From Nitrososphaerales archaeon (GTDB lineage: Archaea > Thermoproteota > Nitrososphaeria > Nitrososphaerales > Nitrososphaeraceae), in contig JARBAU010000012.1 in assembly GCA_029237525.1 (NCBI GenBank), positions 1 to 44,119 of the forward strand: a DNA stretch of 44,119 bases, written 5' to 3'. The notes beneath the pieces are model-generated. The model made no database searches. It was given only the letters and a program-made list of their open reading frames with translations, and was not told the origin of the DNA. This document shows, one piece after another, positions 1 through 44,119 of this stretch (within the stretch, counting starts at the first letter, position 1; each line of letters opens with the position of its first letter). The position numbers were made by a program, and so were the translations under genes.

Positions 1-660
1 ACAATATATGCATGTAAAATGGCAAATCAATTCACACATATTTCATTGAATAACAGAATTAATGTTGCGCCTAATCTGATTGTGAGCTCTCCCCTCACTA
101 GACTTTACGATTCCGCTGAACGCTATGAGGTATACATTGCCTTACGTCGAGCAATCAATGTCATAGAATCCACGCCTTATTTTGGTAAATTGATACCGGA
201 AACTCAGTCTAATCTAGGTTATTCTATCACAGAGCCGAAGGATTGTAGCGATGTTATGGCAGCCGATGGACGGATTGTCAAGGTAGGAAACAATGCAAGA
301 CTTGCATCAGACTTAGGATTTGGTGCCTCTAAACATGTTGCGGCCGCAATTCTAACACATATGAGTTTCAAGCCTTTCATGAGATCTGCAATGAACATTA
401 AGTATGATTCCAAAATTATATCAATTGCTAGCAAGATATTTGTAGTTGCTAACTATGATCGTACTGAAGAGCCTAAAAAAATAAAGAAAAGAGAAGGTCA
501 TTCGATTTCTTGGGGAGTTATTCAAGCATTGAATAATACTCCTAACGCTGACGTTATCTACCACAAAGGTGATTTTGGAAAGGAAGCAATGACTCTTGTA
601 TTTGCTCCTACACCTATTGAAGTAATAAAGAAAATAATTCGAATATTGAAAGACTACTGA
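1..660 (+). CDS. ThiN-domain protein (thiamine-phosphate synthase-like), possibly 5' partial
   Basis: The protein matches the ThiN domain, which in archaea makes thiamine phosphate from HMP-PP and thiazole phosphate, either alone or fused to ThiD or to an HTH regulator. Visible hallmarks are LIPE near residue 58, the GRIVKVGN stretch around residue 84, GFGASKHVA near residue 100 and the C-terminal DVIYHKGDFGKEAM segment. The His in GASKHVA is kept, which favours an enzyme over a regulator. An ATG at position 19 gives 213 aa, but the frame has no stop between it and the window edge, so a longer ThiD-ThiN or HTH-ThiN fusion is possible. The 28 residues before the domain are not a recognisable HTH. 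A Thi4 gene lies at 32.1 kb, so thiamine synthesis is represented twice in the window. Confidence 0.75.
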   Translation, partial: TIYACKMANQFTHISLNNRINVAPNLIVSSPLTRLYDSAERYEVYIALRRAINVIESTPYFGKLIPETQSNLGYSITEPKDCSDVMAADGRIVKVGNNARLASDLGFGASKHVAAAILTHMSFKPFMRSAMNIKYDSKIISIASKIFVVANYDRTEEPKKIKKREGHSISWGVIQALNNTPNADVIYHKGDFGKEAMTLVFAPTPIEVIKKIIRILKDY

Positions 661-718
661 CTAGGGAATATGAAAGGTTACTATAAATGGAAGATTTTTT
701 ACATCAATGAACTAAATA

Positions 719-1453
719 ATGAAAGCTGTAATACTTGCAGGAGGGTTAGGCACAAGATTGCAACCTTATACTTTTTTCATTCCTAAGCCAATGTTGCCCC
801 TTGGTAATAAGCCTCTTTTGGAGCATATTATTGAATGGCTAAAAAGTAAACGAGGTGGAAAATTTGAACAAATTGTTCTTTGTGTGAGTTACCTGCATAG
901 AGCTATAGAAGAATACTTTGAAAATGGTACGCGATTTGGCGTAGAAATAGAATATGCTCGATCAGATCGTCCTCTTGCCACTGCAGGACAATTGAAGACT
1001 GCAGAAAGGCATCTTCAAGATGAAAGGTTTGTGTGTGTATACGGAGATTCTATCTATGAGTTCAATCTCGATAAAATGATAATCGAGCATCGAGATTCGC
1101 GGGCATTTCTATCAATGGCACTTTCATCGTACAAAACAAACCTCAAGTACGGCTTTATTGACCTTGACGATAACAGTAGCACCAATCCCCTGAACGGCAG
1201 AGTAATAAAATGGCGAGAGAAACCAGAGATTACGGGCCTTATAAACATTGGATGTTATGTGATGGAACCTGAGTTTTTTCAATTAATCCCGAAATCCAGT
1301 ACCTTTGGTATGGACGACGCAGTTCGTAAAGCTCTCGATGCTAAGAAACTCGTTAAGGGATTTAAGACCAAATCTGGGTTCATAGATATAGGCGACAAGA
1401 GGTCTTATCTTCAGGCCTACAAAAGATATGTTGAAAAACTTGGAAGAATTTAA
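719..1453 (+). CDS. Sugar-phosphate nucleotidyltransferase (NTP_transferase family)
   Basis: This 244-aa protein is a glucose-1-phosphate thymidylyl/uridylyl- or mannose-1-phosphate guanylyltransferase-type enzyme that activates a sugar phosphate to an NDP-sugar. The N-terminus carries the signature GGLGTRLQPYT followed by KPMLPLGNKP, which is the nucleotide-binding loop and catalytic Lys. VYGDSIYEFN near residue 110 holds the metal-binding Asp, and KWREKPE near residue 165 is the sugar-phosphate Lys region. There is no C-terminal left-handed beta-helix, so it is the short form. The GalT-like gene at 2.0-3.0 kb suggests a sugar-nucleotide neighbourhood, perhaps for surface glycans. Substrate cannot be read from sequence. 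Confidence 0.85.
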   Translation: MKAVILAGGLGTRLQPYTFFIPKPMLPLGNKPLLEHIIEWLKSKRGGKFEQIVLCVSYLHRAIEEYFENGTRFGVEIEYARSDRPLATAGQLKTAERHLQDERFVCVYGDSIYEFNLDKMIIEHRDSRAFLSMALSSYKTNLKYGFIDLDDNSSTNPLNGRVIKWREKPEITGLINIGCYVMEPEFFQLIPKSSTFGMDDAVRKALDAKKLVKGFKTKSGFIDIGDKRSYLQAYKRYVEKLGRI

Positions 1454-1536
1454 GGCTAACTATCGTAACAAATTAGTTAAAAATTAATTGAAATATACTT
1501 GATGATAATTTGAGTTCAGTTTTGTAAAATGCCTGA

Positions 1537-1983
1537 TTACTCAAGCCGAATTCTGTTACTTGTTTGATTCTTGGGTTGCAAGAACTGGTATACCCCAATA
1601 AGCACTATTCCAACTCCACCGGCTATGAATGCATAATTCACTGGATCGAACATAGATATCATCATCCTTTCGGGAATTTTAGTACTGACAGACTTGAGTG
1701 ACATTATGCCAATAATAAGAATAATCCCTGCTATTATAAGAACTGGGCCAGCACCTTTATTCCGAGAACCTCGTGTCATCGCAAATACGATCCCGCTGAT
1801 CACCAAAGCAGGGGCCCCTGATATAGAAACTATTTGTACCATTACTGCGACAGGATCTACGACTGTATTTGGGCCATTTCCGGTTGGACCAATGAGAAAT
1901 GTATAAAAAGACAATAGCAGGGCAACGTACATTGCGCATAGACCCAGCGAGGCGAAACTGAGCCAGGTCTCAAGTTTCGGCAT
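1537..1983 (-). CDS. Four-TM membrane protein of unknown function
   Basis: This is a 148-aa hydrophobic protein with four predicted membrane segments at about residues 8-32, 45-68, 78-97 and 115-135. A short polar C-terminus ends with Gln-Pro-Lys-rich sequence. No catalytic motif is visible. It reads toward the nucleotidyltransferase and is divergent from nothing obvious. The composition and the ATG start at 1981-1983 look real, but I do not recognise the family. Confidence 0.6.
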   Translation of the reverse strand: MPKLETWLSFASLGLCAMYVALLLSFYTFLIGPTGNGPNTVVDPVAVMVQIVSISGAPALVISGIVFAMTRGSRNKGAGPVLIIAGIILIIGIMSLKSVSTKIPERMMISMFDPVNYAFIAGGVGIVLIGVYQFLQPKNQTSNRIRLE

Positions 1984-2021
1984 GCAATATATTCCAAATT
2001 ACCATAATAAATAATATCACC

Positions 2022-3050
2022 TCATGTGATGCCTACCAGACCTGCAAGCTCTTTCCTACAAGCTGATCCCAAAAGTTCAGCTGATTTCTCAGGGGTTACT
2101 TCATTCACGTAAACCCCAAAACCTCTCTCCAACCCAGACCAAGTACTCAACTGCGGATAAACTTCTATGTGCCAATGTATCTGCCTGCTGTTTTTCTTTT
2201 CGGGAGACAAGTGAAATACTAAATTAAAGGATACATTGTCCAGTGCCTTGGACATACCGCCCAATGTGGCACGCATCATAAGAGCTAAATCACCTATCTC
2301 CTTCTGTGTTATTTTCGAAAAAGCAGTGCTGTGTCTCTTAGGATAAATCCAGAATTCATATGGATATGTTGGAGCCCAAGGCGAGAATGCGAGAAAACTA
2401 TCTGTTGCTAAGATCTGTCTTGGCCCGCTAGACTCAACACCAAGGATCTGACACGCTGAACAAGTACCGTGATCATTCATATATCTATGGTAGGCTTCTG
2501 CCTCCATTTCAATTGTCGGAGGGATTGCTGAAAATGTCATCATATTCAAATGAGGATGAAGAATTGCACCACCAGCACCAGCTCCACAATTTACAAAGAT
2601 CGATACATAAGTCACACTCTTTTGTGAATAGAGCCATCTCACTCTGTCTTGTACAACGAGCAGTACATTAGCCCATTGATCTATAGAAATCTGTGAGAGA
2701 GACTGATTGTGACTTGGGGACGCGACAACTACTTGATGATAACCATAAGCAGGTTCACTGTAATGTGGCTTATCTGAGAATTCAGACACAGAAACAGTAG
2801 AAACAGCTGGATGACTGCTCTGGAAGACTCTAACACACCAACCATCGACACAATTCTCATCTGAATCTGAAAGTCTCTGTAACATTCCATCTTTAGCGAC
2901 TAACGCTATAAGTGCAGGTTCAGTCATAGCTTCATTTCCAGGGCAATATGGACATTGATTCTTCTCGATTTCGTCTCCCACACGACTGGTATCGGCTACG
3001 GGAACAACTACAAACCTGTCCAAAACATAATCTTTTCTAAGAATGCTCAA
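2022..3050 (-). CDS. galT: Galactose-1-phosphate uridylyltransferase-like HIT-superfamily protein
   Basis: This 342-aa protein has the GalT fold: CPYCPGNE near residue 33 (zinc CxxC), a His in SSHPAVS (third zinc ligand), N-x-GAGAGGAILHPH (catalytic loop), and a C-terminal IHWHIEVYPQ motif. GalT exchanges UMP between UDP-glucose and galactose-1-phosphate in the Leloir pathway. The catalytic loop reads HPHLN where classical GalT has HPHxQ. The Gln that stabilises the uridylyl-His intermediate is therefore Asn, which leaves room for another nucleotidyl-transfer or phosphorylase activity. The longest frame begins with TTG at 3048-3050. The 330-bp gap to the divergent apgM carries repeats described separately. 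Confidence 0.75.
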   Translation of the reverse strand: MSILRKDYVLDRFVVVPVADTSRVGDEIEKNQCPYCPGNEAMTEPALIALVAKDGMLQRLSDSDENCVDGWCVRVFQSSHPAVSTVSVSEFSDKPHYSEPAYGYHQVVVASPSHNQSLSQISIDQWANVLLVVQDRVRWLYSQKSVTYVSIFVNCGAGAGGAILHPHLNMMTFSAIPPTIEMEAEAYHRYMNDHGTCSACQILGVESSGPRQILATDSFLAFSPWAPTYPYEFWIYPKRHSTAFSKITQKEIGDLALMMRATLGGMSKALDNVSFNLVFHLSPEKKNSRQIHWHIEVYPQLSTWSGLERGFGVYVNEVTPEKSAELLGSACRKELAGLVGIT

Positions 3051-3382
3051 CTAGCTTGTCATACCTCTAAACATCGTAGGTTACCTTTCAAATAAAGGTT
3101 CTCCAAAGATCGGGTTCTGAATACTTGGAATCAAGTATTAATAAATTAAAGTTCTACCGGTTACGTTGTTAAGTATTAATAAATATCATTAGACTGTCTC
3201 TTTCGACATATAAGTTGTATAATCGGAGTGTATACATTGCAATAATATTTCGGAACATCTTGAGATTAAGTGCAGATAATTTATATTGAATGATATTCAA
3301 CGATAAATTTAAACTCATTTGAAGAAACCGTCATTTAATTGCTCCATTAGAGATAAATCTCTCGCGATAATCCGAATTTCCT
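3051..3382. promoter_or_regulatory. Divergent galT-apgM intergenic region with a palindrome and a 14-bp direct repeat
   Basis: This gap of about 330 bp separates two divergent genes and holds no plausible ORF. At 3121-3138 there is a palindrome, ATACTT-N6-AAGTAT. Its right arm begins the 14-mer AAGTATTAATAAAT at 3133-3146, which recurs exactly at 3171-3184. AT-rich stretches could serve as TATA boxes in either direction. The spacing between repeats (38 bp) is not an exact multiple of the helical turn. A regulator site is plausible, and the HTH protein at 4.8-5.2 kb is one candidate ligand, but that is only inference. Confidence 0.4.
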
Positions 3383-4681
3383 ATGAATGAACAAAACCGA
3401 AACTGTAAGATTATTTATGTTCTCTTAGACGGAGTAGGCGATCTAGCACATCCAAATTTTGGTAATACAACTCCACTTGACGCAGCGAACACGCCATACT
3501 TGGATTTTTTGGCTAGTAAAGGATGCATGGGGAACGTATTAAGTGTCGGGAAAGGCATTGCGCCCCAATCTGATATTGCCGTCTTCAATATGCTTGGCTA
3601 TAGCTTTCGCGATGGAAACTATGTTGGTAGAGGAGTAATTGAGGCAATTGGTTCGGGGATTGACTTCAAGAATGGTGATCTGGCTCTAAGAGGAAATTTT
3701 GCAACAGTGGACTCAAATGGTAGAATATTAGATAGGAGGGCTGGCAGAAACATAACGGTAACTGAAGCCAGCGAATTATGCAAAAGTCTGAATGATACAA
3801 TTAAATTCAGCGATCTGGATGTCTCGATTAGCATAGTTCCTACAATTTCTCACAGAGTCGCTATAAGACTTAGGCATGCGAAGCATTCTTTGTCTGAAAA
3901 AATTTCCAATACTGATCCGGCTTATACTAAAGTTAACGGCATTGGCATAGCAAAGGCATCCTCACCCGACGAGAGAATTTTGCAAAGCCATCCTGAAGAC
4001 AATTCTGATGCTGCCATTATTTCTGCAAAACTTGTGAATGAATTTACAAGCCAGTCGTTGGAAATACTAAAAAATCACCCAGTTAATAAAGCAAGGAATG
4101 CCTCAGGGTTAATGAATATTAACGGAATTTTGACACGAGATTCAGGTAACAAGTACCCTAGCATTGAGTCGATGTACTCAAGATATGGGTTGAACTTTGG
4201 AGCTATAGTCGATATGCCGGTCGAAGTGGGGATTTCAAGGGTACTAGGGATGAAGATGTTCAGAGCTGGTAATGTTCAGGATTATCAGGTCAAGGCTTTG
4301 CATGCCGTAGACAGATTGCAAGAATTGGACGCTATGTATATCCACATTAAAGGACCGGATGAATTTGGACATGACGGCGATTGGCAGGGAAAGAAGAACA
4401 ATATCGAAGCCATTGACAGATTATTTTTTGGGCCTTTGGTTGACAGGAGGGACATTGAAGATACCTTGATCGTTGTTTCAGGAGATCATTCTACACCTTG
4501 TATAAAAAATAGTCATAGCGACGATCCAGTCCCAGTATTATTTTCTGGATGTAGTGTGAAGAGTGATGGCAGTGAACGATTTACAGAATATTGGGGCCGG
4601 AAGGGGAAGCTAGGACTATTATTGGGGGACCAAATTCTGAATCAAATACTCACATATAGATCCAAGAATAATGCTTACTGA
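3383..4681 (+). CDS. apgM: 2,3-bisphosphoglycerate-independent phosphoglycerate mutase, archaeal type
   Basis: This 432-aa protein interconverts 3- and 2-phosphoglycerate in glycolysis/gluconeogenesis and belongs to the alkaline phosphatase superfamily. LLDGVGD at residues 14-20 holds the first metal Asp. APQSDIAVFNMLGY has the phosphorylated Ser at residue 63. KGPDEFGHDGD near residue 325 and VSGDHSTPC near residue 375 give the remaining metal ligands. Length is typical of the archaeal aPGAM clade. It stands alone, with its own upstream region. Confidence 0.95.
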   Translation: MNEQNRNCKIIYVLLDGVGDLAHPNFGNTTPLDAANTPYLDFLASKGCMGNVLSVGKGIAPQSDIAVFNMLGYSFRDGNYVGRGVIEAIGSGIDFKNGDLALRGNFATVDSNGRILDRRAGRNITVTEASELCKSLNDTIKFSDLDVSISIVPTISHRVAIRLRHAKHSLSEKISNTDPAYTKVNGIGIAKASSPDERILQSHPEDNSDAAIISAKLVNEFTSQSLEILKNHPVNKARNASGLMNINGILTRDSGNKYPSIESMYSRYGLNFGAIVDMPVEVGISRVLGMKMFRAGNVQDYQVKALHAVDRLQELDAMYIHIKGPDEFGHDGDWQGKKNNIEAIDRLFFGPLVDRRDIEDTLIVVSGDHSTPCIKNSHSDDPVPVLFSGCSVKSDGSERFTEYWGRKGKLGLLLGDQILNQILTYRSKNNAY

Positions 4682-4773
4682 TGATTGGTATTGATTGTAA
4701 AGGTGAATCGCCATAAATTACAAACCATAGATGCTGATTCCCTAAATATAAAATTGCACGTTAATCGACCAAA

Positions 4774-5187
4774 TTAACTCATTCGACCGTTACCAATCAT
4801 GCTAACTTTGCATTGTTCGCACATTTGCTCATCGATATCTGATTCTATATCATGATGTACGTCACAGATAATCATAGTGAATCTCATATAATTGCACAGT
4901 TGCAAAAACTTTGACATGGTATAAGGTGTATATGCATTGTTTCCAGCCAGATCTCGCGCTATCTCGTCTATCATTCGCATAACTTCTTGAAACGAACTGA
5001 GCTTTGTGATTAAATCGGTATCTCCTCTTGTACCCCTTATGTAATTACTGACTGCTGCCTGGGTGATACCTAAAGCTCTTGCAGCTAATTCTTCCTTCAT
5101 TTTGTATTCTCTAATCAATTTAACGGCAAGAATTGCCCTTATCGCTGGAATAAGAGATTTGGCCTCTATTTCTGCAGGCAAGAGCAT
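4774..5187 (-). CDS. HTH transcriptional regulator with C-terminal Cys/His cluster
   Basis: This 137-aa protein has an XRE-like helix-turn-helix at residues 30-60 (LAARALGITQAAVSNYIRG). It is preceded by an N-terminus like that of the DNA-binding part of archaeal HTH-ThiN and related regulators. The C-terminal third contains IICDVHHDIE and MCEQCKV, a C-x2-H-H and CxxC combination that may bind metal or sense redox state. There is no ThiN domain here. A TATA-like TTATATAAA lies about 20 bp upstream of the ATG. The target genes are not known; it faces apgM's 3' end. Confidence 0.75.
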   Translation of the reverse strand: MLLPAEIEAKSLIPAIRAILAVKLIREYKMKEELAARALGITQAAVSNYIRGTRGDTDLITKLSSFQEVMRMIDEIARDLAGNNAYTPYTMSKFLQLCNYMRFTMIICDVHHDIESDIDEQMCEQCKVSMIGNGRMS

Positions 5188-5392
5188 ATTTAAAAAAACT
5201 TCGACTTATTATATAAACCTTATTCATTACTTGAATGGATAGACTTGCGTAAAGTTAGTTGAAGGTTTGCATTAAAAATCAATAGCTCATATTTAAATAA
5301 TTGTTTTCTGAGAATCTACTAACTAATGGATTGTGGAAAAGATGGCGGGCTTGAATTTGAAGAATAATGTGAAAGGAGTTACTTAGTATAGT

Positions 5393-6472
5393 ATGACAAT
5401 CAAATTTGGATTTACCCAAGGGCTTAATGTTGCTCGGTTAGGATTGGACGAAACTCAAATTTTAACTGCCTGCCAAATAGCCGATAGGCTGGACTACGAT
5501 TCAGTATGGGTCATGGATCATTCCAATGTTCCGCAGTGGAAAAATGCAGTTGTTAACGATGCCTGGCTAATGCTGGCGGCTATTGGGGCGTCTACATCAA
5601 ACGTGGAGTTGGGAACTTGTGTTACTGATGCAATACGTAGACACCCTTCAACCATTGCCCTATCCGCTATAACACTTGACCGAATAACTAAAGGTCGATC
5701 TATTTTGGGAATTGGTGCAGGGGAAGCTCAGAATGTAGTAGACTTTGGGATAGAATTCAACAAGCCAGTCTCCAAGTTTAAGGAGCAATTAGAAGTAATC
5801 GAACGTTTATTTAATTCGGATCCAGACAATCATGTCAACTATTCTGGCGAATATTACAAGCTCATAAATGCATGCCTTCAAGCGAAATCAATCCGAAAAC
5901 CAAGGCCTCCTGTTTATATTGCTGCAGGTGCCCCAAGAACACTTGAGTTATGTTCAACTTATGGGGATGGTTGGATTCCTATAGGCTATACTCCAGAATT
6001 GTTTAAACATCATGCCAGGTTTATTGCTGAAAAGGCAGAAAAGCTAGATAGAGATATGACTGATTTTCAATTTGCCAATGATGTCGACATATACTTTACT
6101 GATGATGGGGAGGAAGCATGGAATAAGATGAAAAATGCAGTAAAAGTTAGTTTATACAAACCAGAACTTCTGAAGGTTCATAATATACAGCAAGATTCAG
6201 AATTTGATTTTAGACGATATTTTACTGAGTACGCAATGAATAAACCTGAATTGATGGAACAAATGAAAAAAGCTGCCATGCAAATTCCAGACTCAGTGGC
6301 TAGGACTGCTATTGGAGTAGGTAAGCCCGATGATGTTATTCAAATGTTGGATAGATTCATTAAAGCTGGAACAAATCACTTCATTATACGATTCTGGGGC
6401 TTTGGATATTTCAAAAACATTGAACTCTTTGGTAACAAAGTTATTCCCTATTTCCGAGACCAGTACAAGTAG
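5393..6472 (+). CDS. LLM-class F420/flavin-dependent oxidoreductase (Mer-like)
   Basis: This 359-aa protein is a bacterial-luciferase-like TIM-barrel enzyme. The opening (KFGFTQGLN), YDSVWVMDH near residue 38, the RRHPSTIALSAITLD stretch near residue 83, and GIGAGEAQN near residue 107 are characteristic of F420-dependent methylene-tetrahydromethanopterin reductase (Mer) and related F420 dehydrogenases. In thaumarchaea such proteins are numerous and mostly uncharacterised, so the substrate stays open. A cofE gene at 28.8 kb fits F420 use. It converges on the nuclease gene with only 8 bp between stop codons. Confidence 0.85.
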   Translation: MTIKFGFTQGLNVARLGLDETQILTACQIADRLDYDSVWVMDHSNVPQWKNAVVNDAWLMLAAIGASTSNVELGTCVTDAIRRHPSTIALSAITLDRITKGRSILGIGAGEAQNVVDFGIEFNKPVSKFKEQLEVIERLFNSDPDNHVNYSGEYYKLINACLQAKSIRKPRPPVYIAAGAPRTLELCSTYGDGWIPIGYTPELFKHHARFIAEKAEKLDRDMTDFQFANDVDIYFTDDGEEAWNKMKNAVKVSLYKPELLKVHNIQQDSEFDFRRYFTEYAMNKPELMEQMKKAAMQIPDSVARTAIGVGKPDDVIQMLDRFIKAGTNHFIIRFWGFGYFKNIELFGNKVIPYFRDQYK

Positions 6473-6480
6473 GTTAGATG

Positions 6481-7521
6481 CTATAGATAAGGATCAAGTC
6501 TAGAATTACCCATCGGATTGGAATGTGCTGCTTTCACGTTTGTGCTCTTCACAAGAGCATAGGCCTCAAAACCCATATTCTTAAGTATGGTAGCAAATTC
6601 TCTGGCGAACCCGTGAAATGTATAGATCTTTTTCGGTTTGCATTTATTGACCACAGCCAAAAGTTCGGTGAAATCACAATGATCACTCATTGGTAGGGCG
6701 TAGTCGAGTCCCATCATGTACTTGTACCTTGAATTAACGGCCCAACCACTGAAGCCTATCGTTATGGCGTTATATCTTATCTTTAATTCGCGAACGAATT
6801 TACTCCTACCATGAGTCAATGGGGAGATGAGAATCCAGGGAATTCCTTTTTTGATTTTGCCAGCTTTTTCAGCTCCTTGAAAAGTTGAAGCCTGCTTTAA
6901 GTCTATCCCAAGATCCCTATATACACAATTAATTCTATCTATAGAATCATAGACATACATAGGCTCCCAATGGCGAAAAAGCTCTGTCAGTAGCTGAGCC
7001 TTTCCTAATTGATATCCCATGAGAACGACTGGAATGCCCCTATTATAACAATCTGATATTATTTTATTAGCTGAATGCACTATTTCTGATATGGCAGGGA
7101 ACATATATTCTGGTCGCCCAAATGTCGATTCGATAATTAATGTTTCTATTTGTGGTAATACTGCGGGTTGCATAAAGCTTCGGCTTCTAGTCGAGAGATC
7201 ACCAGTATAAAAGATTTCCTCGTCGATTACTAGCCCCTTCGATCCGAGAATGTGACCACTATGAAGTAATTCAAACCCAGAGTGTTCCTGGATAATATCT
7301 CCCAAAGAATATCCACGTTCTCTGGCGATTCGAGAAGTCTCCTTTGACGCTAAAGTGACTGATGTAAGATATCCCCCTTTTTTACTGTAAAGATGGTCAG
7401 TGTGAGCATGCGAAACAAACACAAAATCAGATTGTTGTTTTCTGTGCGGGTCTAATAAAATAGTCTTATGGCTATTCCGTGCAACAATATTAGTGTCAAA
7501 CAAATCTATGGTCCATTGCAA
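6481..7521 (-). CDS. Metallo-beta-lactamase-fold exonuclease-like protein (COG1236 type)
   Basis: This 346-aa protein has the MBL motif SHAHTDHLY (His38, His40, Asp42, His43), then HSGHILGSKG with a metal His and FYTGDLSTR with a bridging Asp. Further on, VLMGYQLGKAQ and SGWAV resemble the beta-CASP-type insert, and a late MSDHCDF and FHGFA supply the last His residues. The family comprises RNA 3'-end-processing factors and SNM1/DNA-ligase-associated exonucleases. At this length it is nearer the ligase-associated/mRNA-3'-processing-like exonucleases than full KH-domain aCPSF1. Nucleic-acid hydrolysis is very likely; the substrate is unknown. Confidence 0.8.
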   Translation of the reverse strand: MQWTIDLFDTNIVARNSHKTILLDPHRKQQSDFVFVSHAHTDHLYSKKGGYLTSVTLASKETSRIARERGYSLGDIIQEHSGFELLHSGHILGSKGLVIDEEIFYTGDLSTRSRSFMQPAVLPQIETLIIESTFGRPEYMFPAISEIVHSANKIISDCYNRGIPVVLMGYQLGKAQLLTELFRHWEPMYVYDSIDRINCVYRDLGIDLKQASTFQGAEKAGKIKKGIPWILISPLTHGRSKFVRELKIRYNAITIGFSGWAVNSRYKYMMGLDYALPMSDHCDFTELLAVVNKCKPKKIYTFHGFAREFATILKNMGFEAYALVKSTNVKAAHSNPMGNSRLDPYL

Positions 7522-7673
7522 TAGCGAATCAACAACTTAAGGCCGACTCATTATTTTAACATTAAGGATTCTGTTGTTGGATGATATTGATGAATGGAAA
7601 TAAGCATGATCACTAGATAGCATTATCATAGCATAACATACTTTACTTTATTGAACGTTCAATTGATCAGCAA

Positions 7674-8297
7674 TTGGAAAGAGAAAGTCCTACACACCTC
7701 GTCATCATGATTTCAGGAAGAGGGTCCAATATGATGGCCATTCTAAAGGCAATACAAACTGGAATTATTCGGAATGTTGTTCCCGAGATCGTCATTTCTA
7801 GCAAAGCCAATGCTGGTGGCCTTGAATATGCAAAACAATTCGGAATACCAACCGTCGTGTTTCAAAACCCTGAATTACGGGAGTGGGCCTACGATAGCCA
7901 AATCGCTAATTTACTCGATGATCTCGGTCTTAAGGGATCATCATCACTCATTTGCCTTGCGGGTTACATGAGAATTTTGAGCAAACAATTCGTAGATAAG
8001 TATAATATGAGAATCGTAAATGTTCATCCCTCGTTACTACCGTCATTTCCTGGTTTGAATGCACAGAAGCAAGCAATCGAATATGGAGTGAAGGTTTCCG
8101 GATGCACAGTACACCTCGTGGATGCAGGTATTGATACGGGACGAATTCTTATGCAAAAGGCCGTACGTGTATACATCAACGATACCCCAGAAACACTCTC
8201 TGAAAGGATATTGAAATGGGAGCACATAATCTATCCAAAAACTATAAATTCATATTTAAATGCCAATCTTAAGACTAAAATGCATAGACCAGTCTAA
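7674..8297 (+). CDS. purN: Phosphoribosylglycinamide formyltransferase
   Basis: This 207-aa protein transfers formyl from 10-formyl-THF to GAR in the third step of purine synthesis. ISGRGSNMMAI near residue 13 is the phosphate loop, and VNVHPSLLPSFPG near residue 114 contains the catalytic Asn and His. GCTVHLVDAGIDTG near residue 140 supplies the catalytic Asp region. It starts at TTG (7674-7676). It is followed by folD and the cyclo-ligase on the same strand and by purD convergent with them, so the cluster couples one-carbon supply with purine synthesis. Confidence 0.95.
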   Translation: MERESPTHLVIMISGRGSNMMAILKAIQTGIIRNVVPEIVISSKANAGGLEYAKQFGIPTVVFQNPELREWAYDSQIANLLDDLGLKGSSSLICLAGYMRILSKQFVDKYNMRIVNVHPSLLPSFPGLNAQKQAIEYGVKVSGCTVHLVDAGIDTGRILMQKAVRVYINDTPETLSERILKWEHIIYPKTINSYLNANLKTKMHRPV

Positions 8298-8395
8298 TTA
8301 CAAATCAACGCTTTTGGCTCGACTAATCATATCGAGTAGTGATTCGTGAATCTAATCAAAAGCAAAATAAATGGTATTAGAATATCCTCAGGAAG

Positions 8396-9250
8396 TTGAC
8401 TGCACAGATAATTGACGGTATTCATGTGGCGAAGTATATCAAATCTAAAATGACAAAAAAGATTGCCGCCTTAAGGTCTCAGAATTTGGAACCTTGTCTT
8501 GCAACTATTTTAGTTGGAGACAACGTCGCTTCAGCCACTTATATCAAAAATAAACAACGAGCGGCCGTTGAGTTGGGATTAAAGACAAAGGACGTCAGAC
8601 TACCCTCATCATGTCCACAATCCGAACTAATAGCGATAATAAAATCATTAAATGAGGACATCCGCGTACATGGAATACTTGTGCAGCTTCCCCTACCTAA
8701 TCACTTGGACCCGTTTATCATTACAAATACTATTAACCCTATTAAAGACGTAGATGGGCTTACCCCAACCAATATGGGTTTGCTTGTCGGTGGAAAGGGA
8801 TCTTTGAAACCATGTACCCCCGTTGGAATAGTTGAACTATTAGATCATTACGGCATAAACGTAAGTGGGCTACATGTTGTGATAATAAATAGAAGCCAGC
8901 TAGTAGGCAAACCTCTTGCATTCCTCTTATTAGAGAAAGATGCGACGGTCACCATCTGTCATTCAAAATCATATAATCTTCTGAAAGAGATCAAAGATGC
9001 AGATTTAATCGTAACTGCAATTGGAAACCGAGACAAATTCACGTTGACCGGAAGCATGATTAAGACTGGATCCATCATCATTGATGTAGGCATTACTAGA
9101 CTAGGTGGAAAATTAGCTGGTGATGTAGACTATTCTTCTGTGGCGAAATATGCTTCTTGGATCACTCCTGTTCCAGGGGGTGTTGGTCCCATGACAGTAT
9201 CTATGTTACTAAACAACACTTTGATTGCAACATCTTTATCGAAGAATTGA
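8396..9250 (+). CDS. folD: Methylene-THF dehydrogenase / methenyl-THF cyclohydrolase
   Basis: This 284-aa bifunctional enzyme interconverts 5,10-methylene-THF and 10-formyl-THF. The catalytic Lys lies in YIKNKQRAA near residue 53. LVQLPLPNHLD, KDVDGLTPTNMG and the closing PVPGGVGPMTVSMLL are standard FolD signatures, and INRSQLVGKPLAFLLL is the NADP-site region. The start codon is TTG at 8396. The cyclo-ligase ATG follows the TGA directly, so the two are almost surely co-transcribed. Product 10-formyl-THF feeds PurN just upstream. Confidence 0.95.
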   Translation: MTAQIIDGIHVAKYIKSKMTKKIAALRSQNLEPCLATILVGDNVASATYIKNKQRAAVELGLKTKDVRLPSSCPQSELIAIIKSLNEDIRVHGILVQLPLPNHLDPFIITNTINPIKDVDGLTPTNMGLLVGGKGSLKPCTPVGIVELLDHYGINVSGLHVVIINRSQLVGKPLAFLLLEKDATVTICHSKSYNLLKEIKDADLIVTAIGNRDKFTLTGSMIKTGSIIIDVGITRLGGKLAGDVDYSSVAKYASWITPVPGGVGPMTVSMLLNNTLIATSLSKN

Positions 9251-9865
9251 ATGTTTGGTATAACAAAGATGGCGCTGGACGTCAAAGCAAAGGTAAGGCG
9301 GGAATTTCTTGTTAGACGTAATTCACTAGCTTGGCAACAGATATATGAATCGAGTAGTATTATTCAAGACAAGGTCATAAATTCTTCAGAATTTGGAGCT
9401 GCAACAATTGTTGGGAGTTATTTTCCAATAAATTCAGAAGTACTAACTCAAAACATAATTGAGGCAGCATTAAGTCATAAACGTGTTGGCCTTCCAAAAG
9501 TTGTGGGACGAGACATCAGAATTTACGAGATCGTTCAAATTGCTTGGCAAAACCAGTTACGACCTGGAAAATATGGGATTAAAGAGCCATTCAATTGTGA
9601 AGACATTTCTGAATTGATCACATTACTAATTGTCCCAGGGACAGTATTCGATTTGAATGGAGGTAGACTTGGATATGGGAGAGGCTATTATGATAGATTC
9701 ATATCGCATTTGAAGCACGTCGGGATTCCTGTTTTTACCATCGGGCTGGCCTTTGACTTTCAGTTGATAGAAGAATCGACGCTTCCATGTACCTCACAGG
9801 ATGAACGCATGGACATGATTATAACGGATCGAAGGATAATTAAAGGAATGAAATCTAATTCGTAG
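9251..9865 (+). CDS. 5-formyltetrahydrofolate cyclo-ligase
   Basis: This 204-aa ATP-dependent enzyme converts 5-formyl-THF to methenyl-THF, rescuing a dead-end folate. KVRREFLVRRNSL near residue 13 is the N-terminal ATP/phosphate helix, GSYFPINSEV the folate strand, and VPGTVFDLNGGRLGYGRGYYDRF near residue 129 the signature loop. Two starts are possible: the ATG at 9251 that touches the folD stop, or the ATG at 9281, where the family's conserved part begins. The 3' end overlaps purD's 3' end by 11 bp, tail to tail. Confidence 0.92.
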   Translation: MFGITKMALDVKAKVRREFLVRRNSLAWQQIYESSSIIQDKVINSSEFGAATIVGSYFPINSEVLTQNIIEAALSHKRVGLPKVVGRDIRIYEIVQIAWQNQLRPGKYGIKEPFNCEDISELITLLIVPGTVFDLNGGRLGYGRGYYDRFISHLKHVGIPVFTIGLAFDFQLIEESTLPCTSQDERMDMIITDRRIIKGMKSNS

Positions 9866-11150
9866 TTTTCGCTATATCCTTTCGATAGTACTGTTCGTTG
9901 TTACCCCAGGAGATCTTCTGTGCTGCTTCATACGCTCTTATAGCTGCCTTGTCAAGATTTGACCCTCTTGCGGCAATGCTCAAAACCCTACCGCCCTTAG
10001 TGTATATTTGACCATCAAATTTTCGTGTGGTTCCAGAGTGGAAGACTGTAATGTTATCACCAAAATCTGAATTTAGACCGCTAATCATTGACCCCGTTTT
10101 GAAGATTCCTGGGTACCCTTTAGCTGCCATCACTACGCATACTGCATGTTCAGAACTCCATTGCAATGGTTCCATGGATTCAAGTGAGCCACGGAGTACA
10201 CTTCGGACATACGGATACAGATCTGACTTCATTCTCATCATGATAGGCTGACATTCCGGATCTCCCATTCTAACGTTATATTCCAACAAGTATGGATCGT
10301 TTGTGGACTCCTCTATTAATATGCCAAAATACAAGAATCCCTTGAAAGGTTCAGGGAAATCCCTAATGCCCTTCATAGTTGGCTCAACAATCTGTCTCAA
10401 TGTCCTATGAAAGATTTCATCAGAAAAGAATGGCACAGGGCAGAAGCTACCCATACCTCCTGTATTAGGACCCACATCATTATCTAAGATCCGTTTATAG
10501 TCTTTTGCTGAAGCGAGCAATTCGAAGCTACTGCCATCAGTTAGTACGATTAAGGATAATTCTCGTCCTTTCAATCTCTCTTCAACCAGAATCTTGTTTC
10601 CTGCGTCTCCGAACTCTTTTTTTACTAAAATCTTCTTAACTGTCTCAAGAGCATCATTAGTGCTAGTTGGTAAGAATACACCTTTTCCTGCTGCTAATCC
10701 GTCAACTTTTATCACTACATCCGCATCTTTACTAATTATATAATCAGCTGCCACTTCCTTATTTGAAAAAACTCGAAATTCGGCTGTGGGTATGCCGTTC
10801 TTTCTCATAAAATTTTTGGAATATATCTTACTTGATTCTAGCAATGCACCCTCCCTGGTTGGCCCCAGAATAGGAATGTCTGCTGTATGAAATGCGTCAA
10901 CGATCCCATTTGCTAATGGACCTTCAGGACCGACAATAGTTATACAATCATGCTTTGCTGCAAACTCGATAAGTTCTGGCACCTGATTAGTATCTAGATT
11001 AATGTTAGTAGAAGTGCCGCCGTTGCCTGGGGCATAATATATATTTGATACTAAATCGCTCTGGAGAAGTTTCCAACCTATTGCATGTTCCCTGCCTCCT
11101 GAACCTATTACCAAAACATTTGCTGATTTATCCTCTGTTAGAATTGTCAT
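9855..11150 (-). CDS. purD: Phosphoribosylamine-glycine ligase
   Basis: This 431-aa ATP-grasp enzyme joins phosphoribosylamine and glycine in the second step of purine synthesis. VIGSGGREHAIGWKL starts the N-domain. IVGPEGPLANGIVD, KVDGLAAGKGVFLP (ATP-grasp Lys loop) and GPNTGGMGSFCP follow. EYNVRMGDPECQP near residue 285 binds metal. The length is standard. Its product is the substrate of PurN, 1.5 kb away on the other strand, so the two steps sit side by side. Confidence 0.95.
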   Translation of the reverse strand: MTILTEDKSANVLVIGSGGREHAIGWKLLQSDLVSNIYYAPGNGGTSTNINLDTNQVPELIEFAAKHDCITIVGPEGPLANGIVDAFHTADIPILGPTREGALLESSKIYSKNFMRKNGIPTAEFRVFSNKEVAADYIISKDADVVIKVDGLAAGKGVFLPTSTNDALETVKKILVKKEFGDAGNKILVEERLKGRELSLIVLTDGSSFELLASAKDYKRILDNDVGPNTGGMGSFCPVPFFSDEIFHRTLRQIVEPTMKGIRDFPEPFKGFLYFGILIEESTNDPYLLEYNVRMGDPECQPIMMRMKSDLYPYVRSVLRGSLESMEPLQWSSEHAVCVVMAAKGYPGIFKTGSMISGLNSDFGDNITVFHSGTTRKFDGQIYTKGGRVLSIAARGSNLDKAAIRAYEAAQKISWGNNEQYYRKDIAKTTN

Positions 11151-11443
11151 TAGTACAATAAGTTACGGGACTCAAATTAAATTAAGTGGGTGATAGCCAT
11201 TGATGATCTAATTTAGAACCCTGTACTAAGAACAATGCCTTTGACCGATAGGATTTTCTTGACCTCCTTCGATTATCCAATTACTACTAATGTATCATGA
11301 AAAGATCGCTCAAAGATTTGTGTATGCTTAAACTATTCTGATTGTCAAAACATATTTTGAATTAAAGGATCTACATCCCGTTAATATTGACATTGACATT
11401 TAATAGGTTATGATATTCTTAGTAATTTTATAATCAACTTGTA

Positions 11444-11513
11444 TAGTCCTGCTGCAATCCCGGGTTCTCTCAACCGCTGTTGCACACGGGTGCTATTTGT
11501 TGCGTATCGGGAG
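11444..11513 (+). repeat. Left copy of a 70-bp inverted repeat bounding the accessory island
   Basis: Read on the + strand this 70-bp block aligns without gaps to the reverse complement of 14702-14771 at 41 of 70 positions. The first 12 bases (TAGTCCTGCTGC) and the last six (CGGGAG) are identical, with TTGC blocks in register between them. It lies upstream of the gene beginning at 11592. It may be a transposon end or a regulatory element shared with the gene at the other end of the island. Confidence 0.6.
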
Positions 11514-11557
11514 CTCATTAGTTTATAGCTCTCTAGGACAGGTCATTTTAATGATTG

Positions 11558-11565
11558 CTTAAATA
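11558..11565 (+). promoter_or_regulatory. TATA box for the gene starting at 11592
   Basis: CTTAAATA is centred about 30 bp before the ATG at 11592-11594. That is the spacing expected when archaeal transcription starts at or just before the start codon. It supports 11592 as the true start and therefore makes the downstream frame break meaningful. Confidence 0.45.
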
Positions 11566-11591
11566 TAGTCAGGTCGCTCCAGATTCAGAGA

Positions 11592-12300
11592 ATGGCCGCA
11601 GAGACAGAATCAACAATAAATATTTTCGAAAAAGTAAAAAAAGATCCATAAACCATATTTGAAATTCGGCAATTTAACAGGTAGTCAAATCCGAATAACT
11701 CTTTCAGATTTCAGCGGTAATTTACGACATTTTAATGGAATGGTTTGGATGTTAGATATTCATAATCAAGATTTGACTCTTGGGAAATATCTAGAGAAAA
11801 CGTATATCCCCTGGCCATACAAAATGAAGAAAATAAAACTGTCAGTAATGGCTTACGATTGTATGATAGTTATGAAACAGTTTGATAATGGAAAAGACAT
11901 AGGAAAAACCTATTCCCTTCGATGGAGCGGCGAAAGTAATCTTCCAGACAATTGTAGGTATCCGAGTGATATCGTAAATGAACAAGAGGTATTACCATTT
12001 TCCTATCTAAATGCATTAAGACAGAGATCTATCGACAGGCTAGATATTCCTATCGGCCAAGGAAATCAAATGATGATGTTTTTCAGCTTTCAAGACTCGG
12101 AAAATATATTTATCGTCGACAAAAACGTGAGAAGTTTAGTAAACTTACCTTCTGTTTCAATACCCTTATCTTCGCTTAACTCGCTTAACTTTCTTGTAAC
12201 AATCACAAGTAGTGATCATCAATTTAAGCACGGTATTTCGCTAAAAGCCGAATCATGGAACAATATTACTCTTAATCCAGCAACTATCAATATTGCATGA
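11592..12300 (+). pseudogene. Unknown protein, frameshifted in an A7 run
   Basis: From the ATG at 11592 the frame reads MAAETESTINIFEKVKKDP and then stops at 11649-11651. A second frame, open from 11638 to 12300, continues sensibly. Removing one A from the seven-A run at 11636-11642 fuses them into one protein of about 235 aa (FEKVKKIHKPYLKFGN at the joint). The 213-aa C-terminal part, read alone, would start at a TTG at 11659. I do not recognise the fold; hydrophobic residues alternate as in a beta-rich protein and there is no signal peptide or TM segment. Its 3' end overlaps the transposase 3' end by 48 bp, so its tail could be foreign sequence brought by the insertion. Confidence 0.5.
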
Positions 12301-13689
12301 TTTCCATTCGAATCCATTCTTGACCAAGATTTCATTGATTTCGCGCCATTCTTTTTTGCTTAGCCATTGAATAGGTTTAATCTCTGTATATGTATCATGC
12401 TCTGTGACCTTAACTTTGTTTATACGAATTCCTAGCATGGTCGCATACTCATTCTTATTAACCGCAGCCAGACGCATCAGTGATTCGACTTTATTTCCAT
12501 TAAATGGCAATACAATGCCGGCTTTTTCGGCTGGAGTTCGATTCTTCAGTGCCTGATGAGGTCTAATGAAATTATAATGAATACGCATTGCATCCACCAA
12601 GTCCTGAGTCGGTTTGGCCATATCCAGACCATGCATGACTGTCTCCCTATCTCTTACAGTTTCGTTCAGCCTTTCGACCTTAGAATTTATGCCTTGATGT
12701 CCTGAGCCTACACTTCTAACATTTTGAACCCTGGGATTCTTTAGATTATACAGTTCTTTATTGAAGGCATCGTCGTAAGTAGGTAATCCGTCATGAATTA
12801 ATGCTGAGGGTAATGGGGCGCGCTTTTTCATTTCCTTAAATAATGCTACGCCTGCATTAGTGTCACGTTTCTGACTTATCCTAGAGCAAATCCAAAACCG
12901 AGTAGAAGAATCCATTAAGTTCCAAAGCCATGAATAATGATTATCGAATTTCCTGTTAGTATGATTTTCTGGATTTGTTAAATTCATTTTCGTTTTATTA
13001 TCTTCCTTTCGGACGTGCAACATCATCTCATCCACCTGATAGACACCTCCTACCTGTGGCACTAAACTATCCACGTATGGCTGAACAGTCTTGCCAAACT
13101 AGCGTAGCCATCTACAGATAGAAGAGCAATTGATCTTAAAACCATAGAACTGTTTGAGATGGTCGGCAATTTTGCGCAGTGACACTCCCTTAAAGTAAAG
13201 ATCAACGGCAGCAGTGATTAGTTTAGCAGATGCCTTCGAGTTCTCGAAAGCAGGGTTTACTGTATATCGATAGTTACATTCCTTGCACAAATAACGCTGA
13301 ATGTCACCGCTGTTTTTATTATGTCTAATACCGAACTTTTTATAATCAGAACTTAGACATTTAGGGCATGTGACCTGACCGATATCAATGGCATTGTAAT
13401 TCGCGATGTTTTCGCTATTAACTAGTGGCGCAAAAGTGTCCTGGTAGATCTTCTTTCGCAGTAGCTTGCTAAACTTTACGGCATGAATGTGTTTACATTC
13501 TAAGTGTCTATAGGCATAATCGCGGCATTCGCAGATCCAACCTTCCTTATAGGTCTGAGTTGCAATATACCATTTGCTTAGGTCGGTTTGTGAGTGCACT
13601 CTATAGGTGAGTTTGTTTAGTCTCTGGAGTGCTAATGTGTTTGCGATTTCTAATCCGCGCATTTCCCTCGCCGTTAATTCAGTGGTCAT
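12253..13689 (-). pseudogene. DDE transposase with SWIM and zinc-ribbon domains, split by one TAG
   Basis: The frame from the ATG at 13687-13689 runs 196 codons, meets TAG at 13099-13101, and continues open in the same frame to TGA at 12253. The total would be 478 residues. The N-part has a SWIM finger (CECRDYAYRHLECKHIHA), a zinc ribbon (CPKCLSSDYKKFG ... CKEC) and an HTH (VSLRKIADHLKQFYG) ending WLR. After the stop, FGKTVQPYVDSLVPQVGG leads straight into the catalytic core: QVDEMM (first Asp), IHDGLPTYDDAF (second Asp), KVERLNETVRDRE (catalytic Glu), and HYNFIRPHQALKNRTPAEK. This resembles IS6-like archaeal transposases. One A-to-T or similar change would restore it, so inactivation looks recent. 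No clean IS ends were found. Confidence 0.8.
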
Positions 13690-13691
13690 CT

Positions 13692-13777
13692 ATAGCAGTA
13701 TATTACCTTCTATATATTGCTGGCATTAGGTTTATAAGGGTTGCTATATAAGTCTATAACGGTTAATAGCAGTATAT
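13692..13777. promoter_or_regulatory. Repeated AGCAGTATAT operators between transposase and ribbon-helix-helix gene
   Basis: ATAGCAGTATAT occurs exactly at 13692-13703 and 13766-13777. A one-mismatch inverted copy, ATATATTGCT, sits at 13712-13721, and a weaker TTGCTATATA at 13741-13750. These lie between the transposase start (13689, minus strand) and the RHH start (13776, plus strand), where an autoregulator that also represses the transposase would bind. The TATAT parts may double as TATA elements. Confidence 0.5.
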
Positions 13778-13916
13778 GGCAATGAAAAAGGTGACTGTGG
13801 CAATGACAGATGAGATGTATAACGACCTAGTTAATGAGCGTAAGAAAAGAAGACTAGCGACTGTTGCTGAAACTGCGCGCTCTGTTATTGGGGAATATTT
13901 AGCTGGTACTGATTAA
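13776..13916 (+). CDS. 46-aa ribbon-helix-helix (CopG/Arc-like) DNA-binding protein
   Basis: An ATG at 13776 opens a 46-residue protein: MAMKKVTVAMTDEMYNDLVN, then ERKKRRLATVAETARSVIGE and a short tail. The pattern is one beta-strand with alternating polar residues (KKVTVAM), a helix (DEMYNDLVNERKKR), a turn, and a second helix (TVAETARSVIGEYL), which is the RHH fold found in CopG and antitoxin regulators. It is divergent from the transposase, and repeated operator-like sequence lies between them. Its last 18 bp overlap the 3' end of the two-TM gene on the other strand. Likely a repressor of the transposase or of itself. Confidence 0.65.
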   Translation: MAMKKVTVAMTDEMYNDLVNERKKRRLATVAETARSVIGEYLAGTD

Positions 13917-14662
13917 GTCGACGGGGTTAGATGAATCCCACATTTCATTATAGCTCTGCCAGTAAGTTTTGAAAAACTTCTTCTGATTCTTTATTGTTAA
14001 TTCATGTATGCGGCGATCCTCTTTTCGAATACTGTATAAATAAGGTTCTACCCTCATAGTGCCTCGTGATTCATCTTTAGGATCAAGTATGAACATAGAT
14101 TGTACTGGTATCCCGTCAAAGACTCTGATTTCGAGTTTGTCACCATCCTTTCCTAGATCACTCTTTGATCTTCGTAGGCGATTTAGAGAACTATTGGCAG
14201 TTCCTATATCGGAACTCACCAAGGCGTTGATCTGTTCCCGTAACTGAGTATTTGGGTTACACATAAGAATACGAAGAGTATGGATATTTTCAGATTTTAG
14301 GTTTGTTTCGATTACATTGATGAAACTGCCTGTAGTTTCTTCTAATGTTATACCGAAAATATGTATTCCAGATTTGCTTTATTCAAAAATTCATCCAATT
14401 TTATACCACTTCTTCTATTATAGATATTAATACTGGTCTCTTTATATTTTATATTTAATTTTCTTAAATAAAACAGGATTAATAGAATTCCGATCATGAC
14501 AAAGATGATTATTAATATCAAACCAGCAATACCATAGACCACACTATTCTGTGCTAATGATCCCATGTACCATGCATATACCTGATCCCATGCCTTGGTG
14601 AGTATAATTCCCAATATCACTTCTGCTAGGACTCCGAGTGCTGCTTTATGCGCTCCGAACAA
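13899..14662 (-). pseudogene. Two-TM protein with DUF5919/PLD-like cytosolic domain, frameshifted
   Basis: A frame starting with TTG at 14662 encodes two membrane helices (about residues 10-32 and 42-66) and a linker, then ends NLEYIFSV at 14348. In the neighbouring frame, codons from about 14354 down to 13899 read FGITLEETTGSFINVIETN onward without a stop. A one-base slip in the AAAA at 14356-14359 joins them to one protein of about 253 aa. The C-domain has VRFD-type pattern LEIRVFDGIPVQSMFILDP and ends KFFKTYWQSYNEMWDSS, resembling the DUF5919/PLD-like domains that occur with two TM helices in defence effectors. That similarity is from memory of the families. ATTTATAG at 14690-14697 is a well-placed TATA box (about 31 bp). 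Confidence 0.55.
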
Positions 14663-14701
14663 CTAATTTCTGGTAGTACATCCAGGATGCATTTATAGTG
14701 A

Positions 14702-14771
14702 CTCCCGTCTTGCAACGGGATCGCCCTATATGCAGCAGTCATCCAAAACTCCCGATTTCGCAGCAGGACTA
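14702..14771 (-). repeat. Right copy of the 70-bp inverted repeat
   Basis: This is the reverse-complement partner of 11444-11513 (41/70 identical, ungapped, 12-bp perfect outer end). Read on the minus strand it also contains a perfect hairpin, TCCCGT-TGCAAG-ACGGGA, at its inner end. It lies just upstream of the TATA box of the two-TM gene. The left copy lies 78 bp upstream of its own inward-facing gene. Confidence 0.6.
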
Positions 14772-14820
14772 CTTGTATTACGACATATATACATCTCATG
14801 TGATATGAACTTACGAAATA

Positions 14821-16026
14821 TTGAGAAAAGTTATTCTACTAATTATTTTAGTTCTTGCAGCAGCCGGTTTTATATACGGCTATAATTATATCTTTCATTT
14901 CATAAATAATCCATATGTTAACACCGTGGAACCATCGCCAGCAGAAAACCGAATTGCAATTTCTGAACCTCCACTGGATAAGTATTCACGCATAATCGGC
15001 CTATTGGGATTGCCCAGAAATAATAGCAAACTTGATCTTCCTGGCTTATTCAAACAATCGCAGGACTCTGTTGTGCAAATTACATCAATACGTGGTACAG
15101 AAGCTTCTGATACTGGTAATAGATTGGGTTCGGGTTTCGCGTACGATACAAATAGGCACATAGTCACAAATCAGCATGTAGTTGGTGGAAATAACTTGCT
15201 AGATGTAACTTTCTCAGATGGAACAATTTATCGGGCACGGCTAATTGGTTCGGATCCATTTACCGATATTGCTGTATTGTACGTGCCTAAAGTTCCAACT
15301 AATAAATTGATGCCGCTACCTTTGGGTAATTCTACGAGTGTAAGGGTTGGGGAGCAAGTTGCTGCAATTGGAAATCCATTTGGTTTATCAGGCTCGTTGA
15401 GCGAGGGAGTGATTAGTGGTTTAGGCAGATTACTTCCCTCAAATGCAAATTCAAGCTCGCGTTATTCTATACCAGATGTAATACAAACAGATGCCCCAAT
15501 TAATCCAGGAAATTCTGGCGGACCACTTCTTGATATGAAGGGTGAGGTCATAGGAATGACTTCCGCAATTTTCTCTAATACTGGTGAGTTTTCAGGGGTC
15601 GGGCTTGCCATTTCTTCAGATACCATGAAAAAGGTCATACCGCTACTCATAGCTAATGGTACCTACGCTCATCCCTGGCTAGGGATCTCTGGAACCAACA
15701 TGACTCCTGAGCTTGCATCAGCTCTTGGACTAAAAGATCCGAGGGGATTTTTGGTGATTGACGTAGTTCCTGGGAGTCCAGCTGCTAAGGCAGGTATACT
15801 GGGAGGAGATCAAATCGTTAGTATCAATGGTCAGCAAATTCCATTAGGTGGCGATGTTATTCTACGAATTGGTGACACTCCAGTAAGGAAAATTGACGAT
15901 GTTCTGGCCTATTTAGAACGATATAAGACTATAGGAGAAACTACGAATCTTCTAGTCTTACGCGGTGGTCAGGAAACTAATGTGATTTTGAAATTGACCG
16001 CGAGACCAAATTCGATCAGTCAATAA
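14821..16026 (+). CDS. HtrA/DegP-type serine protease with PDZ domain
   Basis: This 401-aa protein has an N-terminal membrane anchor (residues 4-26), so the catalytic part lies outside the membrane. The trypsin-like triad is complete: His119 in IVTNQHVVGG, Asp149 in SDPFTDIAVL, Ser232 in NPGNSGGPL. A C-terminal PDZ domain follows at about 283-392 (HPWLGISG, GSPAAKAGILGGDQIVSING). It serves extracytoplasmic protein quality control. Start codon is TTG at 14821. Confidence 0.92.
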   Translation: MRKVILLIILVLAAAGFIYGYNYIFHFINNPYVNTVEPSPAENRIAISEPPLDKYSRIIGLLGLPRNNSKLDLPGLFKQSQDSVVQITSIRGTEASDTGNRLGSGFAYDTNRHIVTNQHVVGGNNLLDVTFSDGTIYRARLIGSDPFTDIAVLYVPKVPTNKLMPLPLGNSTSVRVGEQVAAIGNPFGLSGSLSEGVISGLGRLLPSNANSSSRYSIPDVIQTDAPINPGNSGGPLLDMKGEVIGMTSAIFSNTGEFSGVGLAISSDTMKKVIPLLIANGTYAHPWLGISGTNMTPELASALGLKDPRGFLVIDVVPGSPAAKAGILGGDQIVSINGQQIPLGGDVILRIGDTPVRKIDDVLAYLERYKTIGETTNLLVLRGGQETNVILKLTARPNSISQ

Positions 16027-16128
16027 GGTATCCTGTGCTATAATAAAGGTTCAAAGGAAAGATGCATGTTGTTTAACAAAGCAAACGAAAAACAAAACTA
16101 ATAAGTCGTCAGAATTTAACTAACGCCA

Positions 16129-16443
16129 TTGAAAGATTATGACCACTACATTATTTGGTTAGATTATTTCAATAGGAGCCTTTCGAGACACAAGGGTCGT
16201 AAGCTCAAGCGTGAGTCTTCTATATTTGATCCAACTCTAGAAGATCTCATCGACGCTGCCAGGTCCATCGGTTATGATCCTCCACAAGAAAATACCAACG
16301 ACCACGCAAGGTACCCAAGAAGGCCTTACGTAAGATCTGGGTATATTATGCTTCCAAAAAAAGAGAACAAATTATATCTAATTCGATCAATAGCTGAAAA
16401 ACTAGTACAAAGAAAGAACAAAAATAGACCATCAAATCGTTAA
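16129..16443 (+). CDS. Signal recognition particle 19-kDa subunit
   Basis: This 104-aa basic protein matches SRP19, which binds the tips of helices 6 and 8 of 7S RNA and allows SRP54 to dock. The opening YIIWLDYFNRSLSRHKGRKL is the family's W-x-x-Y-...-S-R-x-x-GR signature, and the middle has the usual L-x-x-A-x-x-x-GYDP block. The start is TTG at 16129. Gar1 follows after 72 bp, so two RNP proteins are neighbours, as in many archaea. Confidence 0.9.
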   Translation: MKDYDHYIIWLDYFNRSLSRHKGRKLKRESSIFDPTLEDLIDAARSIGYDPPQENTNDHARYPRRPYVRSGYIMLPKKENKLYLIRSIAEKLVQRKNKNRPSNR

Positions 16444-16515
16444 AATAGAGTCTCAAGCGACAAAGAGTGGAGCAGATTTCTTTGCTCAGTATTCTTATAT
16501 AAAGGTCGTTGTATA

Positions 16516-16836
16516 TTGATTCTCGGTTTGTCGCCGATCGGGGAGATAATTCATCTTGCGAAGAGTGGGAGATATGTTGTTAAACTTTCCGAAACTGGAT
16601 TTAGAATTCGCAGCGGAGAGATTCTTTACGATGACTCTGGTAGGCGAACCGGAAAAGTTATCGAAACAATTGGTCCTGTTTCCGCTCCTTATGCTTCCGT
16701 GTTGCCACTAGTCGATCGTCCGAAAAAAGCAATAGGAACAAGACTGTTTTCTGGATCTTTTAAACATACCAAACCAATCCGCAGAAGAAATTTTGGAAAA
16801 AAGAAAAAGTATCCAAGAACAGATTTGAACAATTGA
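16516..16836 (+). CDS. H/ACA RNP protein Gar1
   Basis: This 106-aa protein is archaeal Gar1, the H/ACA RNP subunit that binds the Cbf5 thumb loop and promotes pseudouridylation turnover. LGLSPIGEIIHLAKSGRYVV is the conserved six-stranded barrel start. The middle holds G-x-V-x-x-x-x-GPVSAPYASV. A basic tail (RRRNFGKKKK) replaces the GAR domain of eukaryotes. Start is TTG at 16516, 72 bp after the SRP19 stop. Confidence 0.9.
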   Translation: MILGLSPIGEIIHLAKSGRYVVKLSETGFRIRSGEILYDDSGRRTGKVIETIGPVSAPYASVLPLVDRPKKAIGTRLFSGSFKHTKPIRRRNFGKKKKYPRTDLNN

Positions 16837-16984
16837 AAGTATATCTATTATTTGCCGAATTTACTTGTCATATAATTACTTTTGCGTCTGATCTGAAGCC
16901 GAAACACCACCAAACACAACTTTAATTTTTGCTCTAAAGCAACTCTAATTGATCTGAACAGGTTCTCGATTTGGATATGCTGAG

Positions 16985-17899
16985 TTAATATTTTTGTGCC
17001 ATCCCCACTATGTCTTGAACGTTTCCAAACCCTTTGTTTTCCAAATATTTCCTGATGCCTCTCGATATCAAGTGAAAAATATTTATTCCAATAGTCCCGA
17101 TTCCGCTACCTATTTGTACTGCCGACGCACCTGCCAGCAAGAACTCAACAGCGTCTTCCCATGTGAAGATACCCCCACATCCAATGACAGGAATTCCTAT
17201 TTTCATTGAAATCTCATATACACTTCTTACTGCAACTGGCTTTAACGATCTGCCGGATAGCCCGCCTATCTTATTGCTTAATACAGGCGAATAAGTTTGT
17301 AGGTCAATTGTCATTGCTCTAATCGTATTAATAGCTGTAACCCCATTTGCAGCCTCCTCCTTTGCAATGGTGGCTAATTTAAGAACATCCACATTGCCCA
17401 CTCCCAATTTTATGAAAATTGGTTTCTTGGTATTCCTTCTTACCGTTCTAATTATCGCCCTCACCATTTCAAGATCGTCGCCCACTTCTATCCCCATTTT
17501 TTTTACATGGGGGCAGGACAAGTTGATTTCATAACCTAATATATGCAATCTATCGAGTCTCTTGACCATAGGGATGAAATCGCTTTGACAAGAGCCTACG
17601 AGACTCACAATTAAAGGAGTAGTATTATCTACTATTTCTGCAGCAAACGCTTCAAAACCAGGATTGGCGAGTCCAACTGCATTAATATAGCTTTTGCCAT
17701 TAAGCGCCACAACCGTGGGATTATAATAACCCTCAATAGGTCTGATGCTCAGAGATTTTGATACCAAACATCCTGCACCTGATTTGTAAATTCTATCAAA
17801 ATTGTCCTGATTAATTCCCATGAAACCTGATGCCAACATGGTTGGGTTTCGAAGATTTAGCCCTGCAAATTCCACGTTTAGGGATGGAGTATTGATCAC
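16985..17899 (-). CDS. pyrD: Dihydroorotate dehydrogenase, catalytic subunit
   Basis: This 304-aa FMN TIM-barrel protein oxidises dihydroorotate to orotate in pyrimidine synthesis. NPTMLASGFMG near residue 18, YINAVGLANPG, INLSCPHVK (substrate contacts), KLGVGNVDVLKLA, and IGCGGIFTWEDA near residue 240 are family signatures. A Ser/Cys base typical of class 1B is at SCPHVKK. The start is GTG at 17897-17899. No iron-sulfur PyrK partner is next to it. Confidence 0.93.
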   Translation of the reverse strand: MINTPSLNVEFAGLNLRNPTMLASGFMGINQDNFDRIYKSGAGCLVSKSLSIRPIEGYYNPTVVALNGKSYINAVGLANPGFEAFAAEIVDNTTPLIVSLVGSCQSDFIPMVKRLDRLHILGYEINLSCPHVKKMGIEVGDDLEMVRAIIRTVRRNTKKPIFIKLGVGNVDVLKLATIAKEEAANGVTAINTIRAMTIDLQTYSPVLSNKIGGLSGRSLKPVAVRSVYEISMKIGIPVIGCGGIFTWEDAVEFLLAGASAVQIGSGIGTIGINIFHLISRGIRKYLENKGFGNVQDIVGMAQKY

Positions 17900-18062
17900 T
17901 TTAGTATAACTCCATGATATGATCCTAGATCAAAGGCGCAAATCCCAATAATGATTTGTTTGATAGATAGTATCAGACTGTAAGCCATCTCAAGTGTGAA
18001 TTCCTCATTACCCAGTCGCCTCATCGCTATATATTTGGCATACCAATGAAATTCTTGACAAT

Positions 18063-18893
18063 ATGAAGTTAGCTTTTAGCTCTAATGCATTCAAAGCATT
18101 CTCGATTGATACAGCCATTAAAGAAATTAAGGCCTTAGGTTACGAAGGCGTAGAAATACTATGTGATTATCCGCATGCGTATCCTCCAGAAATGAGCTTG
18201 AGCAAGATTGGAGCACTGAAGGCATCTCTAACAGAAAATCATTTAGATATATCGAATATGAATGCCTTCTCTCTTTACGCAATAAATGATGTATACAATC
18301 CTTCATGGATAGATCGCTCTGCGGAACAAAGAAAGGTTCGAATTCAGCATACCCTAAATTGTATTGCGCTTGCCAATAATCTAGGAGCCAAATCCCTTTC
18401 TACAGAGCCTGGAGGAATTTATGATAGAAACAGGGAGGATATCAGATATTTAAGAAATCTATTCTTGGGTGGTTTAACTGAAGTTTCCATTGAAGCAGAA
18501 AAGAATAAAATCAAAGTATTAGTGGAACCTGAACCAAAGCTGTTAATTGAAACTTCCAATGACTTCTTAGAAGTTATGAAGGAAATTAAATCTGATTGGG
18601 TTGGGTTGAATTTTGACATTGGTCATTTTTTTTGTGTGGGAGAGGATCCGGTTCAGTTGGTTTATGATCTTGCAGACTATATCGGACATTTTCATTTAGC
18701 CGACATCGCTCAAAATAGAATACACAACCATTTGATTCCAGGCGAAGGGGTAATAGACTTTAAGCAAGTTTTAAAAGCCATTTCAGACATCGGATATGAC
18801 GGATATATTACTGTAGAGCTATACCCTTATCAGAAGGACCCAATCCGTGCCGCTAGAAAAGCGCACGATTATCTTATAGATATTATGAGCTAA
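18063..18893 (+). CDS. Sugar phosphate isomerase/epimerase (xylose isomerase-like TIM barrel)
   Basis: This 276-aa protein has the AP-endonuclease-2/xylose-isomerase-like barrel. KLAFSSNAFKAFSIDTAI opens it, ALGYEGVEILCDYPHA supplies the first metal-site region, VLVEPEP has the metal Glu, GLNFDIGHFF an Asp and His, and GHFHLADIAQ plus IPGEGVIDF the later metal ligands. The substrate is unknown. It stands alone and is preceded by a short gap with a TATA-like sequence. Confidence 0.8.
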   Translation: MKLAFSSNAFKAFSIDTAIKEIKALGYEGVEILCDYPHAYPPEMSLSKIGALKASLTENHLDISNMNAFSLYAINDVYNPSWIDRSAEQRKVRIQHTLNCIALANNLGAKSLSTEPGGIYDRNREDIRYLRNLFLGGLTEVSIEAEKNKIKVLVEPEPKLLIETSNDFLEVMKEIKSDWVGLNFDIGHFFCVGEDPVQLVYDLADYIGHFHLADIAQNRIHNHLIPGEGVIDFKQVLKAISDIGYDGYITVELYPYQKDPIRAARKAHDYLIDIMS

Positions 18894-19078
18894 AGAACAT
18901 GAGCTTGAATAAATTATAGTTAAATATGTCGAGTAATTGTCACAAGATATCTTCTGTGTATCTAGCTTTCTCCCAAATCCGAGTCTTCAGTTGAAATATC
19001 GGAGTGTCGATCTAACTTTCGAGATTTAATCTATTTGACCGAGGATGTAGATTTGATTGGAATTTAAAAATAACATCA

Positions 19079-20074
19079 TCAAGGTTGGCGCTTAATCCCA
19101 GTTCTGCTTTCTAGTAACGCTACTGCAGCCAGGTATATACCAATCCATGGCAGGAACATGATATCACCCGCGAAAGAGTGAAAGGCTTCCCATTCCTTCA
19201 CATTAGACGTTACCGTAATTGCGACCATTGACAGAGCGGCAATTCTCAACATATTCACTAATCCAGTTCCAAGTCCACCCACTAGAAAATAAATGATTTT
19301 GTGGCTAGACGGAATCCTTAATCTGAGTAAAATCGACAGCATAACAAGAGAATATATGATTATACTTTGGACACCTGCAGAGGGCCAAAATACCTGTAAA
19401 TAGAAGTCTCCGTGTAAACCTCTTAATATTAATAGATTTCCGTTGGCTGTTGCAGGAGTATCACTGCCTAGATATGCAAAGTGATTTCCAATGAATGTCA
19501 AAATTGATTGATCAACTTGAAGATAGATGGGAACTATCATCTGCAGCGGACCTAGCGTATCGTAGGGAAAAAAGGAATCTAAAGACAAAATTACTGTGGT
19601 TGCTGCAAGGTAAACTACCCCTGCAGGTGCAATTTTGTACCAATTTCGTCCAAGTAGCAAAAAAATCGAAGCTACTGAGTAAATTGTGACTATAAAATAT
19701 TGAGACATCAAAACCCAACTATCGGCAATAGCTACCTCGTAATTACTTCCTACAGATAGGATTAATTGGTTCAAGCCATGTGGCAAGGCTAGGAAGTAGA
19801 TTGTCGCCAAAATAGATAGTATTATAATTATAATTACTCTAGCTCGTGAAGTCGCAAAGTCCGTACCCCCAATTTCTGTAAGTATTAGAACAGCAGCAAA
19901 AATAAAACCCGCATGGCCTAAGTTCCAAGATAAGAGGAATGATTGTGGGAAGAGGATAAAACAAGCTATGAACGGTGCGATTACAACTAAACAAAGAGCA
20001 AGGCGATAGAGGCGCTCGGATCGAAAATATATAATCGAGGTAGTAATATATCTCTTGGCCCTTTCTCGACTCAA
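19079..20074 (-). CDS. Archaeosortase-family membrane protein, Ser in place of catalytic Cys
   Basis: This 331-aa protein has at least eight membrane segments and the three exosortase/archaeosortase active-site positions. Position 1 is FWPSAGVQS (Ser232 where most members have Cys in C-S-G-L-R-S), position 2 is GLVNMLRIAA (Arg277), and position 3 is FHSFAGDIMF (His299). These enzymes process PEF/PGF/PEFG-CTERM surface proteins and may attach them to lipid or glycan. The thaumarchaeal branch is the likely home. Start is TTG at 20072-20074. No PEFG-CTERM substrate appears in the window. Confidence 0.75.
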   Translation of the reverse strand: MSRERAKRYITTSIIYFRSERLYRLALCLVVIAPFIACFILFPQSFLLSWNLGHAGFIFAAVLILTEIGGTDFATSRARVIIIIILSILATIYFLALPHGLNQLILSVGSNYEVAIADSWVLMSQYFIVTIYSVASIFLLLGRNWYKIAPAGVVYLAATTVILSLDSFFPYDTLGPLQMIVPIYLQVDQSILTFIGNHFAYLGSDTPATANGNLLILRGLHGDFYLQVFWPSAGVQSIIIYSLVMLSILLRLRIPSSHKIIYFLVGGLGTGLVNMLRIAALSMVAITVTSNVKEWEAFHSFAGDIMFLPWIGIYLAAVALLESRTGIKRQP

Positions 20075-20254
20075 TATATAGAGCTGTTTGGTATCGAAAA
20101 TAAAAAGGTATTAACCACGATATTAAGACTCCCTGGGTCTTGACTATGAACCCTATTATGTGTGAGCTAGAGAGTATGTTAAGATGTTCTAACATATTGA
20201 AAAATTCAAAATATTAGTTAGACAGATATGAGCGCCACTACAACGCCCTTATCC

Positions 20255-20737
20255 CTAATTCTTCAAATAGTGCTTTCCGGATTCCCGAGCAAGTAATTTT
20301 GCAAGTCTAATCGGTTCAGGAATGGCGCCCTGGAGCGTGAAACAATCCAATAAATTCTTAACTACTTTGTAAGATAAACCCCAGTATCTGACGTAAAGTT
20401 GCTTCCCTGTTCTAAGGAGTACCGGCTCTCGATCCCCCAGCAGCTTGTACCTTCCTAACTTTTCGCCTGCTCTCGGATGGAAATGATGACAGATGGAACT
20501 TTCTAAACCCTTTGAATCTCTGAAAGTTATTGCAACAACAGGAAGGCCAGTCAGTTTGAATATCTTCTCTCCGTCAATAATATTATACATACTAACCACT
20601 AATCCATCTAAAAAAATGCAAGCAATATCATTGCGATCTAATCTCTTCCACATCGCGATGATATTTTCTGTTGCATCGTCTCCTTCTATCGTAGTACTTC
20701 CGAATGATAAACCATCTACAATCAGATCACGCCGCAT
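20255..20737 (-). CDS. DUF99 family protein (endonuclease V-like fold); true start probably upstream
   Basis: This 160-aa protein from the only ATG matches DUF99, a family related to endonuclease V: MRRDLIVDGLSFGSTTIEGD, DGLVVSMYNIIDGEKIF and TGLPVVAITFRD are typical blocks. The same frame is open upstream to a TAA at 20843-20845, and residues KKGIRVFGVAESFNHGD look like the family's conserved N-terminus. In that extension there is no ATG, GTG or TTG; the only near-start is CTG at 20834-20836. Function is not established. With extension it would be about 193 aa. Confidence 0.75.
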   Translation of the reverse strand: MRRDLIVDGLSFGSTTIEGDDATENIIAMWKRLDRNDIACIFLDGLVVSMYNIIDGEKIFKLTGLPVVAITFRDSKGLESSICHHFHPRAGEKLGRYKLLGDREPVLLRTGKQLYVRYWGLSYKVVKNLLDCFTLQGAIPEPIRLAKLLARESGKHYLKN

Positions 20738-21014
20738 GACAATGGCTGACCAATTTGATTTATTGTCACCGTGATTGAAACTCTCTGCTACTCCGAAGAC
20801 CCTGATGCCTTTCTTGTTAATATGAAGACGTTTCAGTTCGATTTAGTCTGCATATTTCTTAGGATCATTCAAGATTAAATTGTTACTCATGTAGTCCAAT
20901 TCATTTTTATACTTTTTTAGAAACCAGAATTGTAAAAGCTAATTCAAGTAGATAAAAATCTAGGTTCTGCCCATCTCACAATATAATTGTTCGTCGGAGA
21001 GACATGGCTCGAAT

Positions 21015-21719
21015 TCAATTTTCCCCACCTCCTGCCAATGACACTGGTTTGTTCGACCTTGAAATCATATAAAAAGCGTGAGATGAAATGATAAACCCAG
21101 CCAAGGTCATCTTTGTCGCGAAAACCAAATTCCACGGCGTGTTAGGATTAGGATAGGATATGGCAATATTATCGAGATCTAGATGACCATTTGCTAAATT
21201 AACAGTTATTAGCGAACTCCAAACTAGAAAGTTGTAGACAAACTCATAAAGAGAAACTACACACGCAATTAGAATGACAAGTTGTAGCACTAATCTAACG
21301 TAAAATGGTATGTTAGAGAGCCTATGCCCAAGAAGCTTCATTGCTGAATACCACGAAATTACAGAAAATACCATCAGATATGTTACGAGCTTCGCAACAC
21401 CATGTGCCGGAAAGTCCGTGCTAACCATGACCTGGCCAATAATCACACTTTTGGTTTGAGCATATTGAAAAGCACTTTCATAGATACCATAGAGGCAAAT
21501 GGCAAGCATCGAGATCGTTGAGAAGTAAAAGATAATTATGTAAACATTCAATCTTGGAAACGGATCTACTAGCCTCGGGATATGCACGACATTTCTGCAT
21601 ATTATTCTAATATAAAAATACGGTATACAGATCACCAACATCTCAATCATTGTCGATGAATTCATAACTAGGCCAAATCTGGGTTTAGGTAGATGACTGG
21701 ATACTGGATAACACAGCAT
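21015..21719 (-). CDS. Five-TM membrane protein of unknown function
   Basis: This 234-aa hydrophobic protein has predicted membrane segments near residues 24-42, 58-80, 108-128, 140-168 and 203-221. It lacks an obvious catalytic motif. It lies beyond the DUF99 and archaeosortase genes on the same strand with about 180 bp between, so a functional link is only suggestive. I do not recognise the family. Confidence 0.55.
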   Translation of the reverse strand: MLCYPVSSHLPKPRFGLVMNSSTMIEMLVICIPYFYIRIICRNVVHIPRLVDPFPRLNVYIIIFYFSTISMLAICLYGIYESAFQYAQTKSVIIGQVMVSTDFPAHGVAKLVTYLMVFSVISWYSAMKLLGHRLSNIPFYVRLVLQLVILIACVVSLYEFVYNFLVWSSLITVNLANGHLDLDNIAISYPNPNTPWNLVFATKMTLAGFIISSHAFYMISRSNKPVSLAGGGEN

Positions 21720-21962
21720 CTTTCAGATAAACATTTATGCGCATAAATTTTAATATGGCCTAGTCCTGGTCTTTTACAGTATACCAGTTACTAATAGATT
21801 AAATGTAGCAGGCATGATCTTTCAGATTTCCTAGTTCAATATTCTATACAACTTATTCTTAGTTTTGTATACAAATTTAAGATATAGATTATTAATTCTT
21901 TAGTAATTCTATAATAATTCATAGCAATGTGTTAATAACATTCAAATTAATTCACTCTTGTT

Positions 21963-22604
21963 ATGTACTTGGCATTAAAGTTACTTACAGTTGTAGCTAT
22001 TATGATAGCAATGGTGGTAATTGGACCACAATCCCTGCTAAAGGCAAGGGCTGATCAGCAATCAACAGTCGCTCCTTATCTTATTATTCGCAAAGCGGTC
22101 ATTCAACAGTCCGGTCTGAACGCGGCAATTTTCACTGGTGGAACGGTCCCGAAGGATGGTTCTGGTAAAGCTTTTGGCTAAGGTATACTTACGGACCAAT
22201 TTCCAAATGCTGTGATTGTGTCTACAACACATGAGGGCGTACGAGATAGTGTGACTCAGGGTCGTGGCAGTGGTCCTATTTGGCATAATCATTTTGTGAG
22301 ATTGGGCCATGTAGTTGGTAGTCCTTGTGGCAATAATCCTGAAATGGTAGAAGTGTTGAACATAACGTATCAACAACCGGGCAGGATCGCAGTTGAAGGT
22401 AATTTAGTTGCACTTGAGGGAGTCCCTCCGACAATTAAAGGAACTGACGCCCTTCACCATATGGCTCCATTAGTACTCAGCCCGGGTCACAAAGTGACAG
22501 GTGTAGTATCTTTTACATTGGATCCAAAAATGCAGGGTAACCGACCTCATGTGTGTGTTGAAAATATAAGAAGTGCCCAACCTCAAGATGTTATCATCAA
22601 TTAA
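21963..22604 (+). pseudogene. Secreted protein of unknown function with one in-frame TAA
   Basis: The frame from the ATG at 21963 encodes a signal peptide or anchor (residues 3-28, ending near KARADQQS) and runs to TAA at 22179-22181 after KAFG. The same frame continues at once with GILTDQFPNAVIVSTTHEG and stays open to 22604. The intact protein would be 213 residues. A one-base change (for example CAA, Gln) restores it. The mature part looks like a small extracellular beta-domain (IWHNHFVRLG, LSPGHKVTGVVSFTLD). I do not recognise the family. The gene could also be read as two pieces, but a shared frame and lack of other lesions argue against that. Confidence 0.6.
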
Positions 22605-22895
22605 GTAATCATGCTGGCAAGTCACTCATTCGGTCTCTCTCGGATAAGAAGAGATTAATTCGTTCGCAACGTAGAACAAGAGCAGCCTATGGGTAATAAG
22701 TAAGGATAGAGGTTCAGTCATGTTGGAGGTACACCCCAAGTTACTTCTATACCTAGCACTGGTCTAGAACTTCTATAAATTCTAGAAAGGACCGCAAGGG
22801 GAGTCTATTTAAGGAACGTTCTATACTAATTACTAGCGTCCTTTTCTACTAGCTCCATATTGATAACTTATAATTTAGTAGTTCTATTTACGACT
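22605..22895. other. Gap between the secreted pseudogene and the integrase remnant
   Basis: About 290 bp without an ORF. The only structure seen is a loose inverted repeat, AGAAAGGAC near 22787 with GTCCTTTTCT near 22840, flanking a TATTTAAGG. No clear att copy of the tRNA-Lys 3' end is present. Confidence 0.3.
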
Positions 22896-23369
22896 TTATT
22901 GTACCATTCCAAACCCCCAACTGAGAAATCCCTCCTTATCAGTTTCACTTTCAATTTTGTTAATAAGGTCAAAACAAGCCTTAGCGTAATAGAACCTAAA
23001 TCGTTTTCTAGCATTTTCCAGCAGCACTTTGAGTAAAATGTAGATGGGCACAGCAGCAAGCATCGACAGCATTTCCTTAGTTACTTCTTTAGCCGGTTTA
23101 AAGTAATTTGTGACTGTGGAGTGTGAAATCTCTTCGGCCCTCACCCTGCCATTTTGGAATTAAATATACTGAATGAAACTTTCCTGAGCCCGTTGAGGAT
23201 ATTCGCGAGCTTTTTTTACAAAATATATTGGCTGATGATCTAGATCCCCCTCAATTTTTAGGAAGTTGAAGAACATCTTCAGTCTTTGTGGCCACTGTCT
23301 CCTACTCTCAGTGGCTTTCAGGCCATACATAAATTGTGATAGAGAATCACATTCATGCTCTAAGGACAT
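22868..23369 (-). pseudogene. Tyrosine-recombinase (integrase) N-terminal remnant
   Basis: The first 69 codons (from the ATG at 23367-23369) resemble the core-binding N-domain of archaeal tyrosine recombinases: SLSQFMYGLKA, RRQWPQRLKMFFNFLKIEGD and RAQESFIQYI. TAA at 23160-23162 then interrupts, and the same frame continues with FQNGRVRAEEISHSTVTNYF, the next expected block. After FKPAK the sequence no longer looks like an integrase; an 82-codon frame to 22896 is helical and ends WGFGMVQ, and a neighbouring frame reads GLEWYNKVVNRTTKL, suggesting another slip. No catalytic R-H-R-Y part exists. It begins 56 bp from the 3' end of tRNA-Lys, where such elements integrate. Confidence 0.6.
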
Positions 23370-23424
23370 TTCAAATTCCTAATACATTACATGAAAGCGC
23401 CTAAATAAATGGACAAGTTTCATT

Positions 23425-23514
23425 CGGGCCCGTCGGGAATCGAACCCGAGACAGCCGGATCTCCTCCTCAGATCGATAAAAGTCCGGTACTCTACCTGGC
23501 TGAGCTACGGGCCC
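23425..23514 (-). tRNA. tRNA-Lys (TTT) with a 16-nt intron after position 37
   Basis: The acceptor stem is GGGCCCG/CGGGCCC with G73. The T-arm is TCGGG-TTCGATT-CCCGA and the D-arm is GCTC...GAGT. The anticodon stem CCGGA/TCCGG encloses CTTTTA and, after a 16-nt insert at 23461-23476, the final A. The canonical 37/38 position is where the archaeal splicing endonuclease cuts. Mature length is 74 nt. Confidence 0.9.
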
Positions 23515-23667
23515 ACCTGTATTTTAGGCTCAGACATAGTACAATTTAATTTTATAGATACGTGGACCAACGTTACATGACAGATTATTTGTCAATATAT
23601 TATAAGAATAATTCCGTTTCCTGAATCAAAACATTTTAATTTCTTGTTAGAAAGGCTCAATGTGTAT

Positions 23668-23772
23668 GCCCGGGTAGTATAGAGCGGCTGGGTTAGATCC
23701 AGCCTCATACATTCCGGTCCAGTATGGGGGACTGTCACTCCTTCGACCCGGGTTCGAATCCCGGCCCGGGCG
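23668..23772 (+). tRNA. tRNA-Asp (GTC) with a 30-nt intron in the D-loop
   Basis: The acceptor is GCCCGGG/CCCGGGC with G73. The anticodon arm is GGGGA-CTGTCAC-TCCTT, so GTC (Asp). The T-arm is GACCCGGGTTCGAATCCCGG. The D-region is far too long: GTATAGAGCGG is followed by about 30 nt before TCCAGTAT. Removing 23688-23717 (plus or minus 2, since GG occurs at both ends) gives a normal 75-nt tRNA. The insert has its own CTGG...CCAG hairpin. Confidence 0.85.
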
Positions 23773-23785
23773 TAACAATCATACG

Positions 23786-24598
23786 TTATTTGAAAACCGA
23801 AACTTCAGATGTAATTTTTTTATATATCGCTTCGTTCCTAACAGCAATAAATGATAAAGTGTGGTTGGGGATAAGATCGGAATCTAGGACTTCGCCGTTC
23901 ATAGAATAAATTTTGCAACCTGCTTCTTTCACAACCAAATAGGCTGCCGCCATGTCAGTTATTCTAATTTTGTTTCTGACATCCAAATATACATCTATAA
24001 GTCCCCTAGCAAGATAACATAACTCTAAAGCGTTCGCACCAAAATGGCGAGCATGTTTGAACATTGACAATACACTCGATAAATTGTTTAAAATCTCGTG
24101 AGAAACTCCGGATATGTTCATGCCTAGCACCATATTTTGCAATTCCATCTCTGACCCTGACCATCTGCCAATTTCAATTCTTCTGCTGTTCATAAAAGCA
24201 CCATTATCTTTAGACGATGTATAAAGATCTCCGTTTCCCAAATCCATGATAACCGCGTCAGTGACAGCACTCAACTTAAATTCTGAAGCGAAGGCTAACG
24301 AACAACAATAAAAGGGAATTCCTCGTATAGCATTTGTAGTGCCATCGATTGCATCCATGATGAGATATCCAGTATCTCCGTGAATTATCCCACATTCTTC
24401 CCCTAAAATGGTAGGTTTGAAATCATGTCTTTGTAAAGTATCGAGTACTGCTTGTTCAGCAACAAGGTCGATTCCAGTCGAGATGTCTCCCCCTGCACCC
24501 TTACCAAATTTAGTACTCGCTTCTTCAGTACCAGCGATCAATTTGGTTCGATTTAAAACCTCAAATGCTGCTTCCTTCAGTATATCAAGTACTGACAT
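23786..24598 (-). CDS. Inositol monophosphatase / archaeal FBPase-like phosphatase
   Basis: This 270-aa protein belongs to the lithium-sensitive Mg-dependent phosphatases that act on inositol-1-phosphate or fructose-1,6-bisphosphate. TILGEECG (metal Glu), MDAIDGTTNAIRG (usual DPIDGTxN with Ala for Pro) and ITDMAAAYLVVKEAG (C-terminal Asp motif, lacking the usual Trp) are visible. Archaeal members often hydrolyse both substrates. It ends 14 bp past tRNA-Asp, tail to tail. Confidence 0.88.
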   Translation of the reverse strand: MSVLDILKEAAFEVLNRTKLIAGTEEASTKFGKGAGGDISTGIDLVAEQAVLDTLQRHDFKPTILGEECGIIHGDTGYLIMDAIDGTTNAIRGIPFYCCSLAFASEFKLSAVTDAVIMDLGNGDLYTSSKDNGAFMNSRRIEIGRWSGSEMELQNMVLGMNISGVSHEILNNLSSVLSMFKHARHFGANALELCYLARGLIDVYLDVRNKIRITDMAAAYLVVKEAGCKIYSMNGEVLDSDLIPNHTLSFIAVRNEAIYKKITSEVSVFK

Positions 24599-24681
24599 AA
24601 ACCTACCTACCTACCACCCCAATGCTCCCTATAAACCAAAAGATTCTTCTATCAGCTAAGAATTATTGGCTGACTTAATCG

Positions 24682-24789
24682 TCATATGGAAATTTCTTTT
24701 TCGTCGCTCTTTTTCTTGCCTTTTAATAACTGATAAAGCCAAACCTTCAACGCAAGATAAACGCTATAACCGCTGAATTTGGTTCTCAT
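24682..24789 (-). CDS. Possible 35-aa basic microprotein
   Basis: The frame from the ATG at 24787-24789 is MRTKFSGYSVYLALKVWLYQ followed by LLKGKKKSDEKEISI. It has an amphipathic or membrane-touching central helix and a lysine-rich tail. A TATA-like GTTTATAAT lies about 26-30 bp upstream, the spacing of a leaderless mRNA. I do not recognise it, and a frame this short may arise by chance. Confidence 0.35.
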   Translation of the reverse strand: MRTKFSGYSVYLALKVWLYQLLKGKKKSDEKEISI

Positions 24790-24911
24790 TAAATATCATC
24801 CGGAAACATACATTATAAACTTTTTCAAGGCGCGCTAAAATAAATGACCAGAATTGCCTTATATCTTTTCAAACATTCAGCTTTACCGCCTTCTTTAAAA
24901 GAAAAACCTGG

Positions 24912-25142
24912 GTGCATAATATGATTAATCAAGTCACCAGGTATTCAGAATTGATTGTCACTTTAGATTTTTCTATCTTAAAGAAGCAACTTGCTATCGT
25001 AAAATTTCAACTTTTTTCAGATTTGATTGGTAGACAAAAACTTGCCCATCCACACGCTAATCGGCCCGTCTTCGCATTTACCAACCTCGTCACAAAACCA
25101 AAAAGGAAGAGAAACATTGGCGTCGTCATTTATACGTTATAG
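24912..25142 (+). CDS. Doubtful 76-codon frame
   Basis: This frame starts with GTG at 24912 or ATG at 24921. CTTTAAAAG is about 24 bp before the ATG, which would suit a leaderless start. The product has no motif I know; composition (Lys, Ile, Leu) is ordinary for translated AT-rich DNA. It may be non-coding. Confidence 0.2.
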   Translation: MHNMINQVTRYSELIVTLDFSILKKQLAIVKFQLFSDLIGRQKLAHPHANRPVFAFTNLVTKPKRKRNIGVVIYTL

Positions 25143-25300
25143 TGTATGAGAATTGTCAATAAGTGAGGTTTAAGTCTAGTTATAGAACCGATTGTTTAGC
25201 AAATGCGTTATGATAAACCGTACTTCTCTAAATTTTAGAATCCTAGATGTCGACCATCAACCAGAAGTAGAGATTAAATTAAGGGTTTCAATTTGCATTA

Positions 25301-25972
25301 TCAAAGGTCACGCTTACTTTGATCATTATTCTTTGTAGTCTGATCACCGTCGCTAGTGTCAAGCCCAGGAAACCATTTGTTTATAAATTTCTCCCAATCA
25401 ATTCTCAACGACAGATATATTAATAATACTAGGATCGCGATACTAGCTGCCGTGACTAAGATAAACATAAGAGGGTCAATGCTCTTTGAAATGACTTTGT
25501 CTATGAATGGCCTACCAAGATAGACCGCACCCCAAACAATTATTTCATTGAGTATAAATTTACCTAGGAATGTAGATATTATAAACTTCCATGGAGAATA
25601 TTTTACGAGTCCGAGCGGGATATATACAAGATCATCAGGTATAGGTGTTAGGGCTGCAATAAAGGCTCCGAAGGAACCATATTTCGCAACTAATTTTTGC
25701 AGTGGATATATACGCTTTTTCGTCTGTTTGCTTAGCGCATTTCTACCATAATAGCTAGCATAGAAAATAATTGATTTTGCTAAAATCGCGCCAAGTGCGC
25801 TTGCCAAAGAAATTAAGTTAGGATCTAGTTCCTTGTTAAGTGCGGCTGCTACTAGAACAGGAAAGTATGGGATAGGAACAAACACAATTATGCTCCCAAC
25901 GAAGCTAATAACAAAAATACCTAGATAGCCTAGATTCTCAAAAATCTCCAAGAATCCAGCTAAATCCAGCAA
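25301..25972 (-). CDS. DedA/VTT-family membrane protein
   Basis: This 223-aa protein has the VTT (SNARE-associated) domain, a family of phospholipid scramblase/flippase-like proteins. LGYLGIFVISFVGSIIVFVPIP is the N-terminal re-entrant and TM block, GAILAKSIIFYASYYGR the Gly-x-x-x-Gly-type region, and YGSFGAFIAALTPIPDDLVYIPLG the second re-entrant helix (usual F/TR-x-x-P replaced by TPIPDD). Four to five TM segments are seen, with a polar C-tail. Confidence 0.8.
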   Translation of the reverse strand: MLDLAGFLEIFENLGYLGIFVISFVGSIIVFVPIPYFPVLVAAALNKELDPNLISLASALGAILAKSIIFYASYYGRNALSKQTKKRIYPLQKLVAKYGSFGAFIAALTPIPDDLVYIPLGLVKYSPWKFIISTFLGKFILNEIIVWGAVYLGRPFIDKVISKSIDPLMFILVTAASIAILVLLIYLSLRIDWEKFINKWFPGLDTSDGDQTTKNNDQSKRDL

Positions 25973-26091
25973 ATAATAAAGATCAACTCAGCCCTTATAT
26001 TTACATTAGAATCCTACTCCTATTGAGAAGTTTGTATCTACTACTGGCTGTACTTTTTAGCTCAAAAATCCCTTGTCATTTATGTTAATAG

Positions 26092-27546
26092 TCAATAAGC
26101 CCTCGCAAAAAGCACAATTATAGTGGGCTTTTGTCTACAAAATACACATTCGGCACGATTTGAGGCAGAATCAACGTCTGAGGGGATGATCCTAATGTCA
26201 GCTCCACTCTGCTCCTTTATCTGAGTCTCGCAATAGTCACTACCGCACCAAGCTGCAGCTATAAAACCCCCTTTTGTTGTTATAATCTCCTTGAAAGTTT
26301 CGAAATCCGGAGCAGATGTAGTATTGTGTGAAAGGAATTCACTAGCTTTAGTAAAAAGGTCTTTTTGAATGCTTGTTAGCAACCTATTCACTATTGAGAC
26401 CAAATCTTTCCGCTCAACGGTTATCTTTTCGAATGTGTCTCTCCTGGACATCTCCAACTTGTCCTTCTCAATGTCTCTTTGTCCAATATTTATCCTTAGA
26501 GGAACACCTCTCAGTTCCCAATCATTGAATTTCCAGCCAGCAGTATATTCTACCCTTTCGTCAATCTTTGCTCTGATATTTGCTTGTTCTAACTCTTGAA
26601 GTACGTTCTTTGAATGATCCTTTACTAATTCTTCATCTGCTTTCTTATGTATCGGGATTATGATAACCTGAATAGGAGATATATTCGGAGGCAAAATTAG
26701 GCCCTTATTATCTCCGTGAACCATAACCAGAGCGCCGATTAAACGCCATGACGTTCCCCAAGATGTTTGCCATGCGTAGTGTTCTACGTTATCCCTACCC
26801 AGATATTTTATTTCAAACGGCTTGGCAAAATTTTGGCCTAGATGGTGCGAAGTTGCCATTTGTAAGGCTCTACCATCTCCCATTAGACTTTCCAGCGAGG
26901 CTGTTGATTCTGCCCCCACGAACTTCTCTTGACTGCTTTTTAGACCTTGTCTAACTGGGATAGCAAAGTATTCTTCGATAAGTTTTTTATATAGTTTTAA
27001 AATGAGGTCTACCTCCTTCGAGGCGTCCTCTCTGCTCTCGTGTACTGTATGACCTTCTTGCCACAAAAATTCAGAGTTCCTAATCAGTGGTTTGGTCGCT
27101 TTAATTTCTGCCCTTAGTGCGGTATTCCAAAAATTGATTTTGAAGGGCAGGTCTCGATAGCTGGAGATCCATCTGGCGAATGCAGAATATGCAATGGTCT
27201 CAGAAGTAGGTCGCAGGGCAAGTTTTTCAGAAAGTTCGTTGTCACCGGCTTTTGTTACCCAAAAGACTTCAGAATTAAAACCTCTGAAATGCTCCTCTTC
27301 TTTCTTTAATAGTGTTTCAGGAATCATTACTGGCAAGAATCCGTTCTCATGGCCAGTGTCTCTGAGAAGCTTATCAAGTGTTTCCCTAAATAACTCCCAA
27401 ATTGAATAACCGTATGGCCGCAATATAAGAGCACCTTTAGTGGATCCATAGTCAGCCAACCCACTCTTGAGTACAAGCTGACCATACCATTCACTAAAGT
27501 TATCTTCCTTTCTTGCTGTGAGACCAACCTCTTTTGCGGAGCTCAA
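26092..27546 (-). CDS. proS: Prolyl-tRNA synthetase
   Basis: This 484-aa class II synthetase is the archaeal/eukaryotic form. Class II motif 2 is in ALRAEIKATKPLIRNSEFLWQEGH; RPTSETIAYSAF binds ATP/proline, and the YAWQTSWGTSWRLIGAL stretch near residue 265 is motif 3. The anticodon-binding domain covers about 285-385, and the zinc-like C-domain with WCGSDYCETQIK and RAECVFC follows. No insertion editing domain, as expected. Confidence 0.96.
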   Translation of the reverse strand: MSSAKEVGLTARKEDNFSEWYGQLVLKSGLADYGSTKGALILRPYGYSIWELFRETLDKLLRDTGHENGFLPVMIPETLLKKEEEHFRGFNSEVFWVTKAGDNELSEKLALRPTSETIAYSAFARWISSYRDLPFKINFWNTALRAEIKATKPLIRNSEFLWQEGHTVHESREDASKEVDLILKLYKKLIEEYFAIPVRQGLKSSQEKFVGAESTASLESLMGDGRALQMATSHHLGQNFAKPFEIKYLGRDNVEHYAWQTSWGTSWRLIGALVMVHGDNKGLILPPNISPIQVIIIPIHKKADEELVKDHSKNVLQELEQANIRAKIDERVEYTAGWKFNDWELRGVPLRINIGQRDIEKDKLEMSRRDTFEKITVERKDLVSIVNRLLTSIQKDLFTKASEFLSHNTTSAPDFETFKEIITTKGGFIAAAWCGSDYCETQIKEQSGADIRIIPSDVDSASNRAECVFCRQKPTIIVLFARAY

Positions 27547-27593
27547 TAATTAGGTCGAATGACTATTGATTTATGAAGCTTTCCTCGAGGAAG

Positions 27594-27881
27594 CTATAAA
27601 GGATCACCTTTACAATACACTTGTCCAGTTATTCTACTATGAAAATTCTTACAAACATAACATTGGATAAATCCTATCTCTTTCTCAAGAACTGGACAGT
27701 CAACTGCTTCTAGTTTCATTCGTTTCAACATTTTTGGACTGACACCCTTCAACTTCAGCTTACCTTTGTCGTCCATCATACCAACACTGTGCAACTCGGC
27801 TTTAGCCTGATCGGTTAGCTTCAGTGACTTTTCAACCTGTTTCACTGGAACCACATATTTTGATTCCGATAGTTCGTTCAT
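27594..27881 (-). CDS. 95-aa Cys-rich-tail protein of unknown function
   Basis: This small protein has a helical, charged N-half and a C-terminal cysteine set: DCPVLEKEIGFIQCYVCKNF then QVYCKGDPL. Four cysteines spaced as C-x13-C-x2-C-x12-C could hold one zinc. It lies 47 bp beyond proS on the same strand, so may share its transcript. I do not recognise the family, but the Cys pattern makes a real gene likely. Confidence 0.6.
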   Translation of the reverse strand: MNELSESKYVVPVKQVEKSLKLTDQAKAELHSVGMMDDKGKLKLKGVSPKMLKRMKLEAVDCPVLEKEIGFIQCYVCKNFHSRITGQVYCKGDPL

Positions 27882-28061
27882 GGAGCAAAGAAATGTCGTC
27901 GTAGTGATATAATACTTTTGTTAACCTATCCTCTCATCTAACACTTTACAGGATCAAATTGTAACGGAAACGATTTGAATCCTTTTGATCTATTTTTGTC
28001 GGGTAAATTCATTAACAAGATTAATATATAATGGAATAGGCTTTGCCAACAAGCACGGTAT

Positions 28062-28715
28062 ATGCTGATTATCTTCGACGTAGAAGGAGTTTTGTTAAAT
28101 GCAGAGTATCTTCCAGTGTTAGCCCAGGTCTTTGGTCCGGATAAAGAGAAAGAGATTTGGGATATAACCAAGCAGGGTATACGTGGAGAAATAAATTGGG
28201 AAGAGGGATTGCGTAATCGAGTAGCTGCTCTCAGAGGAATAGAATTCGAGAGGGCAAAGCAAATAGCCGAAAATCTTGAAATAATGCCAGGGGCAAAAAC
28301 CTTATGCACTGCACTAAAGAGAGCAGGTTGGAAGTTAATAGCCGTCTCGGGTGGCTTCACTATTATCACTGATAGGTTAAAGGAAGAGCTCGGTCTTGAC
28401 AGAATTTATTCCAATGAACTCATTTTCAAAGATGGGAAGCTACAAGATGTGAATCTGACTGTGACATCGGATAAAGCTGCTGCAGTTGTGCCGATAATAA
28501 GGGAATGGAAATTTGCAAAAGAGAACATAGTAGTAGTGGTTGACGGCGCAAATGATCTGAGACTTTTCGATTTGTCTGGATATACGGTTGGTTTCTGTCC
28601 AGTCGACAAGGTAAAGGAAAAGGCTGATGCGGTCATCGAGGTGAGGGATTTGTCAATATTGCTACATTTGTTAGAAAAAAAATTCGGAAACGCTGTCTTA
28701 ATAGCCAAGTCCTGA
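28062..28715 (+). CDS. HAD-superfamily phosphatase, SerB/ThrH-like
   Basis: This 217-aa protein has the phosphoserine-phosphatase layout: motif I IFDVEGVLLN (nucleophile Asp6; DxE rather than DxD, as in ThrH), motif II AVSGGFT near residue 92, Lys in SDKAAAVV, and motif III VVVVDGANDLRLF, where the usual GDGAND first Gly is Val. Catalytic acids are otherwise kept. A serine or related phosphomonoester is the likely substrate. TATATAAT at about 28024-28031 is a well-placed TATA box. Confidence 0.75.
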   Translation: MLIIFDVEGVLLNAEYLPVLAQVFGPDKEKEIWDITKQGIRGEINWEEGLRNRVAALRGIEFERAKQIAENLEIMPGAKTLCTALKRAGWKLIAVSGGFTIITDRLKEELGLDRIYSNELIFKDGKLQDVNLTVTSDKAAAVVPIIREWKFAKENIVVVVDGANDLRLFDLSGYTVGFCPVDKVKEKADAVIEVRDLSILLHLLEKKFGNAVLIAKS

Positions 28716-28754
28716 CTAAATAAAAATTTATACTACCAAGCCAAGTCTTAATGT

Positions 28755-29519
28755 TTGGTCAAGAGGATTGAAATAATTCCTATCAAAGTTCAGAAAGATG
28801 TTTGTGCAGGCGAGGATCTTTATGAATTACTTTGCGAGAGCTTAGATAAAATTGGAGAATCCATTAAGCAGAACGACATTCTAGTTATTGCCCATAAGAT
28901 TGTATCAAAGTCTGAAAATAAGTTTGTAGATTTAAATGATATTGTGCCATCTGTGGAATCGAAAAAGTTGGCATTTTCCAGCTATAAAGATCCGAGATTG
29001 ATAGAGCTAATTCGTAGAGAGTCTAAAGAAATAGTCAAACGGTCTCGAGGAATTATAATAGTGGAGACCAAATTGGGTTTTATCTGTGCAAACGCAGGAA
29101 TCGATCAGAGTAATGTCGATCGAACTAATGATATGGCCTTGCTGCTTCCAGAAAATCCGGACAAATCTGCTGCATTGCTAAAAGAGCGAGTAAAGACGAA
29201 ATGCAGAAAGGAAATTGCCGTCGTCATTAGCGATACATTCGGAAGACCTTTCAGACACGGCCAGACAAATGTCGCGATAGGATCGGCAGGAATTGAACCT
29301 ATAGAGAGTTATATAGGCAAATCTGACTTATTCGGTAAGAAGCTAAGGGTAACTGAAATAGCAGTTGCAGATGAAATCGCTTCAGCAGCCGAACTGGCTA
29401 TGGGAAAAACCAATAGGGTCCCGGCGGTCATAATAAGAGGCTATGCATATAGGAAGACAAAAACATCTGGCACATCAATCCTGATTCGAAGTAAAAAAAT
29501 GGACCTTTTTAGACATTAA
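28755..29519 (+). CDS. cofE: Coenzyme F420-0:L-glutamate ligase
   Basis: This 254-aa protein adds glutamates to F420-0. IEIIPIKVQKDVCAGEDL opens it, DILVIAHKIVSKSENKFVDL is the GTP-site region, ANAGIDQSNVD is the conserved loop, VISDTFGRPFRHGQTNVAIG carries the metal and substrate residues, and ADEIASAAELAMGKTNRVPAVI closes it. Start is TTG at 28755. The cofactor fits the LLM-class enzyme at 5.4 kb. Confidence 0.95.
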   Translation: MVKRIEIIPIKVQKDVCAGEDLYELLCESLDKIGESIKQNDILVIAHKIVSKSENKFVDLNDIVPSVESKKLAFSSYKDPRLIELIRRESKEIVKRSRGIIIVETKLGFICANAGIDQSNVDRTNDMALLLPENPDKSAALLKERVKTKCRKEIAVVISDTFGRPFRHGQTNVAIGSAGIEPIESYIGKSDLFGKKLRVTEIAVADEIASAAELAMGKTNRVPAVIIRGYAYRKTKTSGTSILIRSKKMDLFRH

Positions 29520-29592
29520 GATGATTTATCACTATTCAAAGGAAGTTTCTAAACCTTTAATATATTGAAATTGTTATTAGCATTAACTTAAC

Positions 29593-29841
29593 ATGAGCAA
29601 TGCTAATAATGAGATTCCCGATAAGACAATAGATGTACGCGGTCTCTTCTGTCCAGAGCCGGTGTTTAGGACTAAATTGGAATTAGAAAAATTGCATATC
29701 GGTGAGAAAATTAAAATTGTAGCAGATGATCCGGCTTCAGAAGAAGATATTTCAAGATGGGTTAATCGAAACGGCCATGAGCTGGTGTCGGTTAAAAAAG
29801 CAGATAACGATCTTGAGTTTGTAATAAAAAAGGCAAAGTAA
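29593..29841 (+). CDS. TusA/SirA-family sulfur carrier protein
   Basis: This 82-aa protein has the TusA core: TIDVRGLFCPEPVFRTKLEL (CPxP with persulfide Cys), then KIVADDPASEEDISRWVNRNGHE. In bacteria TusA relays sulfur for tRNA thiolation and other uses. Here the cysteine synthase ATG follows 3 bp after the stop codon, so a sulfur-handling operon is likely. Confidence 0.92.
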   Translation: MSNANNEIPDKTIDVRGLFCPEPVFRTKLELEKLHIGEKIKIVADDPASEEDISRWVNRNGHELVSVKKADNDLEFVIKKAK

Positions 29842-29844
29842 GCA

Positions 29845-30855
29845 ATGACTACTCTGACAAGTTCCAATCTAATTGAACGAATAGGCAATACTCCGACAAT
29901 AGAGCTAAAATCCTTTTCGACCAAGAATTTAAGATTTTTCGCCAAGTTAGAATGGTATAATCCTTATGGTTCAGTAAAGGATCGAGCAGCTTATTGGATG
30001 ATTAAAAATGCAGAAAAGAAAGGTCTATTAAAAAAAGATAAGAGCATAATTATTGAACCTTCATCAGGGAATACAGGTATTGCATTGACTGGAATAGCCA
30101 GTACATTGGGATATCGAGTTGAGATAGTGATACCTGAGAAAGTAAGTGAAGAAACCAAGAACATTTTGAGAAAATTAGGTGCAACAGTTCATGAGACTTC
30201 AGATGACCTATGTCCTAGAGTAGGAGCAGGTACAGATCAAAGTATCGCTTTAGCAACTGCGATATCAAAGCCTAGGCCTGATCTATACTACATGCCTAAT
30301 CAGTATGAAAATGATGCAAACTATATGGCGCATTATGAAAGCACAGGGCCGGAAATTTGGAAGCAAATGGCAGGGAATTTAACCCACTTCTTTACGGGGT
30401 GTGGAACTGGTGGAACAATAACTGGGACTTCCACTTATCTGAAAGAACAAAACAGTAGTATCAAAATAATCGCAGTACAGGCCCAAAAAAATCATTTACT
30501 TCAAGGCCTTAGAAATTTTGAAGAGTCTGCTATGCCTGAGCTTTTTACACGTCGGCAGCACGTCGTAGACTCATGGTTCACTGCAACTAATGACGAGTCT
30601 TTCCGCATGGTAAAAGAATTAGCGTTCCGGGAAAACTTACTTGTCGGACCTTCCTCTGGTGCAGTTATGGCGTCAATGCTAGATGTGGCAAAAAGTGTAG
30701 GTCATGGCGTTTTGGTTGGCATATTTGCAGATGATGGAAGAAAATTCAAAACTCTTTACGCTGAACAACACATCTTTAACCAGGCTGAATATGAGCGACT
30801 TTTACGCGTTAACGAATATCTTCCAGAAACAGCATGCCCTTATTCATATGATTAG
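29845..30855 (+). CDS. Cysteine synthase family PLP enzyme
   Basis: This 336-aa fold-type II PLP enzyme makes cysteine or a related product. NPYGSVKDRAAYW has the PLP Lys (near residue 43), PSSGNTGIAL the substrate loop, and TGCGTGGTITG the phosphate cup. LLVGPSSGAV near residue 275 closes the site. Choice between O-acetyl- and O-phosphoserine is not settled by eye. The C-tail ends in CPYSYD, outside the usual core. It is joined in an operon with the TusA-like gene. Confidence 0.92.
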   Translation: MTTLTSSNLIERIGNTPTIELKSFSTKNLRFFAKLEWYNPYGSVKDRAAYWMIKNAEKKGLLKKDKSIIIEPSSGNTGIALTGIASTLGYRVEIVIPEKVSEETKNILRKLGATVHETSDDLCPRVGAGTDQSIALATAISKPRPDLYYMPNQYENDANYMAHYESTGPEIWKQMAGNLTHFFTGCGTGGTITGTSTYLKEQNSSIKIIAVQAQKNHLLQGLRNFEESAMPELFTRRQHVVDSWFTATNDESFRMVKELAFRENLLVGPSSGAVMASMLDVAKSVGHGVLVGIFADDGRKFKTLYAEQHIFNQAEYERLLRVNEYLPETACPYSYD

Positions 30856-30862
30856 TTAGACA

Positions 30863-31867
30863 TCATCTTTCTTTTTCTGTTAACAAATTCATCTTTGCTA
30901 AATGTCTCTTTTCCGTTAACCATTTCTCGATATCAAGGGCTGCCATGCATCCGAAGCCTCCAGCAGTTATGGCCTGTCTATATCTATAGTCATGAACATC
31001 GCCTGCCGCGAATACACCATCTACACTTGTTGACGTGTGATCCTTTAAAATTATGTAACCTTTGTCATCCAATTCAAGGTGTCCTCTAAAGATTTCAGTA
31101 TTTGGCTCATGTCCGATCGCTACAAACAAGCCACCAGCAGGGATGGTCTGTTCCTTACCAGTCCCTATGTCCCTTGCTACCACGCTTTTAATTTTCTTAT
31201 CGCCGTATATATCTGCAATAACATGATTCCAAAGAAAATCGATTTTTGGATTCTCGAATGCCTTCTCTTGAAGTATCTTGCTGGCTCTTAGTGACTGTTT
31301 TCTATGCACAATCTTGACAGATTTGCCAAATTTTGTCAGGAAGGTTGCTTCTTCTATTGCAGTGTCGCCACCACCGACTACAACTATATCTTCTCCCTTG
31401 AAAAAAGGTCCATCACATGTTGCGCAATAAGATACCCCTCTACCTGCAAATTCCTGTTCAGCTGTTATACCTAACTTTCTAGGAGATGCACCTGTACAAG
31501 CCAGGATCGCTTCGCCTCGGAACAGTTGAGAATGCGTCTCTATTTTAAAAGGTCTAGTTTTAAAATCCACTTTCGCGACTTCATCGTCAAGGAAGCTTGC
31601 TCCAAATCTTTCAGCCTGTTGTCTCATATTCATCATCAGCTCAGGTCCAAATATACCGTTTGGAAATCCAGGATAATTTTCAACTTCGCTAGTAGTCATC
31701 AACTGACCACCTGGAAGTGACCCTGAAATAAGAAGTGTGCTGAGCTTTGCACGAGAAGTGTAAATAGCCGCAGTATATCCAGCGGGACCTGATCCAATTA
31801 TTATAACATCATATATCTTCGCTGGCTCATTACGGTTTGCCTCATGTTCTTCATTAGCTTCGGACAT
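30863..31867 (-). CDS. trxB: Thioredoxin reductase
   Basis: This 334-aa flavoprotein has the FAD site IIGSGPAGYTAAIYTSRA, the redox-active SYCATCDGPFF (CATC), the NAD(P)H site VVGGGDTAIEEATFL, and the C-terminal DGVFAAGDVHDYRYRQA FAD motif. It keeps the cytosolic thiol pool reduced. Its stop codon is only 7 bp from that of the cysteine synthase (tail to tail). Confidence 0.95.
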   Translation of the reverse strand: MSEANEEHEANRNEPAKIYDVIIIGSGPAGYTAAIYTSRAKLSTLLISGSLPGGQLMTTSEVENYPGFPNGIFGPELMMNMRQQAERFGASFLDDEVAKVDFKTRPFKIETHSQLFRGEAILACTGASPRKLGITAEQEFAGRGVSYCATCDGPFFKGEDIVVVGGGDTAIEEATFLTKFGKSVKIVHRKQSLRASKILQEKAFENPKIDFLWNHVIADIYGDKKIKSVVARDIGTGKEQTIPAGGLFVAIGHEPNTEIFRGHLELDDKGYIILKDHTSTSVDGVFAAGDVHDYRYRQAITAGGFGCMAALDIEKWLTEKRHLAKMNLLTEKER

Positions 31868-32122
31868 AACGTTATAAGGAGTAAGGATCCATCATCCTGT
31901 TATTAATTCGTTCGGAATCGGCAAATTAGAATATTTTCACCCTCATTCTTTATATGTAACTATGAGGTTCGTAGATTTCAAAGTCGTGACAGAATTGAAA
32001 TATTGAATCTCGATCGACTCGTGTTAATAATGAAAATTCTACCCACTACGAAATTGTAATCTTAAGAATGAAATGTCGTATTTAAAAATTAATAGAGAAC
32101 TGGAAAAATAGGAAGGAGAGAT

Positions 32123-32947
32123 CTATAGTCCTGACGGACTTACTTCTAGTTCAGGTTTTGTATGAATTTCCTGAATTTTATCGGCTGCAACTTGTGCTGC
32201 TTTCCTACCGGAGAGAAGCATGGAGCCGAAAGTTGGTCCCATACGAGCGAGTCCATGAGTTTCGGTGACAGACATGCCAGATGCGATAAGTCCAGGAAAT
32301 ACCTCGCCTGTCCTTTCTACTACTAGATCCTCGCCTCCATTAACCCACATTGGTTCCATGCCTTTCCATTTAATGTATCCACGATCCATCAATCGTTTGA
32401 CTGCTACAGAATCGTGTCCCGAGGCATCTATCACAATTTTACTTTCTAACGCTATCGGATCTACGCACGTGACATTTCTAGGCAATGCGGAAACAGGCAT
32501 CCAGTTAATTACAACTCCGGATACTCGTCCATTCTTTAACACCAAGTCGTCAAATTTTGATAATTGCAGAAACCTAACACCAGCATCGCAAGCTGCTGCA
32601 ATAAGCTTAGAACAGGCGTGTGGCCCCCAAGTTGCATATAATCCTTCTGTGATTTTTCTGTATGGAACTCCTAATTCATCCCATATCTTTTGGGCAGGAG
32701 CGCGGACCGTCACAGGATTCATCATATATCCACCTACCCAATAACCGCCGCCTAAATAATTATTCTGTTCTACTATTAGAGATTTTATGCCCAATTTGGC
32801 TAGATCTCGTCCGGCCATTAAACCTGATGGCCCGGCACCAATTATGATTACGTCTGAATCAACATAATCCGCCATCGTTTCACCAAACATTGCCACGATA
32901 GTCCTAGTAATTTCTTTCTCCTCTACTTCACTAAATATTTTTGTCAT
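32123..32947 (-). CDS. thi4: Thi4-family thiazole synthase (Cys-type)
   Basis: This protein of about 274 aa makes the thiamine thiazole (ADP-thiazole) from NAD and glycine. DVIIIGAGPSGLMAGRDLA is the Rossmann site, YLGGGYWVGGYMMN the family loop, and GPTFGSMLLSGRKAA the C-terminal block. In RNVTCVDPIALES, a Cys sits just before the VDP motif, where yeast Thi4 has its sulfur-donating Cys205 and methanogen enzymes have His. The frame opens with TTG at 32959, but the ATG at 32945-32947 lies a usual distance below a TATTTATAAT box and fits a leaderless start better. Confidence 0.9.
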   Translation of the reverse strand: MTKIFSEVEEKEITRTIVAMFGETMADYVDSDVIIIGAGPSGLMAGRDLAKLGIKSLIVEQNNYLGGGYWVGGYMMNPVTVRAPAQKIWDELGVPYRKITEGLYATWGPHACSKLIAAACDAGVRFLQLSKFDDLVLKNGRVSGVVINWMPVSALPRNVTCVDPIALESKIVIDASGHDSVAVKRLMDRGYIKWKGMEPMWVNGGEDLVVERTGEVFPGLIASGMSVTETHGLARMGPTFGSMLLSGRKAAQVAADKIQEIHTKPELEVSPSGL

Positions 32948-33078
32948 GTGAAGAAACAAATAGAAATATTATAAATACATTATTAAATTTACCCTTGCAT
33001 CTAACAAAAGAGATAATCTAAAACTCTTGCAGATAAGCAACAGTGAACGATTAGATCTCGTTTCTTTGTTTGGTCAAT

Positions 33079-34206
33079 CTAAAGATCACCTGCATTTTTG
33101 GAAACAGTCCCATTTCTCACTTTAATATCCATCCGGTTAATTAAATCCAATAGATTTGTTTTATGAGAATTCAAATAGTCCTGCCCTTTGTCTCGTAGAC
33201 GTATCATGAAAAGCCTAAGGTCTCTATGTTCATCAAAAAACTGTTCGACAATTATATTTCCATGTATTGCCGGGTTTATCAATTGCTCAAAGCTTTCCAT
33301 AGTTAGCTTCAAGTCCCCTTTTTCAATTGCATCCCTAGCTTTTGATAGTATCATACTGATATCGTGCAGCTGTTCGATGGGCGCCAACATCTGTTGATTT
33401 TTTCTTAAAAATCCCACTTTTTTTGTGTAGCCTACCTTTTCAGCGATCTCCTTTGTCAGCTCGTAATATTCCTCCTTGCCTCTGAACGGATATGTCCTCT
33501 CTTTTCTTATCACCAATCCCTTTGTAAGTAGTCTACTCATAGCATCTTGAATTTCTTCCCTGTCCATGCTCGTGGTCCAGACTATTTTACCTACGTGATC
33601 ATGACCCTGCCGTACGGATTCTAATACAACAACCTCAATTATACGTCTAAAACCATCTTCATTTCTCGCATTTTGGAGGTCTCTATCACTAACAGCTTTC
33701 TTGGCATAAGTAATATCAATTTCAATAGAACGCTTCAGCGCCTCCAATCCATCGTCAATTTTTCCGCTTAATATCAAAAAACAAGCCTCATTGTACCAAG
33801 ACATAGCATCAGTAGGATCAAAATCGATTGCTTTTTCACACGCTTCTATCGCCTTTTCGTAATTTTTCATCTTATAGAATGTAAGGCCTTTCAGATTCCA
33901 TGCTTCCGGATTTGTGAGATCCACCTCTAGCGCCCTGTCATAGGCTTGAATCGAAGACGGGTACTGTCCCAAGTGAAAATGGGCATAACCCTTTTTTATC
34001 CATGCATCTACAAATTGGGGGTCTACTCGCAAAGCCAATTCAAAGCTACGAATAGCATCTTCTAACTTGTCGTTAGCCATCTGACTCACGCCCTTTTTGT
34101 AAAGTTCATTTTTTTGAAATATAGAGCTGTCATAAGATGCACCATCATCGTCATCAGAGGGCTGCAAAGCATTTTTAGGCTTCCTGCGAAGGAATGGGCC
34201 CATCAA
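33079..34206 (-). CDS. TPR-repeat protein with winged-helix and helical C-domain
   Basis: This 375-aa protein has a polar N-terminus (to about 35), then four tetratricopeptide repeats at about 36-170 (LYKKGVSQMANDKLEDAIRS, AWIKKGYAHFHLGQYPSSIQ, AWNLKGLTFYKMKNYEKAIE, SWYNEACFLILSGKIDDGLE). A winged-helix-like segment follows near 185-250 (EIQDAMSRLLTKGLVIRKER). The last third is helical. It probably works as an adaptor; partners are unknown. Confidence 0.75.
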   Translation of the reverse strand: MMGPFLRRKPKNALQPSDDDDGASYDSSIFQKNELYKKGVSQMANDKLEDAIRSFELALRVDPQFVDAWIKKGYAHFHLGQYPSSIQAYDRALEVDLTNPEAWNLKGLTFYKMKNYEKAIEACEKAIDFDPTDAMSWYNEACFLILSGKIDDGLEALKRSIEIDITYAKKAVSDRDLQNARNEDGFRRIIEVVVLESVRQGHDHVGKIVWTTSMDREEIQDAMSRLLTKGLVIRKERTYPFRGKEEYYELTKEIAEKVGYTKKVGFLRKNQQMLAPIEQLHDISMILSKARDAIEKGDLKLTMESFEQLINPAIHGNIIVEQFFDEHRDLRLFMIRLRDKGQDYLNSHKTNLLDLINRMDIKVRNGTVSKNAGDL

Positions 34207-34359
34207 TATGGCTAATTCACATCGCAGATAAATACATTTGGACTATTTAATTAAACAGAATAATTTCAACTAACCGATCGGAAATATCGACCTTTAATCA
34301 CGAACATCATACAGAAGCAGCTTGATTAACCGAAGCTTACTAAAATGCTAGGTAAAAAA

Positions 34360-34530
34360 TTAAACATTGGATCTTACCGCAATCAAGTTTACCAATTCTG
34401 GAATATTTGAATATGCTGCTATGAATTTTGGGTGAGGAATAGATGTTAAATAAATTAATACAGCCGGGACAGATGAGCATACCAGGATTGTCAGAATGAT
34501 TAACCAGACTGCCGTCATTTTTTCAACCAT
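34360..34530 (-). CDS. 56-aa single-TM protein
   Basis: The ATG at 34528-34530 opens a protein beginning MVEKMTAVWLIILTILVCSS, with one membrane helix at about residues 7-28 followed by a polar tail (PHPKFIAAYSNIPELVN). A TATA-like TTATATAT lies about 28 bp upstream, the spacing of a leaderless transcript. The gene sits between the TPR gene and the divergent sucC. I do not recognise it, but promoter position, TM helix and stop make it credible. Confidence 0.5.
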   Translation of the reverse strand: MVEKMTAVWLIILTILVCSSVPAVLIYLTSIPHPKFIAAYSNIPELVNLIAVRSNV

Positions 34531-34620
34531 GAGCCTGATTTTCTTGATTACATATATAAGTTTTCTACGATCTGTATTGCAAATAGGAATATAAATGACT
34601 GCAATAAAACCCTGCCCTAC

Positions 34621-35748
34621 ATGCGACTACTTGAATATCAGGGGAAGGAGCTGTTTAGACAATCTGGAATCAAAGTGCCGCGATCAACTATAGCATCCTC
34701 AATTGAGGAAGCGATTCGATCGGGATCGGAAATCGGCTATCCTCTCATTTTAAAGCCACAGTTGACAGTAGGTGGAAGGGGAAAGGAAGGTGCTATTTTA
34801 AAGTGTATGACGGAACAGGATATTGCCAACAAGTTTGAAGACCTTTTGCACAATAAAGTAAAGGGCGAACTTCCAAGGGGCATTCTTTTGGAACAGGCGG
34901 TTGATATTAAGGAGGAATTGTATCTTTCCTATTTTCTTAATAGGAGCAAAAGGTGCTATTCTATTATTGCATCTCCTGAAGGTGGCGTTGAGATCGAGAG
35001 TGCGAAAAATAAGATAGTAGTGGATGTTCCCCTGAGGGGTATTTCAAGAGAAACTGCGTATAGAATTGCCAATGACTTATCTCTTCGGGAATCCTTGAAG
35101 GACCCAATTGCAAACATATTATTGAATTTGTCGAAATTAGTCGTAGAGAATGAAGCGGAGTTAGCTGAAATAAATCCCCTGGTTGTCTCTGCTGACGAGT
35201 CTGTAATTGCACTTGATTCTAAAATAATAATTGATGACAATTCATTATTTAGGCATCCGGAATTAGTCAAGTACGAATATCTTTCTAAGCAGGAGTCTCA
35301 AGCACGTAAAAATGGCTTTTCGTTCGTAGAGTTGGATGGCAATATAGCAATTGTAGGGAACGGAGCTGGATTGGTTATGTCTACGTTGGATATGGTATCG
35401 GATCAGGGTGGCAAGGCTGGTGCTTTCCTCGACTTCGGTGGTAGTGCTACTAGAGATTCAATATTTCAGGCCCTAAAACTTATTGCTGGACTATCACAAA
35501 TAGAAGTAATCTTGATAAATCTTTTCGGTGGTATCGTGAAAACCAGTTTAGTGGCACAGGCTATATTTGACGGATATGAAGAAGGTATCATTTCGGTTCC
35601 TCTTTTTGCTAGGATATCTGGATCAGAATCTGATAAAGCAAAGGAAATTCTCAGAGAGGGTAAGGCCAGAATGTTCGATTCCGTAGAAGATTCGATAGCT
35701 GCCGTAATTGAAGCAATCAGTCCTAAGGAGAAAAAAATCCATGGATAG
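34621..35748 (+). CDS. sucC: Succinyl-CoA ligase (ADP-forming) beta subunit
   Basis: This 375-aa ATP-grasp subunit activates ADP/ATP in the reversible succinate-to-succinyl-CoA step. RLLEYQGKELFRQSGIKVP opens it. YPLILKPQLTVGGRGKEGAI is the ATP-grasp Lys region, EINPLVVS has metal ligands, and GAFLDFGGSATRDSIFQALKL is the C-terminal phosphate site. In the 3-hydroxypropionate/4-hydroxybutyrate setting of thaumarchaea, succinyl-CoA is also an intermediate. Its stop overlaps the alpha-subunit start (ATGGATAG) by 8 bp. Confidence 0.93.
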   Translation: MRLLEYQGKELFRQSGIKVPRSTIASSIEEAIRSGSEIGYPLILKPQLTVGGRGKEGAILKCMTEQDIANKFEDLLHNKVKGELPRGILLEQAVDIKEELYLSYFLNRSKRCYSIIASPEGGVEIESAKNKIVVDVPLRGISRETAYRIANDLSLRESLKDPIANILLNLSKLVVENEAELAEINPLVVSADESVIALDSKIIIDDNSLFRHPELVKYEYLSKQESQARKNGFSFVELDGNIAIVGNGAGLVMSTLDMVSDQGGKAGAFLDFGGSATRDSIFQALKLIAGLSQIEVILINLFGGIVKTSLVAQAIFDGYEEGIISVPLFARISGSESDKAKEILREGKARMFDSVEDSIAAVIEAISPKEKKIHG

Positions 35749-36655
35749 TTTCGATTTGATGAAAATACTCGTAGGAACATCTAGTGAAAATGACTATGAG
35801 AATAAACAGGTAATAATTCAAGGTATCACAGGTAGCTTTGGTTCTACGCATACAAGACTAATGAAAGGATACGGGACCAACATTTCAGCAGGAGTAACTC
35901 CAGGTAAAGGCGGAATGTCCTTTGATGGGATCCCGGTATTTGACAATATGAAAGATGCAGTTGAATCTACAGGTTCTACTATTACTGGGATCTTTGTTCC
36001 TGCTCCATCATTTCTATCGGCAGGTAAAGAAGCGTTAGCTTGTGGAATCAAGCTTATCGTGGCCATTCCTGAACATGTCCCGGTTCGTGACACAATAGAG
36101 CTTTTTGAGTTAGCTAAAGAGAATAATGCAAAAATAATTGGCCCGAATACACCTGGAGTGATAATTCCGGGTACAATGAAAATTGGCATTATGCCTGGTC
36201 AGCCTTTTACCAAAGGAACGACCGTCGTGTTGTCTAGAAGTGGAACGCTAATGTACGAGGTATCTTACAATTTGTCTAAATCTGGATATGGACAACGACT
36301 GTGCTTCGGTATCGGAGGTGATCCCATTAACGGAACTAATCTTATCGAAGCTTTGGACATGGTCAGACGTTACGACGATGTTGATTCAGTGGTTGTCGTA
36401 GGAGAAATAGGGGGAGACGCAGAGGAACAATTTGCCGAATATGTGATAAAAGTTGGGTATAACAAGCCCGTAATAGCATACATTGCAGGGAGGTCGGCTC
36501 CAAAAGAAAAGAAAATGGGTCATGCTGGAGCTATTGTCTACGGTAACTATGGTTCAGCTGAGTCTAAATTTTCAAGTCTACAAAAGGCTCACATTCCTGT
36601 CGCAAAGAGTCCTGCAGAGGTCCCGACTCTGCTACGCCGAGAGCTAAGACGATAG
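35741..36655 (+). CDS. sucD: Succinyl-CoA ligase (ADP-forming) alpha subunit
   Basis: This 304-aa subunit binds CoA and carries the phosphohistidine. QGITGSFGSTHTRLMKGYG is the CoA site, GPNTPGVIIPG the conserved loop, and GHAGAIVYG contains the active His. I choose the ATG at 35741 over an upstream TTG-type start because AAGGAG at 35725-35730 is properly placed and the ATG overlaps the beta-subunit stop. Confidence 0.93.
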   Translation: MDSFDLMKILVGTSSENDYENKQVIIQGITGSFGSTHTRLMKGYGTNISAGVTPGKGGMSFDGIPVFDNMKDAVESTGSTITGIFVPAPSFLSAGKEALACGIKLIVAIPEHVPVRDTIELFELAKENNAKIIGPNTPGVIIPGTMKIGIMPGQPFTKGTTVVLSRSGTLMYEVSYNLSKSGYGQRLCFGIGGDPINGTNLIEALDMVRRYDDVDSVVVVGEIGGDAEEQFAEYVIKVGYNKPVIAYIAGRSAPKEKKMGHAGAIVYGNYGSAESKFSSLQKAHIPVAKSPAEVPTLLRRELRR

Positions 36656-36766
36656 ACTAGTGACCCAATTCTATCGACTTTCTTGCGAATTAAGAGTCCA
36701 ATATGGAATACAATGACACTTCATGATGTTTCATTGGCCGAGAATTGCAATACGGTTTTGAGTTAA

Positions 36767-36940
36767 ATGCAGTTTGAAATAAGATTTTGCGATAAATGCT
36801 TAGCTAAAACATCTCACCAAATTTTGGAAGATCCCAATATCTTGTATACATACAAGCGTAGACGATTATACCGCTGTACTCATTGTGGTAATCAAACTTT
36901 CAAAAGATCATTAAGGCCATCAGCTGAATCAGTTTATTGA
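36767..36940 (+). CDS. 57-aa zinc-ribbon protein
   Basis: An ATG at 36767 opens a protein starting MQFEIRFCDKCLAKTSHQIL and continuing TYKRRRLYRCTHCGNQTFKRS. Two CxxC pairs (FCDKC and RCTHC) 30 residues apart form a zinc ribbon typical of small archaeal transcription/RNA-binding proteins. It fills much of the gap before the DUF309 gene. The family name is unknown. Confidence 0.6.
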   Translation: MQFEIRFCDKCLAKTSHQILEDPNILYTYKRRRLYRCTHCGNQTFKRSLRPSAESVY

Positions 36941-37095
36941 CCTGGTTTGAAATTAATCTTAATACTATAGATCAATCTTTAAAATAAATAGATTGTACTG
37001 AAATAAAATTTAAAAATATTTTGAAAAGGCTTTTCATATCAACTTGTTGGCTTTTTTAGAATGACCTTATATCTATTTAGGGCGAAATATATCGC

Positions 37096-37659
37096 ATGAA
37101 AAGATTTATGATCTATCTTCTTAATGATAGATTCAAAAGGAAAGATGCAAGATACGTGTTGACAGAAGTCCGCGCTCTATACACCGATTCAAATATAATC
37201 ATCCGTGATATCAGAATTGCTACCGATTTTCTAGAGATTGACATGAGTATACCAGACGATTTTCAGATAGAGGCAACACTATCATTACTTACCACAATTG
37301 CACCTCTAGTTGGATCTTATGAGATAGACGAAAAATATATGGGAAAGATAGCTTCGATCAAATACGCGAGGGAACTGTTTAACTCGGAAAAATATTGGAG
37401 AACACACGAGGTGCTCGAAGGTGTATGGAAGCGATCGGAAAATAATGAAAAAAAAATACTTAACTCGATAATTCTGATATCCGCTGCTCTTGTGCACTAT
37501 CAAAAAAATGAAAGCGAAATCTGTATCTCAATTTTAAGAAGAGCATTGGTTAAGCTAGATGGAATTGCCGGAGAATATTTCGGAATTGACCTGAACAAAG
37601 TTAGGACAGACGTAACTAAAATCATCGATACGGGGGTTGTGGAAAAAGTAACCATTTAA
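37096..37659 (+). CDS. DUF309 family protein
   Basis: This 187-aa protein ends in a DUF309 domain at about 95-165: YARELFNSEKYWRTHEVLEGVWKRSE, then LNSIILISAALVHYQKNE. The N-terminal half is a separate, mixed alpha/beta region. The family has a conserved helical bundle (H-E-x-L-E and W) but no agreed function. Confidence 0.8.
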   Translation: MKRFMIYLLNDRFKRKDARYVLTEVRALYTDSNIIIRDIRIATDFLEIDMSIPDDFQIEATLSLLTTIAPLVGSYEIDEKYMGKIASIKYARELFNSEKYWRTHEVLEGVWKRSENNEKKILNSIILISAALVHYQKNESEICISILRRALVKLDGIAGEYFGIDLNKVRTDVTKIIDTGVVEKVTI

Positions 37660-37822
37660 TTTCAGATTGGGCCATATGGTCGACGCGAAATAATTATTGT
37701 GGCTATTGGATAATTCGAATATGTTGAACTGTTGGTGTTTAGATTTTGAGCTGTAATTACTTCCACAATTACTTCAGTATGCGCAATAAATAAAGGTAAG
37801 CTGGTATCAAAACAGGATAAGC

Positions 37823-39520
37823 ATGGCAACTGAATTAAGGGTTCATCCTTCTTTTTTTAGAGAATTTGCTACCAAGACGTGGGTTTCTCCAAATGAAATT
37901 GCTAAAGAGCTAATTGAAAATGCTTTTGATGAAGATGCTACAAAGGTCCTACTTACAGTCTTGACCAATGGATCAGTGATCATTGAGGATGATGCAGGTA
38001 TGAATAGCGCATCTATGGAAAAATTTTTGCTTTTAGGTTCTCCACACAAAAAGTATGACCATATATCACCAAAATTCAAGAGGCTTAGAACTGGTCGGTA
38101 TGGAACAGGTCGATTGTCTTTCCTGACGTCATTCGACAAGATGAAAATCAGTACCAAACTCGATGACTTCATAAAATCGATAGAAATAGACGCTAATACA
38201 CTTGACAAATTGTACTCTGGCAATGTTGTTTTGGATGAAGTAAGTGGATCTCCACTAAAAAGAAATGGTACTGAGATTTTACTAAACAATCCAAAGGTTT
38301 CAATAGATAGTAATAAATTAATAAAAGAAATAAGAAAGCTAGCGATTCTTCGACACCCAATGTTCGAGGTCTTTTTTAAGATTTCTGAACAATTTAATGA
38401 ATGGAACTTCGAAAAGGCTCAGCTTGTCAGGCCCCCTGAAATTCAAGGGCACAGGATTCCAGTAAACCTAGAGAACGGCAAGATTGTTGGCGAAATCGTT
38501 ATTGCAAAAAGACCCTTGACAGAGGACGAAAGAGGGATAGGCATAATGATTGGAAGTCATATTGTAACTAGAAGCCACTTTGGTTTCGAAACAAAGCTGA
38601 ATCGTATGTCTGGATATATAAGATCTGATTCTCTTACCTCTAGATTTGCAGATAAATCGGCCTTGATAGAGGACAGCGAATATTTCAAATTCATGACGAT
38701 TATGAAATCGTTTATCGAATCTACTGTCTTGCCTAGCCTAAGTCAATACGAGGATGTATTGATTACACGCGAAGAATCTAGAATATACAGGGAAATTGAC
38801 AAAGTACTTGGACAGGCTTTGGTCGAAAGCTCGGAAACACAAGAAGAGATCCAAGAGTTAAGTACGGTTGATGTTACCGAATTGGTTGACTCAAACGTAT
38901 CGACTAGTCAAATGAGTGGTTCAGGTAGACAAAGTTACACGAGTTTGAATGAATTGATACCGAGCAGAGATTCAAACATTGCTTTCGAACAATCCTCGGC
39001 CGAACTAGATCAACGGAAAGCAGCTGACTCGGCAAGTACATCTAGTGACGACGAAAAATATCAGCCTCAACCTGTAAGTTCAACAACAATACCGGAAGAA
39101 AATGGTAGCCTGCCCGCAGTTATAAACAGTGATAGACTATACGGAATTGGAACTCAAGATCGGCGTACGAGCAGTAGATTCGGCGATACCTCGCTGACGA
39201 CCAGGAAGATTCGAACGCCAGTTGTCAAAAGAACCTTCGCTTTGAAAAAGGTCGGCTACAAAGTCATTCCTTATGAAGATGGAAGTGATTCGAGGTATAG
39301 CTTTACGAGTGAAAATGTAGTATTTGTAAATAAGGCGAATTCTACCTATAGGGCAGAAGCTGGTAGGGGCGATGAATTCTTACTAAGACATATTATAAAT
39401 ATGGTAGCTGAAGCGGTAGCACAAGCTAAACATCCGGAGGGTAAGGATGCTTTAGAATTACAAAATCGTTTGATAGCTGAAGCAATAAGAATCCACGATG
39501 GTTCCACATCTAAAAAATAA
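37823..39520 (+). CDS. GHKL (HATPase/MORC-like) ATPase with conserved C-terminal domain
   Basis: This 565-aa protein has a GHKL ATPase at its N-terminus. The N-box is KELIENAFDEDA (29-39), with the Mg-binding Asn. DDAGM (56-60) is motif I. GRYGTGRLS (91-99) is the lid/second motif. A transducer-like stretch (KRPLTEDERGIGIMIGSH) runs to about residue 290. A Ser/Asp-rich disordered linker follows (335-450), then a C-domain, GYKVIPYEDGSDSRYSFTSE to RGDEFLLRHIINMVAEAVAQ. This plan suits gyrase/Hsp90/MutL/MORC relatives. The next gene encodes a proteasome beta subunit. Confidence 0.7.
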   Translation: MATELRVHPSFFREFATKTWVSPNEIAKELIENAFDEDATKVLLTVLTNGSVIIEDDAGMNSASMEKFLLLGSPHKKYDHISPKFKRLRTGRYGTGRLSFLTSFDKMKISTKLDDFIKSIEIDANTLDKLYSGNVVLDEVSGSPLKRNGTEILLNNPKVSIDSNKLIKEIRKLAILRHPMFEVFFKISEQFNEWNFEKAQLVRPPEIQGHRIPVNLENGKIVGEIVIAKRPLTEDERGIGIMIGSHIVTRSHFGFETKLNRMSGYIRSDSLTSRFADKSALIEDSEYFKFMTIMKSFIESTVLPSLSQYEDVLITREESRIYREIDKVLGQALVESSETQEEIQELSTVDVTELVDSNVSTSQMSGSGRQSYTSLNELIPSRDSNIAFEQSSAELDQRKAADSASTSSDDEKYQPQPVSSTTIPEENGSLPAVINSDRLYGIGTQDRRTSSRFGDTSLTTRKIRTPVVKRTFALKKVGYKVIPYEDGSDSRYSFTSENVVFVNKANSTYRAEAGRGDEFLLRHIINMVAEAVAQAKHPEGKDALELQNRLIAEAIRIHDGSTSKK

Positions 39521-39692
39521 GAGATAGATCATTTTTCATTCGAAATTGAAAATCATGGGTGTATGGTATTGGTTAAAGTAATTTTTATTGTATTGATCTG
39601 ATTGCATATTTGTTATATCTGATTTCATTTGATCCATTCTGCGCAATAGAAAGGACTAAATCTAACCTGCATAAGATATAACTTGAAAATCT

Positions 39693-40289
39693 ATGGCGTT
39701 TCAATTTATGCCTGGTGCAACTGCAGTAGGGATTACCTTTTCAGAGGGTGTTGTACTGGCGGCTGAAAAGCGTGTATCATACGGAAATTTTGTAATAAAC
39801 AAGAATACAAAGAAAACGTTCACTGTTACGGATTTTGTCGGAGCCGCATGTGCGGGTATGATTGCGGATATGCAAGTTTTAGTGAGACAGGTTGGGGCAT
39901 TGGCGAAAATAAGGAAACTGGAGACTCGCCGTAATGTAGCCCCTAATTCAATTGCAAAATTAATGTCTGTGATAATGTTTGAGCGTAGATTTTTTCCCTT
40001 ATTGACCCAAGTGATTGTTGGCGGGATAATAGACAAACCCAAAATTTATACTTTAGACCCCGTTGGTTCAGTCCTCCCTGATGATTATGCTGCGGTAGGC
40101 ACTGGAGCTGAAATGGCATTGGGGGTATTAGATTCAGAATATAAAAATGAAATGTCTCGGGAACAAGCTCGTGAGCTTGCTATCAAGGCTATAAAATCAT
40201 CTATTCAACGAGACTCCGCCAGTGGTGATGGATTGGATGTTCTTATCACTACTTCTAGCGGGCACACTGATGAGACCATGAGTTTCTAA
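39693..40289 (+). CDS. psmB: Proteasome beta subunit, Thr1 replaced by Ala (probably inactive)
   Basis: This 198-aa protein aligns across its length with archaeal 20S beta subunits: a short propeptide ending in PG, then ATAVGITFSEGVVLAAEKRV, where active subunits read G/TTTVGI. Catalytic Thr1 is therefore Ala (residue 9), whereas Glu17, Lys33 (in NKNTKK) and the DSASG motif remain. Without the N-terminal Thr it cannot form the acyl intermediate. In Crenarchaeota paired beta subunits with one inactive partner are known, so a second active subunit is likely elsewhere. Confidence 0.85.
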   Translation: MAFQFMPGATAVGITFSEGVVLAAEKRVSYGNFVINKNTKKTFTVTDFVGAACAGMIADMQVLVRQVGALAKIRKLETRRNVAPNSIAKLMSVIMFERRFFPLLTQVIVGGIIDKPKIYTLDPVGSVLPDDYAAVGTGAEMALGVLDSEYKNEMSREQARELAIKAIKSSIQRDSASGDGLDVLITTSSGHTDETMSF

Positions 40290-40376
40290 GTGTCAAGCAA
40301 CTAGCACCTAGAACTAGTATGTAATACGATGGTATCAAAAAAATAATTAAGCCCGTCAGTAAAGAATTACAGCCAA

Positions 40377-40484
40377 ATGTCCGAACCTACAAATGAGGAC
40401 GTGGAAGAATTTGATGACGATTTTGATGAAGAATTAGATGAAGAAATCGGTAGTGGACCAGACAGTACGAATGATGACGGATAG
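40377..40484 (+). CDS. 35-aa acidic microprotein
   Basis: An ATG at 40377 opens a protein of extreme acidity: MSEPTNEDVEEFDDDFDEEL, followed by DEEIGSGPDSTNDDG. ATAATTAA lies about 31 bp upstream, a good leaderless spacing. It begins 88 bp after the proteasome beta subunit on the same strand. Short acidic frames can occur by chance, but the TATA box and clean start make it credible. Its role is unknown. Confidence 0.5.
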   Translation: MSEPTNEDVEEFDDDFDEELDEEIGSGPDSTNDDG

Positions 40485-40555
40485 TTTCTTGCGATTAATA
40501 CCTTTTGACAACATACATAACTGTCGTATGGCTTGTTTTTTAATTCATTTAATAC

Positions 40556-40723
40556 TTAATGCTTGTAATCACTAAGTATATCTCTATATCTTGGATCCTT
40601 ATACGCAATATGCTTGACGTATTCGCCATAAGTCATATTTAAAGAACAACTGGTACATCGTACAAAAGAAAAATCATCTGACAATTCAGCTATATTCTTA
40701 CAGTCTGGACAATGTACTTTCAT
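40556..40723 (-). CDS. 55-aa zinc-ribbon protein
   Basis: An ATG at 40721-40723 opens MKVHCPDCKNIAELSDDFSF, then VRCTSCSLNMTYGEY. CPDC and CTSC give a compact zinc ribbon, 19 residues apart. The C-terminus is basic and aromatic (KDPRYRDILSDYKH). It lies beside rpoP on the same strand. Family unknown. Confidence 0.6.
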   Translation of the reverse strand: MKVHCPDCKNIAELSDDFSFVRCTSCSLNMTYGEYVKHIAYKDPRYRDILSDYKH

Positions 40724-40823
40724 ATGTTATTATATGTTGAACAATAATAAAATTTTAACTGAACTTACATTTCCGACATTATTAGATCAGGCATCCAATT
40801 CAAAAGAAAAATTATGAAATAGT

Positions 40824-40985
40824 CTATATTGCCCTAACTTGCTTCACAATTGGCTGACGCGATTTTCTAAATACACGAAAGCCACATATGCATTTGATTT
40901 CGGGCAATCTCGAGAGCTCTTCAACTGATACAGACATACCGCATCTCATGCATTCATAAAGTACGTCTCCAAGGTTTTCCGACAT
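40824..40985 (-). CDS. DNA-directed RNA polymerase subunit P (Rpo12)
   Basis: The 53-aa protein begins MSENLGDVLYECMRCGMSVS and has CxxC ... CIC-GFRVFRKSRQPIVKQVRAI. The Y-E-C-x-x-C-G opening, the second C-x-C-G and the K-x-R-x-P-x-V-K-x-V-x-A end are Rpo12/RpoP signatures. The second Cys pair is C-I-C rather than C-P-x-C. It is an essential small RNAP subunit, too short to appear in a simple ORF scan. Confidence 0.85.
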   Translation of the reverse strand: MSENLGDVLYECMRCGMSVSVEELSRLPEIKCICGFRVFRKSRQPIVKQVRAI

Positions 40986-41224
40986 TAATAGTTGAATTTC
41001 AACCTTAAGCAGATTTAAAGATTGTGTATTGAGCTATTCTAATGTGTTAAATTCAATTGCATACTAAACGATATTCAACAAATCGTATTAACTTGGCACT
41101 TACCCATTACGACGAGCATTCAATTAGCTTTGATCTCGTCCTTAATGCCCATCGGGCTTGGAGCGCACTACCAATTATTCAAGTGACACAAAGAGATCCC
41201 TTCGATGTAAGCGTCCTTTTGCAG

Positions 41225-42442
41225 TTAGTTCTGTTTCTTTTTCCGGGCTGACACAATCGATAGCACATCCCGATCTTTCAAATGGTAAGAGGTCGGTAAT
41301 CTTAGCCCATCTCGAGCGTCTATTGCATAGATTAAGCCTTTAGCTAAATCTGTGTGAATATCAGCTGCCAAATCCTTTACCGTGGATCCAGCCTTCATCA
41401 AATAGACATCAGGCAAGATATTACCAGACCTGTCTGACATTTTTGTCGGATCAGCTACAGGATAGATCGCATTCATTCTGAGAAGTTTGAATACTGCCAC
41501 ATTTATTGCGAATTGAACCCCAGTTCTCATGTATTCGTTCAGTACATCTTTCCTAATGAAGTTAAGAGCCCATTTCTGTTTGTCGTTCAAACTTGACTGA
41601 TCGGTCATTTCAAATCGTTCGTCGCCAGGAAGATATTTAATCAGTCCACGAGCCTGAGCACGTCGCAAAGTAAGTTCCGCGTCAGCACTCGTTGGAACTA
41701 TAATCGAGTCCTTATATTCTTCTCGTAGTCTTTTAAAATTTTCAGTTGCTACTGGCAAATCTACCTTGTTTGCTACAATTAGTGTTGGTTTTGAAACCTC
41801 CCGTAAGCTCCAGCAGAATTTTCTTCTATTTTCAGGATTGAAATCATCAAATTCAACATCCTGAAGCTTGTTGACAGATAGTGCGTACTTGACATGGTCT
41901 TCTTTTACACCTATGCCTCTAAAAATATCTGTTATTGATGAGATTATATCATTGGAAGAATGGATTGATCTTGAGATTTTATCATAATTTCCTTCCAGTA
42001 ATTTCAGATACCACATTATGACTTCCTCTTCTATATCTGCAATATCGGCAACAGGATCACCGGTACCCTCTTCGGCGATCTTACCAGATGCATCAATACT
42101 ACCTGACGCGTCCACTATATGAAGAAGGGCATCTGACTGAGCAGCGATAGACAAAAACTGATTGCCTAGGCCTTTACCTTCCCAAGCGCCTTTTATTAAT
42201 CCAGGCAAATCTACAAGTTCTATAGGTATAAATCTCCAGCCATCAATACACTTTGAGTTTCGTGGTGTGTCTAGAATTCCCAGCTCCTTGTGAACGCAAA
42301 GAGTAATGGTACTTGCATTACCAACATTAGGTTGTTTAGTTGCAAATGGGTAGTTGGAAATTTCGGCAGATCCCATTGTTGCGGCATTAAAGAAAGTCGT
42401 CTTGCCAGTATTAGTTTTTCCAATCAAACCAATCTTTATCAT
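41225..42442 (-). CDS. Obg/YchF-like P-loop GTPase with TGS domain
   Basis: This 405-aa protein has the G1 loop GKTNTGKTTFFNAAT (near residue 8), G3 VDLPGLIKGAWEGKGLGNQF, and G4 ANKVDLP. The C-terminal TGS domain runs about 335-400 (LPDVYLMKAGSTVKDLAADI, YHLKDRDVLSIV). Family members bind ribosomes, often as ATPases (YchF/OLA1 group). It is the archaeal homologue; its start is ATG at 42440-42442. Confidence 0.88.
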   Translation of the reverse strand: MIKIGLIGKTNTGKTTFFNAATMGSAEISNYPFATKQPNVGNASTITLCVHKELGILDTPRNSKCIDGWRFIPIELVDLPGLIKGAWEGKGLGNQFLSIAAQSDALLHIVDASGSIDASGKIAEEGTGDPVADIADIEEEVIMWYLKLLEGNYDKISRSIHSSNDIISSITDIFRGIGVKEDHVKYALSVNKLQDVEFDDFNPENRRKFCWSLREVSKPTLIVANKVDLPVATENFKRLREEYKDSIIVPTSADAELTLRRAQARGLIKYLPGDERFEMTDQSSLNDKQKWALNFIRKDVLNEYMRTGVQFAINVAVFKLLRMNAIYPVADPTKMSDRSGNILPDVYLMKAGSTVKDLAADIHTDLAKGLIYAIDARDGLRLPTSYHLKDRDVLSIVSARKKKQN

Positions 42443-42507
42443 AAACCATCCCGATCGTCAACAGTTTATAAATATATTCGTCTAGCCAAATAAATACTAA
42501 AATAGTA

Positions 42508-44119
42508 TCAACGATTTGCCAGAGGAATAGTAACAGCTCCATGGGATGCTGACTGAACCAAACTCGAATATTTCGCGAGAGCACCAGTCCGGTATCTTGG
42601 TCGTATGGGCTTCCATGACTTGATTCTCTTATTCAATTCTGTATTAGTCAGTTTCATATCTATTTTCCCGTTCAGAATATCTATCTTAATTAAATCTCCA
42701 TTCCTAATAATTGAAATCGGACCACCTACAAAAGCCTCTGGACTAACATGTCCCACCATGAAACCTCTAGTTGCACCTGAAAATCTTCCATCGGTAACCA
42801 TAGCGACTTTTTCCCCCAAGCCCTGACCTACAACTGCGGCTGTCACAGCTAGCATTTCTCGCATTCCTGGACCGCCCTTTGGGCCTTCATATCTAATTAC
42901 TATCACATCGTTTTCTACAATTTTCCGTCTTGATAAGGCAACGAATGCAGCCTCTTCAGAATCAAACACCTTTGCCTTACCAACAAATTTACTCCCGGAG
43001 ATACCAGCAATTTTTATTACTGCTCCTTCTGGGGCCAAGGATCCCTTCAGAACTTTCAGAGTTCCTTCTTTGTGGATTGGATTCTCAATCGGCTTTACTA
43101 TTCTCTCGGTCTGGGTGCCAGCCACTTGGAGAGAGTCAATATTATCTCGCAAACTCTTGCCAGTGACTGTGATTGTATCTCCGTTTATCAATCTAGCCTT
43201 TAAAAGACTATTCATAACAATCGGGATACCACCTATATCATCCAAATCCCTCATGACATACATACCGCCAGGTCTTAAATCAGCTAAATGGGGAATTCTA
43301 CGTCTTATCCTCTCAAAATCGGCAAGTTTGAGCTTGATTCCTACCTCTCTAGATAATGCCAAAAGGTGTAGTACGGCATTTGTTGATCCACCTATTGCGT
43401 TCACAATTGCGATCGCGTTCTCAAATGCCTCAAAGGTCATTATATCCTTAGGTCTGAGATTATTTTCTATCAAGTTGTGAATTTGTTTCCCAGCATCGTA
43501 ACAGAATTTAGTCCTCAAATCACTCACTGCCGGAGGAGATGCGCTGCCTGGGAAGGAAATCCCAATAGCTTCAGCTACGGATGCCATGGTATTTGCAGTG
43601 TACATACCAGCACACGAGCCTGCGGAAGGGCATGCAACATTTTCCAAGCTAAGAAGTTCCTGAGCCGTCATTTTTCCAGAATCATACATCCCGACAGCTT
43701 CGTATACATCCTGAATGGTAACTTGCTTCCCATTCCAAGATCCTGGCAAAATCGTACCACCATATACGAAGATGGAGGGCAAGTTTAATCTCGCCATAGC
43801 CATCATAGTACCAGGCAGACTTTTGTCACAACCAGAGATGCCTACCAATCCGTCATACTGATGTGCTCGCATCATCACCTCTATGGAATCGGCAATGATT
43901 TCTCTACTGACTAGTGAAGCCCTCATACCTTCGTGCCCCATCGCTATTCCATCTGACACTGCAATCGTGGTAAATTCCCTGGGTGTACATCCACCCTCCT
44001 TTACCCCCTCTTTTGCAGCGCCTGCCAATTGCCCCAAGTGAATATTACAGGGAGTAGCTTCATTACATGAGGAGCATACTCCAATTATCGGTCGATTTAA
44101 GTCTTCTTCGATTAGTCCC
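42508..44119 (-). CDS. ilvD: Dihydroxy-acid dehydratase, 5' partial
   Basis: The protein dehydrates 2,3-dihydroxy acids in isoleucine/valine synthesis and uses an iron-sulfur cluster. Visible parts include the N-terminal [45 protein letters not shown], and [10 protein letters not shown] near the end. The frame is open to the last base of the window, so the start lies outside; the TTG near 44037 is internal and not the start. At least 536 residues are present, close to the usual 550-560. Confidence 0.94.

Follow-up and report, generated by a model that had tools for sequence, protein, structure and literature searches.

Archaeal proteasomes are usually said to have 14 identical active sites. 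The DNA analyzed here, a 44,119-nucleotide stretch from a Nitrososphaeraceae archaeon (the window), contains a proteasome beta gene with alanine at the position of the catalytic residue, Thr1. The locus raises the question of what such a subunit does in its host.

The psmB-type open reading frame is at positions 39693-40286 of the + strand, with the stop codon extending to 40289. It encodes a proteasome beta subunit of 198 amino acids. The translation starts MAFQFMPGATAVGITFSEGVVLAAEKRVSYGNF..., and an eight-residue leader, MAFQFMPG (39693-39716), is followed by ATAVGITFSEGVVLAAEKR. No longer leader is possible, as the frame is open for just two codons further upstream. Residues were numbered by an ungapped count against the Thermoplasma beta subunit (1pma). 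The register is Ala1, Thr2, Ala3, Glu17, Lys33, Thr129, Ala131, Asp166 and Ser169, with no insertion or deletion between Ala1 and Asp166. The codon GCA at 39717-39719 encodes Ala at the catalytic Thr1 position, in agreement with the alignment and the orthologues. Glu17 (39765-39767), Lys33 (39813-39815) and Asp166 (40212-40214) are retained in the alignment. The original prediction had described a propeptide ending in PG and followed by ATAVGI, with Ala in place of Thr1 and with Glu17 and Lys33 remaining. The translation and the 1pma count agree with this reading, and both retained residues are in register with Ala1. The alignment leaves no room for a Thr at the processing site, and the original prediction survives this check. 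A one-residue shift that would make Thr2 the true nucleophile was rejected, with Glu17, Lys33 and Asp166 all in register with Ala as residue 1. Where the motif in other lineages is PGTAIG or PGTTVG, this count assigns Gly to position 1.

The protein scores 170.4 bits against the PF00227 proteasome profile, above the curated cutoff of 22.4. It matches the full length of TIGR03634, the archaeal proteasome beta equivalog, with 218.4 bits, below the cutoff of 224. A Thr1 beta from the same genome (L001) scores 223.1 bits and likewise falls below 224, so the shortfall of the window beta is not due to Ala1. The window beta lacks the defining feature of a catalytic beta, a Thr1 nucleophile exposed by autolysis, and has Ala1 instead. 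It departs from active subunits at two additional positions, with Ala3 and with Ala131 rather than Ser. In active subunits, residue 3 is Thr or Ile (PMC4792962). AlphaFold, run with 25 orthologues, gave a model with a pLDDT of 86.6 and a pTM of 0.86, in which the first five leader residues had low confidence. The best Foldseek match in the PDB was 6z46, with TM scores of 0.86/0.93 and 43% identity. This entry, titled "Structure of the S. acidocaldarius 20S proteasome (Saci0613/Saci0662)," was also the top PDB entry by sequence search. The window beta is thus predicted to fold as a normal beta subunit.

The assembly contained 3.7 Mb in 400 contigs and was 94% complete. It encodes five PF00227 genes: L002, L001, the window gene and a tandem pair on contig C239. 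L002 is a canonical alpha with the N-terminal signature. L001 (C177:8480-9136) is a separate Thr1 beta that reads KKG/TTTCAL. It is the second psmB with Thr1 that the original prediction had proposed to look for, and its presence excludes the possibility that the window gene is the only beta. It contains Thr1, Thr3, Asp17, Lys33, Ser129 and Ser131. L001 is a Saci0909-type catalytic beta and has PF00227 and the overall fold in common with the window beta, but the latter has Ala1, Ala3, Glu17, Thr129 and Ala131 at the corresponding positions.

A PF00227 search found proteasome genes in 61 of 61 relatives. Orthologues fetched from every sampled family of the order read PGATAVG or PGATVVG. In a sample across the phylum, all 161 genomes had matches, mostly exactly three family members each. 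Three of these genomes (G072, G150 and G203) had two proteasome-family genes each, and no close Thr1 beta was found in them. This is likely an assembly gap, as they are draft assemblies. Among 95 orthologues sampled across the phylum, position 1 was Ala in 89, Gly in 6 and Thr in none. It was Thr in all 96 other betas, 29 of which were labeled beta' for the tree; one of the 29, L202, is an ordinary Thr1 beta whose short leader matched the label. Lys33 and Asp166 were each present in 95/95 orthologues, and Ser169 was kept in all but one. The leader ended in Gly at position -1 in 88/95 and had Pro at -2 in 74/95. Retention of Lys33, Asp166 and Ser169 without the nucleophile makes some selected use of the cleft possible.

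Could the alanine be a sequencing or assembly error, or mark a decaying pseudogene? GCA (Ala) is one base from ACA (Thr), and the assembly is in 400 contigs. The frame is intact, however, and the protein is 77 to 82% identical to five aligned family members. Each of the 80 named relatives in the genome collection reads PG/AT, and Ala is present in every orthologue of the order. We see next to no chance that this explanation is correct. The 80 relatives argue against sequencing error, and by these comparisons Ala1 is an old, fixed state.

A maximum-likelihood tree of 171 betas was built with a quick method and rooted at the midpoint, with a single Thermoplasma sequence from outside the phylum. 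A branch with an SH-aLRT of 99 separated all Ala1 and Gly1 proteins from all Thr1 and beta' proteins. The non-Thr1 clade contained 78 rows. Over the stretch compared, one of the proteins within it, L174, has 2 differences from the Saci0662 chain in 6z46. By its placement in the tree, the window beta is orthologous to Saci0662 of Sulfolobus acidocaldarius. All Ala1 and Gly1 proteins are in one clade, so the midpoint-rooted tree is most simply read as placing the loss of Thr1 before the radiation of the phylum.

The Sulfolobus subunits have been studied in vitro. Truncated Saci0662 and alpha form a 28-mer without activity (PMC4569737). Saci0909 alone does not bind alpha. Alpha, Saci0662 and Saci0909 combined yield an active particle that contains less Saci0909 than Saci0662 (PMC4569737). 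The authors assigned an equivalent threonine to both S. acidocaldarius betas (PMC4569737). In the present register, that of Saci0662 is Thr2, with Ala before it; L174 reads LPATAIG. The solved Saci0662 chain (6z46) aligned from Thr2 as the second residue. The truncated construct appears to start at Thr2, without the Ala, and the geometry of Ala1 with its leader may never yet have been seen in a structure. Literature searches retrieved no study of Nitrososphaeria subunits.

The window beta has the features of a Saci0662-type subunit: it lacks Thr1, is in the Saci0662 clade, has the beta fold, and occurs in a genome with a Thr1 catalytic paralogue and an alpha. Both proteins have Ala-Thr at positions 1 and 2 after a short leader and keep Glu17, Lys33, Asp166 and Ser169. 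They are about 43 to 46% identical. The leader is MAFQFMPG in the window beta and ends in EELP in Saci0662, and position 129 is Thr in the former and Ser in the latter. None of the genes adjacent to the window beta was found beside the Sulfolobus gene. Non-catalytic eukaryotic betas such as yeast beta7 are likewise inert ring members next to catalytic ones, but there are seven kinds of beta in eukaryotes and two in the archaeal ring. The structural Sulfolobus subunit is reported to be closest to yeast beta7 (PMC4569737).

The gene at 39693-40289 is very probably that of a non-catalytic, structural beta subunit (psmB, Saci0662 type) of the main 20S proteasome of this Nitrososphaeraceae archaeon. 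The assignment to type draws on PF00227, the 6z46 match and the tree, and no observation spoke against it. The structural reading is based on the observed Ala1, the predicted fold, the partners, the universal presence and the orthology to Saci0662. With the Thr1 nucleophile replaced by Ala, the subunit would not cut its own leader and would not hydrolyze peptides. The leader is predicted to be uncleaved by autolysis, and we infer that it is retained. In yeast, T1A subunits are inactive, their autolysis is blocked, and propeptide remnants are retained (PMC4792962). Most likely, the Ala1 beta makes up the greater part of the inner ring and is in contact with the alpha ring. Thr1 betas (C177, L001) would be interspersed in the ring and would supply the peptidase activity. 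Co-assembly, the ring-building role and a low ratio of catalytic subunits are suggested by orthology to Saci0662. The original prediction had proposed an inactive subunit with a structural role, dependent on an active partner as it is in Crenarchaeota. The Thr1 beta and the alpha in this genome and the orthology to Saci0662 bear this out.

Alpha and the Ala1 beta might instead form a separate dead particle that holds proteins in the manner of a chaperone or lowers proteasome activity by competition. Saci0662 and alpha alone do assemble in vitro into a 28-mer that is stable but inert (PMC4569737; structure 6z46). However, the catalytic Saci0909 does not bind alpha by itself and is incorporated only when Saci0662 is present (PMC4569737). 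Across most of the phylum sample, each genome also carries the two betas as single copies, which suits a single mixed particle. We regard a separate particle as very unlikely. It is still harder to credit that the Ala1 beta is a partner of the divergent alpha'/beta' pair on C239 rather than a part of the main proteasome. The pair and the Ala1 beta are both in this genome, but the pair is absent from many members of the order that have the Ala1 beta, for example G037, G042, G047 and most f9 genomes. In the wider phylum, the Ala1 beta occurs with only an alpha and a Thr1 beta. An exclusive role with the pair is ruled out by the genomes that have the Ala1 beta but lack the pair. The original prediction had offered service in another assembly as its second option, and this found no support, as the Ala1 beta is also in relatives without a second alpha/beta pair.

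The tandem beta'/alpha' genes are at C239:2379-3681 (L004:1480-2782) and encode a divergent second proteasome pair. The beta' begins MTTIVG, with Thr1 directly after Met, and is leaderless if that ATG is the start. In the N-terminal region of the alpha', YPYYYGPEGRL replaces the usual YDRAITVFSPDGRL, and it has no PF10584 match. The pair is patchy across the order (relatives L056-L058, L069, L111-L140 and L218-L220). A MarR/ArsR-like winged-helix gene is near the pair in most loci. The pair may be a second, regulated proteasome.

The catalytic partner of the Ala1 beta is itself altered in the order sampled. It has Asn166 in 30/30 tree rows, and both Asn166 and Thr169 in all 26 order rows counted in the alignment, where the standard residues are Asp and Ser. 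The inert beta of the order keeps Asp166 and Ser169. Outside the order, Asn166 was found in three further rows (L181, L184 and L196). In yeast beta5, D166N lowers activity by about 60% (PMC4792962). The two betas of the order look like complementary halves. The nucleophile-free cleft might accommodate the uncleaved P-G leader or part of a substrate and tune the neighboring altered site, and activity would then need the mixed ring. We consider this idea improbable.

The gene directly upstream of the window beta (37823-39520) encodes a 565-residue protein with an HATPase_c_3 (HSP90/GyrB-like ATPase) domain. A 35-codon, strongly acidic open reading frame, MSEPTNEDVEEFDDDFDEELDEE..., is just downstream (40377-40484). 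All 4 family members tested keep the HATPase-beta gene order, which was absent from the 12 other genomes compared. A conserved operon was therefore rejected as a clue to function. A plasmid search retrieved haloarchaeal records only, at 30 to 34% identity among the matches listed.

The window beta is an already known non-catalytic beta type of this phylum and otherwise an expected housekeeping gene. Its host is a soil ammonia-oxidizing archaeon whose proteasome probably combines a working beta with a catalytically dead one. The mixed ring of active and inactive betas, biochemically shown in Sulfolobus, would extend to ammonia-oxidizing archaea. The tree would most simply take it back to the ancestor of the whole sampled phylum. 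Dead members in the inner rings would then be the rule for the archaea of this phylum, and the usual statement about identical sites would be qualified.
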